The notes under the pieces were generated by a model. It worked only from the letters and a program-made list of their open reading frames with translations, made no database searches and was not told where the DNA came from. Positions 1-64,000 of a stretch of DNA of 64,000 bases are shown here, in pieces (within the stretch, counting starts at the first letter, position 1; each line of letters opens with the position of its first letter). The stretch is taken from assembly GCF_023221595.1 (NCBI RefSeq), contig NZ_CP096563.1, positions 726,501 to 790,500 of the forward strand, in the 5' to 3' direction. The stretch is from Rhodococcus qingshengii JCM 15477 (lineage in GTDB: Bacteria; Actinomycetota; Actinomycetes; Mycobacteriales; Mycobacteriaceae). Position numbers and translations under genes: made by a program.

Positions 1-166
1 GCGGATCGCCGTCCTCACCCAGGGTGTTTTCGATGAAGCCGTAGTCGGCCGGGTAGCCGAAAGCTGTGTAGAGGTAGCGATCGAGTTTGACGCGACCGGT
101 TACGTGGTCGACCTCGTACTTGTTGCGCTGACCCTTGGGGATCTCGATGGTGACGTCGAACTCCAC
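1..166 (-). CDS. ppa: Inorganic pyrophosphatase, N-terminal part (gene runs off the left edge)
   Basis: Soluble inorganic pyrophosphatase hydrolyses pyrophosphate to phosphate and so drives biosynthetic reactions forward. The minus strand from a GTG at 166 reads [20 protein letters not shown] and continues with a K-x-D-R segment and a tyrosine-rich stretch ([11 protein letters not shown]), the typical start of family I pyrophosphatases. Only about 55 residues are inside the window, so the C-terminal catalytic aspartates cannot be inspected. It is divergent from the dacB-like gene at 270, as in mycobacteria (Rv3628/Rv3627c). Confidence 0.93.
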
Positions 167-269
167 GCCGATTCCTCGCTGTCGTGTCGGTAATGATTCG
201 TCGGAAGGATATCGGGTCAAGGATAAGGTTGCCTGACCACCCAGTAGGCAGAGCACAGACGGAGGGGCG

Positions 270-1679
270 TTGGCGGGCCAAGGAAAGAAGAAGATCGGCT
301 CGTTGGAAGAGAGTCGACGGCGTAACTTCCGCATCCTTCTGGCGGTCGGTGCAGTGGTTGTACTGGCCGTCGCCGGAGTTGTCGTCGTGAAACTCGGTAC
401 GTCGAACGACACCGCGGGCAGCGCGACCGTGACTACGTCGCCGCAGCCTGCGCTCGTGACGCCGTCACCTCAGGTGGTGCCCGTCCCGACGGACGCACCG
501 ATCCCGAGCGCGGCGGGAATCGCCGCGGCGATCGGCCCGGCTGTGGCCAACCCGGATCTGGGGAAGTTCACCGGAGTTGTCGCTGATGCACTCACCGGAA
601 ACATTCTGTGGAGCGCAGACCCGTCGACGCCGATGACGCCTGCGTCCACGACGAAGGTGCTGACCGCATCGGCGGCACTGCTGAAGTTGCCGCTCGACCA
701 CCGGCTGTCCACGACGGTGGTTCCCGGAGCGAGCCCCGGGCAGGTCGTTCTGGTCGGCGGTGGTGACCCGACGCTGACGGCCACGCCGAAGGGGCAGAGC
801 GGGTATTACGCCAATGCTGCTCACATCGCGGATCTCGTCGACCAGATCAAGGCTGCCGGTACGCCGGTGACCAGCGTCGTGGTGGACTCGAGCTTGTTCA
901 AGGGCGACAACATGGCCACCGGCTGGTTCCCCGCGGACATCGCGGCCGGCTACATCACCCCGATCGAATCGGTGATGATCGAAGGTGGTCGGTACGACGG
1001 CACTCAAGACGAGTCGCCGCGTTCGGAAACGCCCGCGTTGGACGCGGGCAAGGTCCTCGCTCAGGCCCTCGGTGTCGATCCCGCCAACGTGAGTCTCGGC
1101 GCGGCGCCTGCCGGTGCCAAGCCGATCGCCACCGTGCAGTCGGCGCCGCTGAGCGACCGGCTGCTGCAGATGATGGAACATTCCGACAACGTGCTCGCCG
1201 AGACCATCGGGCGTGAGGTCGCGATTGCCTCCGGAATCGAAGCCTCGTTCACCGGAGCAGTCGACGCGACCGGCAAGACCCTGCAGGCGGCCGGGTTCGA
1301 CTACACCGGTGTATCGCTGCACGATTCCAGCGGACTGTCCGTCGACGATCTCATTCCCGCTCAGGTACTCGATCGCGTCATGACGGCTGCGGCCGGTGAC
1401 GGTGATCCGAAACTGCGTCCGCTGCTGGACTACCTTCCGGTGGCCGGCGGAACAGGAAGTTTGTCCGACCGCTACGCGTCCGGAAACCGAACCGGTGCGG
1501 GTTGGGTGCGAGCCAAGACGGGAACTCTCTCAACGGCCAGCGCGTTGTCAGGGTTCGTGGTCGATCAGAACGGGCGAGTGCTCACCTTCGCACTGATGTC
1601 CAATGACCGGCCGCCAGAAGTGAGCCGTCCTGCCCTGGACGCGATTGCCGGAGCATTGAGGAATTGCGGGTGCCAATAG
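270..1679 (+). CDS. dacB: D-alanyl-D-alanine carboxypeptidase/endopeptidase (PBP4 / DacB family)
   Basis: Low-molecular-weight penicillin-binding protein that trims or cleaves peptidoglycan peptides outside the membrane. 469 residues from a TTG at 270, preceded by a GGAGGGG ribosome site. A membrane segment lies at about residues 21-41, followed by a Pro/Thr-rich linker. All three serine-transferase motifs are visible: S126-T-T-K129 (catalytic serine and lysine), S305-D-N307 and K416-T-G418. Length and order fit the PBP4 class (peptidase S13). The next gene begins inside or at its stop codon, so the two are probably cotranscribed. Homologue by synteny: Rv3627c. Confidence 0.93.
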
Positions 1680-2752
1680 TGGCCGAAAAGACTCCACAAG
1701 ATGATGAAGCCTCGGCTCCGCTCGGTGGTGCCGTCGACTGGAGTCTTGCCGCCAAAGCCGGGATAAAACTGGCGCGCGGCGGCCCCGCGATGTCTCGCTA
1801 CACGGCCGAGACGGCAACCGCAGAACTCGCCGAAGCGTCCGAGCGCGCAGAACTGCCGGTTCGTGAAGTGACCGGGCTGGCCGACGGTCTACCGGTCCCG
1901 GCTGCTGACGTGCTTGACCGGGCCGGGTGGATCACGGCGGCCTCGCGGTCGATGGCACATCTCACCGGCGCCGACCCTGACGGCAGTGGCAATCTCATCG
2001 TCGGAAAGCCGGCGGGCTTGCAGGCCGGTGCAATGCTGGCGTACCTGTCTTCGGCGATCCTCGGGCAGTACGACCCGTTCACCGGCGAGCACGGCACCCT
2101 GCTTCTGGTCACACCGAACATCGTCTCCGTCGAACGGTCCCTTCGGCTGAACCCGAGTGACTTCCGGTTGTGGGTCTGCCTGCACGAGGTCACGCACCGG
2201 GTTCAGTTCTCGTCCTCGCCGTGGCTAGCGGAGTACATGAAGGAATCCGTCGAAACGCTCGGTGCGACGGTGGACGAGTCGATGACCGACGTTGTCGGGC
2301 GCCTTGCTGCAGAGCTGCGCTCGCGGAAGGAACCCGACTCCAGTGACGGTGCGACGGCGGGCGGGATCATCGGCCTGCTGCGCGCCTCGCAGGCGGAACC
2401 TCAGCGTGACGCGCTGGATCGGATGCTTGTACTCGGCACCCTCCTCGAAGGGCATGCAGACCACGTGATGGACGCCGTCGGCCCCGCCGTGGTGCCGTCG
2501 GTGGCAACGATCCGCGCGGCCTTCGACAAGCGTCGGCAGCGCAAGTCCAACCCCGTGCAGCGGATCATCAAGATGCTTCTCGGCATGGACGCCAAGATGG
2601 CGCAGTACGTGCGCGGCAAGGCCTTCGTCGACGCGGTGGTTCTCAAGGTCGGCATGGAGCAGTTCAACACCATCTGGACCGGGCCCGAGACCTTGCCGTT
2701 GCTCGACGAGATCGACAATCCCGACGCGTGGGTAAAGCGCGTTCTCGGCTAG
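1670..2752 (+). CDS. Zinc-dependent metalloprotease-like protein (TIGR03624 / DUF2342 type)
   Basis: Conserved actinobacterial protein of unknown substrate, placed by family with predicted zinc metallopeptidases. The motif H-E-V-T-H (histidines near residues 172 and 176) lies in LHEVTHRVQF and is the likely zinc site; an E-G-H-A-D-H segment follows about 90 residues later and may give the third ligand. A GTG at 1670 is chosen because TGAGGA ends about seven bases before it; TTG 1664 and GTG 1679 are in frame alternatives. It overlaps the dacB stop and abuts tilS, matching the mycobacterial Rv3627c-Rv3626c-Rv3625c order. Confidence 0.85.
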   Translation: MPIVAEKTPQDDEASAPLGGAVDWSLAAKAGIKLARGGPAMSRYTAETATAELAEASERAELPVREVTGLADGLPVPAADVLDRAGWITAASRSMAHLTGADPDGSGNLIVGKPAGLQAGAMLAYLSSAILGQYDPFTGEHGTLLLVTPNIVSVERSLRLNPSDFRLWVCLHEVTHRVQFSSSPWLAEYMKESVETLGATVDESMTDVVGRLAAELRSRKEPDSSDGATAGGIIGLLRASQAEPQRDALDRMLVLGTLLEGHADHVMDAVGPAVVPSVATIRAAFDKRRQRKSNPVQRIIKMLLGMDAKMAQYVRGKAFVDAVVLKVGMEQFNTIWTGPETLPLLDEIDNPDAWVKRVLG

Positions 2753-3730
2753 ATGCTGCTGCCTGAGACGCCCGCCCTCCTGGCGCTGCGACAGGCCGTG
2801 CGGGCGTGGACGCTCGCATTCGAGCCACGACGCCGCGTGGTCGTCGCCCTGTCCGGGGGAGCCGATTCGCTGGCGCTCACCGCAGCAGCCGTGGCGGAAA
2901 CCGGATCGGTCGACGCATTGATCGTGGACCATCGCCTGCAAGTCGGTTCCGATGCCGTCGCACGCTCGGCCGCAGACCAGGCGCTGGCGCTGGGTTGCCG
3001 GACCGCGACGGTCCTGACCGTCGACGTAGCCGAAGGTGGGAGTCTCGAGGCCGCTGCGCGTGAGGCTCGGTACAACGCCCTGCGCGGCGCCAGAACTGAC
3101 CTCCCGGTTCTACTCGGACACACGCTCGACGATCAGGCCGAGACCGTGCTTCTCGGACTCTCCCGCGGGTCCGGTGGGCGATCGATTCAAGGTATGACGG
3201 CATTCGACGCTCCCTGGGGACGGCCGCTACTCGGCATCCGGCGATCGGTGACCAGGGCGGCCTGCGTCGACCTGGAAATCACGCCGTGGGAGGACCCGCA
3301 CAACAACAATCCCGAGTTCACTCGCGTACGTCTGCGGCACGAGGCGTTGCCGCTGCTCGAAGAAATTCTCGGCGGGGGAGTTCCCGAAGCATTGGCCCGA
3401 ACCGCGACGCAGTTGCGTGAGGACGGTGAGGCGCTCGACGAGTACGCCGAGGCCCTACTCCTACGGGTTGTTGTCGACGGGGAAGTGGAAGTGGACACAC
3501 TTGCCGAAGCGCCCACCGCAATCCGTCGACGCGCTCTGCGCGCCTGGCTGCTGCAGGGCGGCGCAAAAGCATTGACGGACAAACAGTTACGCGCAGTCGA
3601 CGCCCTGGTGACCGACTGGCGGGGGCAAGGCGGCGTCGCGATCGGCGGCGGAACACCGGAGGCGAGGTTGGTGGCGGCCCGGCGACGTGGCAGGCTGATC
3701 CTCGGATTCGAAGACCGACGAAGGGTTTGA
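2753..3730 (+). CDS. tilS: tRNA(Ile)-lysidine synthetase TilS
   Basis: Converts the wobble cytidine of the CAU-anticodon isoleucine tRNA to lysidine using lysine and ATP, which switches codon reading from AUG to AUA. 325 residues; the PP-loop S34-G-G-A-D-S39 of the N-type ATP pyrophosphatase fold is intact, as is the downstream GHTLDDQAET helix. The protein has the short actinobacterial form. Its ATG directly follows the preceding stop codon and hpt starts three bases after it, so it sits inside an operon. Confidence 0.95.
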   Translation: MLLPETPALLALRQAVRAWTLAFEPRRRVVVALSGGADSLALTAAAVAETGSVDALIVDHRLQVGSDAVARSAADQALALGCRTATVLTVDVAEGGSLEAAAREARYNALRGARTDLPVLLGHTLDDQAETVLLGLSRGSGGRSIQGMTAFDAPWGRPLLGIRRSVTRAACVDLEITPWEDPHNNNPEFTRVRLRHEALPLLEEILGGGVPEALARTATQLREDGEALDEYAEALLLRVVVDGEVEVDTLAEAPTAIRRRALRAWLLQGGAKALTDKQLRAVDALVTDWRGQGGVAIGGGTPEARLVAARRRGRLILGFEDRRRV

Positions 3731-3733
3731 CGC

Positions 3734-4288
3734 GTGTACGAGGGCGACATCGCATCGGTACTGATCTCCGAAGAACAGATCCGTGCACGAACGGCGGAAC
3801 TGGCTGAGGACATCGCCAAGCGTTACCCGGCAGGCGCCCCCGAAGGGGATCTCCTGCTGATCGGCGTCCTCAAGGGAGCGGTCTTCTTCATGACCGACTT
3901 CGCCCGCGCGCTGCCGATCCCGTCGCAGATGGAATTCATGGCCGTGAGCTCCTACGGATCCTCGACCTCGTCTTCGGGCGTCGTCCGCATCCTCAAGGAC
4001 CTCGACAAGGACATCGCCGGTCGCCACGTGCTGATCGTCGAGGACATCATCGACTCCGGTCTCACGCTGTCGTGGCTGATGCGCAACCTCAAGACACGTA
4101 ATCCCGCTTCGCTCGAGGTCGTCACTCTGCTCCGCAAGCCGGACGCGGTCAAGATCGACGTCGACGTCCGCGACGTGGGCTTCGACATCCCCAACGAGTT
4201 CGTCGTAGGTTACGGCCTCGACTACGCCGAGCGGTACCGCGATCTGCCGTACATCGGCACCCTGGACCCCGAGGTCTACGGCGGCTGA
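3734..4288 (+). CDS. hpt: Hypoxanthine(-guanine) phosphoribosyltransferase
   Basis: Purine salvage enzyme joining hypoxanthine or guanine to PRPP. 184 residues from GTG 3734. The PRPP-binding signature [13 protein letters not shown] (about residues 98-110) with the tandem acidic pair is intact, as are an [10 protein letters not shown] flexible loop and a C-terminal [12 protein letters not shown] segment. tilS-hpt adjacency is widely conserved and in mycobacteria is followed later by ftsH; here about 9.6 kb of accessory genes intervene before ftsH. Confidence 0.95.
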
Positions 4289-4410
4289 GCCTGCTCGCCG
4301 GTTAGAACTCTTCACATTTCGGCACCTCTGCATCAGTCCGCCGAACGGACGACAGACAGGTCTCCGAGGCGTCGCTAGATTCACGGAATGCGCTATCGAC
4401 GGCTTATTCG

Positions 4411-5076
4411 GTGACCCTTCCGCCACCACCGCCACCGCCACCACCGCCCCCGCCTGGTGGGGAGCAGCAGTACTGGAGTGCCCAACCGCAGGGCGTTCTG
4501 TACCAACCTCCGACCACAAACGGCCTCGCAATTGCCGCCCTGGTCGGGGCGCTCGTGCTGGCGCCGGTCGGCATTGTGCTCGGCCACATTTCGCTCGCGC
4601 AGATCAAACGAACCGGTGAGCAGGGGCGAGGACTTGCAATCGCCGGTCTGGTCATCGGCTACATCTTCACCGCGCTTCTGGTGCTGTCGATCGTGTGGAT
4701 GTTTCTCATTGCCAATGCAGTCACCCGCGCGTTCGACGACTACGACAGCGCGTCTTCTCTCTACTACACATCTGAATCGTCGAGTACGACTTATCCGACG
4801 TATGCGACCACCACATCCCGGACGGTGGCGCCGACGTACAGCGGAAGCGACACGGCGTCGGTCATCGCCAATGCCTCGGTAGGTGACTGCGTCGTACGAA
4901 GGCTCGGGGCAGACAAGGGCGACGGGACCAGCGAGACATACGTCAGTCCGGTCTCATGCAGCTCGAGCAGCGCCACTCACCGGGTAGTCAGCCGCGGCAC
5001 GTCCACATCTTCGTGCACCGCCGATTGGGTTCGCAAAGAGAGTCCTGTCGTAGTGCTTTGCCTAGCGGACGAATGA
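4411..5076 (+). CDS. Proline-rich DUF4190-type membrane protein with exported Cys/Ser-rich tail
   Basis: 221 residues from GTG 4411. The N-terminus is a run of about 12 prolines after MTL. Two membrane segments (about residues 44-66 and 80-108) carry the GHIS-x-x-QI-x-x-TGE...RGLAIAGLVIGY pattern of DUF4190. The C-terminal half is Ser/Thr/Tyr-rich and has four well spaced cysteines (VGDCV, VSCS, SSCT, VLCLA), suggesting a small disulfide-bonded external domain like those of LppU-type proteins. Function unknown. The next gene starts with the same MTLPPPPP motif, so the two share a design and perhaps an ancestry at the N-terminus. Confidence 0.75.
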   Translation: MTLPPPPPPPPPPPPGGEQQYWSAQPQGVLYQPPTTNGLAIAALVGALVLAPVGIVLGHISLAQIKRTGEQGRGLAIAGLVIGYIFTALLVLSIVWMFLIANAVTRAFDDYDSASSLYYTSESSSTTYPTYATTTSRTVAPTYSGSDTASVIANASVGDCVVRRLGADKGDGTSETYVSPVSCSSSSATHRVVSRGTSTSSCTADWVRKESPVVVLCLADE

Positions 5077-5098
5077 TCGACAGAGGGAGACACAACCG

Positions 5099-7426
5099 AT
5101 GACGTTGCCGCCCCCGCCCCCGCCCCCACCTCCCCCACCACCCCCACCTTCACCACCGCAGGCTCTGGTTGCCGGACATCCTCCGCCCTCTCGATCTCGT
5201 GGCCGAGGATGGATTGTTGCCGTTGCAGCCCTTACCGCCGTCGCGGCCCTCGCCGCAGGCGCCGTCACCGTTGTCACGATTCTCCGGTCGGGAGACACCG
5301 ATGGACCGGTGGCAGGCCAGCTGGTCAACACTTACCCGACGCAGCCGACGCCAGGGTGGTCGTTGGACGTTGACGAGGTTCTGCCGGGCGGAAGATTTCT
5401 GTGGCCGGATTCGCTCGGTGCGAGCTATGGAACGGCGAGATTCATCGACGTGGGACAGACTCTGATAACTACGGTCGGTCCACAGCAGGGCCAGCAGTCC
5501 CAACTTGTTGCAGTCGACGCCGAGAGCGGATCCATTCGGTGGCAAACGCCGGTCGCCGGCACGGTGTCGTGTGCGACCACCGCGATCGATGCAGCCCTAC
5601 CTTGTGTCGTCAGGAACCCTGGTGGAACAGCTCGAGTCGTTTCCTTCTCGCTCGACTCGGGGGCGATTCGTTCGAGTGTCGACACCGATACGGCCACCTT
5701 GGTCGAGGTTTCCGACGGAGCGGTCTTCACTGTCGGCGGTAGCCAGTCCGGGCTGGTGATTTCGCGCGGAACCCCCACTGACCTCGATGCGGCGTGGACA
5801 ACGACAACTCCACCGGAAACCGACTGCGTCGGATCCGGCGATTCGCATTCGTTCGAGATCGTCGACGGCATCGTCTATTACTCGAGCATCGGATCTACGG
5901 CGCTCAACGCGGTCGATGGCGCACTGCTTTCGAATCCGAATCTGGGTGGCTACGAGGCACTTCCAGGACAAGGTTTTGCCGGCGTCCTCTGTGCGATGCC
6001 ATTTGCGTCGGACGGATACTCCAGCATCGTGTCCGACCGTGACGGTGCCGAGAGATTTAGAGTTGACGAAGACGCACCGGCATCACCGTGGCTTGTCTCG
6101 GCATCGAAATCTCGTCCGTACATCGGCTCGCACGGTGCCTACGACATGAACGACGGCACCGAGCTGTGGTCGGTCATCGGCGGAGACCACTTCTCGCTAC
6201 GCCGGATCGTCGGCGACATCGTGTTGGGCAACGACTCGGACACGCTCTCGGCCTACCGAATCGACACCGGGGAACAGTTGTGGTCGACCAAGATCGGCGA
6301 CTACTTCTCTTACTCGGTCTCGGACGGTGAGCGAATTCTCGTCCATCCTAACGACGGCAGGGTGCTCGCCGTCGAACTCGACGACGGCTCTGTCAGTTGG
6401 TCCCTCGATTCCCACACCAACCACTGGTCTTGGTCGAAGGCCCACGACGGACTCGCCTCGATCTCCAATGACAGATTCCTCTACTACCCACCGACCGGCG
6501 GACCGTCAGGAGCACCGGGCAGGCTGCCCGCTGTCCCTGAATTCGACGGAGGCAACGAGTACGTCACGAAATGCGGCCGGACACCGACCCTGACGCCGGT
6601 TGAATACCGCACGCAGGCAGAGGGTCTCGTCGTTCTAATGGAAATGAAAGCATCATGTCCCGGCGGAGACATCGTCTCCACCGACGCGCTTCGTGTATCG
6701 ATCACCGACACCGGCCAGAGCGTTGCATCGGCGGTGTTCGACTTCTCCGATGCGCCGATCTATCTTCCCCGAACCGATGGGACGAACACGACGAACTCGA
6801 TCCATCGCGAGTTCCTGTACGACCTCGGTAGCTTCTGGAGGCTGCCGAACACTCTCGGTGAGTCTTCGAGTCTGACCAATTCGAGAGCGTCAGGTGCTCA
6901 ACTCGTCGAATGCGAGGACGACGGGACGAGTGATACCAGCCTGACATCCGGGCCGGCATCGCGAAGTGACACCAATACGCCGATCCGACCCACACGTAGC
7001 GCGCAGCCGACAACGGGCGACGTCGAATCTGCGAGTCTCGAAGCCCTCCGGGCTCAGGCCGACGCCGATCGCCCCTTTGTGATCGGTGACCTCGCGAATA
7101 GGTGGGTGGCTCAGATCTCCTCCAAGCGGGTCGGACTCGATGCGGCGGATATCAATGGCGCTCAGGTGCATTGGACTGCTGCCCAGATCCTGCGACAGCA
7201 TCTCGAACTTCGTCTCATGTATCCGGAGGTGCGTCTGCTCTGGAGTGACGAATGGCGGACCTTCGATCTCCGGGGTTGGTGGATAACCGTCGCAGGCTTG
7301 ACGTTTGCGGATGCGGATGCGGCCAACGGGTGGTGCGATTCGAAGCGGATTGCCAACGATCAATGCTTCGCCAAGATCGTCAGTAACGATCGCGATTCGT
7401 CGGGGACCACCAAATATCGGCGATAG
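5099..7426 (+). CDS. Proline-rich, membrane-anchored PQQ-like beta-propeller protein
   Basis: 775 residues. An N-terminal run of about 15 prolines is followed by a basic stretch and one membrane helix (about residues 38-62), so the rest is probably outside the cell. The exterior part has repeated blade-like units with a G-x-x-x-W pattern (SIRWQT, GTELWSV, GEQLWSTK, GSVSWSLD), as in PQQ-binding-like beta-propellers. After a Ser/Thr-rich linker (about 610-650) a C-terminal region of unknown fold ends the protein. Such propellers usually scaffold protein-protein interactions. The substrate or partner is unknown; cotranscription with the flanking genes at 4411 and 7473 is likely from spacing. Confidence 0.75.
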   Translation: MTLPPPPPPPPPPPPPPSPPQALVAGHPPPSRSRGRGWIVAVAALTAVAALAAGAVTVVTILRSGDTDGPVAGQLVNTYPTQPTPGWSLDVDEVLPGGRFLWPDSLGASYGTARFIDVGQTLITTVGPQQGQQSQLVAVDAESGSIRWQTPVAGTVSCATTAIDAALPCVVRNPGGTARVVSFSLDSGAIRSSVDTDTATLVEVSDGAVFTVGGSQSGLVISRGTPTDLDAAWTTTTPPETDCVGSGDSHSFEIVDGIVYYSSIGSTALNAVDGALLSNPNLGGYEALPGQGFAGVLCAMPFASDGYSSIVSDRDGAERFRVDEDAPASPWLVSASKSRPYIGSHGAYDMNDGTELWSVIGGDHFSLRRIVGDIVLGNDSDTLSAYRIDTGEQLWSTKIGDYFSYSVSDGERILVHPNDGRVLAVELDDGSVSWSLDSHTNHWSWSKAHDGLASISNDRFLYYPPTGGPSGAPGRLPAVPEFDGGNEYVTKCGRTPTLTPVEYRTQAEGLVVLMEMKASCPGGDIVSTDALRVSITDTGQSVASAVFDFSDAPIYLPRTDGTNTTNSIHREFLYDLGSFWRLPNTLGESSSLTNSRASGAQLVECEDDGTSDTSLTSGPASRSDTNTPIRPTRSAQPTTGDVESASLEALRAQADADRPFVIGDLANRWVAQISSKRVGLDAADINGAQVHWTAAQILRQHLELRLMYPEVRLLWSDEWRTFDLRGWWITVAGLTFADADAANGWCDSKRIANDQCFAKIVSNDRDSSGTTKYRR

Positions 7427-7472
7427 TGCCTGACCCGTTCGGCGCACTTCCCACATCTGAGGAGCTTGGCGA

Positions 7473-10133
7473 ATGACCGAAGACAACTCGCGTCAACCCG
7501 GTGAACCATCAATAAGCAGTTCGCCCCAGTCGCACGGCATGTATCCACCGCCACAGAGCTATTCACCGACGCGATCTGCGTTCGTGGATATTCGGATCGG
7601 TGACTACACCCGCGACGGGACAGCCGCGGCACTGCTGTTCGTGTCGCTCTTCTTACCGTGGAGTGCGACCGTCGGAATAGCCCGCGTCGGTTCGAGTGCT
7701 CTTGTGCTGCTTCTGGTTCTGCCGACACTGCTGTCGCTGGCGTCGCTGTTACTGCCGTACGTGGCGCGACTCGGAATGCTCGGGCCGAATTGGAATGTCG
7801 GGCAGATACGTGTGCTGCGTCTGGTGGCCAACGGACCCCTCATTGCCACTGTTGGGGGTCTTGTCGTCTACGACGTCATTCGTGGAATGTTCCGATTCAG
7901 TGAGAGTTCGAGTATTTTCACCGGCAACGGGGTTGGCGCTGGAGCGTGGTTCGGGCTTGCCGGCGCCCTGCTCGCAGCTCAACCGCGCGCGGCCGAAATT
8001 CGCATCGACCCTCGAACCGCGCCGCGATGGTTGGCGTTGGTGAAGCCGCTTGTGTTTGTGGCTTGGGGGTCGTCAGTGGCCTCGGCGCTACTCGCGCTGA
8101 TCTACATCCTGGTCTCCGTCAGTCGCTACCGATATTACGACGGGCCGCAGACATTCGAGAGCCTGATCGTTCTCTTCGTGTCGTCGGCCGTTCCGATCGT
8201 CGTGGTGGGTGTTGCGGCAGTCGGTCTCGCCAGACGGTTTGCGTCCTGGCGCCTCACCATCGCCGCGCTCGGCATCGCTCTCCTCGCAGCCGGATTACTC
8301 CACTCGATCAGCGAGGGCACAAGTGTCGAGCTGTTCCACACGGTCACGGCTAGTCCCTACTACGGCATCACGTTCTTGATTGCCGCAGCCGCAATTACAT
8401 TCATTCCATTCGGTGTTGCGTCCGTCGGCGACGGGACGCACCCCGGATACGTCTGGCTCGCAGCGGCACGAAACGGCATGCTGTTGATCGCGGTGTGGAG
8501 CTTCGGTGTTGGATTCTCTCAGATCGCAATGGCAGCAACGCAATTTGGCATCGTGCCGTGGGGAGATGCGTTAGTGCTCGCTGTTCTCGCGATACTCTTC
8601 GGGATTCTTGCCGTTGTCGGAGTCAGATCACTGTCGCTTCGGTATTTTTCGCTCGACCCTCGCCCGTCACGCGAGGTCGGTCTCGGAGTCTGTCTCGGCT
8701 TGCTCGTCCTGATGATCGCTCGTCTCGTGGTGCAGTCGGCCATGTATGGCGAAATATATTACAGTGCATGGATATTCGATCTCGCCATGGCGATGCTGGT
8801 GGTTCTGGTCGCTCTCGCTCTCACAGTCTCACCGGCTGTTCGGAATTTGTATGCGGGGGTGCAACTGTTCGCGTCGGCCACCACGGTTACAGCTGCGGTA
8901 CCGAATCTCGGACAGCCCGTTCGGCCTTCGGGGCGTGCTCTCGAGGCTGCGGATCCGCGGACTCCGGCGGCGGTGCTGTTTGAGATTGCGTCGAGTTCGC
9001 CGGAGTTGCGGCCGGCGATTGCTGCGAATCCGTCGACGTACGACGATCTTGTGACGTGGCTCGAAGCGCTGGGTGATCCGGCTGTGGATGTGGCGTTGGA
9101 CCGAAGGGCTGCTGGGCAATTCGGTCTACCTGAACCTGAACCTGAACCTGAACCTGAACCTGGCCGTGTGCCCGTGCCCGTGCCCGTGCCTGCGCCGGTG
9201 CCCGTGCCCGTGCAGTCTTCGAGACGTGCTCTCGAGGCTGCAGATCCGCGGACTCCGGCGGCGGTGCTGTTTGAGATTGCGTCGAGTTCGCCGGAGTTGC
9301 GGCCGGCGATTGCTGCGAATCCGTCGACGTACGACGATCTTGTGACGTGGCTCGAAGCGCTGGGTGATCCGGCTGTGGATGCAGCTTTGGACCGAAGGGC
9401 TGCCGGGCAATTCGGTCTACTCGGATCCGAACCCGAACCTGCGACCGAGACGTTCATTTCGAGCGGACCGGAGTCCAGCTCCAGCGGCGAAATTGTGCAA
9501 CCGTTCGCACCGCGATCGGCTGTGCCGCAATTTGCCGTGCCGCCACCGGACCCGGGGTATGGGCCGACCGGCGTTCCACTCCGGCCTGGTGGGTTTCGGC
9601 CGGCCGGAGCCGGGATACGAGTTGCCGCGCGGTTCATCGATTTTGCCATTCTCGCAGTTGTGTCGGTCGTCGGCGGAATGATCTCCACCGCGACGCTCGG
9701 AAACGGATTCGACTTCGATTCCTACCGGACAAGTTCGGGTCTGATTGGCCTGCTGATCGGGATCGGTTCGATCGTGTACTTCGTATGGGGAGAGTCGGCA
9801 TTCGGGGTAACCCTGGGCAAACTCGCCCTCGGAATAGGCGTTCGCTCGGTAGGAGGTGCGCGTCCGGCCCTGGCGCAGTCCTTCAAACGGAATGCATTCG
9901 TGATCCCCATGTACCTCGGATCGGCTGTTTCGGCGTTGGCCATGCTCGGTAGTGGTGACGAGCTCGTCGGCATGCTGAATTCGATGTCGTTGGGCAGTGT
10001 CGCGAGCATTCTCGGTTCTCTGGTAACAGTCGCTATTTCGATCGCGATCATCGTTTCGATCAGTAGCGCACGGGACGTACGCGGCTTCCACGATCGGATG
10101 GCTGATGCCGTCGTCGTGGTCACCAGGCAGTGA
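7473..10133 (+). CDS. Large multi-pass membrane protein with two LRV-like repeats and a C-terminal RDD domain
   Basis: 886 residues, start ATG 7473 with GAGGAGC upstream. Residues about 40-465 hold a dozen or so membrane helices. Two nearly identical 65-residue units (about 488-552 and 585-649) resemble the variant leucine-rich repeats of actinobacteria (AADPRTPAAVLFEIASSS, then AANPSTYDDL). They are separated by a Glu-Pro and Val-Pro repeat linker. Residues about 710-880 form an RDD-family membrane domain (VAARFIDF, later TLGKLALGI). No known function for the whole. It is the last gene of a same-strand trio with proline-rich partners and is convergent with matB. Confidence 0.75.
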   Translation: MTEDNSRQPGEPSISSSPQSHGMYPPPQSYSPTRSAFVDIRIGDYTRDGTAAALLFVSLFLPWSATVGIARVGSSALVLLLVLPTLLSLASLLLPYVARLGMLGPNWNVGQIRVLRLVANGPLIATVGGLVVYDVIRGMFRFSESSSIFTGNGVGAGAWFGLAGALLAAQPRAAEIRIDPRTAPRWLALVKPLVFVAWGSSVASALLALIYILVSVSRYRYYDGPQTFESLIVLFVSSAVPIVVVGVAAVGLARRFASWRLTIAALGIALLAAGLLHSISEGTSVELFHTVTASPYYGITFLIAAAAITFIPFGVASVGDGTHPGYVWLAAARNGMLLIAVWSFGVGFSQIAMAATQFGIVPWGDALVLAVLAILFGILAVVGVRSLSLRYFSLDPRPSREVGLGVCLGLLVLMIARLVVQSAMYGEIYYSAWIFDLAMAMLVVLVALALTVSPAVRNLYAGVQLFASATTVTAAVPNLGQPVRPSGRALEAADPRTPAAVLFEIASSSPELRPAIAANPSTYDDLVTWLEALGDPAVDVALDRRAAGQFGLPEPEPEPEPEPGRVPVPVPVPAPVPVPVQSSRRALEAADPRTPAAVLFEIASSSPELRPAIAANPSTYDDLVTWLEALGDPAVDAALDRRAAGQFGLLGSEPEPATETFISSGPESSSSGEIVQPFAPRSAVPQFAVPPPDPGYGPTGVPLRPGGFRPAGAGIRVAARFIDFAILAVVSVVGGMISTATLGNGFDFDSYRTSSGLIGLLIGIGSIVYFVWGESAFGVTLGKLALGIGVRSVGGARPALAQSFKRNAFVIPMYLGSAVSALAMLGSGDELVGMLNSMSLGSVASILGSLVTVAISIAIIVSISSARDVRGFHDRMADAVVVVTRQ
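8934..9129 (+). repeat. 196-bp direct repeat, copy 1 (inside the RDD protein gene)
   Basis: Encodes the first LRV-like unit. It matches 9225-9420 with about five base differences, at an offset of 291 bp (97 codons), so the reading frame is kept. Confidence 0.95.
9129..9158 (+). repeat. Five perfect tandem copies of CCTGAA
   Basis: Hexanucleotide tandem repeat encoding alternating Pro-Glu. It is followed directly by a degenerate CCCGTG hexamer array (to about 9213) encoding Val-Pro. Changes in copy number would stay in frame and only alter linker length. Confidence 0.95.
9225..9420 (+). repeat. 196-bp direct repeat, copy 2 (inside the RDD protein gene)
   Basis: Second copy of the 8934-9129 unit. 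Differences cluster at the 3' end (GTGGCGT versus CAGCTTT around the VDVAL/VDAAL codons), which suggests recent duplication or continuing gene conversion. Confidence 0.95.
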
Positions 10134-10165
10134 GCGAGCACGCTTCGAGTGAAACAAGCACACCT

Positions 10166-11575
10166 TCAGGGCGTCAGCAGCTTCTTCTGGACTTTGCCCA
10201 TAGCGTTGCGGGGCAAGCTGTCCACCAGACAAACCTGGCGTGGGCGCTTGTGGATCGACAGTGATTCGGCGACGAAGTCCGAAACCACAGCGCAGTCGGC
10301 TACGTCCCCGACGATGAAGGCGACTATGCGCTGGCCGAGATCGTCGTCCGGCATACCGACGACGGCGGCCTCGCGAACGCCGGGGTATGCCAGAAGTGCC
10401 TGTTCCACCTCGCCTGCACCGATGCGGTATCCACCGGACTTGATCATGTCGACCGACTCGCGACCTACGATGCGGTGGAATCCGCTGTCGTCGATCACCG
10501 CGATGTCGCCGGTGCGGAACCAGCCGTCTTCGGTCATGGATTCCGCTGTCTTCGAGGGGTTCCCGAGGTACTCGTCGAAGAGAACGGCGCCCGCAACTTC
10601 CAGTTGCCCAAGCTGCTCTCCGTCGTGCGCCGACAGTTCGCCGTTCTCGCCGCGCAACCTCGTCCTGACTCCCGGAACGGCGTGCCCGACCCAACCCGGG
10701 CGACGTTCGCCGTCGTGCGTCGTGCTGACGGTGATGAGGGTTTCACTCATTCCGTAGCGCTCGACGGGAGCCAACCCGGTCAGCGATTTCATCCGCTCGA
10801 ACAATGGAACCGGAAGTGGTGCACTTCCGGACACGAGCAAGCGCGCGGATCGCAATGCTGCTGCCGCCGAGGGATCACCGCACACGCGTGACCAGACGGT
10901 CGGAACACCGAAGTACAACGAGCCACCCGCTGCGGCATACGAATCCGGAGTTGGTCTGACGGTATGAATCAGCGGCGAACCCACGCGCAAGGCGCCCAAC
11001 ACGCCGAGAATCAACCCGTGGACGTGGAAGAGGGGCAGTCCGTGGACGAGTGTGTCCTCTGGCGTCCAATTCCACACATGAGCGAGCGCGTCGAGATCCG
11101 CTGCGATCGATGCTCGCGAGAGGACAACGCCTTTCGGAGCTCCGGTGGTTCCCGAGGTGTACATGATCAGTGCAGTAGCTGCCGCACTCGGTTCGGGATA
11201 GGACGTCGCGGATCGCGCGTGAATATCGATGGGAATCAACGGGATACTCGAATCCGTCGGCCCTTCTCCGAGTATCAGTTCGGCCTTGGAATCGGCGATG
11301 ATGTGCTGACGTTCGAGCGGGCCGGAGTCGGGCGGGATCGGGACCACGGCAACACCGGCGATCAGTGCGCCGGCGACGGCGACCACTGTCTCGAGGCCGG
11401 CGGCGGCTTGTACTGCCACTCGCTGTGCACCATGGATTCGATCGGCGACCGCGGTGGCGGCGGCAAACAAGTCGGCGCGAGAGAGGGTTGCGCCTTCGCC
11501 GAAACTGACCGCCGCTCCGTGATCGTCGAAGATGCGGGGGTCGAGGGAGCGCAGAAGTGTGGATTCGCTGTTCAT
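10166..11575 (-). CDS. matB: Malonyl-CoA synthetase (MatB-like acyl-CoA ligase)
   Basis: ANL-superfamily ligase predicted to make malonyl-CoA from malonate, CoA and ATP. 469 residues from ATG 11575, preceded by AAAGGGA. Motifs: P-loop YTSGTTGAPKG (about 139-149), ERYGMSET, the hinge region GWFRTGDIA, and C-terminal catalytic lysine K461 in LPRNAMGKVQKK, a sequence typical of MatB enzymes. It lies 28 bases after matC on the same strand, and a GntR regulator is divergent upstream of matC: the classical malonate uptake/activation arrangement. A general fatty acyl-CoA ligase is the alternative, but the transporter pairing argues for malonate. Confidence 0.82.
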   Translation of the reverse strand: MNSESTLLRSLDPRIFDDHGAAVSFGEGATLSRADLFAAATAVADRIHGAQRVAVQAAAGLETVVAVAGALIAGVAVVPIPPDSGPLERQHIIADSKAELILGEGPTDSSIPLIPIDIHARSATSYPEPSAAATALIMYTSGTTGAPKGVVLSRASIAADLDALAHVWNWTPEDTLVHGLPLFHVHGLILGVLGALRVGSPLIHTVRPTPDSYAAAGGSLYFGVPTVWSRVCGDPSAAAALRSARLLVSGSAPLPVPLFERMKSLTGLAPVERYGMSETLITVSTTHDGERRPGWVGHAVPGVRTRLRGENGELSAHDGEQLGQLEVAGAVLFDEYLGNPSKTAESMTEDGWFRTGDIAVIDDSGFHRIVGRESVDMIKSGGYRIGAGEVEQALLAYPGVREAAVVGMPDDDLGQRIVAFIVGDVADCAVVSDFVAESLSIHKRPRQVCLVDSLPRNAMGKVQKKLLTP

Positions 11576-11603
11576 CGCGAGTTCCCTTTCTTTGAGCGAA
11601 GAT

Positions 11604-12944
11604 TCAGACGGACCAGGGAACAACGAACAGCAGCCAGGCGAGAATCGGCGTCACCACCATGATGGTCATGCCCCACCGCATCGTCAGCCCGAACACCACG
11701 TCGCGTTCTTCCGGAGCGGCGTTCGCGACCACCAGCGCGCCGTTGGTCGAGAACGGACTGCAATCGACCAGAGACGAGGAGATTGCCAGCGCGATGACCA
11801 GACCGGTTGCATTGACCTGACCGGTCATGAGGAATGGAATTGCCAAAGGGATGAGTGCGCCGAGGATTCCCGTGGTGGATGCAAACGCCGACACGATCGC
11901 GCCGATCAGACAGATCAAGAACGCCGCGAGAAGTGGAATCCCCACGTGTGCAACCGAATCCCCGAGCCACTGGACGGTGTTCTGGTTCTGCAGAAGAGCG
12001 ACGTACGTGACGATTCCGCCGATGAGGAGCACGGTGCCCCAGCTGATCTTGTCGACGGCGCCGCGGGCGGAGGCAGGGAAGATCAGGGTGAGAAGTACCG
12101 CGACGGTCAGTGCGGTGAATCCGACGTCGAGGTCGAACACCAAGGCGCCGAGTGCAAGCGACGCCAGTCCGAGCAAGGTGAGTCGGCGCTCGAGGTTGAG
12201 TGCTCCCTCGTGCGGAGCGGTCCCACCCGAGGACTTGCCGCCACCCTTCGAGCTGTCGCCGGAACCCGAACCGGTGATGGTGTCGCTCCCGCCAGACGCA
12301 TTGCCGACTGCGTTGACGAGCACGCGTTCGGAGGCGCCGCGCGCAATCAACGCGCGTCCGCCGAACGAGACGTACGCGATGGCAGCAACAACGGCCGCGG
12401 CCGCGAAGGTCGAGACGAACAGCAAGGCCGGGCTCGACGGGAGGCCGTTCTGACGCATGACGTCGTTGGTGATCACGCCGAAGATCCCGATAGGGGAGAA
12501 GCTGCCCGCCGTTGCGCCCTGGACGACCATGAAGCCCATCAGCATGGGGTGGATCCGGTAGCGGGTGGCGAAGCCCATTGCCACCGGCGCGATGATGGCG
12601 ACGGCAGCGGGACTGACCGCGCCCATGGCGGTCACGGCTGCGCACACCGCGAACATCGCCCACGGCACGAGGGCCACTCGTCCTCTGACCGCGCGGACTG
12701 CCGCGTGAATGATCCAGTCGACCGTGCCGTTGTTTCTGGCCAGCGCGAACAGGTAGGTGACGCCGACCAGGATGACGAAGAGGCTGGCCGGGAAGCCGTC
12801 GAGGATCTCGCTGGTATCGACGGTGAAGACCAGTGTTCCGACGACGAAGGCAGCCACCAGGGCGAGCGCACCCATGTTCACCGACCTCGCGGTGGATATG
12901 ACGAACACCAGGACAAGTACTGACAGGGCTATGACATTTGCCAT
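11604..12944 (-). CDS. matC: Malonate/dicarboxylate carrier MatC-like
   Basis: 446-residue integral membrane permease with about 11-12 hydrophobic segments. The N-terminal region matches the dicarboxylate carrier MatC N-terminal family in character, and the whole resembles ion-transporter (SLC13/CitM) permeases, with a Gly/Ser-rich cytoplasmic loop near residues 215-240. The predicted role is uptake of malonate for MatB downstream. No matA (malonyl-CoA decarboxylase) lies beside it. Start ATG 12944 is 99 bases from the divergent GntR gene. Confidence 0.82.
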   Translation of the reverse strand: MANVIALSVLVLVFVISTARSVNMGALALVAAFVVGTLVFTVDTSEILDGFPASLFVILVGVTYLFALARNNGTVDWIIHAAVRAVRGRVALVPWAMFAVCAAVTAMGAVSPAAVAIIAPVAMGFATRYRIHPMLMGFMVVQGATAGSFSPIGIFGVITNDVMRQNGLPSSPALLFVSTFAAAAVVAAIAYVSFGGRALIARGASERVLVNAVGNASGGSDTITGSGSGDSSKGGGKSSGGTAPHEGALNLERRLTLLGLASLALGALVFDLDVGFTALTVAVLLTLIFPASARGAVDKISWGTVLLIGGIVTYVALLQNQNTVQWLGDSVAHVGIPLLAAFLICLIGAIVSAFASTTGILGALIPLAIPFLMTGQVNATGLVIALAISSSLVDCSPFSTNGALVVANAAPEERDVVFGLTMRWGMTIMVVTPILAWLLFVVPWSV

Positions 12945-13007
12945 CGAACTCTCAATCCGTTCGCGACCAGCTTGTGGTCTGCATCACTTGGAATTGGCCT
13001 AGCCTCT

Positions 13008-13036
13008 CTGCCACTGCTCCATTTGTCAAGTACACT
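13008..13036 (+). promoter_or_regulatory. Predicted promoter of the GntR gene giving a leaderless transcript
   Basis: A -10 box TACACT at 13031-13036 is separated by 17 bases from a -35-like CTGCCA at 13008-13013. The -10 ends seven bases before the ATG at 13044, so transcription would start at or next to the start codon. No clear Shine-Dalgarno is present, consistent with leaderless translation, which is common in actinobacteria. Confidence 0.5.
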
Positions 13037-13043
13037 CCGAGGC

Positions 13044-13691
13044 ATGAATTCGACGTCATCGCCCGGCTCGCGCTCGGGCCTGCCCGGACGATTGAAGCGT
13101 CCGCGCCTGTACGAGCAGTTGGCCGAGCACATTTCGAATTTCATCGAGGCTCAAGGTCTTTCGCCCGGTGATCGGCTTCCTCCCGAACGCAGCCTGGCTG
13201 CCGAACTCGGCGTGAGTCGCGCGTCGCTGGCTCAAGCGCTCGTTGCCCTCGAAATCCGAGGCCGAGTCGAAATCCAGCACGGTAACGGTGCAGTGATTCG
13301 TGAAGCTCCGACGCCCGACGCGGGCCGCTCTGCGGACTCGGGAGTGCGGCTACAGGACCGAACCGTCGACGAACTGACTGCCGCCAGGGAAGCGATCATG
13401 GCCGGCCTGGCTCGGGCGGCGGCGTCGAATCCCAACGCTGCGCTTCGGGTCGCGATGTTGACCGACGACGGGACCGCGAGAAACTTCGCCGAGACATGGC
13501 GCTGCGTCAGGCACCTGGCCGGTGGCGGCTTATTGGCTGACCTCGACGAGACCATCGCCCAGCAGGCAGACGCGCCCGAATCCTCGGCGCGACTGTCTGC
13601 GCGACTCGATCAGCTCGCCCACCGGATCATCGACGGTGACCAATCGGGCGCCGCTGACGCTGTTGCGGGAATCCTCTCCGACACGGCCTGA
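13044..13691 (+). CDS. GntR-family transcriptional regulator (MatR-like)
   Basis: 215 residues. The N-terminal winged helix-turn-helix reads LYEQLAEHI...LSPGDRLPPERSLAAELGVSRASLAQAL, with the GntR signature; the C-terminal part is a helical FadR-type (FCD) effector domain, somewhat short. Divergent from matC-matB, so it probably represses or activates malonate uptake and activation in response to malonate or malonyl-CoA. The start is placed at ATG 13044 rather than an upstream ATG at 12972 because the extra residues are not GntR-like and a leaderless promoter fits 13044. An imperfect palindrome (GACCA-N5-TGGTC, 12965-12979) in the shared promoter region is a weak operator candidate. Confidence 0.82.
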   Translation: MNSTSSPGSRSGLPGRLKRPRLYEQLAEHISNFIEAQGLSPGDRLPPERSLAAELGVSRASLAQALVALEIRGRVEIQHGNGAVIREAPTPDAGRSADSGVRLQDRTVDELTAAREAIMAGLARAAASNPNAALRVAMLTDDGTARNFAETWRCVRHLAGGGLLADLDETIAQQADAPESSARLSARLDQLAHRIIDGDQSGAADAVAGILSDTA

Positions 13692-13958
13692 CGAATAACG
13701 ACGGACAAGCGTCGGAAAAGCGCACGATAACCACTATGAGCATGTTCGCTCACAGGAAACTGTGCTGCGACGTAGCCCGGGAACCTGATCGGTAATGCGC
13801 ACGTTGAACACAGTGACGACCGTTCCAACCAAGCGGCACGGCCGCTGGCGGGCATCGATGGGGCCGATCGCGGTAACCTGCAGGTGTCCGGTTGGCAGCC
13901 GGAAGGCGACCTGGCAGACCCGCACTCTCGAAAGGACCGGCCACATCGGCCGACCTGT

Positions 13959-16523
13959 ATGAACCGTAAGACTGTGTTCCGTAACGTGCTACTCGTAGCC
14001 GTCGTGCTGTTGGTGATCTATGCCTTCAGCTACTTCAGCAACGACACCCGCGACTTCAAGACCGTCGACACCTCGGTCGCGATCTCCCAACTCGACGCCA
14101 AGAACGTTGAGTCGGCGCAGATCGACGACCGTGAGCAGCAGGTGCGTCTGTGGCTCAAGAACGGCAACGACGCCACCGACGGTAAGACGCAGATCCTGGC
14201 GAAGTACCCCGCGAGTGCGTCGGAGCAGATCTTCGACAAGGTCGAAGGCGCCGGTGCGGACAAGTTCAACACGACGGTCACTCAGGAGAGCTGGCTGACG
14301 TCGATCCTTCTGTTCGTGCTGCCGATGATCATTCTGTTCGGCATCTTCTTCTTCGTCATGAACCGGATGCAGGGCGGCGGTGGTCGCGGCGGAGTCATGG
14401 GATTCGGTAAGTCGAAGGCCAAGCAGCTCACCAAGGACATGCCGAAAACCACGTTCGCCGACGTCGCCGGCGCGGACGAGGCTGTCGAAGAGCTGTACGA
14501 GATCAAGGACTTCCTGCAGAACCCGGCCCGCTACCAGGCGCTCGGCGCCAAGATTCCGCGCGGTGTCCTGCTGTACGGCCCTCCCGGAACCGGTAAGACA
14601 CTGCTCGCACGCGCTGTCGCAGGCGAAGCCGGCGTCCCGTTCTTCACCATCTCCGGTTCTGACTTCGTCGAGATGTTCGTCGGTGTCGGTGCTTCGCGTG
14701 TTCGCGACATGTTCGAGCAGGCCAAGCAGAACAGCCCCTGCATCATCTTCGTCGACGAGATCGACGCCGTCGGTCGTCAGCGCGGCGCAGGACTGGGCGG
14801 CGGACACGACGAGCGCGAGCAGACACTCAACCAGTTGCTCGTCGAGATGGACGGCTTCGGTGATCGCACCGGCATCATCTTGATCGCCGCAACCAACCGC
14901 CCCGACATCCTCGACCCCGCACTGCTGCGTCCGGGACGCTTCGATCGCCAGATTCCGGTCGGCGCCCCCGACCTCGCCGGTCGCCGCGCGATCCTGCGCG
15001 TGCACTCGCAGGGCAAGCCGATCGATCCCAACGCCGACCTCGAAGGTCTCGCCAAGCGGACCGTCGGAATGTCGGGTGCTGATCTCGCCAACGTCATCAA
15101 CGAGGCTGCGCTGCTCACCGCACGCGAAAACGGAACCGTCATCACCGAAGCCTCGCTCGAGGAATCGGTGGATCGTGTTGTCGGTGGACCGCGGCGTAAG
15201 AGTCGCATCATCAGCGAGCACGAGAAGAAGATCACGGCGTACCACGAGGGCGGTCACACGCTGGCTGCTTGGGCAATGCCTGACATCGAGCCGGTCTACA
15301 AGGTCACGATCCTCGCTCGCGGTCGCACGGGTGGTCACGCGATGACCGTGCCCGAGGACGACAAGGGTTTGATGACGCGTTCGGAGATGATCGCTCGTCT
15401 CGTCATGGCAATGGGTGGACGCGCCGCCGAGGAGTTGGTGTTCCACGAGCCCACCACCGGAGCGTCGTCCGATATCGACATGGCGACCAAGATCGCCCGC
15501 GCGATGGTCACCGAATACGGCATGAGTGCCAAGCTCGGCGCGGTTCGCTACGGACAGGAGGGCGGGGATCCGTTCCTCGGCCGTTCGATGGGCGTTCAGT
15601 CCGACTACTCACACGAGATCGCCCGTGAAATCGACGAAGAGGTGCGCAACCTCATCGAGGCAGCGCACACCGAAGCGTGGGCAATCCTCAACGAGTACCG
15701 CGATGCGCTCGACCTCATCGCTACCGAACTGCTCGAGCGTGAGACGTTGACTCGCAAGGACCTCGAGAAGATCCTTGCCGGCGTCGAAAAGCGTCCGCGC
15801 ATCACGGCTTTCAACGATTTCGGTGGGCGCACGCCTTCGGATCGTCCGCCGGTGAAGACTCCTCGCGAACTCGCGATCGAGCGCGGCGAAACCTGGCCGG
15901 AGCCCGCTGCCGCACCTGTTCTCGTCAAGGCAGGTGCACCCAACAGCGGTGCACCCAACGGTGGTCTCCCCAACAACGGTGGTCTCCCCAACAACGGCAA
16001 CCAGGGACCTTCGAACGGCTACGCACAGCCTTCGTACCCGCAGCCGAGTGCTCCGCAGCAGACTCCGCAACCGGGAACACCCGACTACGGAGCGCCCGCC
16101 GGATGGTCGGCACCGGGTTGGCCTCCGCGTGAGAACCCGTCGCCGACGTACCCCGGACAGCAGTCGGGTGGGTACACCGGTGGACAGAATCCGACCCCGC
16201 CGAACCAGTCGCAGGGCCAGTACGGTCAGCCCCAACACGGTCAGCCCCAGCCCGATCAGGGGCAGTACGGTCAACCGCACCCGGGGCAGCAGGCGTACCC
16301 GGAGCAGCCGCATCCCGGCCGCCGTTACCCCGCGCAGCCCGATTACCCGGTGCAGTACCCGGACAGTGGACCCTTCGCCGATCCGAACCGGGGAAACCCG
16401 ACCGGCGAAAACCAGTGGCAGAGCCCCGCACCGGAACAGCCGCAAACTCCTCCGCCGCACCATTCGGCTGAGGACGAGGGACCGAGCACCGTTCGCTGGG
16501 ACGGACCGGACGGATCTCGCTGA
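13959..16523 (+). CDS. ftsH: ATP-dependent zinc metalloprotease FtsH
   Basis: Membrane-anchored AAA+ protease degrading misfolded and regulatory membrane proteins. 854 residues from ATG 13959 ([12 protein letters not shown]). Two membrane helices (about 6-26 and 110-130) bracket an external domain. Walker A is GPPGTGKT (about 207-214), Walker B is [12 protein letters not shown], and the zinc motif is H429-E-G-G-H433. The last 200 or so residues form a long Pro/Gln/Gly-rich tail with repeats such as QGQYGQP, longer than in most bacteria and typical of nocardioform FtsH. It directly precedes folE, as in mycobacteria. The preceding 267 bases hold no recognisable gene; small inverted repeats there are not convincing. 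Confidence 0.96.
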
Positions 16524-16582
16524 CCTTGCGCCACTAGGCTCTGCGGCGGGGGACCTGTGAACAATTCTCGAGGAGAGTTCGG

Positions 16583-17200
16583 TTGTCGGTGAATGATGTG
16601 GCCAGTGAACTGGTGTCGCTCGGAACGGGCCGCCCGTTCGATCAGGCGCGGGCAGAGGCTGCCGTACGGGAATTGTTGATCGCGGTCGGTGAAGATCCGG
16701 AGCGCCCAGGCCTGCTCGATACGCCGGCCCGGGTTGCGCGCTCGTACAAGGAGATCTTCGCGGGTCTGTACTCCGAACCTGACGACGCGTTGAACACAAC
16801 TTTCGACGAGGGTCACCAGGAGTTGGTGCTCGTGCGAGACATTCCGATGTTCTCGACGTGCGAGCACCACCTGGTGTCCTTCCACGGTGTTGCTCACGTT
16901 GGCTACATCCCGGGAAAGTCGGGCAAGGTCACCGGTTTGTCGAAGCTCGCGCGCGTCGTCGACCTGTACGCCAAGCGTCCGCAGGTTCAAGAACGCCTGA
17001 CCAGTCAGATCGCGGATGCTTTGATGCGCAAGCTCGACCCGCGCGGAGCCATCGTCGTCATCGAAGCCGAGCATCTGTGCATGGCGATGCGCGGTATCCG
17101 CAAGCCCGGAGCCAGCACGACCACGTCTGCGGTTCGTGGGCTCCTGCAATCCAGCGCGGCCTCGCGGTCCGAAGCGCTGGACCTCATCCTGCGTAAGTGA
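16583..17200 (+). CDS. folE: GTP cyclohydrolase I
   Basis: First step of tetrahydrofolate synthesis: GTP to 7,8-dihydroneopterin triphosphate. 205 residues from TTG 16583, which has GAGGAGAG placed about seven bases upstream. The zinc-binding region [13 protein letters not shown] and the later [16 protein letters not shown] contain the conserved Cys and His ligands. Its stop overlaps the folP start by four bases, so translation of the fol operon is coupled. Confidence 0.96.
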
Positions 17201-18066
17201 GCAAGATGTCCGCGGCTCCCGTTGCAGGCAGCGATCCGGCCCGGATGGTCGTGATGGGGATTCTGAACGTCACCGCCGATTCGTTTTCCGACGGTGGTCA
17301 ATTTCTCGATCGTGACGCGGCGATCGCTCGCGGACTCGAACTGCAACGCATCGGCGTCGACATCGTTGACGTCGGCGGCGAGTCGACGCGTCCCGGAGCC
17401 ACCCGCGTGGATCCGAAACTCGAGGCGGACCGAATTGCCCCGGTGATCGAAGAACTGGTGGCAGCCGGAATTCGCGTCAGCGTCGACACGATGCGTGCTT
17501 CCGTTGCCGCCGCCGCGATCGAAGCGGGCGCAGGCATCGTCAACGACGTATCGGGTGGTCGCGCAGACCCCGACATGGCCTCCGTTGTGGCCGACGCCGG
17601 AGTGCCCTGGATCCTCATGCATTGGCGCTCGGCCGGCGACTACGTCCATCGTGGCAGCGCCGATCACTACGACGACGTGGTCCGCGATGTCCGTGACGAA
17701 CTGCTGTCGCAGGTCGATCTGGCGTTGAAGGCAGGGGTCGATTCGTCGTCGATCATCCTCGACCCCGGCCTCGGGTTCGCTAAGAACGCTGACCACAACT
17801 GGGCACTGTTGCGCGCACTACCCGAGTTCAACGCGACCGGATTCCCGGTACTGGTCGGCGCTTCCCGAAAGCGGTTCCTCGGGTCTCTGCTCAGCGATCC
17901 CGACGGCAATCCGCGTCCACCTGGTGGCCGCGAGACTGCGACGGCCGTGGTCTCCGCCCTTGCAGCGCGCGAAGGCGCCTGGGGAGTTCGGGTGCACGAC
18001 GCACAAGCTTCGCTCGACGCCATTGCCGTGGTCGACGCCTGGAACCGTGGACGAGAAAGGGCCTGA
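17197..18066 (+). CDS. folP: Dihydropteroate synthase
   Basis: Condenses p-aminobenzoate with dihydropterin pyrophosphate; target of sulfonamides. 289 residues from GTG 17197 (ATG 17206 is a possible internal start). Signatures visible: [14 protein letters not shown], then [23 protein letters not shown], and [10 protein letters not shown] near the C-terminus. It overlaps folE by four bases and is one base away from folB. Confidence 0.96.
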
Positions 18067-18067
18067 C

Positions 18068-18433
18068 ATGGGGGACCGAATCGAATTGCGCGGACTGAAG
18101 GTTCGCGGCAATCACGGAGTGTTCGACCACGAGAAGCGTGACGGTCAGGACTTCTTCATCGACATCACCGTATGGATGGACTTGGCTCCCGCCGCGGCGT
18201 CGGACGACCTGACGCAGACCCTCCACTACGGCGAGTTGGCGGAAGCCGCCGCAGCGATCGTCGCCGGCCCGTCGCGCGATCTCATCGAGACCGTCGCCGC
18301 GGAGATCGCCGACGACGTCATGAAAGATTCGCGAGTCGAGAGCGTCGAGGTTGTTGTCCACAAACCGTCGGCACCGATTCCGCTGGTTTTTGCGGACGTC
18401 GCCGTCGTCGCACATCGGACCAGATCGGCATGA
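18068..18433 (+). CDS. folB: Dihydroneopterin aldolase
   Basis: Converts 7,8-dihydroneopterin to 6-hydroxymethyl-dihydropterin. 121 residues from ATG 18068; begins [20 protein letters not shown], the family start, with later [12 protein letters not shown] and [11 protein letters not shown] longer reading frame begins upstream within folP but the family alignment supports this ATG. It overlaps folK by four bases. Confidence 0.95.
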
Positions 18434-18933
18434 CGCGCGCTGTTCTGTCGATCGGTTCCAACATCGGCGACAGTGTGGCTCACCTACAGTCCGTTGTCGA
18501 CGGGTTGGGCAGCGCCGTCGTTGCTGTCTCACCGGTCTACTCGACCGCGCCGTGGGGTGGCGTCGAGCAGCAGGATTTCTACAACGCGGTGGTGGTGGTC
18601 GACGATCCCGAAGCCGATGCCGCTGAATGGCTTCGCCGCTCGCAAGCTCTAGAGGAAGCCGCAGACCGGGTGCGCGAACAGCGGTGGGGGCCACGGAGCC
18701 TGGACGTGGACGTAGTCGACTGCGAAGGCGTCGTCAGTTCCGATCCCGTGCTCACACTTCCGCATCCGCGCGCGCATCTTCGGGCATTCGTTCTCGTTCC
18801 CTGGCTGGACGTCGAGCCTGACGCGACGCTGATCGTCGACGGCCAGGAGTTGCCGGTGGCACAAATTCTCGACGGCCTCGATCGCACTGAGCGCGAAGGT
18901 GTCCGCACTACCGATGTGGTGCTTGCGCGGTGA
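18430..18933 (+). CDS. folK: 2-amino-4-hydroxy-6-hydroxymethyldihydropteridine pyrophosphokinase
   Basis: Transfers pyrophosphate from ATP to hydroxymethyl-dihydropterin, supplying the substrate of FolP. 167 residues from ATG 18430 ([14 protein letters not shown]). The family signature [16 protein letters not shown], with the Mg-binding D-x-D, and [15 protein letters not shown] are intact. It overlaps both folB and the DUF3180 gene by four bases, so the cluster is tightly coupled. Confidence 0.95.
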
Positions 18934-19418
18934 CCGAAAACGACAAGGGTTTGAAGCCGACCCGGATCAGTGAACTCGCGGTACTCGCCGCAGTGGCGGC
19001 CGTGGCCACCTGGATTCTGATTCGCGTGTTCTACGGTTCGATGCCGCCCATCCCTGTTTATGCGGGAGCGTCGCTGTACTTCGTGGCCGTTGCCGAGGCC
19101 GTCTTCGCTTTTGTCATTCGTTCACGCGTCAAAAACCGGCAGGTCGGCGACGGGCTCAGACAGCTTCATCCGATCACCGCCGCCCGAGCGCTGGCATTGG
19201 CCAAAGCATCCGCTTTGGTCGGTTCAGCTACCGTCGGTGTCTGGGTCGGAGTGCTGGTGTATCTCATCCCACAGCGCTCGGTTCTGCAGGCTGCAGCCTC
19301 CGACACGCCGGGCGCGTGGGTGGGGTTGGGCGCCGCAATTGCGCTGGTAGCGGCAGCTCTGTGGCTCGAACATTGTTGCAAGACGCCGGAAGATACACCT
19401 GACGAGCCTGCGCACTGA
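18930..19418 (+). CDS. DUF3180 family membrane protein
   Basis: 162 residues, GTG start overlapping the folK stop by four bases. Four hydrophobic segments (about residues 13-34, 40-58, 85-108, 122-146). DUF3180 proteins follow folK in many Mycobacteriales (Rv3605c) and have no assigned function. Membership of the fol operon suggests only coordinated expression, not a folate role. Confidence 0.85.
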   Translation: MTENDKGLKPTRISELAVLAAVAAVATWILIRVFYGSMPPIPVYAGASLYFVAVAEAVFAFVIRSRVKNRQVGDGLRQLHPITAARALALAKASALVGSATVGVWVGVLVYLIPQRSVLQAAASDTPGAWVGLGAAIALVAAALWLEHCCKTPEDTPDEPAH

Positions 19419-19486
19419 CAGCCTGGTCGGCAAATCACCCACCGAGGTACGTGGCGACCCCGGTCTCGGCAAGTACCCTGGCAACC

Positions 19487-20608
19487 ATGACAAATTCTGG
19501 TCGATCGAAGTCTGCGCGCCGAAGCAAGCGCAGCGCGAGCCAGATGATCATTGCTGCTCTTCTGGCACTTGCTGTCATTGCTTCGCTGTTTCTGATTTTC
19601 AGTAACAGCGTTCAGCTTCTTCGGGTGGGTCTGGTCGTCGCTCTGTGGGCAGCCACCCTCGGCGCTATCGCCATGACCAAGTATCGGCGTGAGTCGGCAC
19701 TGGACAAAGCCAAGGTTGCCGATCTGCAGACCGTGTACGAACTGCAGCTCGAACGTGAAATTTCTGCTCGACGCGAGTACGAACTGAGCGTCGAAGGTCG
19801 CGTGCGACGTGAGGTGACCGCGGACGCGGAGGAGCTGGCCGGGTTGCGCGCCGAATTGGTGGCGCTGCGCCGAAACCTCGAAGCACTGTTCGAAGGTGGG
19901 CTGCTGCCCGAACAGACCGCGCTCAAGACCGATTCGACGCGAGTGCCGGAACTTGGCGGTAGTTCGTACGGCGCGTACCAGCCGGCACCGTCGGGGTTGT
20001 ACGTTCCCGGCGCCGGCCAGAGCGGGCCCAGCCAACCGGCACCGAACGTCGGCGGCTTGGCTTCGCCCAACGACGATCCGGTGACTGCTGAGACAACCGT
20101 CGTGTTCGCGGAGACGTCGTGGCGTGACAGCAGCTTCGTGGCGCCGCGCGTCATCCCGACCCAGAAGTCTCGAGAGACGCAGAAGCCACAAGAGACGCAG
20201 AAGCCCCAGAGCGGGAACCAAGTACCGAGTTCTCCGGTGAGTTCCTCGCCGACACGAACGGTGAAAGACGTTCCGGTGAAGAAGGATTCGGAGCCGGTCG
20301 CGCCGGTCGAGCCCGAAGTCAAGGCTCCCGCCCAGGCCCCGAACATCGAAGATGCCGTCATCGAAGACGCTGTCGTCGAAGAGGTGCCCGAGGTTGTTCG
20401 CGCGGTTGTTCCCGAAGCTGTCGCGGAAGCTGAACCCGAATCCGCTGCGGAGCCTGACGCGGAGCCGCGACGTCGTCGCCGTGCTGCTCCGGAAGATGCC
20501 GCCAGTGGTGCTCATTCCAACGGATTGACCGTCGCCGAAATCATGGCGAATCTGAGTTCGAACAACCCGTCCGAAGGCTCCGGTCGACGCCGTCGCCGAG
20601 AGGACTGA
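19487..20608 (+). CDS. DUF6779-type membrane protein with long acidic/proline-rich C-terminus
   Basis: 373 residues from ATG 19487; an upstream in-frame start at 19451 adds residues that do not look like the family. A basic N-terminus is followed by two adjacent membrane helices (about 21-40 and 44-61), an Arg/Glu-rich likely coiled coil (about 67-135), then a low-complexity Pro/Val/Glu tail ending in a basic RRRRR-like stretch. Position between the fol and pan clusters matches Rv3604c. Function unknown; the coiled coil and tail suggest a scaffold at the membrane. Confidence 0.8.
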   Translation: MTNSGRSKSARRSKRSASQMIIAALLALAVIASLFLIFSNSVQLLRVGLVVALWAATLGAIAMTKYRRESALDKAKVADLQTVYELQLEREISARREYELSVEGRVRREVTADAEELAGLRAELVALRRNLEALFEGGLLPEQTALKTDSTRVPELGGSSYGAYQPAPSGLYVPGAGQSGPSQPAPNVGGLASPNDDPVTAETTVVFAETSWRDSSFVAPRVIPTQKSRETQKPQETQKPQSGNQVPSSPVSSSPTRTVKDVPVKKDSEPVAPVEPEVKAPAQAPNIEDAVIEDAVVEEVPEVVRAVVPEAVAEAEPESAAEPDAEPRRRRRAAPEDAASGAHSNGLTVAEIMANLSSNNPSEGSGRRRRRED

Positions 20609-20718
20609 GTCGCAGATCACTCGCCCGGCCATGGCATGACGGTTCGGGCGAAGGATATCCTCGGACGCAGAACGTCTGGTACCCGCCGAGCGGGACTGGA
20701 ACGAACGAGAGGAATCCG

Positions 20719-21660
20719 GTGACTTCCTTCGGGATCACTAATGGACCTGCACCTGCGCGATTGACGGTAGGAATTGTCTCCGCAGGCCGGGTCGGAACAG
20801 CTGTCGGTGCCGCATTGGAGCGAGCCGGTCATGTTGTCAGCGCTTGCTCCGCCGTTTCCAGCGCCTCGGTTGCCCGCGCTGTGAAGCGGCTTCCCGATAC
20901 CGAAATTCTTCCGGCTGCCGACGTCGCAGCTCGTTCCGAGTTGCTGATTCTCGCCGTTCCTGACGATCAACTTGCGGATCTTGTTCGAGGTCTGGCGGCC
21001 ACCCATGCCGTCAAGCCCGGCACGCTCGTCGCCCATACGTCCGGTGCCAACGGGATCGCGATCCTGACTCCACTCACCGAACTGGGCGCACTGCCCCTGG
21101 CTATCCATCCGGCGATGACGTTCACCGGTCACGACGAGGACACCGCACGGCTGTCGTCGGCCTGCTTCGGAATCACCGCTGCCGACGACATCGGTTACGC
21201 GATCGCGCAGTCACTGGTCCTCGAGATCGGCGGCGAGCCCGTCCGAGTGCGCGAGGAGAACCGCGCGCTCTACCACGCCGCACTGGCTCACGGCAGTAAT
21301 CACCTGGTCACGCTCGTGGTCGACGCCGTCGAGGCACTGCGAGCGTCGTTGCAAGGTGACGAGCTGCTCGGTCAGCAGTTGGTCGACGGCGATCCGGGTG
21401 GAGTGGCCGAGCGAGTCCTGCAGCCGCTGCTGTCGGCGGCCTTGGACAACGCGCTACGACGCGGTCCCTCGGCGTTGACCGGCCCGGTGGCACGCGGCGA
21501 CGCTGCTGCCGTCGACACACATTTGCGCGTACTGACAGACCTGGATCCGGAGCTCGCTGCCGGCTATCGGGCGATGTCCTTGCGATCGGCCCAGCGGGTG
21601 GGCGCCCCCACCGAATTGTTCGACATCTTGACTGAAACGGGAGGTGACCGTCGTGAGTGA
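20719..21660 (+). CDS. Rossmann-fold / DUF2520 domain protein
   Basis: 313 residues from GTG 20719 with AGAGGA upstream. An N-terminal NAD(P)-binding fold ([22 protein letters not shown], glycines at about 22-26) resembles the ProC/KPR fold, followed by [17 protein letters not shown] and a C-terminal DUF2520 helical region. It overlaps panC by eight bases and matches Rv3603c. A dehydrogenase acting in or near pantothenate synthesis, for example on ketopantoate, is possible from context alone; it is not shown by the sequence. Confidence 0.82.
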
Positions 21661-22585
21661 TCTGCAGGGCGGATACAAGCGCGGCGAACTGACGGTGCAC
21701 CACGATCCGGACAAGCTTCGGCGCGTCTCGCGGGCACTGCGAGGTGTCGGGCGTCAGGTGGCGCTCGTTCCGACGATGGGTGCGCTGCATGCCGGCCACA
21801 TCGAACTGGTTCGTCAGGCCAAGGTCACCGGCGCCGTCGTGATCGTTTCCATCTTCGTGAACCCGCTCCAGTTCGGTGCCGGTGAAGACCTGGACGCGTA
21901 CCCGCGCACTCTCGATGCGGATCTCGACCTGTTGCGCGCCGAGGGCGTCGAATTGGTGTTCGCGCCGAGCGCCAAGACGATGTACCCGCGTGGTCAGCGC
22001 ACCACCATCGTGCCGGGCCCGTTGGGTAGCGAACTCGAAGGCGGAGCGCGCCCCACTCACTTCGCGGGAATGCTGACGGTAGTGGCGAAGCTGCTGCAGA
22101 TCGCGGCACCCAATCACGCGTACTTCGGTGAGAAGGACTACCAGCAGCTGACGCTCATCCGTCAGATGGTGTGGGATCTCAACTTCGATGTACAGATCAT
22201 CGGAGTTCCGACGGTTCGCGAGTTCGACGGTCTCGCGTTGTCCTCTCGCAATCGCTACCTCGACGAGAACCAGCGCGCGGCAGCGGTCGCGCTGTCCGCC
22301 GCTCTGATCGCCGGTGCACACGCGGCGGCTGGGGGAGCGGAAGCAATCCTGGAAACCGCACGCGCTGTTCTGGCAGCTGTTCCGGAAATCGAGGTCGACT
22401 ACCTCGAGGTTCGGGGCGTCGATCTGGGCCCCGCGCCCGAGCGAGGTGACGGTCGACTGTTGGTGGCCGCCAAGCTCGGAACCACCCGTTTGATCGACAA
22501 CGTCGGTGTCGCGGTGGGAACCGGCTTCCTCGAGCGTGACACCGACCCATCCGCCGACGCCATCGACGACCTGCTGTCTCACTGA
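21653..22585 (+). CDS. panC: Pantothenate synthetase
   Basis: Joins pantoate and beta-alanine with ATP to give pantothenate. 310 residues from GTG 21653; a strong GGGAGGTGA lies five bases upstream of it, which favours this start over GTG 21644. Motifs: [10 protein letters not shown] (HIGH-type nucleotide motif), [33 protein letters not shown]. First gene of panC-panD-coaX, which makes and phosphorylates pantothenate. Confidence 0.96.
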
Positions 22586-22612
22586 GCACTTTTCACGAGT
22601 AAGGACCTGGAT

Positions 22613-23059
22613 ATGTTTCGCACGATGATGAAGTCGAAGATCCACCGCGCCACCGTGACTCACGCCGACCTGCATTACGTCGGCTCCGTCACCGTCGACC
22701 AGGATCTGATGGACGCCGCAGACCTCCTCGAAGGCGAACAGGTGTGCATCGTCGACATCGACAACGGTGCGCGTCTCGAGACGTACGTCATTGCCGGCGA
22801 GCGCGGAACTGGTGTCATCGGAATCAACGGTGCGGCAGCGCATCTGGTCAAGCCAGGCGACCTGGTCATCCTCATCGCCTACGGCGTGATGAACGAGCAG
22901 GAAGTCAAGGAGTACTCCCCGCGCGTAGTCTTCGTCGATGCCGACAACAAGCAGATCGAACTCGGCTCCGACCCGGCTCACGCGCCGGAGGGTTCGGGTC
23001 TGATCACCCCACGCATGCTGTCGACGCTCGAGGCCTCGCGCGAATCCAGCCTGGTGTAA
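22613..23059 (+). CDS. panD: Aspartate 1-decarboxylase (proenzyme)
   Basis: Makes beta-alanine for PanC. 148 residues from ATG 22613. The self-cleavage site G24-S25 in HYVGSVTVD, which generates the pyruvoyl group, is intact, as are [14 protein letters not shown] and INGAAAHLV. The C-terminal tail after about residue 120 is longer than in enterobacteria, as in mycobacteria. It is separated from coaX by three bases. Confidence 0.96.
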
Positions 23060-23062
23060 TCC

Positions 23063-23878
23063 ATGCTGCTCACGGTCGACGTCCGGAACACCAACATCGT
23101 TCTCGGTCTGTTCTCCGGGACTGGTGAGTATTCGAAGCTGTTGCAGGACTGGCGAATGCGAACCGATCCTCGGATGACTGCCGACGAATTGGCGTTGACC
23201 TTCCGTGGGCTGTTGGGTTCTCATGTCGATCAGATCACCGGCGTTGCGGCGCTGTCGACAGTGCCGTCCGTCTTGCGTGAAATCCGTGTGATGCTCGAGC
23301 GGTACTGGGGTCACGTTCCCCATGTGGTGGTCGAACCGGGTATTCGCACCGGTGTGCCACTGCTGGTGGACAACCCCAAAGAGGTGGGAGCCGACCGGAT
23401 CGTCAACAGCCTTGCCGCTCACCATCTTTACGAGGGGCCATGCATTGTCGTGGACTTCGGTACGTCGACCTGTGTCGACGTCGTTTCCGCCAAGGGTGAG
23501 TTTCTGGGCGGCTGCATCGCGCCCGGACTCGAGATCTCGACCGATGCCTTGGCGTCGCAGTCCGCTGCGCTGCGCAAGGTCGAATTGGTGCGCCCGCGTT
23601 CGGTGGTCGGCAAGAATACCGTCGAATGCATGCAGTCCGGTGCGGTATTCGGCTTTGCGGGCCTCGTCGACGGATTGGTCAACCGCGTCCGCGACGAACT
23701 ACCGGAGTTTGGTGGTGACGACGTCTCCGTGATCGCGACCGGGGACAGCGCACCGCTGATCATTCCCGAGTCCGACACCATCGATCACCTCGAACGGGAC
23801 CTCACCCTCGAGGGGCTGAGGTTGGTCTTCGAGCGCAATCAGGCGCGTCGTGGATCCGGTCGACGACCCGTCGCCTGA
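23063..23878 (+). CDS. coaX: Type III pantothenate kinase
   Basis: First step of CoA synthesis from pantothenate. 271 residues from ATG 23063. The phosphate motif reads [10 protein letters not shown], with Arg where most families have Gly; the same variant occurs in the mycobacterial protein and so is not a defect. Other motifs: [54 protein letters not shown]. Last gene of the pantothenate cluster. Confidence 0.95.
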
Positions 23879-23922
23879 TCGATGGTTTCGTTCCAGCGGT
23901 TTCGCGATTGCAAAAGTTATGC

Positions 23923-23928
23923 CACAAT
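23923..23928 (+). promoter_or_regulatory. Predicted -10 element for the cysteine dioxygenase operon
   Basis: CACAAT (23923-23928) ends seven bases before GTG 23936, the same geometry as the predicted leaderless GntR promoter at 13031. A -35 box is not convincing. It predicts a transcript starting at the first codon of the short Cys-rich reading frame. Confidence 0.4.
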
Positions 23929-23935
23929 GGTGCTC

Positions 23936-23977
23936 GTGAATCGCTGCATGGGTGCTCAGGAGTGTTGTCGAGGCTGA
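23936..23977 (+). CDS. Short Cys-rich reading frame: candidate leaderless cysteine-attenuator leader peptide
   Basis: A 13-codon frame from GTG 23936 to TGA 23977 encodes MNRCMGAQECCRG: three cysteines in 13 residues, two of them adjacent near the stop. No Shine-Dalgarno precedes it, and a -10-like box sits at leaderless distance. It ends 39 bases before the start of a cysteine dioxygenase gene. Cys-rich leaderless short frames that sense cysteinyl-tRNA supply through ribosome stalling are known upstream of cysteine-related operons in mycobacteria. The 10-bp self-complementary stretch GAGCTAGCTC (24007-24016) covers the downstream ribosome site. An in-frame ATG at 23927 is an alternative start. 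Confidence 0.6.
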   Translation: MNRCMGAQECCRG

Positions 23978-24016
23978 CCGCTGCCTTGACCAATTCACAT
24001 TCCTTGGAGCTAGCTC

Positions 24017-24658
24017 GTGCTATCCACATATTCTGCAGATCTCTCTGTTTTGGCCCCGACTCTTACTGCTGACCGTGCTGTTTCCGCAGGTCGTAGCGCT
24101 AACCGTGGGGCGTCCGGACGTCGCCCGAGTGGTGCGTCGTTGCCTACCCGCCTTCGCCCGGCCGATCTGCTGCGTCTGACCGACGAGGGAGCAAACGGCG
24201 TGCTCGACGGCCGTTTCGATCACCTCATCCCCGACACCTTCCCGACGCTCGACCGTTGGTCCACCCGCTTGCACGCGGACGACGACGTCGATGTGTGGCT
24301 CATCAGTTGGGTGCCCGAACGCAACACCGAATTGCACGACCACGCAGGCTCGTTCGGTGCCTTGACCGTCCTCAGTGGTTCGCTCACCGAATTCCGTTGG
24401 GCCGGTGACTCCCTGGTGGAACGCCAGCTCGACGCCGGCGATCAGGCTTCGTTCCCGCTCGGATGGGTTCACGATGTCGTGCGTTCGACGGATGCTCCCG
24501 GTGCTCCGATCGAAATCAGCTCTGATGCACCGACTCTGAGTGTTCACGCCTACTCGCCGCCGCTGACGGCAATGTCCTTCTACGAAGTGACGGATCACCG
24601 GACACTTCGCCGCACCCGTACCGAGCTGACCGACCTGCCCGAGGGGGGCACCAAATGA
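24017..24658 (+). CDS. Cysteine dioxygenase-type cupin enzyme
   Basis: Non-haem iron enzyme predicted to oxidise cysteine to cysteine sulfinate, lowering excess cysteine. 213 residues from GTG 24017 with GGAG upstream. The iron triad is visible as H107-D-H109 in ELHDHAGSFG and H152 in GWVHDV, within a cupin barrel (about 75-190). The first 45 residues are low-complexity and may include an over-long start. Four-base overlap with the rhodanese gene indicates one operon. The Cys-rich short frame upstream supports a cysteine role; a different thiol substrate such as 3-mercaptopropionate cannot be excluded. Confidence 0.85.
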   Translation: MLSTYSADLSVLAPTLTADRAVSAGRSANRGASGRRPSGASLPTRLRPADLLRLTDEGANGVLDGRFDHLIPDTFPTLDRWSTRLHADDDVDVWLISWVPERNTELHDHAGSFGALTVLSGSLTEFRWAGDSLVERQLDAGDQASFPLGWVHDVVRSTDAPGAPIEISSDAPTLSVHAYSPPLTAMSFYEVTDHRTLRRTRTELTDLPEGGTK

Positions 24659-25077
24659 CCATCGACCAAATGCTCGACGACGCTCGCGCACAGATCGATC
24701 GTATGTACGTCTTCCAGCTCACCGAAGCCTTCCACCGCGGCGCGCTCTTCGTCGACATTCGCCCGCAGGCGCAGCGCGCCATCGAGGGAACTCTTCCCGG
24801 TGCACTCGCGATCGAGCGGAACGTGCTCGAATGGCGCCTCGACCCCACCAGCAGCGCGCACCTCGCGTTGGCCACCGACCACGACGTCGAGTGGGTGATC
24901 GTCTGCTCCGAGGGTTACACCTCGAGCCTGGCCGCAGCGTCGTTGCAGCAGTTGGGTCTGCACAAGGCCACCGATCTCGTGGGTGGATACCAGGCGATCA
25001 AGGCCGCCGGCCTGCTCGGTGCGCTCAGCGGAGTGCGTCATTGCTCCCGCGAGTTGGCGGCGGTTTCGGCTCATTGA
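24655..25077 (+). CDS. Rhodanese-domain sulfurtransferase
   Basis: 140 residues; a single rhodanese domain. The fold starts at LFVDIRPQAQR (about 31-41) and the catalytic loop VIVCSEGYTSS places the persulfide-forming cysteine at C84. The start ATG overlaps the cysteine dioxygenase stop by four bases. The likely role is handling of sulfane sulfur linked to cysteine breakdown. Only eight bases separate its stop from the palindrome at 25085, a probable terminator. Confidence 0.87.
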   Translation: MTIDQMLDDARAQIDRMYVFQLTEAFHRGALFVDIRPQAQRAIEGTLPGALAIERNVLEWRLDPTSSAHLALATDHDVEWVIVCSEGYTSSLAAASLQQLGLHKATDLVGGYQAIKAAGLLGALSGVRHCSRELAAVSAH

Positions 25078-25084
25078 GGTATTT

Positions 25085-25130
25085 GCTGTGCGCCTTTATT
25101 AACCGCGGGCGGTTAATAAAGGCGCACAGC
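25085..25130. repeat. 46-bp near-perfect palindrome, copy A (dispersed element / bidirectional terminator)
   Basis: Perfect 22-bp arms (25085-25106 and 25109-25130) around a 2-base centre. The 20-nt core of the left arm is GCTGTGCGCCTTTATTAACC. The same 46 bp with one base changed occurs at 50147-50192. It lies between convergent genes and supplies the stop codon of the broken AraC gene (TAA at 25101-25099, minus strand). There is no T-run beyond the arms. Confidence 0.9.
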
Positions 25131-26057
25131 GGGTCTGGCGGTACATCTTCGGGCTCATTCCGTGATGACGGGTGAACGCGGTTGTGAGGGCAAAGGGGCT
25201 CGAGTAGCCCACTTCTCGCGCGATCGACGACACCGTTCGTGCCGGGTCTGCGAGCAGATCTGCCGCCACGGACAGTCGCCACTCGGTCAGATAGCCGACG
25301 GGTCCGATCCCCATGAGGCTGGTGAACCGGCGCGCGAAGGCTGCTCGTGAACTGCCGGACTCCTGGGCCAGGCTCGCGACCGTCCAGGGGTGTTCCGGCC
25401 GATTGTGTATGAGCCGCAAGGCATGCCCGATGACGGGATCCTCGTAGGCCTTGATCCATCGCGGTGATCGATTCGGGTTCTCGGCGAACCAGGTCCGGGC
25501 CGCTGAGATCAGGACCAGGTCCAGGAGCCTGTCCAACAACACTTCCTGTCCGGGCCCGTCGGCGGCGATCTGTTGTTCCAGAAGGTTTGTCATCGGCGCG
25601 GTTTCGATGCTGCGTCGTACTACCGCGACGGGTGTCAGGCTGTCGAGGATCTGACGGCTGACATAGGAGTCCAAACGGTATGTGCCCGTGAGCATGACGG
25701 TCTGACCACTGGTCGAGTTGCCCCAGGTGCGAATGCCGTGAACTGACATGTCCTCGAGTGGTGATCCGTCGACCGCAGCGCAATTCTGTGCTTCGTCGAT
25801 CAGTACGTGGACTGGTGTGTCGGGTGATCGGCGACCGTATACGGATCGGGGCCGCGCAGGAGTGCAACGTCGCCGGCCTCGAGATCTTCTGTCTGTCCGG
25901 TGTCGGAGACGACGACCGCGCTGCCTCGAACCAGAACCAGCACGGTGATCGGTGCGTGGTCCTCGATACGTAATGACCACGGTGGATCGAGCAGCGAGCG
26001 CAGTAGAAAAGCGCCCTCCGCCCGCGATCCGGCCAGCATCATCGACAATGCATCCAT
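25099..26057 (-). pseudogene. AraC-family regulator with cupin sensor domain, disrupted by a frameshift
   Basis: The N-terminal cupin part starts at ATG 26057 (MDALSMMLAGSRAEGAFLLR) and stays open to a stop at 25800; the remaining cupin and the AraC helix-turn-helix lie in another frame (from about 25830 down to 25099). The two parts join naturally at GPDPYTVAD / DTPVHVLIDEAQNC, around 25822-25827, if one missing base is restored. The C-terminal part has two AraC HTH motifs (WTVASLAQESGSSRAAFARRF and the segment ending FALTTAFTRHHGMSP). It was probably the regulator of the divergent gene at 26138. A sequencing error is an alternative. Confidence 0.78.
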
Positions 26058-26137
26058 GCTTCGACGGTAGACGCTGGCGTATGTTTTTGCGATCTTCGGC
26101 TATGGATCGTATTGATGCTCCGCGGTCGAATGAGTGC

Positions 26138-26971
26138 ATGACGACAACAAGCGACATTCAATCGGCAGTAGTGATCGGTGGTACCGGCAAGACCGGTGCG
26201 CGCGTTGCGCAGAGGCTGACGGCGGTGGGAATCCGTACCCGAATCGCGTCGAGAACATCCGGGACGCGTTTCGACTGGAACGATCAGGCGACGTGGCAGC
26301 CAGCAGTGTCCGGCGTCGACGTGGCATATGTGACGTATGCGCCAGATCTGGCTGTTCCGGAATCGAGCACCCACATCGAGGAGTTCGCGGAGCTTGCGTA
26401 CCGCGAAGGGGTTCGTCGCATGGTGCTCTTGTCCGGGCGCGGTGAACCGGCGGCGCAGAAAGCCGAGCAGGTTCTCGCCGACAGCGGTCTGGAATGGGCT
26501 GTGGTGCGGGCCAGTTGGTTTGCCCAGAACTTCAGTGAGGGGTACCTACTCGATCCGATTCGGGAAGGCCACCTGGCACTTCCGGTCGGTGAGGTGGGGG
26601 AGCCGTTCATCGACGTCGACGATCTCGCCGACGTGGCGGTGGCCGCATTGACTCGAACCGACCTCCTCGGCCGAGTTCTCGAGGTGACAGGTCCGGAGTT
26701 GCTCACCTTCGCGGCGGCGGTGGATGCGATTTCGACGGCGTCGGGTCGTCTCGTGACATTCGAAAGAATTGGACTCAAACAGTTCTCCGACGGCATGGCG
26801 GAGGTCGGCGTCCCGAGTGACGTCGTGGAGTTACTCAGGTACCTGTTTGCCGAGGTTCTCGACGGACGAAATCAAAGTGTGACCGGCGTCGTCGAAGAGG
26901 TCCTGGAACGACCCGCTCGAGATTTCACCACTTTTGCCGCCGAGGCTGCCCGAACGGGGGTCTGGTCGTGA
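26138..26971 (+). CDS. NAD(P)H-binding NmrA/SDR-like oxidoreductase
   Basis: 277 residues from ATG 26138 (MTTTSDIQSAVVIGGTGKTG); a start at 25952 would run back through the divergent regulator and is rejected. The Rossmann motif VIGGTGKTGARVAQRL lies near the N-terminus, and ASWFAQNFSEGYL and VGEPFIDVDDLADVAVAAL are typical of atypical SDRs of the NmrA/HSCARG type. It may sense or reduce with NADPH; the substrate is unknown. The stop overlaps the next gene by four bases. Confidence 0.83.
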   Translation: MTTTSDIQSAVVIGGTGKTGARVAQRLTAVGIRTRIASRTSGTRFDWNDQATWQPAVSGVDVAYVTYAPDLAVPESSTHIEEFAELAYREGVRRMVLLSGRGEPAAQKAEQVLADSGLEWAVVRASWFAQNFSEGYLLDPIREGHLALPVGEVGEPFIDVDDLADVAVAALTRTDLLGRVLEVTGPELLTFAAAVDAISTASGRLVTFERIGLKQFSDGMAEVGVPSDVVELLRYLFAEVLDGRNQSVTGVVEEVLERPARDFTTFAAEAARTGVWS

Positions 26972-27471
26972 AGGAATCCGAGATTTTCTTGGAGCTGCTG
27001 CTCGGGGTGACTGCGCTCGGCGCGCTCGTCGCCGGTGGTGCGTTGTTTGCCTTCTCGTCCTTCGTGATGCCCGCTCTGCGGTCGGTCGATGCACATACCG
27101 CGATCACGTCGATGCAGGCGATCAACGTCGAAGCGCCGCGTAGTGCGTTGATGCTGCCGCTGGTCGGATCGGCGCTCACCGCGATCGCCGCTGGAATCTG
27201 GGCATCGATCTCCAGACCGGACGGCTGGGTCCTTGCTGTCGTCGGTTGCGTCGGGGTGCTCGCGTCCTTCGCGGTGACCGCGTCCTACCACGTCCCTCGC
27301 AACGACGCTTTTGCCTCGGTCAGCGCTACCGACGCAGCCGCATGGGCGTCGTACGAGGCGGGTTGGACTATGTGGAATCACGTTCGGGTCGGGCTGTACC
27401 TGCTGTCGGGAATCGTGCTCGCGGTTGCCGCGGTGTTACCAGCAACAAACGCGGTGGACACGGCCCAGTAG
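26968..27471 (+). CDS. DUF1772 (anthrone oxygenase-like) membrane protein
   Basis: 167 residues from GTG 26968, overlapping the preceding stop. Four membrane segments (about 10-32, 56-77, 85-104, 143-162), with the [10 protein letters not shown] start and a NDAFASV...[15 protein letters not shown] region that match DUF1772. Members include proteins linked to anthrone oxidation, but most have no known activity. Pairing with an NAD(P)H-binding protein suggests a small redox operon controlled by the AraC gene that is now broken. Confidence 0.78.
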
Positions 27472-27482
27472 TCTTGTACCCC

Positions 27483-28994
27483 GTGAGTGATGTAGAAGCC
27501 CAGCCAGTCGACGACACCCCCGAGCAGCTCCGTATCCGGCGCGAGAAGCGTGAACGGATCCTCGCGCAGGGGCAGGAGGCGTACCCGGTTTCGGTCGATC
27601 GCACCCACACGCTCGCGCAGATCCGCGCGGAGTACCCGGAACTCGAGCCGGACACGGCGACTGGCGTGCTGGTCGGTGTCGTCGGCCGCGTCATCTTCAT
27701 GCGCAACACCGGCAAGTTGTGCTTCGCGACTCTGCAGGAAGGCGACGGTACCCAGCTGCAGGCCATGATCAGCCTCGCCGGCGTCGGCGAAGAGGCACTG
27801 GCTGCCTGGAAGTCCGACGTCGACCTCGGCGACTTCGTCTTCATCCACGGTGAGGTCATCAGCTCCCGTCGCGGCGAGCTCAGCGTGATGGCCGACGCGT
27901 GGCAGATCGCGTCCAAGTCGCTGCGCCCCCTGCCGGTTGCTCACAAGGAAATGAGCGAAGAGTCCCGGGTGCGTCAGCGCTACGCGGATCTGATCGTTCG
28001 CCCCGAGGCTCGGGACAACGCCCGCAAGCGCGTCGCTGTTGTCCGTGCGCTGCGCAATGCGCTCGAGAGCCGCGGCTTCCTCGAGGTCGAGACGCCGATG
28101 CTGCAGACGCTGCACGGCGGCGCGGCAGCTCGCCCGTTCGTCACGCACTCGAACGCCCTCGACATCGACCTGTACCTGCGTATCGCGCCGGAACTGTTCC
28201 TCAAGCGTTGCGTCGTCGGCGGTATCGAGAAGGTCTTCGAGATCAACCGCAACTTCCGCAACGAGGGCGTCGACTCCACTCACTCGCCCGAGTTCGCGAT
28301 GCTCGAGACGTACGAGGCCTACGGCACGTACGACGATTCCGCGAAGATGATTCGTGAACTCGTCCAGGAAGTTGCGCAGGAAGCATTCGGCACGCAGGTC
28401 CTCACCCTCGCCGACGGTTCCGAGTACGACGTCAGTGGCGAGTGGCAGGTTCTCGAGATGTACCCGTCGCTGTCGGCTGCCATCGGCACCGAGGTCACGC
28501 CGGATACGGCGGTCGACGAGCTTCTCGCTCTGGCGGAGAAGGTCGGCCTCGAGGTTCCCAAGGACAAGGGTTACGGCCACGGCAAGCTCGTCGAGGAGTT
28601 GTGGGAACACCAGTGCGGCGATCAGCTGTACGGGCCGACGTTCGTCCGTGACTTCCCGGTCGAGACGTCGCCCCTGACCCGTGATCACCGCAGCAAGAAG
28701 GGTGTCACCGAGAAGTGGGACCTCTACATCCGCGGATTCGAATTGGCGACCGGCTACTCCGAACTGGTCGACCCGGTCATCCAGCGTGAGCGCTTTGTCG
28801 ACCAGGCGCGCCTCGCGTCGGCAGGCGACGACGAAGCGATGGTGCTGGACGAGGAGTTCCTCGCCGCGATGGAACAGGGCATGCCGCCGACCACCGGCAC
28901 CGGCATGGGAATCGATCGACTGCTGATGGCTTTGACTGGTCTCGGTATTCGCGAGACGATCCTCTTCCCGATCGTTCGTCCGTCCGCTCGCTAG
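27483..28994 (+). CDS. lysS: Lysyl-tRNA synthetase (class II)
   Basis: Charges tRNA-Lys. 503 residues from GTG 27483. The N-terminal OB-fold for the anticodon (about 55-165) includes [20 protein letters not shown]. Class II motif 2 ([20 protein letters not shown]) and motif 3 ([16 protein letters not shown]) are intact. An upstream longer frame overlaps the DUF1772 gene and is not used. It is followed by a strong terminator at 29008. lysS-lsr2-clpC order is conserved in mycobacteria. Confidence 0.96.
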
Positions 28995-29007
28995 CTTTAC
29001 TTCGATC

Positions 29008-29043
29008 AAGGTTCGGCCGCACATGTTGCGGCCGAACCTTTTT
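29008..29043 (+). terminator. Intrinsic terminator after lysS
   Basis: Perfect 13-bp arms, AAGGTTCGGCCGC (29008-29020) and its complement (29028-29040), with a 7-base loop, followed by TTT running into TTTTT with the arm end. It lies 14 bases after the lysS stop. The run of A before the stem also makes it usable from the minus strand. Confidence 0.9.
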
Positions 29044-29104
29044 CAGTTGGGGCGCTCCCAAGGTATTCGATAGTTCCCAACGACATTCGCCTGCGGCAAA
29101 GGAT

Positions 29105-29574
29105 TCATCCATGCGCGGTCGCCCGAGTTTCGGACTTACGAATTGTTGCGATGATTTGGTCGATCGTGCCCTGGTTGAGTGCGTCAGGTAGTCCCTGATC
29201 CGACTGGACAAGGAAGACCATGACCTCGGCTGTGGAGTATCCGGGTGTGGTGACGACATCGAATTGTGCTGAGGGCGGATCGCATTCGTTGTCCGCCGGG
29301 ATATTTGTGACGGTTGCGGTGTACCGGATCGCAGGGCGTCCGGAGATGGTGAAATTCGTGGGTCCGCCGTAAGCGATACTGGCGAGAGTGCTGTTCTTGG
29401 AGGCGAAGATTGCGCTCGGTAGAGGTCTTTTCTCGAGCCGTCGTCTGTCATGATTCCCCCGTCTGGATGCATCCCCCGATGCGTCGCGAGGAGTGTATCG
29501 GCACTGTCCTTGTCGCAAGACAAGTCGACCGGCATACCCGGCGGCGAGAAGTCCCAATCATCCTGACGAGCCAA
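29105..29574 (-). pseudogene. Decayed gene fragment: truncated and frameshifted secreted-type protein
   Basis: Two overlapping minus-strand frames together make one protein-like sequence. From about 29574 one frame reads WDFSPPGMPVDLSC, then LLATHRGMHPDGGIM. The other continues from about 29425 with SAIFASKNSTLASIAYGGPT, GRPAIRYTATVTNIPADNEC and QFDVVTTPGYSTAEVMVFLV, ending at 29105. No start with a signal sequence remains; an in-frame stop lies just upstream. I do not recognise the family. It is convergent with lysS and divergent from lsr2, in DNA otherwise free of genes. Confidence 0.6.
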
Positions 29575-29636
29575 GACAGGACGTTTGTCCAGGTGCTATT
29601 GTCGCTGCTTATCGAAGGATCTGGGGAGGAATGGTC

Positions 29637-29975
29637 GTGGTGAAAAAGGTTGTTGTCACGATGGTTGACGATCTGGACAAAAAATCGCCCGCGGACGAAA
29701 CTGTGGAGTTTTCCGTCGACGGAGTTGCTTACGAAATCGATCTCACCGCCGCCCACGCCGCGGAACTGCGCGATGCACTGAAAAAGTGGATTCCTCATGC
29801 GAGAAAGTCGAATTCCGCCAAATCAGTCAACGGAGCGGTGACCAAATCCCGTCCCGTTGCGGACCGCGATCAGAGTGCCGCCATCCGCGAATGGGCCAAG
29901 GGTGCCGGCTTCGAGATTTCGGCCCGCGGTCGTATTTCCACCGAGGTGCGCCGAGCCTACGAAAAGGCAGTCTGA
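29637..29975 (+). CDS. lsr2: Lsr2 family nucleoid-associated protein
   Basis: Xenogeneic silencer that bridges DNA and prefers AT-rich tracts. 112 residues from GTG 29637, chosen because GGGGAGGA ends directly before an ATG at 29631, leaving that start too close; GTG 29640 is equally possible. N-terminal dimerisation domain (KKVVVTMVDDLD...ETVEFSVDGVAYEIDL), linker, and C-terminal DNA-binding domain with the R-G-R hook in FEISARGRISTEVRRAYEKA. Between lysS and clpC as in mycobacteria. Confidence 0.93.
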   Translation: MVKKVVVTMVDDLDKKSPADETVEFSVDGVAYEIDLTAAHAAELRDALKKWIPHARKSNSAKSVNGAVTKSRPVADRDQSAAIREWAKGAGFEISARGRISTEVRRAYEKAV

Positions 29976-30080
29976 AATGGATCGCGAATGGATTCGGGCG
30001 CATTTTGCCGAAACGGATTGATAACGCGTTCTAGTTTGTTAGCGTCTGCACGGTTCGCATCTCTCGTAGAGGAGTCGGTC

Positions 30081-31022
30081 GTGCACAGAAACAGGTTGTT
30101 CGGGGGCGTGGTTCTTGCCGCTCTGATGCTCGTCGGGTTCACCTCCGTGGCTTCGGCTCAGGCCCCGTTGCCCGTGCCCAATGCCTTCCTTGCCGGTGTT
30201 CCTCAGGAGTTGGGAAATCCTGGCGGTTCAGCTCCTGGATCCAATGACTTTTCGTGTAAACCGACTGCCGAACATCCCAATCCGGTTGTGCTCGTTCACG
30301 GAACGGGTGGAAACAGGCAGACCAACTGGGCCACCTATGCGCCGTTGCTCGCCAACGAGGGCTACTGCGTCTTCGCGCTGACATACGGCAACTTCCCCGA
30401 GCAGCCGTGGCCGTTGTCGGCCATCGGTGGAATGCAGGAAATTCCTTCCAGCGCAGCGCAATTGTCGAATTTTGTCGATCAAGTACTTGATGCCACGGGT
30501 GCTACATCGGTAGATCTGATCGGACATTCCCAGGGCACCATCATCAACGGGTACTACGCGAAGTTCCTCGGTGGTGCCGACAAAGTGGACAACATCGTCT
30601 CGGTGGCGTCGCTGTGGAAGGGAACGCTCGGAAACGAGCAGGCAAGTGTCGGCCGCAGCCTTCGCGAACTCGGGGTATCCGAGGCAGCGCAGGCCGGATT
30701 CCCGATCTGCAAGGCATGTCTGAACATGGGGGCAGGCTCGGAGTTCATCGAAAATCTCCGTGCGGGAGGCGTTTACGCGCCGGGTGTTCACTATACGAAC
30801 ATCACGACCCGCTACGACGAACTGGTGCTGCCGTATACAAATGGGCTGGAGCCTGGGCCGAACGCCACCAACATCGTCGTCCAGGACGGTTGTGAGCAAG
30901 ACATCTCCGATCACCTGGCAATCGCGGCATCGCTGCGCGCCGCGACTTTTGCTCTCAATGCACTCGACCCCGCGCATCAGCGGCCGGTACCGTGCAACTC
31001 GGTATTGCCCGTCGTGGGTTGA
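30081..31022 (+). CDS. Secreted alpha/beta-hydrolase lipase/esterase, copy 1
   Basis: 313 residues from GTG 30081 with AGAGGAG upstream. The signal peptide (basic start, hydrophobic core, ASAQA cleavage site near residue 32) predicts export. Then PNPVVLVHGTGGNRQTNWA (oxyanion region), the nucleophile elbow GHSQG in DLIGHSQGTIINGYYAKF, and a late Asp/His region with VQDGCEQDISDHLAIA. Conserved cysteines suggest a disulfide. Class of actinobacterial lipases related to EstA/lipase class 2. A paralogue follows five bases later. Confidence 0.88.
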   Translation: MHRNRLFGGVVLAALMLVGFTSVASAQAPLPVPNAFLAGVPQELGNPGGSAPGSNDFSCKPTAEHPNPVVLVHGTGGNRQTNWATYAPLLANEGYCVFALTYGNFPEQPWPLSAIGGMQEIPSSAAQLSNFVDQVLDATGATSVDLIGHSQGTIINGYYAKFLGGADKVDNIVSVASLWKGTLGNEQASVGRSLRELGVSEAAQAGFPICKACLNMGAGSEFIENLRAGGVYAPGVHYTNITTRYDELVLPYTNGLEPGPNATNIVVQDGCEQDISDHLAIAASLRAATFALNALDPAHQRPVPCNSVLPVVG

Positions 31023-31027
31023 TCACT

Positions 31028-31918
31028 ATGTGGAGGCCTTCGGTGGGGATTCGAACATGCGTGGGCGCTCTCGCTGTGGCGGGAGCCGTGGCCGCGTCCG
31101 CGCCGTCTCTTGCGTCGGCGAACGAACCTCTTCCCGTTCCGTCCGGTTTCCTCAGTGGAATCGCCCTCGAAGCGACCAACCCGGGCGGATCGGCCCCTGG
31201 CACCAACGACTTCTCGTGCACGCCTTCCGCTGCTCATCCTGATCCAGTCGTCCTTGTGCACGGGACGGCGGCCAACCGTCAGACCAATTGGGGCGTACTC
31301 GCACCCGTACTGGCCAACGAGGGATACTGCGTTTTTGCGCTCACCTTCGGGAATCGAACGGACCAGCCGTGGCCGATTTCCGCGGCCGGCGGTCTCGCAC
31401 CACTCGGAGACAGCGCAGGGCAGCTGTCGGACTTCGTCGACGACGTTCTCTCTGCGACGGGTGCCTCGAAGGTCGACCTGATCGGGCACTCCCAGGGGAC
31501 GACGGTCAGTGCCTACTACGCCAAGTTCCTCGGCGGTGACACGCACGTTTCCAAGATCGTCTCCATCGCTCCGTTGTGGGACGGCTCGGAGGTCGGCCCG
31601 CCGGAAGGCGTCGGGGGACCGGATTTCGACAACGCCAGCTTCGTCACCGAACTGCGCGACGCGGGCGTCTACTCCGATGACGTCGAGTACACCAACATCG
31701 TGACTCGGTTCGATCAAGTGGTCGTTCCGTACAGCAGCGGAATACTGGCCGCGTCGAACGCGTCGAACATAGTTGTTCAGGACGGTTGCGAGCAGGACCT
31801 GTCGGATCACATCGCGCTGGTGGCGTCGCAGCGAACGGCGACTCTGACGCTCAACGCGCTGGATCCGTCGAATCCGCGTGAGGTGCCGTGCGCTCGGGTA
31901 CTCCCGATATTCGGCTGA
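31028..31918 (+). CDS. Secreted alpha/beta-hydrolase lipase/esterase, copy 2
   Basis: 296 residues from ATG 31028. Signal peptide with a likely cleavage after ASAN near residue 32. It shares most motifs with the preceding gene (GSAPGTNDFSC, PDPVVLVHGTAANRQTNW, DLIGHSQGTTVSAYYAKFLG, VVQDGCEQDLSDHIAL) but has lost a Cys-bearing insert of about 17 residues (PICKACLNMGAGSEF in copy 1), so the pair arose by tandem duplication and then diverged. It has a weak ribosome site and is probably cotranscribed. The roughly 300 bases before clpC hold no gene I can support. Confidence 0.87.
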   Translation: MWRPSVGIRTCVGALAVAGAVAASAPSLASANEPLPVPSGFLSGIALEATNPGGSAPGTNDFSCTPSAAHPDPVVLVHGTAANRQTNWGVLAPVLANEGYCVFALTFGNRTDQPWPISAAGGLAPLGDSAGQLSDFVDDVLSATGASKVDLIGHSQGTTVSAYYAKFLGGDTHVSKIVSIAPLWDGSEVGPPEGVGGPDFDNASFVTELRDAGVYSDDVEYTNIVTRFDQVVVPYSSGILAASNASNIVVQDGCEQDLSDHIALVASQRTATLTLNALDPSNPREVPCARVLPIFG

Positions 31919-32215
31919 TCAGGCGTCGAAAATCGCTGTTCGCTTCAGGCGTACAGGAACCGGGAAACGATTCCCTCAGCTGCGACGTTGTGAACGGTAA
32001 GCAGTCCGGCTTCCGCCGCCAATCGGGTGGAGGAGCAGCAGGTGGACTTCGCGCCCTCTAGAGTAATAAGTGGGGTCGTGCAACCTTTGTCGATTCGTGG
32101 ACGTCAGTCCGCTGACCGGCGAGGCGATCAGTCTGTAGTGCCGGAGCGAAACGCGGCGACCAGGGACGAGACATCCGGTCTCGAACCTGCCCGCCGGAGA
32201 GTGTGAGGGAGAGCG

Positions 32216-34759
<2,544 letters not shown>

Positions 34760-34778
34760 TACAGCAGAGTAGGTAACG

Positions 34779-34809
34779 AACGGGCGGCACCTCACCGGTG
34801 CCGCCCGTT
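34779..34809 (+). terminator. Terminator hairpin after clpC
   Basis: Arms AACGGGCGGCACC (34779-34791) and its complement (34797-34809) around TCACC, 20 bases after the clpC stop. The arm sequence recurs at 35330 on the other side of the deaminase gene. Confidence 0.85.
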
Positions 34810-34836
34810 TCGTGTATCACGGGAGAGGGCGTACAC

Positions 34837-35316
34837 ATGAACGACATCGAACTGGGTCACCTGCGTCGTTGCGTCGAATTGGCAACGGAAGCATTGGATG
34901 CGGGCGACGAACCTTTCGGTTCCGTCCTGGCAGCGGCCGACGGAACATTTCTGGCGGAAGATCGAAACCGGATCGCGGGCGGCGACAACACTCGCCACCC
35001 CGAGTTCGAGCTGGCTCGGTGGGCGGCTCAGTACCTGACGCCGGAAGAGCGTTCGACGGCAACGGTGTTCACCTCGGGAGAGCACTGCGCGATGTGTTCG
35101 GCCGCGCACGCGTGGGTGGGCCTCGGACGTATCGTCTACATCTGCTCTTCGGCTCAACTCGGCGACTGGCTCGCGGAGTGGGGTGTGTCCCCGGCGCCGG
35201 TGAAGTCTCTGTCCGTCAACGAGGTTGCGCCGAACGTCCCGGTCGAAGGCCCGGTGCCGGAGTTGGTTCCGCTGGTGCGAGAACTGCATCGGAAGTTGCA
35301 TTCGCAGAGCGCTTGA
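34837..35316 (+). CDS. Nucleoside/nucleobase deaminase-like protein
   Basis: 159 residues from ATG 34837 with GGGAGAGG upstream. Zinc-dependent cytidine deaminase fold: H54-P-E56 supplies the zinc ligand and proton shuttle and C84-x-x-C87 (EHCAMC) the other ligands, although the usual Pro before the first Cys is His here. Guanine- or cytosine-type deaminases and tRNA adenosine deaminases share these motifs; the substrate cannot be told. It is isolated between two related terminators, which implies a single-gene transcript or an inserted cassette. Confidence 0.83.
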   Translation: MNDIELGHLRRCVELATEALDAGDEPFGSVLAAADGTFLAEDRNRIAGGDNTRHPEFELARWAAQYLTPEERSTATVFTSGEHCAMCSAAHAWVGLGRIVYICSSAQLGDWLAEWGVSPAPVKSLSVNEVAPNVPVEGPVPELVPLVRELHRKLHSQSA

Positions 35317-35320
35317 CGGG

Positions 35321-35370
35321 CACACACAAACGGGCGGCACCTCGCTGGAGGTGCCGCCCGTTTGCGTGTG
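35321..35370. terminator. Bidirectional terminator between deaminase and fadD
   Basis: Arms 35321-35343 and 35348-35370, 23 bp with one mismatch, four-base loop GCTG. The core AAACGGGCGGCACCTC carries A-runs and T-runs at its ends, so it can work for both convergent genes. The fadD gene ends four bases after the stem. Confidence 0.87.
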
Positions 35371-35373
35371 AAG

Positions 35374-36963
35374 TCAGGAAACTGCGTCGACCGCTCGAAC
35401 CTTCTCTCGCAGTTCACCCTTGACGACCTTGCCGCTTGCATTGCGCGGCAGTGCTTCCACGACGACGATGTCCTTCGGGTGCTTGTAGCGCGCGAGACGA
35501 TCGTTGAGGAAGCTGCTCAGCTCCTCGATGGTCAGGTCCACGGCTGAACCTGGCGCCATCGCGACGATCGCTACCGGCACCTCGCCCCACTTGGCGTCGG
35601 GGCGACCGACGACGGCCGCTTCGACGATCAATTCGTGTTCGTAGAGAACGTTTTCCACCTCCGCGCAGTAGATGTTCTCTCCGCCGGAGATGATCATGTC
35701 CTTCTTGCGATCCACGACGTAGACGAAGCCTTCGTCGTCGACTCGAACGAGATCGCCGGAGTGGAACCATCCACCGTGGAAGGCGTCAGCGGTGGCGGTG
35801 GGGTTGTTCCAGTATTCGCTCATCATCGTGGGCCCGCGGTAGACGATTTCACCGATTTCACCGGGCGCCACGTCGTCCATGTTCTCGTCGACGACCCTGG
35901 CCGAGATGGTCGGGATGACCCGACCGACGGATCCGAGCTTACGAATCGCATCCTCGCCGTCGAGAACGCAAGTGATGGGCGACATCTCGGTCTGACCGAA
36001 GACCGCGACATTGAATGCGTCCGGGAAGGTTTCGGCCATTGCCCGCAGGATCGTATCGGACGACGGTGCGGCGCCCCACGAGATGTTCTTCAGCGACAGT
36101 GCTCGAGGTTGCGCCTTCTGTACTGCGCACACGGCCTGCCATTGCACGGGCACGAGGAACAAGCTGGTGACCTTCTCGGCTTCCAGAATGTCGAGTAGTT
36201 GACCCGGGTCGAATGCGCCGACCGGATGGATCACCGTGGTCGTGCCGAGTTGCAGGCTCGGCGCTATGGAACCGAGGGCTGCGATGTGGAACATGGGCGA
36301 CGCACAGAAGCCGATGGAATCGGCATTGAACAGGTGGAAGGCCCTGATACAGGTCAATGCTTGCGAAGACAGGTTGGAGTGGGAGAGCACCGAGCCCTTG
36401 GGGCGACCGGTGGTTCCCGAGGTGTACATGATGAGTGCAGGAGTGTCGTCCGGGATGTCGACGAACGCGTGCGACTCGCCCTCTTCGCTGATCAAGTCCT
36501 CGTAATTCAGGCTGTCACCCTCGGCGGGGGCGCCTACGGTGATGGAGATGTCGATACCCTCGGACGCGGCTCGCGCAGCTCCGGCCAACGGAGCCAACGG
36601 TCCTTCGGCGACAATGACTTTGGAGCCGGAGTCGTTTACCAGATAAGCGACCTCGGGTGGTGTCAGACGGAAGTTCACCGGAACAGCGATGGCGCCCAGT
36701 GCGTTGGTCGCGAGCACGACCTCGAGGTATTCGGGGCGGTTGAGCATCAGGATGAGCACGCGGTCGCCGAAGCTGACGCCGCGTCGGGCAAGAGCGTCCG
36801 CCAGCTTCTCGACGCGTGCGTCGAGGGTGCTCCAGGTGATGGAATCGCCCAGGAATCGCAGTGCGGTGCGATCGGGAATCATCTGCGCATGCCTGGCGAT
36901 CTGATTGTTCCAGTTGGTGCGGCGTGAACGCTGCGCCTCGGAGACTGCATCGGTGGAGGCCAT
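35374..36963 (-). CDS. Fatty-acid-CoA ligase (FadD-type acyl-CoA synthetase)
   Basis: 529 residues from ATG 36963, with GAGAGGA upstream. ANL motifs: YTSGTTGRPKGSVLSHSN (P-loop), FGQTEMSP, GWFHSGDLVRVDDEGFVYVVDRKKDMIISGGENIY, and the catalytic lysine in LPRNASGKVVK. It activates a carboxylic acid to its CoA ester; chain length is unknown. It is downstream of an enoyl-CoA hydratase and a nitronate monooxygenase on the same strand (about 95 bases away), so a shared acyl-CoA catabolic role is likely. Confidence 0.92.
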   Translation of the reverse strand: MASTDAVSEAQRSRRTNWNNQIARHAQMIPDRTALRFLGDSITWSTLDARVEKLADALARRGVSFGDRVLILMLNRPEYLEVVLATNALGAIAVPVNFRLTPPEVAYLVNDSGSKVIVAEGPLAPLAGAARAASEGIDISITVGAPAEGDSLNYEDLISEEGESHAFVDIPDDTPALIMYTSGTTGRPKGSVLSHSNLSSQALTCIRAFHLFNADSIGFCASPMFHIAALGSIAPSLQLGTTTVIHPVGAFDPGQLLDILEAEKVTSLFLVPVQWQAVCAVQKAQPRALSLKNISWGAAPSSDTILRAMAETFPDAFNVAVFGQTEMSPITCVLDGEDAIRKLGSVGRVIPTISARVVDENMDDVAPGEIGEIVYRGPTMMSEYWNNPTATADAFHGGWFHSGDLVRVDDEGFVYVVDRKKDMIISGGENIYCAEVENVLYEHELIVEAAVVGRPDAKWGEVPVAIVAMAPGSAVDLTIEELSSFLNDRLARYKHPKDIVVVEALPRNASGKVVKGELREKVRAVDAVS

Positions 36964-37058
36964 CGATGGGTTCCTCTCATGCGTGGGTGATTGTGTGACT
37001 CAGGCTACAGTGAGCCGTCGATTCGTACAGTGGTTTTGTTAACGAAAATTCGCAGTGA

Positions 37059-39163
<2,105 letters not shown>

Positions 39164-40387
39164 GTGCCCGGACAGACACGCGTCTCCGTGCGTGGCGGCG
39201 ACCCTGCACCACGGACGCGTCCGAAGAATCGGAAGGCGCAAATCGCGGCCGCTGCTGCGGAAGCATTCAGCGAACGTGGCTACCACGCGGTGGGCATCGA
39301 CGAGATCGCCGCGAAGGTCGGAATTTCCGGTCCGGCCCTCTATCGTCATTTCCCCACGAAATACGCCCTGTTCGTCTACACCGTGAACAACCTGACGCAG
39401 GCGTTGTTGGATGCCAGCGATCCAGCTGTGCACGGAAACGAAAATCCACGCGAGCAGTTGAACTCCACGATGGTGGGTGTCATCCGCGCGACGATCGAGA
39501 ATCGGCGCCGGGGAGGGCTCTACCGATGGGAGGGCAGGTACCTGGTCGACGAGGATCGTGAGCAATTGCGGGTGGGAATGCGCACGCTCAATCTTCGGAT
39601 CGCCGAGCCGCTGGCAGCGGTTCGTCCGGAACTCGACCCGGCGGATGTAGAACTCATCGCGCCCGCCGTGCTCAGTGTGATCGCCAGTATCACCGGTCAT
39701 CGATCCGCGTTGTCCGCCAAGCAGATCGAAGCGCTGATTCTTGCGGCATGCTGGTCCGTCATCGGCGTCGAATTGCCCGCTGCCGAGGAGGACGGCGCGA
39801 GGGCAGGGGCGTCCGAACGCAAAACAGGCCTCGTACGGACGTCGAAACGCGAAGTGCTGCTTCAGGAAGCAGTGTTGCTGTTCTATCAGCGCGGCTACCA
39901 CGACGTGAGCATCGAGGAGATCGGTGCCGCGGCGGGTATCAACGCGTCGAGTGTGTATCGGCACTTCGCGAGCAAGGCTGACCTTCTTGCTGCGGCCTTC
40001 CACCGTGCGTCCGATCGTCTGACTATGACGTTGGGCTCGGCGTTGGCTGAGTCGGAGACTCCTCTCGCGGCCGTCGAGACGTTGGCGAAGATGTACGTCG
40101 AGGTTTCGTTCGGAACCAGCGAACTGTTGGCCGTGTACTTTGCCGAGATCGGCAGTTTGCCGGATCGATCACGGACCGAGTTGCGCAACATTCAGCGTTT
40201 GAACGTCGAGGAGTGGGCGCACTTGTGTGTCGAGGCGCGTCCGGAGTTGACGATCGTCCAAGCGCGGTTCCTCGTCCACGCGGCGCTCGGACTGGTCTTC
40301 GACATCGGCCGAATCGTGCACTTTTCCTCGGAGAACTCCGCGCAGGCCCGCGTCGAGAAACTGCTGTCCGCGACGCTCCTCGGGTAG
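39164..40387 (+). CDS. Double-domain TetR/AcrR transcriptional regulator
   Basis: About 407 residues from GTG 39164, chosen for the GTGGAGGG site nine bases before it (start 39113 is also open). Two complete TetR units in tandem, each with a helix-turn-helix: AAAAEAFSERGYHAVGIDEI...ISGPALYRHFPTKYALF near the N-terminus and LLFYQRGYHDVSIEEIG...NASSVYRHFASKADLLAAAF near the middle, each followed by its own helical ligand domain. Such fused dimers resemble those found beside acyl-CoA catabolic genes. It is likely to control the divergent nitronate monooxygenase-echA-fadD operon. Confidence 0.87.
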   Translation: MPGQTRVSVRGGDPAPRTRPKNRKAQIAAAAAEAFSERGYHAVGIDEIAAKVGISGPALYRHFPTKYALFVYTVNNLTQALLDASDPAVHGNENPREQLNSTMVGVIRATIENRRRGGLYRWEGRYLVDEDREQLRVGMRTLNLRIAEPLAAVRPELDPADVELIAPAVLSVIASITGHRSALSAKQIEALILAACWSVIGVELPAAEEDGARAGASERKTGLVRTSKREVLLQEAVLLFYQRGYHDVSIEEIGAAAGINASSVYRHFASKADLLAAAFHRASDRLTMTLGSALAESETPLAAVETLAKMYVEVSFGTSELLAVYFAEIGSLPDRSRTELRNIQRLNVEEWAHLCVEARPELTIVQARFLVHAALGLVFDIGRIVHFSSENSAQARVEKLLSATLLG

Positions 40388-40485
40388 TCCCGCCCGAAAC
40401 AGTAGGTGTGACTTCACGTATCGCGGGTAGGTTCGTGATCGCAAGGCGTTCACCGAATCATGTGAAGACGGAAGTAGGGACAGCA

Positions 40486-40920
40486 ATGCCAACTCGTACC
40501 GCACGCACCGCCTGGAACGGCACCCTCGAGGCCGGATCGGGACAGGTGGAACTCACCAGCTCGGGCGTCGCCACCTTCGACGTGTCGTTCCCCAAGCGCG
40601 CAGCTGAGGAGGCCGGCGGAACCACCAGCCCCGAGGAACTCATCGCCGCGGCGCATTCGTCCTGCTATGCGATGCAGTTGTCGGCCCTGATCGCCGAGGC
40701 CGGCGGGACCCCCCAGAGCCTCGACATCACCGCGGACGTGTCACTCGGCCCCGACACGGTCGGATTCAAGCTCACCGGAATCAAGCTCACCGTTCGCGCC
40801 GAGGTCGACGGCCTCGACGCCGACGGTTTTGCCAAGGTTGCCCAGGCGGCCAAGGAAACATGCCCGGTCAGCAAGGCACTGACCGGCGTCGACATCACGT
40901 TGGATGCGGCCCTGGACTGA
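40486..40920 (+). CDS. OsmC-family peroxiredoxin (organic hydroperoxide reductase)
   Basis: 144 residues from ATG 40486 with AGTAGGGA upstream. The redox pair is C60 (AAHSSCYAMQ) and C126 (KETCPVSKAL), the OsmC/Ohr catalytic cysteines, with the TSPEELIAAAHSSC signature of the OsmC branch. It reduces organic peroxides with lipoamide or other thiols. Its 3' end overlaps the convergent membrane protein gene by 26 bases. Confidence 0.93.
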   Translation: MPTRTARTAWNGTLEAGSGQVELTSSGVATFDVSFPKRAAEEAGGTTSPEELIAAAHSSCYAMQLSALIAEAGGTPQSLDITADVSLGPDTVGFKLTGIKLTVRAEVDGLDADGFAKVAQAAKETCPVSKALTGVDITLDAALD

Positions 40921-41377
40921 TCATCTCGCGCTCGGGCGCCCCCTCCGGCGCCCGAGTGCGGTTGTGTGTGACGACCAGGTAGCTCGCGAACAGGATCGGG
41001 AGCACCCACAGGTCCGAGGGATCGCGATAGACCAGGATCGGCAAGAGATCTCCGCGGAATCCTCCTGCGGTCAGGCGGAGAAACCCGATCACCCACTCGT
41101 ATGCGTCGCCGATCGGCGGTATCACCTTCACGGCGGCGAAGCCGATCCCCGTGACCGCGATGGACCAGGCGATCGCTGCTCGCCCCACCAGACTTCGCCT
41201 GAGCACCTCGAGAACCGAGATCAGAAGCAGGGGAAGCAGGAACACACCGGCGACGTCGGACAGCTTGCCCGTCATCGTGTTCCCGAATGCCCCTTTGAGT
41301 ACGTGGTCGTTGATCAAGATGACGGCCACCGAGACCAGTGCCCACGGATTCAGCAGCAGATCGCCCGGACGATTCAC
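40895..41377 (-). CDS. Small integral membrane protein of unknown function
   Basis: 160 residues from GTG 41377, which overlaps the stop of the upstream secreted-protein gene (GTGA). Four to five hydrophobic segments. Motifs seen: NDHVLKGAFGNTMTGKLSDVAGVFLLPLL and RGDLLPILVYRDPSDLWVLPI. I do not recognise a family. Earlier in-frame starts read through the upstream gene and are rejected. The 3' end overlaps osmC. Confidence 0.72.
   Translation of the reverse strand: MNRPGDLLLNPWALVSVAVILINDHVLKGAFGNTMTGKLSDVAGVFLLPLLLISVLEVLRRSLVGRAAIAWSIAVTGIGFAAVKVIPPIGDAYEWVIGFLRLTAGGFRGDLLPILVYRDPSDLWVLPILFASYLVVTHNRTRAPEGAPEREMISPGPHPT
40931..40956. terminator. Hairpin just after osmC, inside the convergent gene
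   Basis: Perfect arms CTCGGGCGCC (40931-40940) and GGCGCCCGAG (40947-40956) around CCCTCC, 10 bases after the osmC stop. No T-run follows, so it may act as a partial or Rho-assisted stop, or simply protect mRNA ends. Confidence 0.45.
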
Positions 41378-41889
41378 GACAGGTTGATGGTTGCCGAGCC
41401 GGACGAGAACAAATCGCACTTGAACTGAAGGCGCAGACCGGTGGCGGCTTCGGGGACCTCGTACGCCAATTCGCCTCGTTTGGCAGCGCCCGGCGCGAGC
41501 TCTCCGTCGACACTCGACGTGCTGCTGTCGGTGAACGTGATGTTGTACGACTTGTTTGCCGAGTCCTGCAGTTCGAAGCACATCATCGACGAGACCGTCG
41601 ACGGCTTGTCACTGTTGTTGGTGACCTCGGTGTCGACCACGACGTAGCGGTTTCCGGGATCAGCGGTGATGAACTGATTGGTCGAGACGTAGGGATCGAC
41701 GACGCCGTGTACCTGGACGCGCCAGTCGCCCAGTTCGACGACGTCACCGATTCCGAAGGCGGCCGCAGGTGCGGCGGAAGAACCGTTGTCGTCGACCTTC
41801 TTCGCTTCGTCGGTCTCGCCCGAGGCGATGGTTGCGAACAGGGCTGCGCCGACGGCGAGGAGGGCGAGGGGAGTGCGGAGTGATCGCAT
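41374..41889 (-). CDS. Secreted DUF4352-type protein
   Basis: 171 residues from ATG 41889 with CGAAAGG upstream. A Sec signal peptide (MRSLRTPLALLAVGAALFAT, cleavage near ASG) has no lipobox Cys. The mature part is a beta-rich immunoglobulin-like domain (FGIGDVVELGDWRVQVHG, RYVVVDTEVTNNSDKPSTV, then GELAYEVPE), as in DUF4352. Usually an extracellular protein of unknown role. Cotranscribed with the small membrane protein downstream, and divergent from the two-component system at 42079, of which it may be a target or sensor partner. Confidence 0.78.
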   Translation of the reverse strand: MRSLRTPLALLAVGAALFATIASGETDEAKKVDDNGSSAAPAAAFGIGDVVELGDWRVQVHGVVDPYVSTNQFITADPGNRYVVVDTEVTNNSDKPSTVSSMMCFELQDSANKSYNITFTDSSTSSVDGELAPGAAKRGELAYEVPEAATGLRLQFKCDLFSSGSATINLS

Positions 41890-42078
41890 GATGTGCGCCT
41901 TTCGAGAGTTGGTATGGCACAAGTCAACGATGTGAGGACTGCTCACCGCTTCGGTCGAAAGATCGGTCCGCCTCATCCTTTCGGTCGGAGCCTGGCGGTT
42001 CGTCCACCCGTTCGGCTGATTCGAGGCGTCGGTGGCGGTGGATACGCTTGCTCGGTGATCACCACCAAAGGAACCGTT

Positions 42079-43269
42079 GTGCGACGACGCGTATGGACTA
42101 CCGCCGCTGTCGCGTTCAGCCTTTTCTGTTCCTTCATGACGGTGGGCATCGCAGGCGCGTCGGGAAATATGCCACCGGTATTGGTCGGTATCGGGTTCGT
42201 CCTGGGCGTGGCCGGTGGGATATCGCTTGTGTGGCGCCATCAGTATCCCTGGGTGGTTCTGGCGATCACGCTGGTCGGCCCGTTGTTCTTCCCCACCGAT
42301 GCGACGGCGGCGCTCATCGCATTGTTCGCCGTTGCTCGGATCGCGCGTGGGCCTCGGCTTGCTGCCGCTGCGGCAGCTGTCTTCGTCGCGTGCGGAATTT
42401 CGTTGACCTACGACGCTTTTCGCAATCGTGAGTACTCCGTTCTCACGATGGGAACGATGAAACCCAAGGACGGTTCGGCGGTTGTTCAATACGACGTCGC
42501 CATCTGGATCCCGTGGCTCGTCGCAGCCGTCATGGTCGGCATCGTCGTGGCGCTCTCGCTCCTGATTCGGACCAGAACCGAACTCGTCGAGGCCGAACAC
42601 GTACGGGATCTTGCCACCGAGAAAACAGACGTGATGCGCGACGAGATGATTCGCACCGAGGAACGAACGCGGATCGCGCGCGACATGCACGACACGATCG
42701 CGGCCAGTCTGAGCCGGATTTCGTTGTTCGCCGGTGGGTTACAGGTCAGCGCGGCAGACAATCCCGAGAAGGTCGTCAACACCGCTGCGATGATCAGAAC
42801 CACCGCGCACGAGGCTTTGGACGAATTGAAGGGAATCGTCGGAGTGCTCAGGGGAAGCGGTGATCGCCGCGAACACGGCGGGCACCAGGGGATCGACGCG
42901 ATCGGCGATCTGGTCAACGGTGCACGCGCCGCGGGCATTCACTGCCGTCTCGAATCGGAGTTGCTCCCGGGTGATGTCGGAATGCTGGCGGGCCACGTCT
43001 GTTATCGCGTCGTTCAGGAATCGTTGACCAACGTCCAGAAGTACGCGAGCGACCAGATGCTCGTCATTTCGGTGACCGGGTCGCCGCACGACGGAATTCG
43101 TATCCTCGCACGCAACAAGCTGAGCGAGCTTGCACCCATGACGTCGATCGGTTCGCGGTCCGGCTTACGCGGGTTGGCCGAACAGGCAAGAGAAATCGGC
43201 GGCAAGGTGGAGGCAGGCGCGCTGGGGGACGATTTCCTCGTCAGTTGCTGGGTGCCCTGGTCGTCGTAA
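42079..43269 (+). CDS. Sensor histidine kinase (NarL-type, HisKA_3)
   Basis: 396 residues from GTG 42079, preferred because AAAGGA lies six bases upstream. GTG 42055 and ATG 41893 are longer in-frame starts. The N-terminal half has five or six membrane helices. Phospho-acceptor H204 lies in ERTRIARDMHDTIAASLSRI. The ATP-binding part (N-box region YRVVQESLTNVQKYA, then RSGLRGLAEQAREIGG) is intact. It pairs with the response regulator 48 bases downstream. The signal is unknown. Confidence 0.92.
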   Translation: MRRRVWTTAAVAFSLFCSFMTVGIAGASGNMPPVLVGIGFVLGVAGGISLVWRHQYPWVVLAITLVGPLFFPTDATAALIALFAVARIARGPRLAAAAAAVFVACGISLTYDAFRNREYSVLTMGTMKPKDGSAVVQYDVAIWIPWLVAAVMVGIVVALSLLIRTRTELVEAEHVRDLATEKTDVMRDEMIRTEERTRIARDMHDTIAASLSRISLFAGGLQVSAADNPEKVVNTAAMIRTTAHEALDELKGIVGVLRGSGDRREHGGHQGIDAIGDLVNGARAAGIHCRLESELLPGDVGMLAGHVCYRVVQESLTNVQKYASDQMLVISVTGSPHDGIRILARNKLSELAPMTSIGSRSGLRGLAEQAREIGGKVEAGALGDDFLVSCWVPWSS

Positions 43270-43317
43270 CCCTCCCACCCTCCGACTGTCGGGGGCTCTG
43301 GGTAATCTGAGCGCACT

Positions 43318-43971
43318 ATGGACGCTGACTCGCGCATCACAGTTTTGATCGTCGACAACGACGCCTGGGTTCGGCGCGGAATGAAGGACATCCTGGAAGC
43401 AGCGCCGGACATCGTGGTGGTTGCCGAGGCCGAGGACGGCGATCAGGTCGCAGCCAAAGTCACTCGGTTTCGTCCGCACGTGGTGCTGATGGATCTGAAG
43501 ATGGCACGGGTCGGTGGCTTGGAGGCCACCCGAGAGTTGATGACCATGAGCAATCCGCCGAAGGTCATCGCGATGACCGCCTTCGACGTCGACGACATGG
43601 TCGTGCAAGCGGTCGAGGCGGGCGCGCACAGTTTTCTGAGCAAGGACGCGGCCCCACAGGCGTTCCAGCAGGCAGTACGGGTGGTGGCGTCGGACCACTC
43701 GTTGTTCAGCTCCGATTCTCTACGTGCCATCGTGGCCTCGGCGCCGCGTCGGCAAGCACCCGACCTGACTCCCCTCGCTTCGCTCACCGAGCGTGAGCGC
43801 GAAGTGCTGACAATCCTGGCGACAGGCGCGGCCAACAGCGTCATCGCGGAGCGACTGTACCTCGGTGAGACCACCGTCAAGACGCATATCTCCTCGTTGT
43901 TCGCCAAGCTCGGTGTGCCCAACCGGGTGAGTGCGTCGTTGATCGCGTTCCGGTGTGGTCTGGTCACGTGA
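43318..43971 (+). CDS. LuxR/NarL-family response regulator
   Basis: 217 residues. The receiver domain (about 5-125) has phosphorylation site D59 in VVLMDLKM and the acidic pair VDND near the start. The C-terminal LuxR helix-turn-helix (about 150-212) contains LTEREREVLTILATGAANSVIAERL and TVKTHISSLFAKLGV. Partner of the kinase at 42079. The nearest candidate target is the divergent secreted DUF4352/membrane protein operon. Confidence 0.93.
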   Translation: MDADSRITVLIVDNDAWVRRGMKDILEAAPDIVVVAEAEDGDQVAAKVTRFRPHVVLMDLKMARVGGLEATRELMTMSNPPKVIAMTAFDVDDMVVQAVEAGAHSFLSKDAAPQAFQQAVRVVASDHSLFSSDSLRAIVASAPRRQAPDLTPLASLTEREREVLTILATGAANSVIAERLYLGETTVKTHISSLFAKLGVPNRVSASLIAFRCGLVT

Positions 43972-44032
43972 TTCTGTGACCTCGTGACGCGAGCCGGGAC
44001 TAATCCCGGCCCTGTTCGTTGTTGCACCGTCG

Positions 44033-44692
44033 GTGACTGATCAAATCGTGATTGACCAAGACGTGACCATCGAAGTGTGGTCTGACGTCGCTTGTCCGTG
44101 GTGCTACATCGGAAAGACCAGGTTCCTTTCGGCTCTGGATCGTTTCGAGAACAAGGACCGCGTCAACGTCATCTGGCGCTCGTACCAGCTCGCTCCGGAG
44201 ACCCCGGTGGGAGAGGGACGAACCGAACTCGACGCCTTGGTCGAGATGAAGGGGATGGCGCCTGAACAGGTACGTCAGATGTTCGCCCACGTCAGCGCGA
44301 CGGCAGCCGAGGTCGGCTTGACCTTGGACTTCGACACCGTGATCGCCGCCAACACCTTTGATGCGCACAGGTTGCTGCATCTCGCGGGTGAGCGGCAGAA
44401 CGAACTCCTCGAAGCGCTGTTCAAAGCGCACTTCAGCGACGGCAAGGTGATCGACGACCGTGAGGTGCTGGTCGAGCTGGCCGTGAGCGTCGGCCTCGAC
44501 GCCGACGTCGTGCGCGAGCAACTGGGCTCCGATGCCGCAGCCGAGGCTGTTCGCGAAGATCTGTCCATGGCCCGCCAACTGCAGGTCAGCGGCGTTCCGT
44601 TCTTCGTCGCCAACCGTGCGGTCGCAGTATCCGGCGCTCAACCCGAAGAGGTGTTTCTGCAGTTGCTTACTCAGGCCTCCGAACCGGCCTGA
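44033..44692 (+). CDS. FrnE-like DsbA-family oxidoreductase
   Basis: 219 residues from GTG 44033 (GTG 44048 is an alternative). Thioredoxin fold with insert; the C-P-W-C redox motif lies in WSDVACPWCYIGKTRF near residue 23, and the cis-Pro loop in VSGVPFFVANRAVAVSGAQ. FrnE-type proteins act as disulfide isomerases or in polyketide synthesis; here it is most likely a cytoplasmic thiol oxidoreductase. Its 3' end overlaps the convergent GAF regulator by 22 bases. Confidence 0.9.
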   Translation: MTDQIVIDQDVTIEVWSDVACPWCYIGKTRFLSALDRFENKDRVNVIWRSYQLAPETPVGEGRTELDALVEMKGMAPEQVRQMFAHVSATAAEVGLTLDFDTVIAANTFDAHRLLHLAGERQNELLEALFKAHFSDGKVIDDREVLVELAVSVGLDADVVREQLGSDAAAEAVREDLSMARQLQVSGVPFFVANRAVAVSGAQPEEVFLQLLTQASEPA

Positions 44693-46011
44693 GTAAGGCG
44701 AGCGGCACGAACTGCCGGGGCGTTCGAGAACGGCAACAGATGTGCACCGTCGTCGGGGCAGGAAAGCGTGACGTGCGCTGCATCGACGAACCGGTACGGC
44801 TGCGCTGCAACAACTCCGGCAAGGTTCTTGCGCAGACGCGACATCTCGGCCCGCGCGGTCACCGTGCGGGCCGGGTCACCGAAAAGATCCTGCGCCAACC
44901 GCGATGCGGTCAGTCCACGCCTCTCGGATCCGAGGAGAAACAGAATCTCCGCATGCCGCTGGGTCGGGGAGTAGGCCCATTCGCCCAACCCCGACGTGAC
45001 GGTCACCGACATGTTCTCGGAATCGCGCAGATCGATATGCACCGTGGGCGCACTGATTTTCTCGCCGGTGGCGATCGGCCGGACCACCCACCCGCCGGGA
45101 AGTGGATCCAGTTCGCACAGACCCAAAGCGGGGAACCACGTCCTGCCGGGAGCCAAAGCCGCGGGGAGCAGCACGCGCGAGCGATGAGGTAGCGCATCGA
45201 CCGCCGCTACCCAGCCATGAGTATCGATCACCAATGCCGGTGATCCGCTACGAGCAAGCATCGGCCCTGCAACAGAACGCAATTGATCGAGATTGTCCCG
45301 ATGCTTGTCGCGCAGGTGTGATTGCGCGAGGCGTGCGACGGCGTCGACCAGAGCGAGTGTGGTGGGGTGGACGGTCTTGGCGGGACCACTGATGTCGACG
45401 ACGCCGATGACACGGTCGTCCCGCGGATCGCGGATGGGTGCCCCCGCGCAGGTCCACGGATGATGGCTGCGCGCATAGTGTTCCGCCGAGAAGATCTGAA
45501 CCGCCTGTCGTGACACCAATGCCGTTCCGATGGCGTTGGTGCCGACGCTGTCCTCGGCCCAGTTCGCACCCTCGACAAATCCCAGACGCGCAGCTTGGTC
45601 CAGTACTCGATGGGACCCGCTGCGCCACAGAACAGTTCCGCGAAGATCTGCGACGACCATGATGTTCTCACCGCTCGCGGTAACCGATTCGAGTCCACGC
45701 GTCACGTCGTCGAGCACGTCGTACAGTCCGGACTCACGACGACGGAGATCGAGTTCGGCGACGTCCATGGACGGTTCGACCCGGTTGTGTTCGGGGTCGA
45801 TACCTAACTCGCGCAGGCGTTGCCACGATTGGCGGACCACGTCCCTGGGGCGGGCCGGTGCGCGGTCTCCGGCCATCGTCGCGTCGTACACCGCGGCGAG
45901 GGTCCTCGCGTAGTCGCGAGGATCCTCACCGGGCGGCATCGCGGGCTCGGGCAACCGCTTTTTCAGCGAAGACACCGCTTTCAGTGAAGACACCGCTTTC
46001 AGTGAAGACAC
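44671..46011 (-). CDS. GAF-domain transcriptional regulator (AcoR-like, without sigma-54 domain)
   Basis: 446 residues if GTG 46011 is the start. Residues about 100-260 form a GAF-like sensor domain (VVADLRGTVLWRSG, GFVEGANWAEDSVGTNAIGTAL, HPWTCAGAPIRDP), as in acetoin and alkane/ketone regulators of the AcoR class. A DNA-binding-like region follows (SRLAQDLFGDPARTVTARAEMSRLRKN). The central AAA+/sigma-54 domain is missing, so it would work with ordinary sigma factors. The first codons lie in an 18-bp tandem repeat that supplies three GTG starts. Five bases separate it from the upstream SDR gene, so they share an mRNA. Confidence 0.82.
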   Translation of the reverse strand: MSSLKAVSSLKAVSSLKKRLPEPAMPPGEDPRDYARTLAAVYDATMAGDRAPARPRDVVRQSWQRLRELGIDPEHNRVEPSMDVAELDLRRRESGLYDVLDDVTRGLESVTASGENIMVVADLRGTVLWRSGSHRVLDQAARLGFVEGANWAEDSVGTNAIGTALVSRQAVQIFSAEHYARSHHPWTCAGAPIRDPRDDRVIGVVDISGPAKTVHPTTLALVDAVARLAQSHLRDKHRDNLDQLRSVAGPMLARSGSPALVIDTHGWVAAVDALPHRSRVLLPAALAPGRTWFPALGLCELDPLPGGWVVRPIATGEKISAPTVHIDLRDSENMSVTVTSGLGEWAYSPTQRHAEILFLLGSERRGLTASRLAQDLFGDPARTVTARAEMSRLRKNLAGVVAAQPYRFVDAAHVTLSCPDDGAHLLPFSNAPAVRAARLTQAGSEA

Positions 46012-46014
46012 CGC
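45961..46014. repeat. Three tandem copies of an 18-bp unit at the start of the GAF regulator
   Basis: Units 45961-45978, 45979-45996 and 45997-46014 (plus strand TTTCAGTGAAGACACCGC; the first has one change). On the minus strand each copy supplies a GTG codon and the peptide SSLKAV, so copy number changes the number of usable starts. Confidence 0.93.
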
Positions 46015-46016
46015 GG

Positions 46017-46796
46017 TCAGCGGTAGACGAGGCCGCCGTCGATGAGACCGGCCTGACCGGTCATGTAGTCGGAATCGGGCCCGGCAAGGTACGAGACGAA
46101 ACCGGCGACATCGTCGGGGGTTTCAGCTCGACCCAGCGCAATTCCGCCGACGAACTTCTCGTACGTGGCGCCCTCTGGTGCACCGGTCAATTCGGCGAAC
46201 CTCTTGTCGATCGTCACCCACATGTCGGTGCCCACGACGCCGGGGCAGTACGCGTTGACGGTGATTCCGTCGGACGCGTATTCCTTGGCTGCAGCCTGAG
46301 TGAGGGCCCTGACCGCGAATTTTGTTGCGCTGTAAACACCTAACATGGCGAACCCGTCGTGGCCGGCGATGGATGACGCGTTGATGATCTTTCCGCGCTG
46401 ACCCAGAGCTTGGAACTTTGCTGCTGCAGCTTGAATTCCCCACAGGACGCCGTCGACGTTGACGCTCCAGATCTTGGAGACCTCTTCCGGCGTCGCGTCG
46501 GAGATCGGGCCGACGAGAGCGATTCCCGCGTTGTTGACGATGACGTCGAATCCGCTCAACTCACTGTGCGCGTGTTCGACTGCGGCGTGAACCTGCGCGC
46601 GATCGCTGACATCGGCGACAAACGTCGTTGCACGACGGCCGATCCGTCTGATCTCGTCGGCAACCGCATCCAGCTTGGTCTGGTCGAGGTCGACCAACGC
46701 GATGTCGGCGCCGTCGTGGGCGAGGCGGAGAGCGATTCCGCGTCCGATGCCTTGGCCGGCGCCGGTGACCAGTACTACCTTGCCCGTGATGCTCAT
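46017..46796 (-). CDS. Acetoin reductase-like short-chain dehydrogenase
   Basis: 259 residues from ATG 46796 with a CGAGGAG site. SDR motifs: TGAGQGIGRG (NAD binding), NNAG in VIVNNAGIALVG, catalytic Ser in INASSIAG and Y-x-x-x-K in VYSATKFA. The region GKIINASSIAGHDGF and VNAYCPGVVGTDMW closely match acetoin/diacetyl reductases that interconvert acetoin and 2,3-butanediol. The neighbouring AcoR-like regulator gene supports a ketone or acetoin substrate. Confidence 0.85.
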   Translation of the reverse strand: MSITGKVVLVTGAGQGIGRGIALRLAHDGADIALVDLDQTKLDAVADEIRRIGRRATTFVADVSDRAQVHAAVEHAHSELSGFDVIVNNAGIALVGPISDATPEEVSKIWSVNVDGVLWGIQAAAAKFQALGQRGKIINASSIAGHDGFAMLGVYSATKFAVRALTQAAAKEYASDGITVNAYCPGVVGTDMWVTIDKRFAELTGAPEGATYEKFVGGIALGRAETPDDVAGFVSYLAGPDSDYMTGQAGLIDGGLVYR

Positions 46797-46879
46797 GCAG
46801 ATCTCCTCGTAAGCAGTGAACCAGTCGGTTGTGAACCGGTGAGTGATTTGTATGTGACGGCGACCACAATGCGGAAGGG

Positions 46880-46895
46880 TTGCACCGTGTTGCAA
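46880..46895. promoter_or_regulatory. Inverted repeat TTGCA-N6-TGCAA, site 1
   Basis: Perfect TTGCACCGTGTTGCAA, in the divergent promoter region between the SDR gene (46796) and the membrane protein gene (47016). The same pattern recurs at 46917 (one mismatch) and 48223. Candidate binding site of the GAF regulator. Confidence 0.6.
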
Positions 46896-46916
46896 TTCCG
46901 CAGAATGGGGCAGCGG

Positions 46917-46932
46917 TTGCAACCCTCGGCAA
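46917..46932. promoter_or_regulatory. Inverted repeat TTGCA-N6-GGCAA, site 2
   Basis: TTGCAACCCTCGGCAA; one mismatch to the site at 46880 and 37 bases from it, about three and a half helical turns apart. It would suit cooperative binding of a regulator in the same divergent region. Confidence 0.5.
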
Positions 46933-47015
46933 CCCTCCCGATGTCCCGCGCGACGGCTCCATAGTTGCGCAACCACTTCGCGAATCATCTTGCGAGACAA
47001 TCTGGGAGAGGGAAC

Positions 47016-48161
47016 ATGACCGCTACAGTCGACACACCCACGGAACCGGCCACGCCGAGCCGACAACCGTCACGCCGCTGGATCGGGTTCGGGATCGCGA
47101 ACCTCGTGATCGTTCTCGTGCTGGCGGTTGCGAGTTGGTACCTGCTCGCCGATCCGACCACCAGTCCCTGGAGTTTCTATCCTCTGCCGTTCAACGCGGC
47201 GCTTTTCTGGGCAATCCTTTTTGTGGTGTTCATCGGCTTCAATTGCGAGTTCGCCGGCTTCGACCGACTCCCGCAGCCGGCGAAAGGCCTGGCGATCATG
47301 GTCGCGACCGCGGTCTTCGCCGTCGTGGTGACGTGGCTCCTGGCAAACGGCTTGGGGAGTTTGTACCCGGATTTCGCGGCCGATCGTGAGGGCGGCCTCG
47401 GATATTTCGCGGGTGCGCTGTTCGTGCTCTTCGGCTTCGGGACCTGGGTGATGGTGGTCCTGAACTGGCAGCATTGGCCGTGGACTTCCCTAGGGATGAA
47501 GCAGCCGTTGGTGGGTTTGTGTGAGATCGCGTTTGTCGCCGTTCCGACGCTGGCGCTGTACTTCGTGTTCGGTCTGCCGTCCGTGTCGCTGTCCGCCACG
47601 GATCCGTTGATGACCGTCGACACCGTACTCGGGTGGTTCTACTGCGTCGTGGTGGTCGTGATCCTGACTGGCCAGACGCTCGACAACTGGCCGTGGCGAC
47701 TGTTCGGCGGCGGGGGTAAGACGGCGCTCGCAGCCACGATCGGTAACTTCGCCGTCGGAACCGGCTTGTACTTCGTGGCACTTCCGGTCGTGAAGGCGCT
47801 GGTGGGAAGCGATGCCGTTGCCGAGTTGGGCGGTGTGATCCATCAATTCCCGGCGCAGCTCGGGGTGTGCTGGGCTTTCTGGATGATCTTCTGGGCCAAC
47901 GCCTTCGGTAACAAGCCCACGGGCTTTGCGGACGGGGTCAACCTGGCGATCCGCGCGCTGCTCACGTTTGCGCTCGCGGTGGTCACATTCTTGTTCTATT
48001 ACCGCTTTGCGGCAGAGTACATTCTTCACGAGCCGGCAGTTGTCGACGGATTGCACGGCAATGCACTGGGTTTCGTGGATTGGGCCGTGTTGTGGACGCT
48101 GTTCTACGTCGTGGGATTTCAGTCGCTGGGACTCGGCAGATTCAAGCCTGCTGAGGGGTGA
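47016..48161 (+). CDS. Multi-pass membrane protein of unknown function
   Basis: 381 residues from ATG 47016 with GGGAGAGGG upstream. About nine or ten membrane helices with many Trp and Phe (for example NWQHWPWTSLGMKQP and DNWPWRLFGGGGKTAL). Repeating Trp-Pro-Trp segments suggest an internal duplication. I do not recognise a transporter family. It lies between the SDR/GAF regulator operon (divergent) and the flavin monooxygenase (same strand, 140 bases on), so substrate uptake or a membrane redox role for that pathway is an inference from context only. Confidence 0.75.
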   Translation: MTATVDTPTEPATPSRQPSRRWIGFGIANLVIVLVLAVASWYLLADPTTSPWSFYPLPFNAALFWAILFVVFIGFNCEFAGFDRLPQPAKGLAIMVATAVFAVVVTWLLANGLGSLYPDFAADREGGLGYFAGALFVLFGFGTWVMVVLNWQHWPWTSLGMKQPLVGLCEIAFVAVPTLALYFVFGLPSVSLSATDPLMTVDTVLGWFYCVVVVVILTGQTLDNWPWRLFGGGGKTALAATIGNFAVGTGLYFVALPVVKALVGSDAVAELGGVIHQFPAQLGVCWAFWMIFWANAFGNKPTGFADGVNLAIRALLTFALAVVTFLFYYRFAAEYILHEPAVVDGLHGNALGFVDWAVLWTLFYVVGFQSLGLGRFKPAEG

Positions 48162-48222
48162 GTCGGTTGCCCGCACCTCGGTGCGGGTAACCGGTATCGG
48201 ACGCCGGCACCGCGTCCACTGA

Positions 48223-48238
48223 TTGCAACAGACTGCAA
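48223..48238. promoter_or_regulatory. Inverted repeat TTGCA-N6-TGCAA, site 3
   Basis: Perfect TTGCAACAGACTGCAA, 64 bases upstream of the flavin monooxygenase start. It matches the arms of the sites at 46880 and 46917, linking the two promoter regions. Confidence 0.58.
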
Positions 48239-48301
48239 CGCTTGTGACCGGGGCCACTTATGGGATGTGCTGTGTGTCACATTCACAAACAAGGAGAAGT
48301 G

Positions 48302-50137
48302 ATGACGCAAACCATCGATTCCGCAGTCACCCCCGAGGTGAAGTTGACGGCGGTGACACCTCAGGAGCGCGTCGACGCCTGGCTGGCGGATTTCGAGTCG
48401 GCCCTCGCGGCTCGTGACATCGAGCGTGTGGCAGGCAAATTCGCACTCGACAGCTTCTGGCGAGACCTGGTGTCGTTCACCTGGAACATCAAGACCGTCG
48501 AAGGTCGCGAGCAGATCGCCGACATGCTCTCCGCGCGACTCGACGACACCGATCCTTCGGGATTCCGGACGACCGAGACGCCCGACGAGGCCGACGGCGT
48601 CACGTCAGCCTGGATCGAGTTCGAGACTGCAACCGGGCGTGCGCACGGGCACCTTCGTTTGAAGGGAGATGAAGGTTGGACCCTGCTGACGTCGCTGCAG
48701 GAGTTGAAGGGGTACGAAGAAGGTAAGGGCACTCGTCGTCCGCGCGGCGCCAAGCATGGGGCAGACCCGAACCGCATCACGTGGGCCGAGCAGAAGGAGA
48801 TCGAAGACCGCGAACTCGGTTACACCACACAGCCTTACGTCGTGATCGTCGGCGGCGGCCAGGGCGGCATCGCGCTCGGCGCCCGGATGCGTCAGCTCGG
48901 AGTACCGGCCATCGTGATCGACAGCCATGAGCGACCCGGCGATCAGTGGCGCGGACGCTACAAGTCCCTGTGCCTGCACGATCCGGTTTGGTACGACCAC
49001 CTGCCATACATGCCGTTCCCCGACAACTGGCCGGTGTTCGCGCCCAAGGACAAGATCGGCGACTGGCTCGAGATGTACACCAAGGTCATGGAGGTTCCGT
49101 ACTGGAGTTCCACGACCTGCACCTCGGCGTCGTTCGACGAGAAGACCCAGGAATGGACCGTCGAGGTCAACCGCAACGGCGAGAAGCTGACGTTGCGTCC
49201 CAAGCAGTTGGTGATGGCGACGGGTATGTCCGGCAAGGCCAACGTTCCGACGTTCCCCGGGCAGGACAAGTTCCTCGGCGATCAGCACCACTCGAGCAAG
49301 CACCCCGGCCCGGATCAGTACGTGGGCAAGAAGGTCGTCGTGATCGGGGCCAACAACTCCTCGCACGACATCTGCGGTGCACTGTGGGAGAACGGCATCG
49401 ACGTCACGATGGTGCAGCGCAGCTCGACGCACATCGTGAAGTCGGATTCGCTGATGGATTTGGGCTTGGGCGATCTGTACTCGGAGCGAGCACTGGCCGC
49501 CGGCATGACGACACACAAGGCGGACCTCACGTTCGGTTCGCTGCCGTACCGGATCATGCACGAGTTCCAGATCCCGGTGTACGACGCAATCCGTGAGCGC
49601 GACAAGGATTTCTACGATCGCCTCGAGAAGGCGGGCTTCGAGCACGACTGGGGCGACGACGGTTCGGGCCTGTTCATGAAGTACCTACGCCGTGGCTCGG
49701 GCTACTACATCGATGTCGGCGCTGCCGAACTGGTTGCCAATGGAGACATCAAGCTCGCGCACGGCAACATTCGTGAGCTGACCGAGAACAGCGTGATCCT
49801 CGAAGACGGTACGGAATTGCCTGCCGACGTGGTGGTCTACGCGACCGGCTACGGCTCGATGAATGGCTGGGTGGCGGATCTGATCGGTCAGGACACCGCC
49901 GACAAGGTCGGCAAGGTGTGGGGCCTGGGCTCGAATACCACCAAGGATCCGGGACCGTGGGAAGGCGAGCAGCGCAACATGTGGAAGCCGACGCAGCAGG
50001 AAGCGCTGTGGTTCCACGGAGGCAATCTGCACCAGTCGCGCCACTACTCGCTGTACTTGGCGTTGCAATTGAAGGCGCGTTACGAGGGCATCCCGACACC
50101 GGTGTACGGACTGCAGGAAGTGCATCATCTGAGCTGA
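48302..50137 (+). CDS. Flavin-containing monooxygenase with N-terminal NTF2-like domain
   Basis: 611 residues from ATG 48302 with AAGGAGAAG upstream. Residues about 18-145 are an NTF2/SnoaL-like domain. FAD motif VIVGGGQGGIALGARM (about 180-195); the class B monooxygenase signature at 324-334 reads FLGDQHHSSKH, ending in His where Baeyer-Villiger enzymes have Trp and N-oxygenating FMOs have Tyr or Phe; NADPH-binding motif VVVIGANNSSHDI (about 345-357); late ATGYGS motif. The predicted reaction is oxygen insertion or N/S-oxygenation; the substrate is unknown. It ends eight bases before palindrome copy B. Confidence 0.87.
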   Translation: MTQTIDSAVTPEVKLTAVTPQERVDAWLADFESALAARDIERVAGKFALDSFWRDLVSFTWNIKTVEGREQIADMLSARLDDTDPSGFRTTETPDEADGVTSAWIEFETATGRAHGHLRLKGDEGWTLLTSLQELKGYEEGKGTRRPRGAKHGADPNRITWAEQKEIEDRELGYTTQPYVVIVGGGQGGIALGARMRQLGVPAIVIDSHERPGDQWRGRYKSLCLHDPVWYDHLPYMPFPDNWPVFAPKDKIGDWLEMYTKVMEVPYWSSTTCTSASFDEKTQEWTVEVNRNGEKLTLRPKQLVMATGMSGKANVPTFPGQDKFLGDQHHSSKHPGPDQYVGKKVVVIGANNSSHDICGALWENGIDVTMVQRSSTHIVKSDSLMDLGLGDLYSERALAAGMTTHKADLTFGSLPYRIMHEFQIPVYDAIRERDKDFYDRLEKAGFEHDWGDDGSGLFMKYLRRGSGYYIDVGAAELVANGDIKLAHGNIRELTENSVILEDGTELPADVVVYATGYGSMNGWVADLIGQDTADKVGKVWGLGSNTTKDPGPWEGEQRNMWKPTQQEALWFHGGNLHQSRHYSLYLALQLKARYEGIPTPVYGLQEVHHLS

Positions 50138-50144
50138 AACAGAA

Positions 50145-50194
50145 CTGCTGTGCGCCTTTATTAACCGCGGGAGGTTAATAAAGGCGCACAGCAG
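50145..50194. repeat. Palindrome copy B of the 46-bp dispersed element (bidirectional terminator)
   Basis: Perfect 22-bp arms (50145-50166 and 50173-50194) around GCGGGA. The inner 46 bp (50147-50192) equals 25085-25130 except one base in the centre. It lies between the convergent monooxygenase (stop 50137) and cbtA (stop 50197). Confidence 0.9.
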
Positions 50195-50196
50195 GT

Positions 50197-50973
50197 TCAG
50201 CGAAGGGCGTACTTCTTTGCTACTTCGGTGTCCTTGGTCGCGCGCTCGGTGAGGAAGGCGAATGCCAACCCGAGCACGAGCCAGAGCGTCGCCTGCGTAG
50301 CGAGCGAGGAAAGTCGGAACTCCCACAGCAGAGTTGCCGGGAAGTCCTCGCCCACCTCGTTGATGCCGGGAAGCGAGACGTAACCGATCGCGACGATCAC
50401 CAGGAACGCAGCCACCGGAGCAGCGATGCGCACGCTGAGGAACTCGTGCCCGGAAACTGCCTTTGCCGCCGCTGCTGCCGCGGTGACGGACAGCAGCCCG
50501 AGAATCACGGCGGCCAGCCACAGCAGTGTGCGCTGGTTGATGGTGTCGGGATCTCCGACGGCCGGCGGATTGGCCGGGTACTTGAAAAAGGGGACGGCCT
50601 CGATAGCCAGCCAACCACCGACGGCGATGGCGATCGCCAACAACGGCCCGGACATTCCGGTGAGTCGTCGAGCGTAATTGGCAACGACCGAGAAGATCGC
50701 CCCGAGTGCCAGTCCGGCAAGCGCTGTGGCCAGGAACAGCCCGGCGCGCTGCCCGTCGCGGCTCACCAGTGGTTCTTCTTCGTCACCGTGCGAATGCCCA
50801 GCGGCTTCGCCGGAAACCTCACCGGTGGCGCTGTTGGCTTCTTCGATCGCAATGGCAGCGTTGACGTGCGGTTCACCCAGCACGAATGCAACTCCGCCGG
50901 CAAGGATGCCTGCGATCAGACCAGCCAACAAACCACGAATGAGAAGCTTCGTGAAATTGTCGGCTAGTGGCAC
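50197..50973 (-). CDS. cbtA: CbtA family predicted cobalt transporter subunit
   Basis: 258 residues from GTG 50973, overlapping the cbtB stop by ten bases. About six membrane helices with a His/Glu-rich loop (AAGHSHGDEEEP, about residues 58-69) that could bind metal. CbtA is a predicted B12-regulated cobalt uptake protein. Here it follows CbtB, and both lie behind a cobalamin riboswitch, which strongly supports the assignment. Confidence 0.9.
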   Translation of the reverse strand: MPLADNFTKLLIRGLLAGLIAGILAGGVAFVLGEPHVNAAIAIEEANSATGEVSGEAAGHSHGDEEEPLVSRDGQRAGLFLATALAGLALGAIFSVVANYARRLTGMSGPLLAIAIAVGGWLAIEAVPFFKYPANPPAVGDPDTINQRTLLWLAAVILGLLSVTAAAAAAKAVSGHEFLSVRIAAPVAAFLVIVAIGYVSLPGINEVGEDFPATLLWEFRLSSLATQATLWLVLGLAFAFLTERATKDTEVAKKYALR

Positions 50974-51158
50974 GGCAGGCCCATCAAGTGTCGACCGTCG
51001 TGCATCAATTCATGCATGTACATGCCGGTGCGAGAGATAGCGCCCTGGTCGAATCCGACCAGGTAGAGAGCCAGCATCGCGAACAGAACTACTGCAGCGG
51101 CGAGGAAAGCAAGACGAGTCGAATCGATCGACGTATCGGGAGAATAGGCGAGAGCCAT
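50964..51158 (-). CDS. cbtB: CbtB family predicted cobalt transporter subunit
   Basis: 64 residues from ATG 51158 behind an AGGAGG site. One membrane helix (about 16-37) and the diagnostic C-terminal His cluster MHELMHDGRHLMGLPCH. Acts with CbtA in predicted cobalt import. The leader upstream is a cobalamin riboswitch, so expression should fall when B12 is plentiful. Confidence 0.92.
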   Translation of the reverse strand: MALAYSPDTSIDSTRLAFLAAAVVLFAMLALYLVGFDQGAISRTGMYMHELMHDGRHLMGLPCH

Positions 51159-51195
51159 CGAAGCCTCCTGGGATTTTCGCGTCCCCTAGGTCCAT

Positions 51196-51309
51196 GCGAT
51201 GGCCGAAGTGTCTGGCTGTCGAAATTGTCGTGCCGAAAAAGGCACTTCACCTCGAATTACAGTGGCGCGACCGCTCCGGGCTTTCACCGGATTCCTGTCG
51301 GACCATCGC
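51196..51309 (-). promoter_or_regulatory. Cobalamin (AdoCbl) riboswitch upstream of cbtB-cbtA
   Basis: On the minus strand the closing stem GCGATGG (51309-51303) pairs with CCATCGC (51202-51196). Between them lie the conserved elements GGTGAAAGCCCGGAGCGG, CGCCACTGTAATTC, a hairpin GTGCCTTTTTCGGCAC and the B12-box segment GCCAGACAC, in the right order. It ends 37 bases before the cbtB start; the short distance to a strong ribosome site favours translational control. Confidence 0.92.
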
Positions 51310-51410
51310 GTTTACATGCGAACTTTTGCACTACAGCCCGCACCGTGTCAACGCGTGAAGCCGAGATGACCGTCGATTGTGCCCGCCAAGGCAGGCACAA
51401 TCGCTCGAGA

Positions 51411-51719
51411 TCAGCTCTTTGCGGCGACGTCCAGGACAACTTCGAATTCGAGCAACGACGCACCCGAAGCGACGGGCTTCGCGCGCTCGCCGGAATGGGC
51501 TTCACGGGCGGGGCCGTCACGCCAATCGGCGAACGCCTGCTCGGACTCCCATTGGGTCACCACGAAGTAGCGGCTCTCACCGGCGGTGGGGCGGAGGAGT
51601 TGGAATCCGAGAAAGCCCGGGGAGTTCTCGACTGCGTGAGCGCGTGCTGCGAAGCGCTTCTCCAGTTCGGGGCCGGCGCCCTCGGGGACCTCGATTGCAT
51701 TGATCTTCACGACTGCCAT
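51411..51719 (-). CDS. mhuD: Haem-degrading monooxygenase MhuD (mycobilin-producing type)
   Basis: 102 residues, ferredoxin-like ABM fold. It begins MAVVKINAIEVPEGAGPELE and is very close to M. tuberculosis Rv3592, with N7, W66 and the haem ligand H75 at the same positions. MhuD opens haem and frees iron without making CO, which helps use of host or environmental haem iron. It is divergent from the hydrolase gene at 51756, as Rv3592 is from Rv3591c. Confidence 0.93.
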   Translation of the reverse strand: MAVVKINAIEVPEGAGPELEKRFAARAHAVENSPGFLGFQLLRPTAGESRYFVVTQWESEQAFADWRDGPAREAHSGERAKPVASGASLLEFEVVLDVAAKS

Positions 51720-51755
51720 GCAAGCGACATTACCCGCGCACCTTCACCGCGTACC

Positions 51756-52502
51756 GTGACACTCGTGTTGCATGACGAAGGTGGAACGGGACAACCGATT
51801 CTGTTGTTGCACGGCCTCATGGGCAGCTCCCGAACGTGGCTACGCCAGGTGCCGTGGATCCGCGAGTTCGGCCACGTCTACACCTTCGACGCTGCCGGTC
51901 ACGGCAGGCCGGCGCCAGCGGCACTGACTACCGAGGCATTCGTCGAGGACCTGACATCGGCGGTTGCGTCCATCGAGGAGCCGATGATCGTGATCGGTCA
52001 TTCGATGGGGGCTCTGCATGCGTGGTGCTTCGCCGCCGCGCATCCCGAAAAGGTTTGTGCGCTGGTCCTCGAAGACATGGCCCCGGACTTTCGTGGACGC
52101 ACCGCTGCGGACTGGGCGCAGATGATCTCGGCGTGGCCGCAGCCGTTTGCTTCCGAGGAGGCGATGAAGGAATTCTTCGGCCCCGTCGCCGGCCAGTACT
52201 TTCTCGATTCTTTCGACCGCCGCGACGACGGGTGGTACCTGCACGGCGACGTGTCGACCTTCCGCGACATCTCGGAGGAGTGGGGCACGAGGCATTTCTG
52301 GGATCAGTGGAAGGCGATCGAGGTGCCGACCTTGCTGATCGAGGGAGAGTTCACCATCACCCCTGAGGGACAGATGCGAGAGATGGCCGAGAGGCCGGGA
52401 ACTCGGTACGTACGTATTGCCGATGCAGGCCACCTGGTCCACGACGATCAACCGCAGCGCTATCGCGAAGTGGTGACGGAATTCCTTCAGACCGTGAGCT
52501 GA
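51756..52502 (+). CDS. Alpha/beta-fold hydrolase
   Basis: 248 residues from GTG 51756 (GTG 51765 is close by); longer upstream frames run through mhuD and are rejected. Motifs: ILLLHGLMGSSRTW (oxyanion region), nucleophile S83 in VIGHSMGALHAW, and catalytic His in DAGHLVHDDQPQRY near the C-terminus. Corresponds in position to Rv3591c. Substrate unknown. The 36-base gap to mhuD must hold both promoters. Its 3' end overlaps the HIT gene by 16 bases. Confidence 0.88.
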   Translation: MTLVLHDEGGTGQPILLLHGLMGSSRTWLRQVPWIREFGHVYTFDAAGHGRPAPAALTTEAFVEDLTSAVASIEEPMIVIGHSMGALHAWCFAAAHPEKVCALVLEDMAPDFRGRTAADWAQMISAWPQPFASEEAMKEFFGPVAGQYFLDSFDRRDDGWYLHGDVSTFRDISEEWGTRHFWDQWKAIEVPTLLIEGEFTITPEGQMREMAERPGTRYVRIADAGHLVHDDQPQRYREVVTEFLQTVS

Positions 52503-52912
52503 CTTCGGATCGACGCGCCCACCTGCTCCAGCTCGACGGCTCGCCTGGCGAGGAGTCCAGCAGCGAACTTCGCCTTGTCGCCGCGATGGCGGGGGACGAC
52601 GTGCAGGTGCGAGTGGAACACGGTTTGGCCCGCGGCACGCCCGTCGTTGACGAGAAAGTTGACTCCGTCAGCGGCGATGTCGCAGCGGCGTAGAGCTCCG
52701 GCGATGAGCGTGCCGACGCGGAACATCTCTGCGCCTTCGTGACTTTCGAGAGCATCGAGGTTCTCTGCATGACGCTTGGGGACCACCAGGGTGTGTCCGC
52801 GACTCACCGGCCGTGCATCGAGGAATGCGAGAGTTGTCTCGCTCTCGTGAACGAGAATCGCCGGCTCGGTCAGCGCGACGATCTTGCAGAAGACGCAGGA
52901 ATCGGTGCTCAT
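52487..52912 (-). CDS. HIT-family nucleotide hydrolase
   Basis: 141 residues from ATG 52912. The histidine triad H100-x-H102-x-H104 lies in VFHSHLHVVPRHRGDK, and CVFCKIVA at the start is the zinc-type N-terminus of Hint-like proteins. Hydrolyses nucleotidyl phosphoramidates or dinucleoside polyphosphates. Convergent with the alpha/beta hydrolase (16-base overlap). Confidence 0.92.
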   Translation of the reverse strand: MSTDSCVFCKIVALTEPAILVHESETTLAFLDARPVSRGHTLVVPKRHAENLDALESHEGAEMFRVGTLIAGALRRCDIAADGVNFLVNDGRAAGQTVFHSHLHVVPRHRGDKAKFAAGLLARRAVELEQVGASIRSQLTV

Positions 52913-52950
52913 GCCTACAGAATGTAGTCCGAAATCAGATCCGACCCCGA

Positions 52951-55569
52951 CTACAGCAAGCGCAGTTGGCGTGCCCTCGTGATCGCTTCGTTTCGATTGT
53001 GTACGTCGAGCTTCTTGTAGAGAGTGCGCAGTTGAGTCTTGACGGTGTTGACGGACACGTACAGTTTGTCGGCCATCGCAGCCGACCCCATGCCGAGCGC
53101 CAGGAGTGAGAGGACTTTCTGTTCGCGTTCGGTCAGCTCCACGATATGTACGAATTCCGGAAAAGATTCCGCAGGAGCCCTTTTCGAGAATTCGGCCAGT
53201 GCACGCGATTTCGTTTCGGCCATCGATTCGAGTTTCTCGACGTCCGACGATGCGATGGTCGCGAACGAACGTAGAAGTCCGGTCTGATCCGCGATGCTGC
53301 ACGCTCTGGACCACTCCTGAGAGGCGAGGCGTGGCTCACCCAGCTCGGAGTGGGCAACCGCTTGCACCAGAAGCGATTCCATCTGTGCCCGCGGATAGGA
53401 TACGCCAGACCAGTCGAACTGGTGACACAGCGCCACCGCGGCCTCGTTCTGGCCGATCCGCTGACGTAAACGCGCCACCGACGTGAGCGTCCACGGGTTG
53501 GCTGCAGGATCGATGATCTCCTTGGCCAGTGCTACGGCATTGTTCCCCTGTCCGAGAGCGAGCAAGAGATCGATCTCTGCGGATTGCAACAGAGGAAGCG
53601 CGAAAGATGTAGCCGTGTACTGCTTGGAATGTGCTTCGATCGCATTGTGGAGCAACAGTAGTGCCGCAGTGTGGTCGCCGGAGGTCAAGGCGAATTGGCA
53701 ATGCGCATAGACGACGAATGCCCACAGTTCCTCGGTGTCGGACGGAAGACCGAGTTCGGTCAATGCGAGACGTGCGTCGTCGAAGTCGAGTGTGTCGAGA
53801 GCAGTGAGCGCCCGTGCTGTCAGGCCGGCGATCTTGACCACAGGTTCGAGCCAACCGCCGGGGTCCGGATGCTTCTGTTCGAGTTCGGACCAGTGTGTGG
53901 CCTGCCGCGGCTCACCAGCCAGCGCCCAATTCAGGGCGGCACTTCCCGCAGAGTTACGAGCGATGAAGTCGACTCCATGAGACAGGGCGCCGTGGTACGC
54001 CATTCGAGCCTTGATCGTGGATTCTGTGAACCTGCCGCTCAATTGAAAATTGATCGCCCATTGAAGTCGCATGAGAGGGAGCTGTGCGCTGACCGCTTCC
54101 GGGTTGTTCTCCAGCGCACTGCGACTGAGATGAGACAGGCGCCTGGTGGTTTCTGCTGCGAGCCCGTACTCGCCTGCCATCCTGAGCATGATCGATTGAA
54201 CGCAGGCAATGCTCAAGGCGTCCTTCGCGCCGGCTTCAGCGCCGAGAGCCCACAGTTCTGCCGGCGATTCGGGTAGCAAGTCGACTACCGTCGAGCGCTC
54301 GCTAGGATGCATCGTGAACAGTGCGCGCCCTGCCTCCACGGCAGAGTGTTTGTCCGCTGCTTCCGCCGGAATCCGTTGGAGAGCAGAGCGAACCGAGTCC
54401 AGATTGTGGACGATCATCGTCACCCAGTGTTGCTCGACGATGTCTACTGCCAGGGTCCAGTTCTGTGCCTCGACCGCGTAGTCCAGCGCCGACGCGTGAT
54501 GACCGTGGTCGAGTCGGTTGTGTGCGAGGAACGAAAGACGTTGCGCCGGATCGACTCCAGCGCGCTTTTGGTGCGCGAGTATCGATCGACGAATGGCGGG
54601 AGGCAGCTCCCAGGTTTCTTCGGCTTCGGTCTCGACCCGTGACAACAACCCGGCTGTCTCCAGTATCGCCAGGCGCACGCGAATCTGATGAACGGTCTCG
54701 CCATCCTCAGGGTGTTGGGACTCGAACAGCATGGCGGCGATGTCGACGGTGATCGATCGCGCAAAGGCCGTCGCGAGCAGGAACTCGAGTTGTTCCACAT
54801 GATCAGCGGTCATGAGAACGGATTTGTTCACGTAGTCGTCGATCGCCTGCGCGATGTTCTTCCTGATCATCTGCTCGCGGTTGCGGCTACCCGATGTCTG
54901 GACGGCGGGAACGGCGACACGAACCAGCGCTGGCAGCCCACCTGTCAGGGATGTGATTTGTTCGGCATCACCGTCAGTCGTGTGTACGTCAGCTTGTGCG
55001 AGCAAATGGGCGGTATCGGCTCTCGTGAACAACAGCTCACTCGCGCTTATCACCTCGTGGTCCGTGTCGAGCAGGTACGGCTCGGAGAACATGCCGAAGC
55101 CCGAGAGCGTGACCACGAGGTCCAGGTTGTGGCAGAGGGCGAGGAGTTCGATCAACTGATCGTCCAACTCTGGTTCCGATATCAGATCCGGCCTGATCAG
55201 CACGAGCAGCACGGGGCGGCTGAGGGCGTTCAGGGATTTGGCGACAGCGGTGAAAGGATCGGCGAGATCGTCGACGTCGGGCAGTGCGATTCCGGCAGCG
55301 TGGATTCGATCGAGGACAACGGCCCAGAAATCTTCGAGTGTCGACGAGGGCCGTGGGGCCGAGACCCAGACGAGTATTCGTTCGGATGCCAAATGGGCGC
55401 GCAGCCACGATGCGATCAACGACGATTTCCCGTGGCCGTTCGGTGCACGGACGATGGTCAGCGCGGCACGTCGGTCAAGTTTGTCGAAGAGCGCTTGCCG
55501 GGGAATCGACGTCGCGAGGGTGCGCCTTTCGGGAATAGCTGCCCAGTCGTGGCCGTCCATCCCGAACAT
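52951..55569 (-). CDS. Large ATP-binding LuxR regulator (LAL / MalT-like)
   Basis: 872 residues from ATG 55569, where GAAAGGG is placed about nine bases upstream; ATG 55638 would add residues without a ribosome site. An N-terminal NTPase domain has Walker A RAPNGHGKSSL (about 41-51). A long helical TPR-like region follows. A C-terminal LuxR helix-turn-helix (about 808-868) contains ELTEREQKVLSLLALGMG and VNTVKTQLRTLYKKLDVHN. MalT-type regulators bind an effector and ATP before activating. The divergent gene at 55863 is a candidate target. Confidence 0.88.
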   Translation of the reverse strand: MFGMDGHDWAAIPERRTLATSIPRQALFDKLDRRAALTIVRAPNGHGKSSLIASWLRAHLASERILVWVSAPRPSSTLEDFWAVVLDRIHAAGIALPDVDDLADPFTAVAKSLNALSRPVLLVLIRPDLISEPELDDQLIELLALCHNLDLVVTLSGFGMFSEPYLLDTDHEVISASELLFTRADTAHLLAQADVHTTDGDAEQITSLTGGLPALVRVAVPAVQTSGSRNREQMIRKNIAQAIDDYVNKSVLMTADHVEQLEFLLATAFARSITVDIAAMLFESQHPEDGETVHQIRVRLAILETAGLLSRVETEAEETWELPPAIRRSILAHQKRAGVDPAQRLSFLAHNRLDHGHHASALDYAVEAQNWTLAVDIVEQHWVTMIVHNLDSVRSALQRIPAEAADKHSAVEAGRALFTMHPSERSTVVDLLPESPAELWALGAEAGAKDALSIACVQSIMLRMAGEYGLAAETTRRLSHLSRSALENNPEAVSAQLPLMRLQWAINFQLSGRFTESTIKARMAYHGALSHGVDFIARNSAGSAALNWALAGEPRQATHWSELEQKHPDPGGWLEPVVKIAGLTARALTALDTLDFDDARLALTELGLPSDTEELWAFVVYAHCQFALTSGDHTAALLLLHNAIEAHSKQYTATSFALPLLQSAEIDLLLALGQGNNAVALAKEIIDPAANPWTLTSVARLRQRIGQNEAAVALCHQFDWSGVSYPRAQMESLLVQAVAHSELGEPRLASQEWSRACSIADQTGLLRSFATIASSDVEKLESMAETKSRALAEFSKRAPAESFPEFVHIVELTEREQKVLSLLALGMGSAAMADKLYVSVNTVKTQLRTLYKKLDVHNRNEAITRARQLRLL

Positions 55570-55862
55570 CAACGCGGACCCTTTCTGCTTTCGCGCCCCG
55601 CAATGATTGAAGAGTTTGGGCGGATTGTCTCGATCCATCTATCTACAGGGAGGAGCGTAGCTGGTGCGAATCCAGAGCGTGCCATCCCGGGCAATTCACC
55701 CGGGAATTCACCCCGGCTGAGAGAAGTTCACCCACACAATCACGCCGTCACCATTGGCTTTCGAGTCCCTCGAGCGACTTCTATTGAACGTAGCTCGGGA
55801 TTCGCCAAATGTGGCCGCGAGCGCCTGTCGGAGGCCCGAGAGTCAGACATCGAAGGAGCGTC

Positions 55863-56774
55863 GTGAGAACTCGTCTGTCAGAGGTGCGGTCGAAGGCCGT
55901 TGTCGTCGGACTCCGGCCGAGAGCGTGGCGCCGAGGAGTGCGAGGTATCGGCATAGTTGTCGTGACCGGAGCTCTGGTGGTCGGCGCTGCTGCGCTCGGC
56001 TTGCTGCCGATGCAGTCGGATGTTCGATTGGCGGCCGAGGGAGAGTTCGTGCCTCCCTTCGCCGTCGAGCTGACGGTGATTGACGGTGCACCGCCCTTCG
56101 ATCCCGCTGACGGTCCAGGGCTCGATTCGGGACCGTCCAACGGCATTGTCCGAGAGGGTGATCCGGTGACGTATGTCATCGACATCGGTGTCCGGGGCAA
56201 CCCGCTCTCCGACGTGGTCGTGCAACTTCCGGTGCCTCGAGGTTTCGTTCTGCCGTCCGTGCCTGATTACTGCGGAGACGGCTCGGGTGTCGACGAGGTC
56301 GGATTACATTGCCTGATAGGCAATCTGGAAGCGGACCGGTACTTCACCCGAACGGCGACGATGACTGCGGGAAAGCGGGAAGACGCCGACGGTCTACCGA
56401 TCGCTGCACTGGTCACCGCAGATCGGGGGGCGGTTCGCGTGCGGTCGGGCGATGTCACGGTGCGGGTGGCGACCACCCCGGGAGTGTGTGATCCGTACGG
56501 GATTTCTGTTGGTGGTCAGAGAAGCCAGTGGGCTGCTGTCTCGGCAGATGGACGAATCTCAGGTCTGGTGACATCGGGCATCTCGGAGGCGGTGGTGATC
56601 GACGGCGTCGATCAATGCGGGCACGCGACAGCGCGGACGGTGAAACCGTTCGAGGGTCACTTCTCGTTTGTCGGACTGCTACCGGGGACGTATCGCGTCA
56701 CGGTCGACGGCCGAGCGCCGGTGGATGTGGTGCTGGAACCAGGTGCAATGGCGGTCGGTGGCCTGACGTTCTGA
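55863..56774 (+). CDS. Membrane-anchored exported protein of unknown function
   Basis: 303 residues from GTG 55863 with GAAGGAG just upstream (start 55809 is also open). A basic cytoplasmic start, one membrane helix (about 27-48), then an exterior part resembling DUF11/prealbumin-like beta domains: GDPVTYVIDIGVRGNPLSDV and VVQLPVPRGFVLPSVPDYCG with paired cysteines, and a late GHFSFVGLLPGTYRVTVDG typical of carboxypeptidase-like beta sandwiches. Divergent from the LAL regulator. It may be a surface protein; I cannot name a family for the whole. Confidence 0.68.
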   Translation: MRTRLSEVRSKAVVVGLRPRAWRRGVRGIGIVVVTGALVVGAAALGLLPMQSDVRLAAEGEFVPPFAVELTVIDGAPPFDPADGPGLDSGPSNGIVREGDPVTYVIDIGVRGNPLSDVVVQLPVPRGFVLPSVPDYCGDGSGVDEVGLHCLIGNLEADRYFTRTATMTAGKREDADGLPIAALVTADRGAVRVRSGDVTVRVATTPGVCDPYGISVGGQRSQWAAVSADGRISGLVTSGISEAVVIDGVDQCGHATARTVKPFEGHFSFVGLLPGTYRVTVDGRAPVDVVLEPGAMAVGGLTF

Positions 56775-56833
56775 TACAGCTTCGCAGGAATGGCAACACT
56801 CGTAACAGTCAGTAGCAGTCAATGGAGGATCCA

Positions 56834-57859
56834 GTGCGTGAAAGCCTGGGCGTTGTATTCGAAAATCAGTCAATTTCAACAGCTCTCGTAGATGCGGACA
56901 CACCCCTTCTTGGCTCGATCGACGAGTTCCGTCACCCCTGGGGTGCAGACGGGACTGTTCCCTCTCCGCAAGCGTCGGCGCGCGCACTCGCCTCCGCGGC
57001 CGAGGTCGCCACCGGTCGAGCCCTGCGCTCGAATCTGTGCCCCACCGTCGTCGGAGTGATGTGCGAGCGTGCGGACGTGCGCGAACATGTCTCGGATTCG
57101 TTGTCCTCCAGTCCTTTCGAGAACATCGAGTTGGTCAACGGTCTCGACGCACGGCTTGCCTACCTGCGGACGGTCGACGCTCTCATTGGTGTTTCGCCGA
57201 TTCTCGCGTTCTGGCCGGACGGCAGTGAGACCGTGATCGCGGCCGTCGACCCGAGAGCAGGCGTCGTGGACTCGGCGCATCGTTACGACACGGCCGAGTT
57301 GCTTGCGGACAGCTCGACATTTGCTGCGACATTGGACCTCCTCGTCGCCGAACGAGACCCTGTGCCCAAGATGCTCGTCGCGATGCTCGTGAAGGAAGAC
57401 TCTCGGCAGCCGTCCGCGGAAGCCGCTGAACTGGCAGGTCTCGGCTTCCTGTTTCTCGGCGAGCGGACCCAACTGGCGATAGGGGCTGCGCTGGTAGCGG
57501 CCGATCGCGGAAGCGAAGTTCGGTCCGGTGGCGGCATGGCTGTCCGGCCCGTCAACAGGGTCCGGTGGGCGGCGGCAATAGTACTGCCGCTTCTACTCAT
57601 GTTGACGGGGTTGCTGATCGCGCTGTCCCCAGACGGGTCGCGCGCGGTGTCCACGGATAGCCCGAACATCGGCGCCGAGTCGGCGACCTCCACCAGCGGG
57701 CCCCCGCCCGGCGCTGCCCTACAGATTCCGACACTTGCGCCTTGCGATCCAGTGGTGCCTGCCGTTCCTGCAGTACTTCGGCGTTCTGATCCGGAAGTCG
57801 CACCGCTCCAGACCGACGAACCCACAGCCGAAGAATGCACCCCGCTGCGAGTCGGCTAA
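56834..57859 (+). CDS. Uncharacterised protein with C-terminal membrane helix
   Basis: 341 residues from GTG 56834, which has GGAGGA four bases upstream; ATG 56822 gives four more residues but has no ribosome site. The N-terminal 220 residues look like an actin-/Hsp70-fold or DUF7159-type soluble domain (SLGVVFENQSISTALVDADT at the start). One membrane helix lies at about 236-258, followed by a Pro/Ser/Thr-rich tail. In Mycobacteriales such proteins often accompany cell-surface genes; no function is known. Its 3' end overlaps the convergent mutY by four bases. Confidence 0.66.
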   Translation: MRESLGVVFENQSISTALVDADTPLLGSIDEFRHPWGADGTVPSPQASARALASAAEVATGRALRSNLCPTVVGVMCERADVREHVSDSLSSSPFENIELVNGLDARLAYLRTVDALIGVSPILAFWPDGSETVIAAVDPRAGVVDSAHRYDTAELLADSSTFAATLDLLVAERDPVPKMLVAMLVKEDSRQPSAEAAELAGLGFLFLGERTQLAIGAALVAADRGSEVRSGGGMAVRPVNRVRWAAAIVLPLLLMLTGLLIALSPDGSRAVSTDSPNIGAESATSTSGPPPGAALQIPTLAPCDPVVPAVPAVLRRSDPEVAPLQTDEPTAEECTPLRVG

Positions 57860-58749
57860 GCCGTACCCTCTCCGGCCAGCGCAAACAGGCCGTCGTCGGT
57901 CTGCTCGACCAGTCCGTCGACCAGCAGTGAATGCAACGCACGGTCACGCTGACCCGGATCGGCCGGCCAGACGATGTCGAGTTGCGCGCGCTCGACCGGA
58001 CGGTGACTCTCGCGAAGAACGGCCATCAATTTTCCACGAACCTGGCGATCTGTGCCCGCGAACTTCTGCACCTTCTTGGGTGGTCCGGTGTGTGCCGGTT
58101 TGCCCGAAGCGACCCACGCGCAGTTCGGCAAAGGGCAGTTCTCGCAGTTCGGGTTCCGCGCCGTGCAGATCAGTGCACCGAGTTCCATGAGAGCTGCGCT
58201 GTAGGTGGCGGCGCGCGCACGCGTCCTCGGCAGCAGCGCCGCGACGTCGGCGAGGTCTCGCGTGTTGGACGGGTTCCCGGGTTCCGCATTGCCGTGGACG
58301 GCTCGCGCAACTACGCGTCGTACGTTGGTGTCCACCACAGGCACTCGCTGTCCGTAGGCGAAACACGCGACGGCGCGGGCGGTGTACGAACCGATTCCCG
58401 GTAGCGAGAGCAAGGTATCGACGTCTTCCGGGACCACGTCACCGTGCTCGGCAGCCAGGACGCCCGCGCATTCGTGTAACCGCAGCGCGCGTCGTGGATA
58501 ACCGAGTTTGCCCCACGCGCGAAGCACCTCTGCCTGGCTCGACGCTGCCATCGCCGACGGCACCGGCCAGCGCTCGACCCACTCTTCCCAGATTGGCGCA
58601 ACGCGCACCACCGGCGTCTGCTGGAGCATGATCTCGCTCATCAGGATCTGCCAGGCACTGACGCCCTCGCGTCGCCACGGCAGGTCGCGAGCCGTCTCGG
58701 AGTACCACTTCAGCAGCACCGAAGATTCCACTGCCACTGCTACCGACAC
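57856..58749 (-). CDS. mutY: A/G-specific adenine DNA glycosylase MutY
   Basis: Removes adenine mispaired with 8-oxoguanine. 297 residues. Catalytic Glu E39 in LMSEIMLQQTPV; helix-hairpin-helix LLSLPGIGSYTARAV; catalytic Asp D140 in VPVVDTNVRRV; the 4Fe-4S cysteines C195, C202, C205 and C210 with the C-x6-C-x2-C-x4-C spacing seen in LICTARNPNCENCPLPNC. The C-terminal NUDIX-like domain is short, as in mycobacteria. Synteny: Rv3589. Confidence 0.95.
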   Translation of the reverse strand: MSVAVAVESSVLLKWYSETARDLPWRREGVSAWQILMSEIMLQQTPVVRVAPIWEEWVERWPVPSAMAASSQAEVLRAWGKLGYPRRALRLHECAGVLAAEHGDVVPEDVDTLLSLPGIGSYTARAVACFAYGQRVPVVDTNVRRVVARAVHGNAEPGNPSNTRDLADVAALLPRTRARAATYSAALMELGALICTARNPNCENCPLPNCAWVASGKPAHTGPPKKVQKFAGTDRQVRGKLMAVLRESHRPVERAQLDIVWPADPGQRDRALHSLLVDGLVEQTDDGLFALAGEGTA

Positions 58750-58853
58750 ACTCCTCGAACCTGCGCTCCCGGTCGACGAAGGAGACGTCGACTTGTGGGG
58801 GCCACTTTATCGGCAGTCGCCGACACGGCTGTCTTTGACGCCCGACCGCCGGG

Positions 58854-59378
58854 TCACAACAACTGCACGTTGCTCAGTTTCCACTCGCCGTCCTCGCGGA
58901 CCAGAGAAAGTTGCATCCGGTTGCGGTCGATTCTCGGATCGGGGGAGTTGGTGTTCGTGATCGTCTGATCGAGGAACACGAGAACCTCGGCGTTGTCGCG
59001 ATCACTGCTCGCCAGCCCGGCTGAAATGATCTGAGCGGACGAGGTCGCCTGATACTGCACGATCATATTCTGAAGGTTGGCTGCCACATGGGCGTACTGA
59101 CCGGCGAATTCGCCGACAGAATTGTCACGGACCACGGAGAGATTCTGATCGAGGTTCTGGAAGTTGTACGTCGCAAGATCAGTGGCGAATTGCCGTCCGC
59201 TGTCCAGGGCGCTGATACGCGCGTTTTCGTCGACCGATTTCTGCCAGGTCGCGAATGCGCCCCATCCGAGCGCCGCGACCACGACCAGGGCGCCGGCAAC
59301 GATCGCTACGGTCTGCTTGCGAAGCCGCTTGGGCTTGTCGACGATTGTGGGCGTCTGGGGTTCGGTTGTCTCGGTCAT
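58854..59378 (-). CDS. Mce-associated membrane protein
   Basis: 174 residues. A cytoplasmic Pro/Lys-rich start, one membrane helix (about 24-44), and an exterior NTF2-like domain ending in REDGEWKLSNVQLL, the pattern of Mce-associated (Mas) proteins that stabilise Mce complexes. It overlaps the mceF stop by four bases and closes the mce operon. Confidence 0.86.
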   Translation of the reverse strand: MTETTEPQTPTIVDKPKRLRKQTVAIVAGALVVVAALGWGAFATWQKSVDENARISALDSGRQFATDLATYNFQNLDQNLSVVRDNSVGEFAGQYAHVAANLQNMIVQYQATSSAQIISAGLASSDRDNAEVLVFLDQTITNTNSPDPRIDRNRMQLSLVREDGEWKLSNVQLL

Positions 59379-60613
59379 TGCGTTCCTTGTACTAGTAGTG
59401 CGGCAAACGAGTTGTCACCGAGAACGGTGTTCTGACCACCGTTGAGGCCCAGACGAATCGACGTTCCGTCACCGGCTGCGACCGTTCCGAGGGCAGGATC
59501 GTATTCAGCAACCCCGTCGATCGTTCCAGTTCCGGTGGGGACGTTCTGCGATCCGCGATTCTGAATCCGGCCCGACTGGTCCGCGCAGTGTTGGTTCTTG
59601 TCGAGCGTGGTCGGTGAGGTGTCCTGTACCGATCGCCGGGGCGTGTCGTAGATACAGACCGGGCCGAGTGCTGTGATCAGATCAAGCTGTGCCCGTCCGT
59701 CTTTGACGATACTTCCGAACTTCTCGAATCCTTTGGGCACCACCACCAACAAGGCATCGACGGCGGGCATCCGTGCAGTGACGATCTGAGTGGAGACGAG
59801 AGAATTGGCCAACAGCAGACTGAACGGCTCACGACTCTGTTCGATGAGAGGCAGTATCTGATTGTCGAGAACACTCGGGCTTCGATCGAGGAGTGTGCGC
59901 AGTTGCGGATCGGAGTTTCGTACCTGATCTGTCAATTGGCGAAGTGTGAGTGCAACTTCGGGAAGAGCGTCAACATTTTCCTCGTTCGCAGTGAACAGTG
60001 AGCGCGAGTTCTCGACGAGTGTGTTGACACGCGGTTGATCGGATTGGACAGTGCGCGCGAGCACGTCGAAGTTGTCGACGAGCGCCTGCAGATCCGGACC
60101 CAATCCGTTCAATCCCTCGCCGAGTTCGTGCGAGAGGGTTCGCAGGTCTGCCGGATCGACGGTGTCGGCAGCAGCGTTGAAATTCGCAATCACGGTTCCC
60201 AACGCGACCGGGATCGAAGTGCGCTCAGTCGGAACGACGGAACCTTCAACCAGATACGGGCCGCCGTCGGTCTGCGAGGACAACTGAACTTTCAATACCG
60301 GAACGGCGGTGTCCTGGCTGATGGCCACATGCGAATCGTTGGGGATCTGTTTGTCGGCGGCGATGCTCAACGTCATCACGACGAGGTCCTGGGCAGAGTC
60401 CACCTCCACCGACTCGACGTCGCCGACGGTGACTCCGCGATAGGCCACTTCCGAACCGGGAGCGATTCCGGCCGCGTTCTCCAATTCGACGATGACCGAG
60501 AAGGTTCCGGTGAACGGATCTCCGGCACCGACTTGCCGGAGTACGTACGTCGTGCTGACCACCGCGATGAGGAGAAAGGCGGCGATCTCGAAATAGACGG
60601 TTCGGTTCTTCAT
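59375..60613 (-). CDS. mceF: MCE-family protein (MceF position)
   Basis: 412 residues. An N-terminal membrane anchor (about 8-24) is followed by the MCE/MlaD domain (about 35-115; AAGIAPGSEVAYRGVTVGDV) and a long helical region. Mce subunits form an extracellular tube carrying lipids or sterols from the outer membrane layer to the inner membrane permease. Last Mce subunit of the operon; it overlaps mceE by four bases. Substrate cannot be told from this fragment of the cluster. Confidence 0.88.
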   Translation of the reverse strand: MKNRTVYFEIAAFLLIAVVSTTYVLRQVGAGDPFTGTFSVIVELENAAGIAPGSEVAYRGVTVGDVESVEVDSAQDLVVMTLSIAADKQIPNDSHVAISQDTAVPVLKVQLSSQTDGGPYLVEGSVVPTERTSIPVALGTVIANFNAAADTVDPADLRTLSHELGEGLNGLGPDLQALVDNFDVLARTVQSDQPRVNTLVENSRSLFTANEENVDALPEVALTLRQLTDQVRNSDPQLRTLLDRSPSVLDNQILPLIEQSREPFSLLLANSLVSTQIVTARMPAVDALLVVVPKGFEKFGSIVKDGRAQLDLITALGPVCIYDTPRRSVQDTSPTTLDKNQHCADQSGRIQNRGSQNVPTGTGTIDGVAEYDPALGTVAAGDGTSIRLGLNGGQNTVLGDNSFAALLVQGTQ

Positions 60614-61683
60614 CGCGTTCCTCCTTGCAGGGGTGTCGTGATCGGCAGTTCCCGATCGGAGGCGGGCAGAGGTGGCAGTGGCGGTGCGGCGCCCGGGATT
60701 ATCTCGTTGAGCACTCCGGTCACGGTGCCCTCGACATCGACGTCGAGGTCGATGTTCACGTAATCGCCTGGGCTGGCACGCTCGAGGAGCACTCTTGCGT
60801 TGTCCAGGTTGGCCATCGTCTCACCCAGTGTCGGGCCCATTGCCGAGAACTGGTCGAGGATGGGTGACAGTCGTCCGGTGATCTCGGAAATCTGGTCGGC
60901 CGACTGGTCGAGTACGGAATTGGTTGCGGTACTGAGCCGATCGGTTTCGTCGAGTAGATCGAGGAGCGGTTGTCGTTGGTCGGCGATCACGCCCAATGCG
61001 GGTGTGAGTGTGCGCAAGCCTTCGTCGATGGTGGCGCTCTCGTCTCCGATCAGAGCGCTGAGCCGGTTCAGTGAATCCAGTGCCGAATTGATCGATTCCT
61101 TTCGGTCGTCAAGTGTTCCGAGAAAAGTGTCAAGGCGTGCAAGCAGATCGCGGATCGTCTCCTCCCTGCCGTCGAGAATCTGATCAGCCTCACTGACGAT
61201 GTTCTTGACCTGCGCCAACCCACTGCCGTTCAACAGAGTTCCGACGGCGCCGAGCAGTTGTGCGACATCGGGTCCGCGCACGGTCTCCGATCGCTCGATG
61301 GTGGAACCCGGTTCGAGAATGGGGCCCGCTGGATCGACCGGAACTTCGAGGTTGACGAACGCATCGCCGATCGGGGTCGACAGTTCGATCCGAGCGCGGG
61401 TGCCGACAGGTAGTTCGATGTCCGACGCGATTTCGGTATGTACCACGGCTGCAAAGGTTTGCGCGCTCATCGACATGACTCTGCCGACCACTGCCTGGCC
61501 GATCCGCACCTCACCGCCGACGGGAAGTAACGACGCGTCGACGAATTCCATGTTCAGCGGGTACGACTCTCCTGGCAGACCGCGTCCGAGGGGGAGGTGC
61601 TGGAAGTTGAGACTGCAGCCGGTCAATGGCGCCGCGATGACAAGTGCCACGACAACGCTCACTACGGACTTGTTCGACGCCAT
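60610..61683 (-). CDS. mceE: MCE-family lipoprotein (MceE position)
   Basis: 357 residues from ATG 61683, which overlaps the mceD stop. The lipobox LTGCS near residue 23 predicts lipid anchoring, the mark of the E subunit (LprK-type). The MCE domain follows (about 37-120; DASLLPVGGEVRIGQAVVGRV), then coiled-coil-like helices (about 140-290) with regular Leu/Asp/Gln patterns. An upstream ATG at 61794 is inside mceD and is rejected. Confidence 0.9.
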   Translation of the reverse strand: MASNKSVVSVVVALVIAAPLTGCSLNFQHLPLGRGLPGESYPLNMEFVDASLLPVGGEVRIGQAVVGRVMSMSAQTFAAVVHTEIASDIELPVGTRARIELSTPIGDAFVNLEVPVDPAGPILEPGSTIERSETVRGPDVAQLLGAVGTLLNGSGLAQVKNIVSEADQILDGREETIRDLLARLDTFLGTLDDRKESINSALDSLNRLSALIGDESATIDEGLRTLTPALGVIADQRQPLLDLLDETDRLSTATNSVLDQSADQISEITGRLSPILDQFSAMGPTLGETMANLDNARVLLERASPGDYVNIDLDVDVEGTVTGVLNEIIPGAAPPLPPLPASDRELPITTPLQGGTR

Positions 61684-62762
61684 CAGTTGCCCCCACCGAG
61701 GATGCGTGCCAGGTCGGAGCTGCCTGCCGAAGGAAATTCGATGGGATTGACGATTCCCGGCCCTGTGCACAGCGGTATCGGCATCTTCTCGCACAGTTCT
61801 CGCGTCGTGTCGAACTGTGAGAGATCGGTGGCGACGTTCAATCGTGCTCTGGCTCGGCCTTCTTCGGTGACGAGGTTGGCGACGTTCTCGAATCCCGTTG
61901 GTGCCGTTTCGATGATCTCGCGCAGTTGATCCTGTTTGGTCGCGACTGCACCGGCCAACTGTGCGAGCGTACCCAGATCGGCGGTGACCGCCTCGCCGTG
62001 TTCGGCGAGTAGCGCTGAGACCTGTCCGAGCAACGTGGTCAGGGAATCGAGCGCCCCGCTGATGTCTTCTCGCTGGGCGCTGAACGTGCGGGCGGTGACT
62101 GTCACCGAGTTCGACAGGGAGTCGACCTTGGTCTGGTTGTCCGCGATCAACTGCACGAGGGTGTTCAGGTTCTTCACCAGTTCGGAGATGTCGGGACTTG
62201 CACCCGCCAGTACCGAACTGGCCTGTGAGATGGACCGAACGGCATCGTTGAATGCTTGCCCGTTGCCGTCCAACGCGTGGGCGCCTTCTCCGATGAGGTC
62301 ACCGATCCCGCCGCCGTCGGCGCCAGGGCCGAGCGCCACCGTCAATTCGTTCACCGATGCGGTGAGTTGGTCCCACGTCAGCGGGGAGTGAGTGCGTTCG
62401 AGAGGGATCACCGCGCCGTCGGTGAGGAACTCACCGTCCTCGTAGCCGGGCCCGAGTTCGATCGTGCGGTCACTGATGACCGAGGGAGACAGGACCCAGG
62501 CCTGCGCGTCGGCGGGTATACGTGTTCCGGATGGCAGGCTCAGCGCCACTCGTACCCGGGACCCTTCCGGCGTGACGCTCTCGACCCTCCCGCTGGGAAC
62601 TCCCAGAATCGTCACTGTGTTCCCGGTGAAGATAGCGTCGGTCGAGGTGAATTCGGCGGTGAGAGTGAGTCTGTGTTCGTCACGCGTGACGAACAGGACG
62701 GCACCGATCGCGCAGATCACAATCGCTGCCAGCACGGCGAGTTTCTTGACGGTCGTGGTCAT
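61683..62762 (-). CDS. mceD: MCE-family protein (MceD position)
   Basis: 359 residues from ATG 62762 (four-base overlap with mceC). Membrane anchor at about 7-24, MCE domain (about 32-115; TSTDAIFTGNTVTILGVPSGRV), helical region, and two C-terminal cysteines (LCEKMPIPLCTGPG). Same fold and function as the flanking subunits. Confidence 0.88.
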   Translation of the reverse strand: MTTTVKKLAVLAAIVICAIGAVLFVTRDEHRLTLTAEFTSTDAIFTGNTVTILGVPSGRVESVTPEGSRVRVALSLPSGTRIPADAQAWVLSPSVISDRTIELGPGYEDGEFLTDGAVIPLERTHSPLTWDQLTASVNELTVALGPGADGGGIGDLIGEGAHALDGNGQAFNDAVRSISQASSVLAGASPDISELVKNLNTLVQLIADNQTKVDSLSNSVTVTARTFSAQREDISGALDSLTTLLGQVSALLAEHGEAVTADLGTLAQLAGAVATKQDQLREIIETAPTGFENVANLVTEEGRARARLNVATDLSQFDTTRELCEKMPIPLCTGPGIVNPIEFPSAGSSDLARILGGGN

Positions 62763-63751
62763 CGACACCCCTGAACGAGCCCGACGACGCACAACCAGTT
62801 GTCCGGGATGAGGGTGGAGGGCGAGTTGAGGTCGAGCCAGTTGCCGTTACCGGTCGCGTTGGTGACGTAGCGGACGCTGGGGGCGAAGTTGTCGAGCAGT
62901 GTGGTCAGTGATTGTTCGTTTTCGGACAGAACTCCCGTCACCACGTGGATGTCTCCCATGACCGAGTCGATCAAAGCCTGGTTGTCGCCCAGGAACTGGG
63001 CAAGTGTGGTGCTCAACTGATTCAGGTCTTGTACAAGCGCATTCAGCACATCTCGCCGGTCGGCGATCGTGGACATCACCAGATCCGCATTCCCCAGAAG
63101 GGTTTCCAGAGTGTCCTTCTGCTCGATCAGTGTTGCGGTCGTCTGCTGCGCTCCGGTGAGAAGGGAACGGAGCGCAACGTCGTTGTCGTTGACTACTCCG
63201 GAGAGTGCGTCGATTCCCTCGAGTGAGCGGCGAATGAGTTCGGGATCGTCCGGTGAGTTGTCGGACACCACGGTCAGCATGTTTCGCAGTTGTTGCAGAT
63301 CAAGGTTTTCCGACGTGGATTGTGCTCCTCGACCGAGATCGTCGAGAGTGAACGGAACGCTCGTGTTCTCGATGGGGATGGTCGAACCTGCGGGTAACGA
63401 GCGCGATCCGTTCGGAGTGACGTCGAGCGAGCGTCGGCCGAGCAGAGTCGAGATCTTGATGTCCGCACGGGAGTCTTCGCCGAGAGTGACGCCGTCGTCG
63501 AGTCGGAAGGTGACTTCAACCGAGTTGCCGCTGACCGCCAACGAGGTGACCACCCCGCTCGGGACTCCCGCGACGTTGACCGGATCGTCCTGCGTCAACC
63601 CGGTGGCGTTGGCAAAGACGGCGTGGTACTCGTTGGTCTTGACCTTCAAGATCAGTTGAGGGACAACGAGTGCGGCCAGAACCACACCGACTCCGACGAG
63701 GATGCAGATAATTCCGTTGCGGACCGGGTTCTTGACGGTGAGCCAGTTCAT
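62759..63751 (-). CDS. mceC: MCE-family protein (MceC position)
   Basis: 330 residues from ATG 63751, whose ATGA overlaps the mceB stop; GTG 63757 is less likely. N-terminal anchor (about 13-33), MCE domain (about 40-120; TGLTQDDPVNVAGVPSGVVT), then helical repeats. Ends with a short Cys-containing tail (WLCVVGLVQGCR). Confidence 0.88.
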   Translation of the reverse strand: MNWLTVKNPVRNGIICILVGVGVVLAALVVPQLILKVKTNEYHAVFANATGLTQDDPVNVAGVPSGVVTSLAVSGNSVEVTFRLDDGVTLGEDSRADIKISTLLGRRSLDVTPNGSRSLPAGSTIPIENTSVPFTLDDLGRGAQSTSENLDLQQLRNMLTVVSDNSPDDPELIRRSLEGIDALSGVVNDNDVALRSLLTGAQQTTATLIEQKDTLETLLGNADLVMSTIADRRDVLNALVQDLNQLSTTLAQFLGDNQALIDSVMGDIHVVTGVLSENEQSLTTLLDNFAPSVRYVTNATGNGNWLDLNSPSTLIPDNWLCVVGLVQGCR

Positions 63752-64000
63752 CGGCACACCGCCGAACGCTCGGGGCCGCCGAGGGTCACCGATTGGTCCA
63801 GCGCGCTGAGCCGGAAGTTGCAGATGTAGATGTTCGCCCAGCTTCCGTAGCTCATCGCGATCCCCAACTGGGTGAACAGTTGATCGAAAGCGGTGATACC
63901 GGTCGCCAGCGACTCACGATTGTCGACGACGACGCGAGCCGACTGATCGATCGAAGTCAGCGCGCCAGCCAAGTCCGGTTCCACGCGCGTCACCAAGTCC
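63748..64000 (-). CDS. mceB: MCE-family protein (MceB position), C-terminal part only
   Basis: About 83 C-terminal residues are in the window, ending LGGPERSAVCR; the start lies beyond the right edge. The visible part matches the C-terminus of MceB subunits (SYGSWANIYICNFRLS). The yrbE permease genes and mceA should lie to the right. Confidence 0.82.
   Translation of the reverse strand, partial: DLVTRVEPDLAGALTSIDQSARVVVDNRESLATGITAFDQLFTQLGIAMSYGSWANIYICNFRLSALDQSVTLGGPERSAVCR

Follow-up and report, generated by a model that had tools for sequence, protein, structure and literature searches.

Why would a gene for a cysteine-destroying enzyme be preceded by a very short reading frame that ends in a pair of cysteine codons? 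A locus of Rhodococcus qingshengii JCM 15477 raises this question, and it was analysed within a stretch of 64,000 nucleotides (the window). The original prediction for this DNA was a leaderless, Cys-rich frame that tunes cysteine oxidation by feed-forward control, with the dioxygenase gene as its target. Our answer is that the short frame is real, far from a chance occurrence, and that, judged from sequence comparison, it is a conserved and structured Cys-codon leader. We consider it rather probable that this leader controls translation of the dioxygenase-rhodanese operon, with translational control that is probably ON at low cysteine. The operon is an unexpected one for a Cys leader, and the kind of control is already known from mycobacteria. 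The case for the leader is built from the conserved frame and its Cys pair, the spacing of the -10 box, the fold and its covariation, computed opening energies, and the retention of the leader before rhodanese genes. The genes and sites concerned are the following.

20719-21660: protein with a Rossmann-like domain and DUF2520 (profile match)
ending at 23878, upstream of the leader: coaX, type III pantothenate kinase (PF03309)
23923-23928, + strand: -10-like box CACAAT, 7 nt 5' of the leader GTG (read from the sequence)
23936-23977, + strand: leader frame GTG...TGA, MNRCMGAQECCRG, 13 codons plus stop, probably leaderless (sequence and recurrence in relatives)
23963-23968, + strand: codons TGT TGT for Cys10-Cys11, the proposed sensor (107 of 120 distinct dioxygenase loci have two Cys codons side by side)
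24006-24009, + strand: Shine-Dalgarno GGAG of the dioxygenase gene, mostly inside helix P1b (sequence and fold)
24007-24016, + strand: GAGCTAGCTC, self-complementary, abutting the dioxygenase GTG at 24017 (sequence)
24017-24658, + strand: putative thiol dioxygenase of the cysteine dioxygenase type, 213 aa, GTG start (CDO_I, PF05995, E 5.7e-12)
24655-25077, + strand: rhodanese, overlapping the dioxygenase stop (PF00581, E 2.3e-10)

Direct reading of the letters agrees with the frame as first described (GTG at 23936, TGA ending at 23977) and with a -10-like box at leaderless distance. On both strands of the 64-kb window, this is the sole frame that matches a mechanical rule combining a short frame, adjacent Cys codons near its stop and a -10-like box at leaderless distance. 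In the 7.5-Mb genome, the ECCRG-stop motif occurs once as an exact match, and allowing one mismatch adds two sites, the same number as a reversed control.

The frame was described as holding three cysteines. The adjacent pair stood, being kept in 23/23 same-genus loci, whereas the Cys at codon 4 is found in 20/23. The dioxygenase is present in 23 of 28 same-genus genomes, and every one of these loci has the GTG, the Cys pair and a stop two codons later. Across the family, 214 of 301 genomes have a dioxygenase match, and we examined 120 distinct dioxygenase loci drawn from 17 genus handles (g1 and so on). The 107 loci with a short frame carrying adjacent Cys codons near its stop become 97 of 110 once ten motif-selected loci are removed; those lacking it are in g7 (1/1), g9 (4/9) and g19 (8/8). 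Among 61 distinct leader peptides the first half is variable and most end in ECCRG, with CCR, CCRA, CCRP, CCRR, CCRRI, CCRSI, CCGA, CCPA and MCCC as other endings. Cys codons kept while other positions drift, the pattern expected of a sensor in the original prediction, are therefore what the adjacent pair displays, in the genus and in the family.

Searching by motif gives the same partners. In 397 genomes of the order, the motif pattern has 16 matches, 15 of them before a dioxygenase or rhodanese (L052 differs in sequence). A named genome collection contains at least 119 motif stretches. Among the 80 matches listed, 63 have a dioxygenase and a rhodanese downstream, five a dioxygenase only, ten a rhodanese only, and two have too little room; a dioxygenase or rhodanese is thus next in 78/78 listed matches with enough room. 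The genera among these 80 are Nocardia, Rhodococcus, Rhodococcoides, Prescottella, Aldersonia, Speluncibacter and Williamsia, plus one labelled Kitasatospora. The leader and rhodanese of this last locus (L261, labelled Kitasatospora arboriphila) closely resemble those of Williamsia, pointing to a mislabelled sample or a transfer.

Outside the main leader type, the picture is more varied. Four of 20 dioxygenase loci from other families (L203, L214, L216, L217) have a longer frame whose tail, close to the stop, reads FDECC or FDETCC, and two further loci of the 20 end in C-x-C. The longer frames of L203, L214, L216, L217, L212 and L213 share a FW..RR....FDE..C(x)C tail, a different leader with the same partner operon. 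In g19 (L092-L099) the Cys pair is found at 0/8 dioxygenase loci, and two of these (L098, L099) are preceded by a frame that has one Cys ahead of its stop. Before genes that are dioxygenase-like, frames ending QKCCLR occur in g24 (L177-L179, 3/3) and an ECCRG frame in g28 (1/1); a Cys-pair frame is absent in 3/3 from g21.

The start of the leader is also conserved in its surroundings. Of 100 distinct upstreams, 74 carry a [TC]ANNNT box exactly 7 nt ahead of an in-frame start and another 15 carry one at 6 or 8 nt; the box is missing in 11. In a control, the same spacing occurs at 1.5% of 1526 positions, and a fair baseline is a few percent because several starts were allowed per locus. This spacing fits leaderless transcripts and leaderless translation, and from it we infer the leaderless start.

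Codon choice at the pair may matter too. Outside the eight main fold genera, TGT is used at 19/22 first and 19/22 second positions of the pair, against a baseline of 12 TGT and 59 TGC in the window's long frames of high GC3. A slow wobble codon such as UGU would suit a sensor. It is also possible that the bias comes from RNA constraint below detection; two genera outside those eight (g2, g25) do show a fold.

That the next gene is of the cysteine dioxygenase type was borne out by its PF05995 match. The motifs GWVH, S-[VI]-HAYSPP and HDH are present in 120/120 family dioxygenase loci, and the nearest solved chains bear the name cysteine dioxygenase; no NCBIfam family scored above its cut-off. 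A rhodanese follows the dioxygenase in 119/120 loci, the remaining one ending at a contig edge, and its loop Cys is present in 119/119 of these copies. The dioxygenase core is free of Cys in 110/120 family loci. We had considered this as support for expression during starvation and dropped the argument, because dioxygenase cores of other families are equally Cys-free (20/20). No comparable Cys leader that fits was found before the sulfite/nitrite reductases or other rhodaneses of this genome.

How could a 13-codon frame affect the gene behind it? In the RNA, the predicted fold joins the leader frame to the ribosome site of the dioxygenase gene through three helices (P1 with its extension P1b, P2 and P3), which are built as follows.

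23946-23953, + strand: 5' arm of P1, GCATGGGT (codons 4-6), pairing with 24013-24020 (fold and covariation)
23954-23957, + strand: 5' arm of P1b, GCTC, pairing with GAGC at 24007-24010 over most of the GGAG (window RNA fold)
23958-23965, + strand: 5' arm of P2, pairing with 23997-24004 (fold; 89.2% of cells paired over 51 leaders)
23967-23974, + strand: 5' arm of P3, GTCGAGGC, pairing with GCCTTGAC at 23983-23990, the leader stop codon in the loop
23983-23990, + strand: 3' arm of P3, GCCTTGAC (fold and covariation)
23997-24004, + strand: 3' arm of P2, adjoining the Shine-Dalgarno (fold and covariation)
24013-24020, + strand: 3' arm of P1, GCTCGTGC, covering the dioxygenase start codon (fold and covariation)

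The palindrome noted earlier over the ribosome site, GAGCTAGCTC, is present in the window and is the source of P1b and part of P1, but as a palindrome it recurs in only 10/23 same-genus loci. More widespread is base pairing between the short frame and the ribosome site. In the window, P1 has 8/8 pairs (G-U counted), and the RNA 23936-24060 folds at -42.7 kcal/mol, with a z of only -1.97 (7/200 shuffles as good).

Relatives provide a further test of the pairing. In 51 distinct leaders that only a short gap separates from the gene, 90.4% of cells are paired over 22 pairs, and 41 cells have changed on both sides compared to 16.7 in shuffles. The covariation score is 0.217 against 0.176 +/- 0.006 when shuffled (0/500), and at most 0.104 after sliding by 1-3 columns; the count of further pair types is not above shuffles (24 against 24.0). 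Because relatedness inflates the shuffle control, we prefer the slid control and named events as evidence. For example, GAGC:GCUC has its counterpart in GGGA:UCCC in g6, an ACG faces the start codon at its P1 position only with GTG starts (11/11), and P3, with 94.4% of cells paired over the 51 leaders, has A-U changed to G-C in 7/51. Unaided, RNAalifold proposes P3 only, and Rfam 15 gave no covariance-model match up to E 1 in 23000-25600. Two genera (g23, with L037-L045, L106-L108 and others; g22, with L102-L104, L123 and L124) have additional sequence, able to form hairpins, after the leader stop and ahead of the ribosome site. Their gap is lengthened to 60-69 nt, and P1 still pairs in many.

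We then asked what a ribosome on the leader would do to this fold. Opening cost here means the energy needed to open a stretch that begins 14 nt before the first base of the next gene and ends 6 nt after it. Placing a ribosome at the first Cys codon lowers the mean calculated cost from 16.2 to 7.8 kcal/mol in g1 and from 19.4 to 7.4 in g10, and leaves it level in g29 (7.6 against 7.5). A drop of more than 2 kcal/mol is found in 81/106 distinct loci and the reverse in none. Part of this drop is built in, because masking upstream RNA only removes pairing partners, and for that reason a leader-shuffle control was run. In the window, the cost is 16.8 against 9.4 +/- 1.3 kcal/mol for shuffled leaders (0/60 as high). 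Over 29 loci, 14 have 0/60 shuffles as high, two have 2/60, and 13 do not stand out (one g1, three g6, one g16, two g11, one g9 and all five g29); these 13 keep the Cys pair. Mean unpaired probability of the Shine-Dalgarno was set aside in favour of opening energies: it was lower in the stalled state in many loci, a misleading sign because weak local hairpins persist in truncated RNA.

A 31-nt footprint was also slid along 80 core leaders. The calculated cost is 15.1 kcal/mol without a ribosome and 7.2-7.9 for ribosome positions between five codons upstream and two codons downstream of the first Cys codon. The lowest value lies most often five codons before the pair (37/80), so the pair is not the single best position; it lies inside the open stretch, near its end. 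By the usual distances of ribosome footprint edges, the 29 nt from P1 to P3 correspond to about one footprint. Taken together, a pair within the open stretch and a footprint-sized 5' strand favour opening by stalled ribosomes, with expression when cysteinyl-tRNA is scarce.

The mechanism that we propose runs as follows. The transcript would begin at or beside the GTG, and a ribosome would start directly at its 5' end. If cysteine is ample, this ribosome would pass Cys10-Cys11, reach the stop and leave; the freed RNA would fold back, and the three helices would hide both the start codon of the next gene and its Shine-Dalgarno (OFF). A shortage of cysteinyl-tRNA would keep the ribosome waiting on the two UGU codons. 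Its footprint of about 29 nt would cover 23946-23974, the 5' strand of the fold, so that the downstream ribosome site would stay single-stranded (ON). The rhodanese, which overlaps the dioxygenase stop, would follow dioxygenase expression. From the same evidence, we infer translation of the leader, stalling at low cysteine and the direction of the response.

This direction is opposite to that first proposed. The leader interpretation as such found support, in a Cys-codon frame that is conserved, probably leaderless and followed by a sequestered ribosome site; its feed-forward logic found none. When a ribosome is placed on the Cys codons, the dioxygenase site opens in the folding calculations, and this predicts expression at scarcity. 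On the other hand, it is physiologically odd that a scarcity of cysteine should switch on an enzyme that oxidises it, and this counts against our main reading. Feed-forward control suits such an enzyme: at plentiful cysteine, ribosomes that finish the leader would be delivered by coupling to the dioxygenase 39 nt downstream, and the operon would be ON. The stop-to-start distance is 39-43 nt in many loci, and a ribosome at the stop keeps the site partly open in the 80 core leaders (8.9 vs 15.1 kcal/mol). However, the calculated site re-closes once the ribosome has moved one codon beyond (10.8), distances of 56-85 nt also occur, and the leader persists before rhodaneses without a dioxygenase. 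We regard feed-forward control as unlikely.

This last observation concerns the target of the leader. In two same-genus genomes with no dioxygenase match (G007, G014) and in 9/9 genomes of g27 without a dioxygenase at the locus (several with a distant PF05995-like match elsewhere), the leader stands directly before the rhodanese, which contradicts the idea of the dioxygenase as its constant target. The same arrangement is seen in g31 and, at a second locus found by motif, in g19. In g14 the ECCRG end is kept in 4/4 with a less clear start, g8 has frames ending CCC (2/2), and paralogous rhodaneses in g9, g11 and g17 follow frames ending SCQECCQG, SCLECCQG, SCQECCRG and SCPECCRA. Two g10 genomes (G127, G139) have a fragment-like dioxygenase match only and keep the leader. 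In g4 (8/8), g3 (2/2) and one locus each of g12 and g18, the 260 nt ahead of the rhodanese contain no Cys-pair frame. Where the leader precedes a rhodanese directly, the fold outperforms shuffled leaders in G007, G014, g27 and three g14 loci (z 2.7 to 6.7), and is no better than they are in g31, g19 and three scorable paralogs. In the sequences compared, the rhodanese is thus the more constant partner of the leader than the dioxygenase.

Among these rhodaneses, the loop Cys position is Ser in g27 and g14, and Ser or Gly in the paralogs. Specifically, leader-preceded copies without a dioxygenase in front (L165-L172 and L047 of g27, L173-L176 of g14, and L199-L202) have Ser or Gly at the catalytic Cys position; the Cys is retained where dioxygenase loss looks recent (L163, L164, L144, L145).

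Three further explanations keep the leader region and change how it acts. In the first, the nascent peptide would arrest the ribosome at high free cysteine (or through a metal or oxidant), as TnaC does. QECCRG is nearly invariant in the main genera, and ECC recurs where the window-type fold was undetected. Yet elsewhere the endings CCR, CCC, CCGA and CCPA, and short frames such as MCMCCR, share little beyond the Cys pair, and arrest by the peptide seems to us improbable, to the same degree as feed-forward control. The second holds that the Cys codons steer a terminator or Rho access and leave the ribosome site aside. P3 is indeed a stable hairpin immediately 3' of the Cys codons, but a consensus scan found no terminator-like hairpin in 23886-24100 (the sole hit in 23850-25200 is at 23868-23885, upstream), and we think such transcription attenuation very unlikely. 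The weakest, to which we give scarcely any credence, is a conserved RNA element (one that binds a protein or metabolite, or a plain closed ribosome site) with an untranslated frame: the sequence around the Cys pair hardly varies and lies largely within helices, but start codon, -10 spacing and frame recur, the pair by the stop survives without a detected fold and in 4/20 other-family loci, 24/61 distinct peptides carry a further Cys, and Rfam has no match.

If translational control that is ON at low cysteine is the right reading, its oddity calls for an account of the enzyme. We suggest, tentatively and with a good deal of doubt, that this 'cysteine dioxygenase' may be no valve for excess cysteine and may belong to the response to cysteine scarcity. 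Starved ribosomes would open an RNA lock that belongs to the rhodanese, and a thiol dioxygenase and a rhodanese would be made, perhaps so that sulfite could be freed from persulfides or from thiols other than cysteine and then re-assimilated; these genomes prefer UGC, and their conserved UGU-UGU pair would be tuned to be slow.

Known leaders offer several points of comparison. In translational attenuation of the ermC type, a ribosome stalled on the leader frees the next ribosome site, and the signal is an antibiotic. The same freeing of the next gene's site is proposed here, with aminoacyl-tRNA shortage as the signal instead. Attenuators of the trp type act through a terminator and have codons for the sensed amino acid near the stop; our leader likewise has such codons beside its stop and the stop codon in a hairpin, but the consensus scan found no terminator between leader and gene. 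TnaC, the tryptophanase leader, arrests at high tryptophan through a conserved peptide. Like TnaC, the present leader is rich in the amino acid that the downstream enzyme consumes; unlike it, little is common beyond the Cys pair, and opening is predicted at low cysteine.

The nearest relatives are the leaderless polycysteine short frames of mycobacteria, reportedly described by Canestrari et al. in 2020. According to excerpts of the literature on them, these frames regulate through cysteine-dependent elongation, that is, ribosome speed (PMC9031893), Cys-rich short frames precede cysA2 and nirA (PMC4633059), and six frames of this type are discussed for M. tuberculosis (PMC9094748). As far as these excerpts go, the resemblance lies in a short, probably leaderless frame, contiguous Cys codons, a sulfur gene next, and translation of that gene depending on the elongation speed that cysteine sets, which we propose here as well. 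In contrast to the frames so described, there are two Cys codons here and not a run, the leader frame itself would be what pairs with the start codon and the ribosome site, and a cysteine-oxidising enzyme would be the first target. The literature searched, a scope outside which most subscription papers lay, contained no paper on a leader before a cysteine dioxygenase.

Published expression data concern genes of these kinds in two cases. A protein like that encoded at 20719-21660 is, we assume, what is called PanG. In a report on R. qingshengii IGTS8, the gene of that name is peg4968 (PMC8557817), and this number suggests that the present operon would be numbered nearby and that peg751 and peg1918 are other rhodaneses. 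Both go down in Table 1 of the same report, which covers sulfur-metabolism proteins changed more than 4-fold in sulfur starvation and lists no cysteine dioxygenase; their match to the present operon is uncertain. We count the lack of a cysteine dioxygenase in this table against the operon being ON at low cysteine. The decrease of the two rhodaneses looked like a further argument against it, one that weakens if, as the numbering suggests, they are other rhodaneses. According to excerpts on Gordonia NB4-1Y, this strain has more transcript of a cysteine dioxygenase and of four sulfurtransferases when grown on sulfonates than when grown on sulfate (PMC7661421), which would fit the proposed control.

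If the leader acts as proposed, cysteine-codon control would extend from mycobacteria to Rhodococcus, Nocardia and allied genera, in a compact RNA whose pairing is testable base by base. The prediction is sharp and surprising: a gene named for destroying cysteine would be switched on when cysteine is scarce. Were it true, the usual account of the dioxygenase's role would be incomplete; were it false, a Cys leader would work opposite to its known relatives. Either outcome is informative.

Finally, the far end of the operon has a feature of its own. Right after the rhodanese gene, at 25085-25130, lies a perfect 22-nt inverted repeat with a 2-nt gap and arm middles rich in A+T, which is possibly a two-way terminator or an operator.
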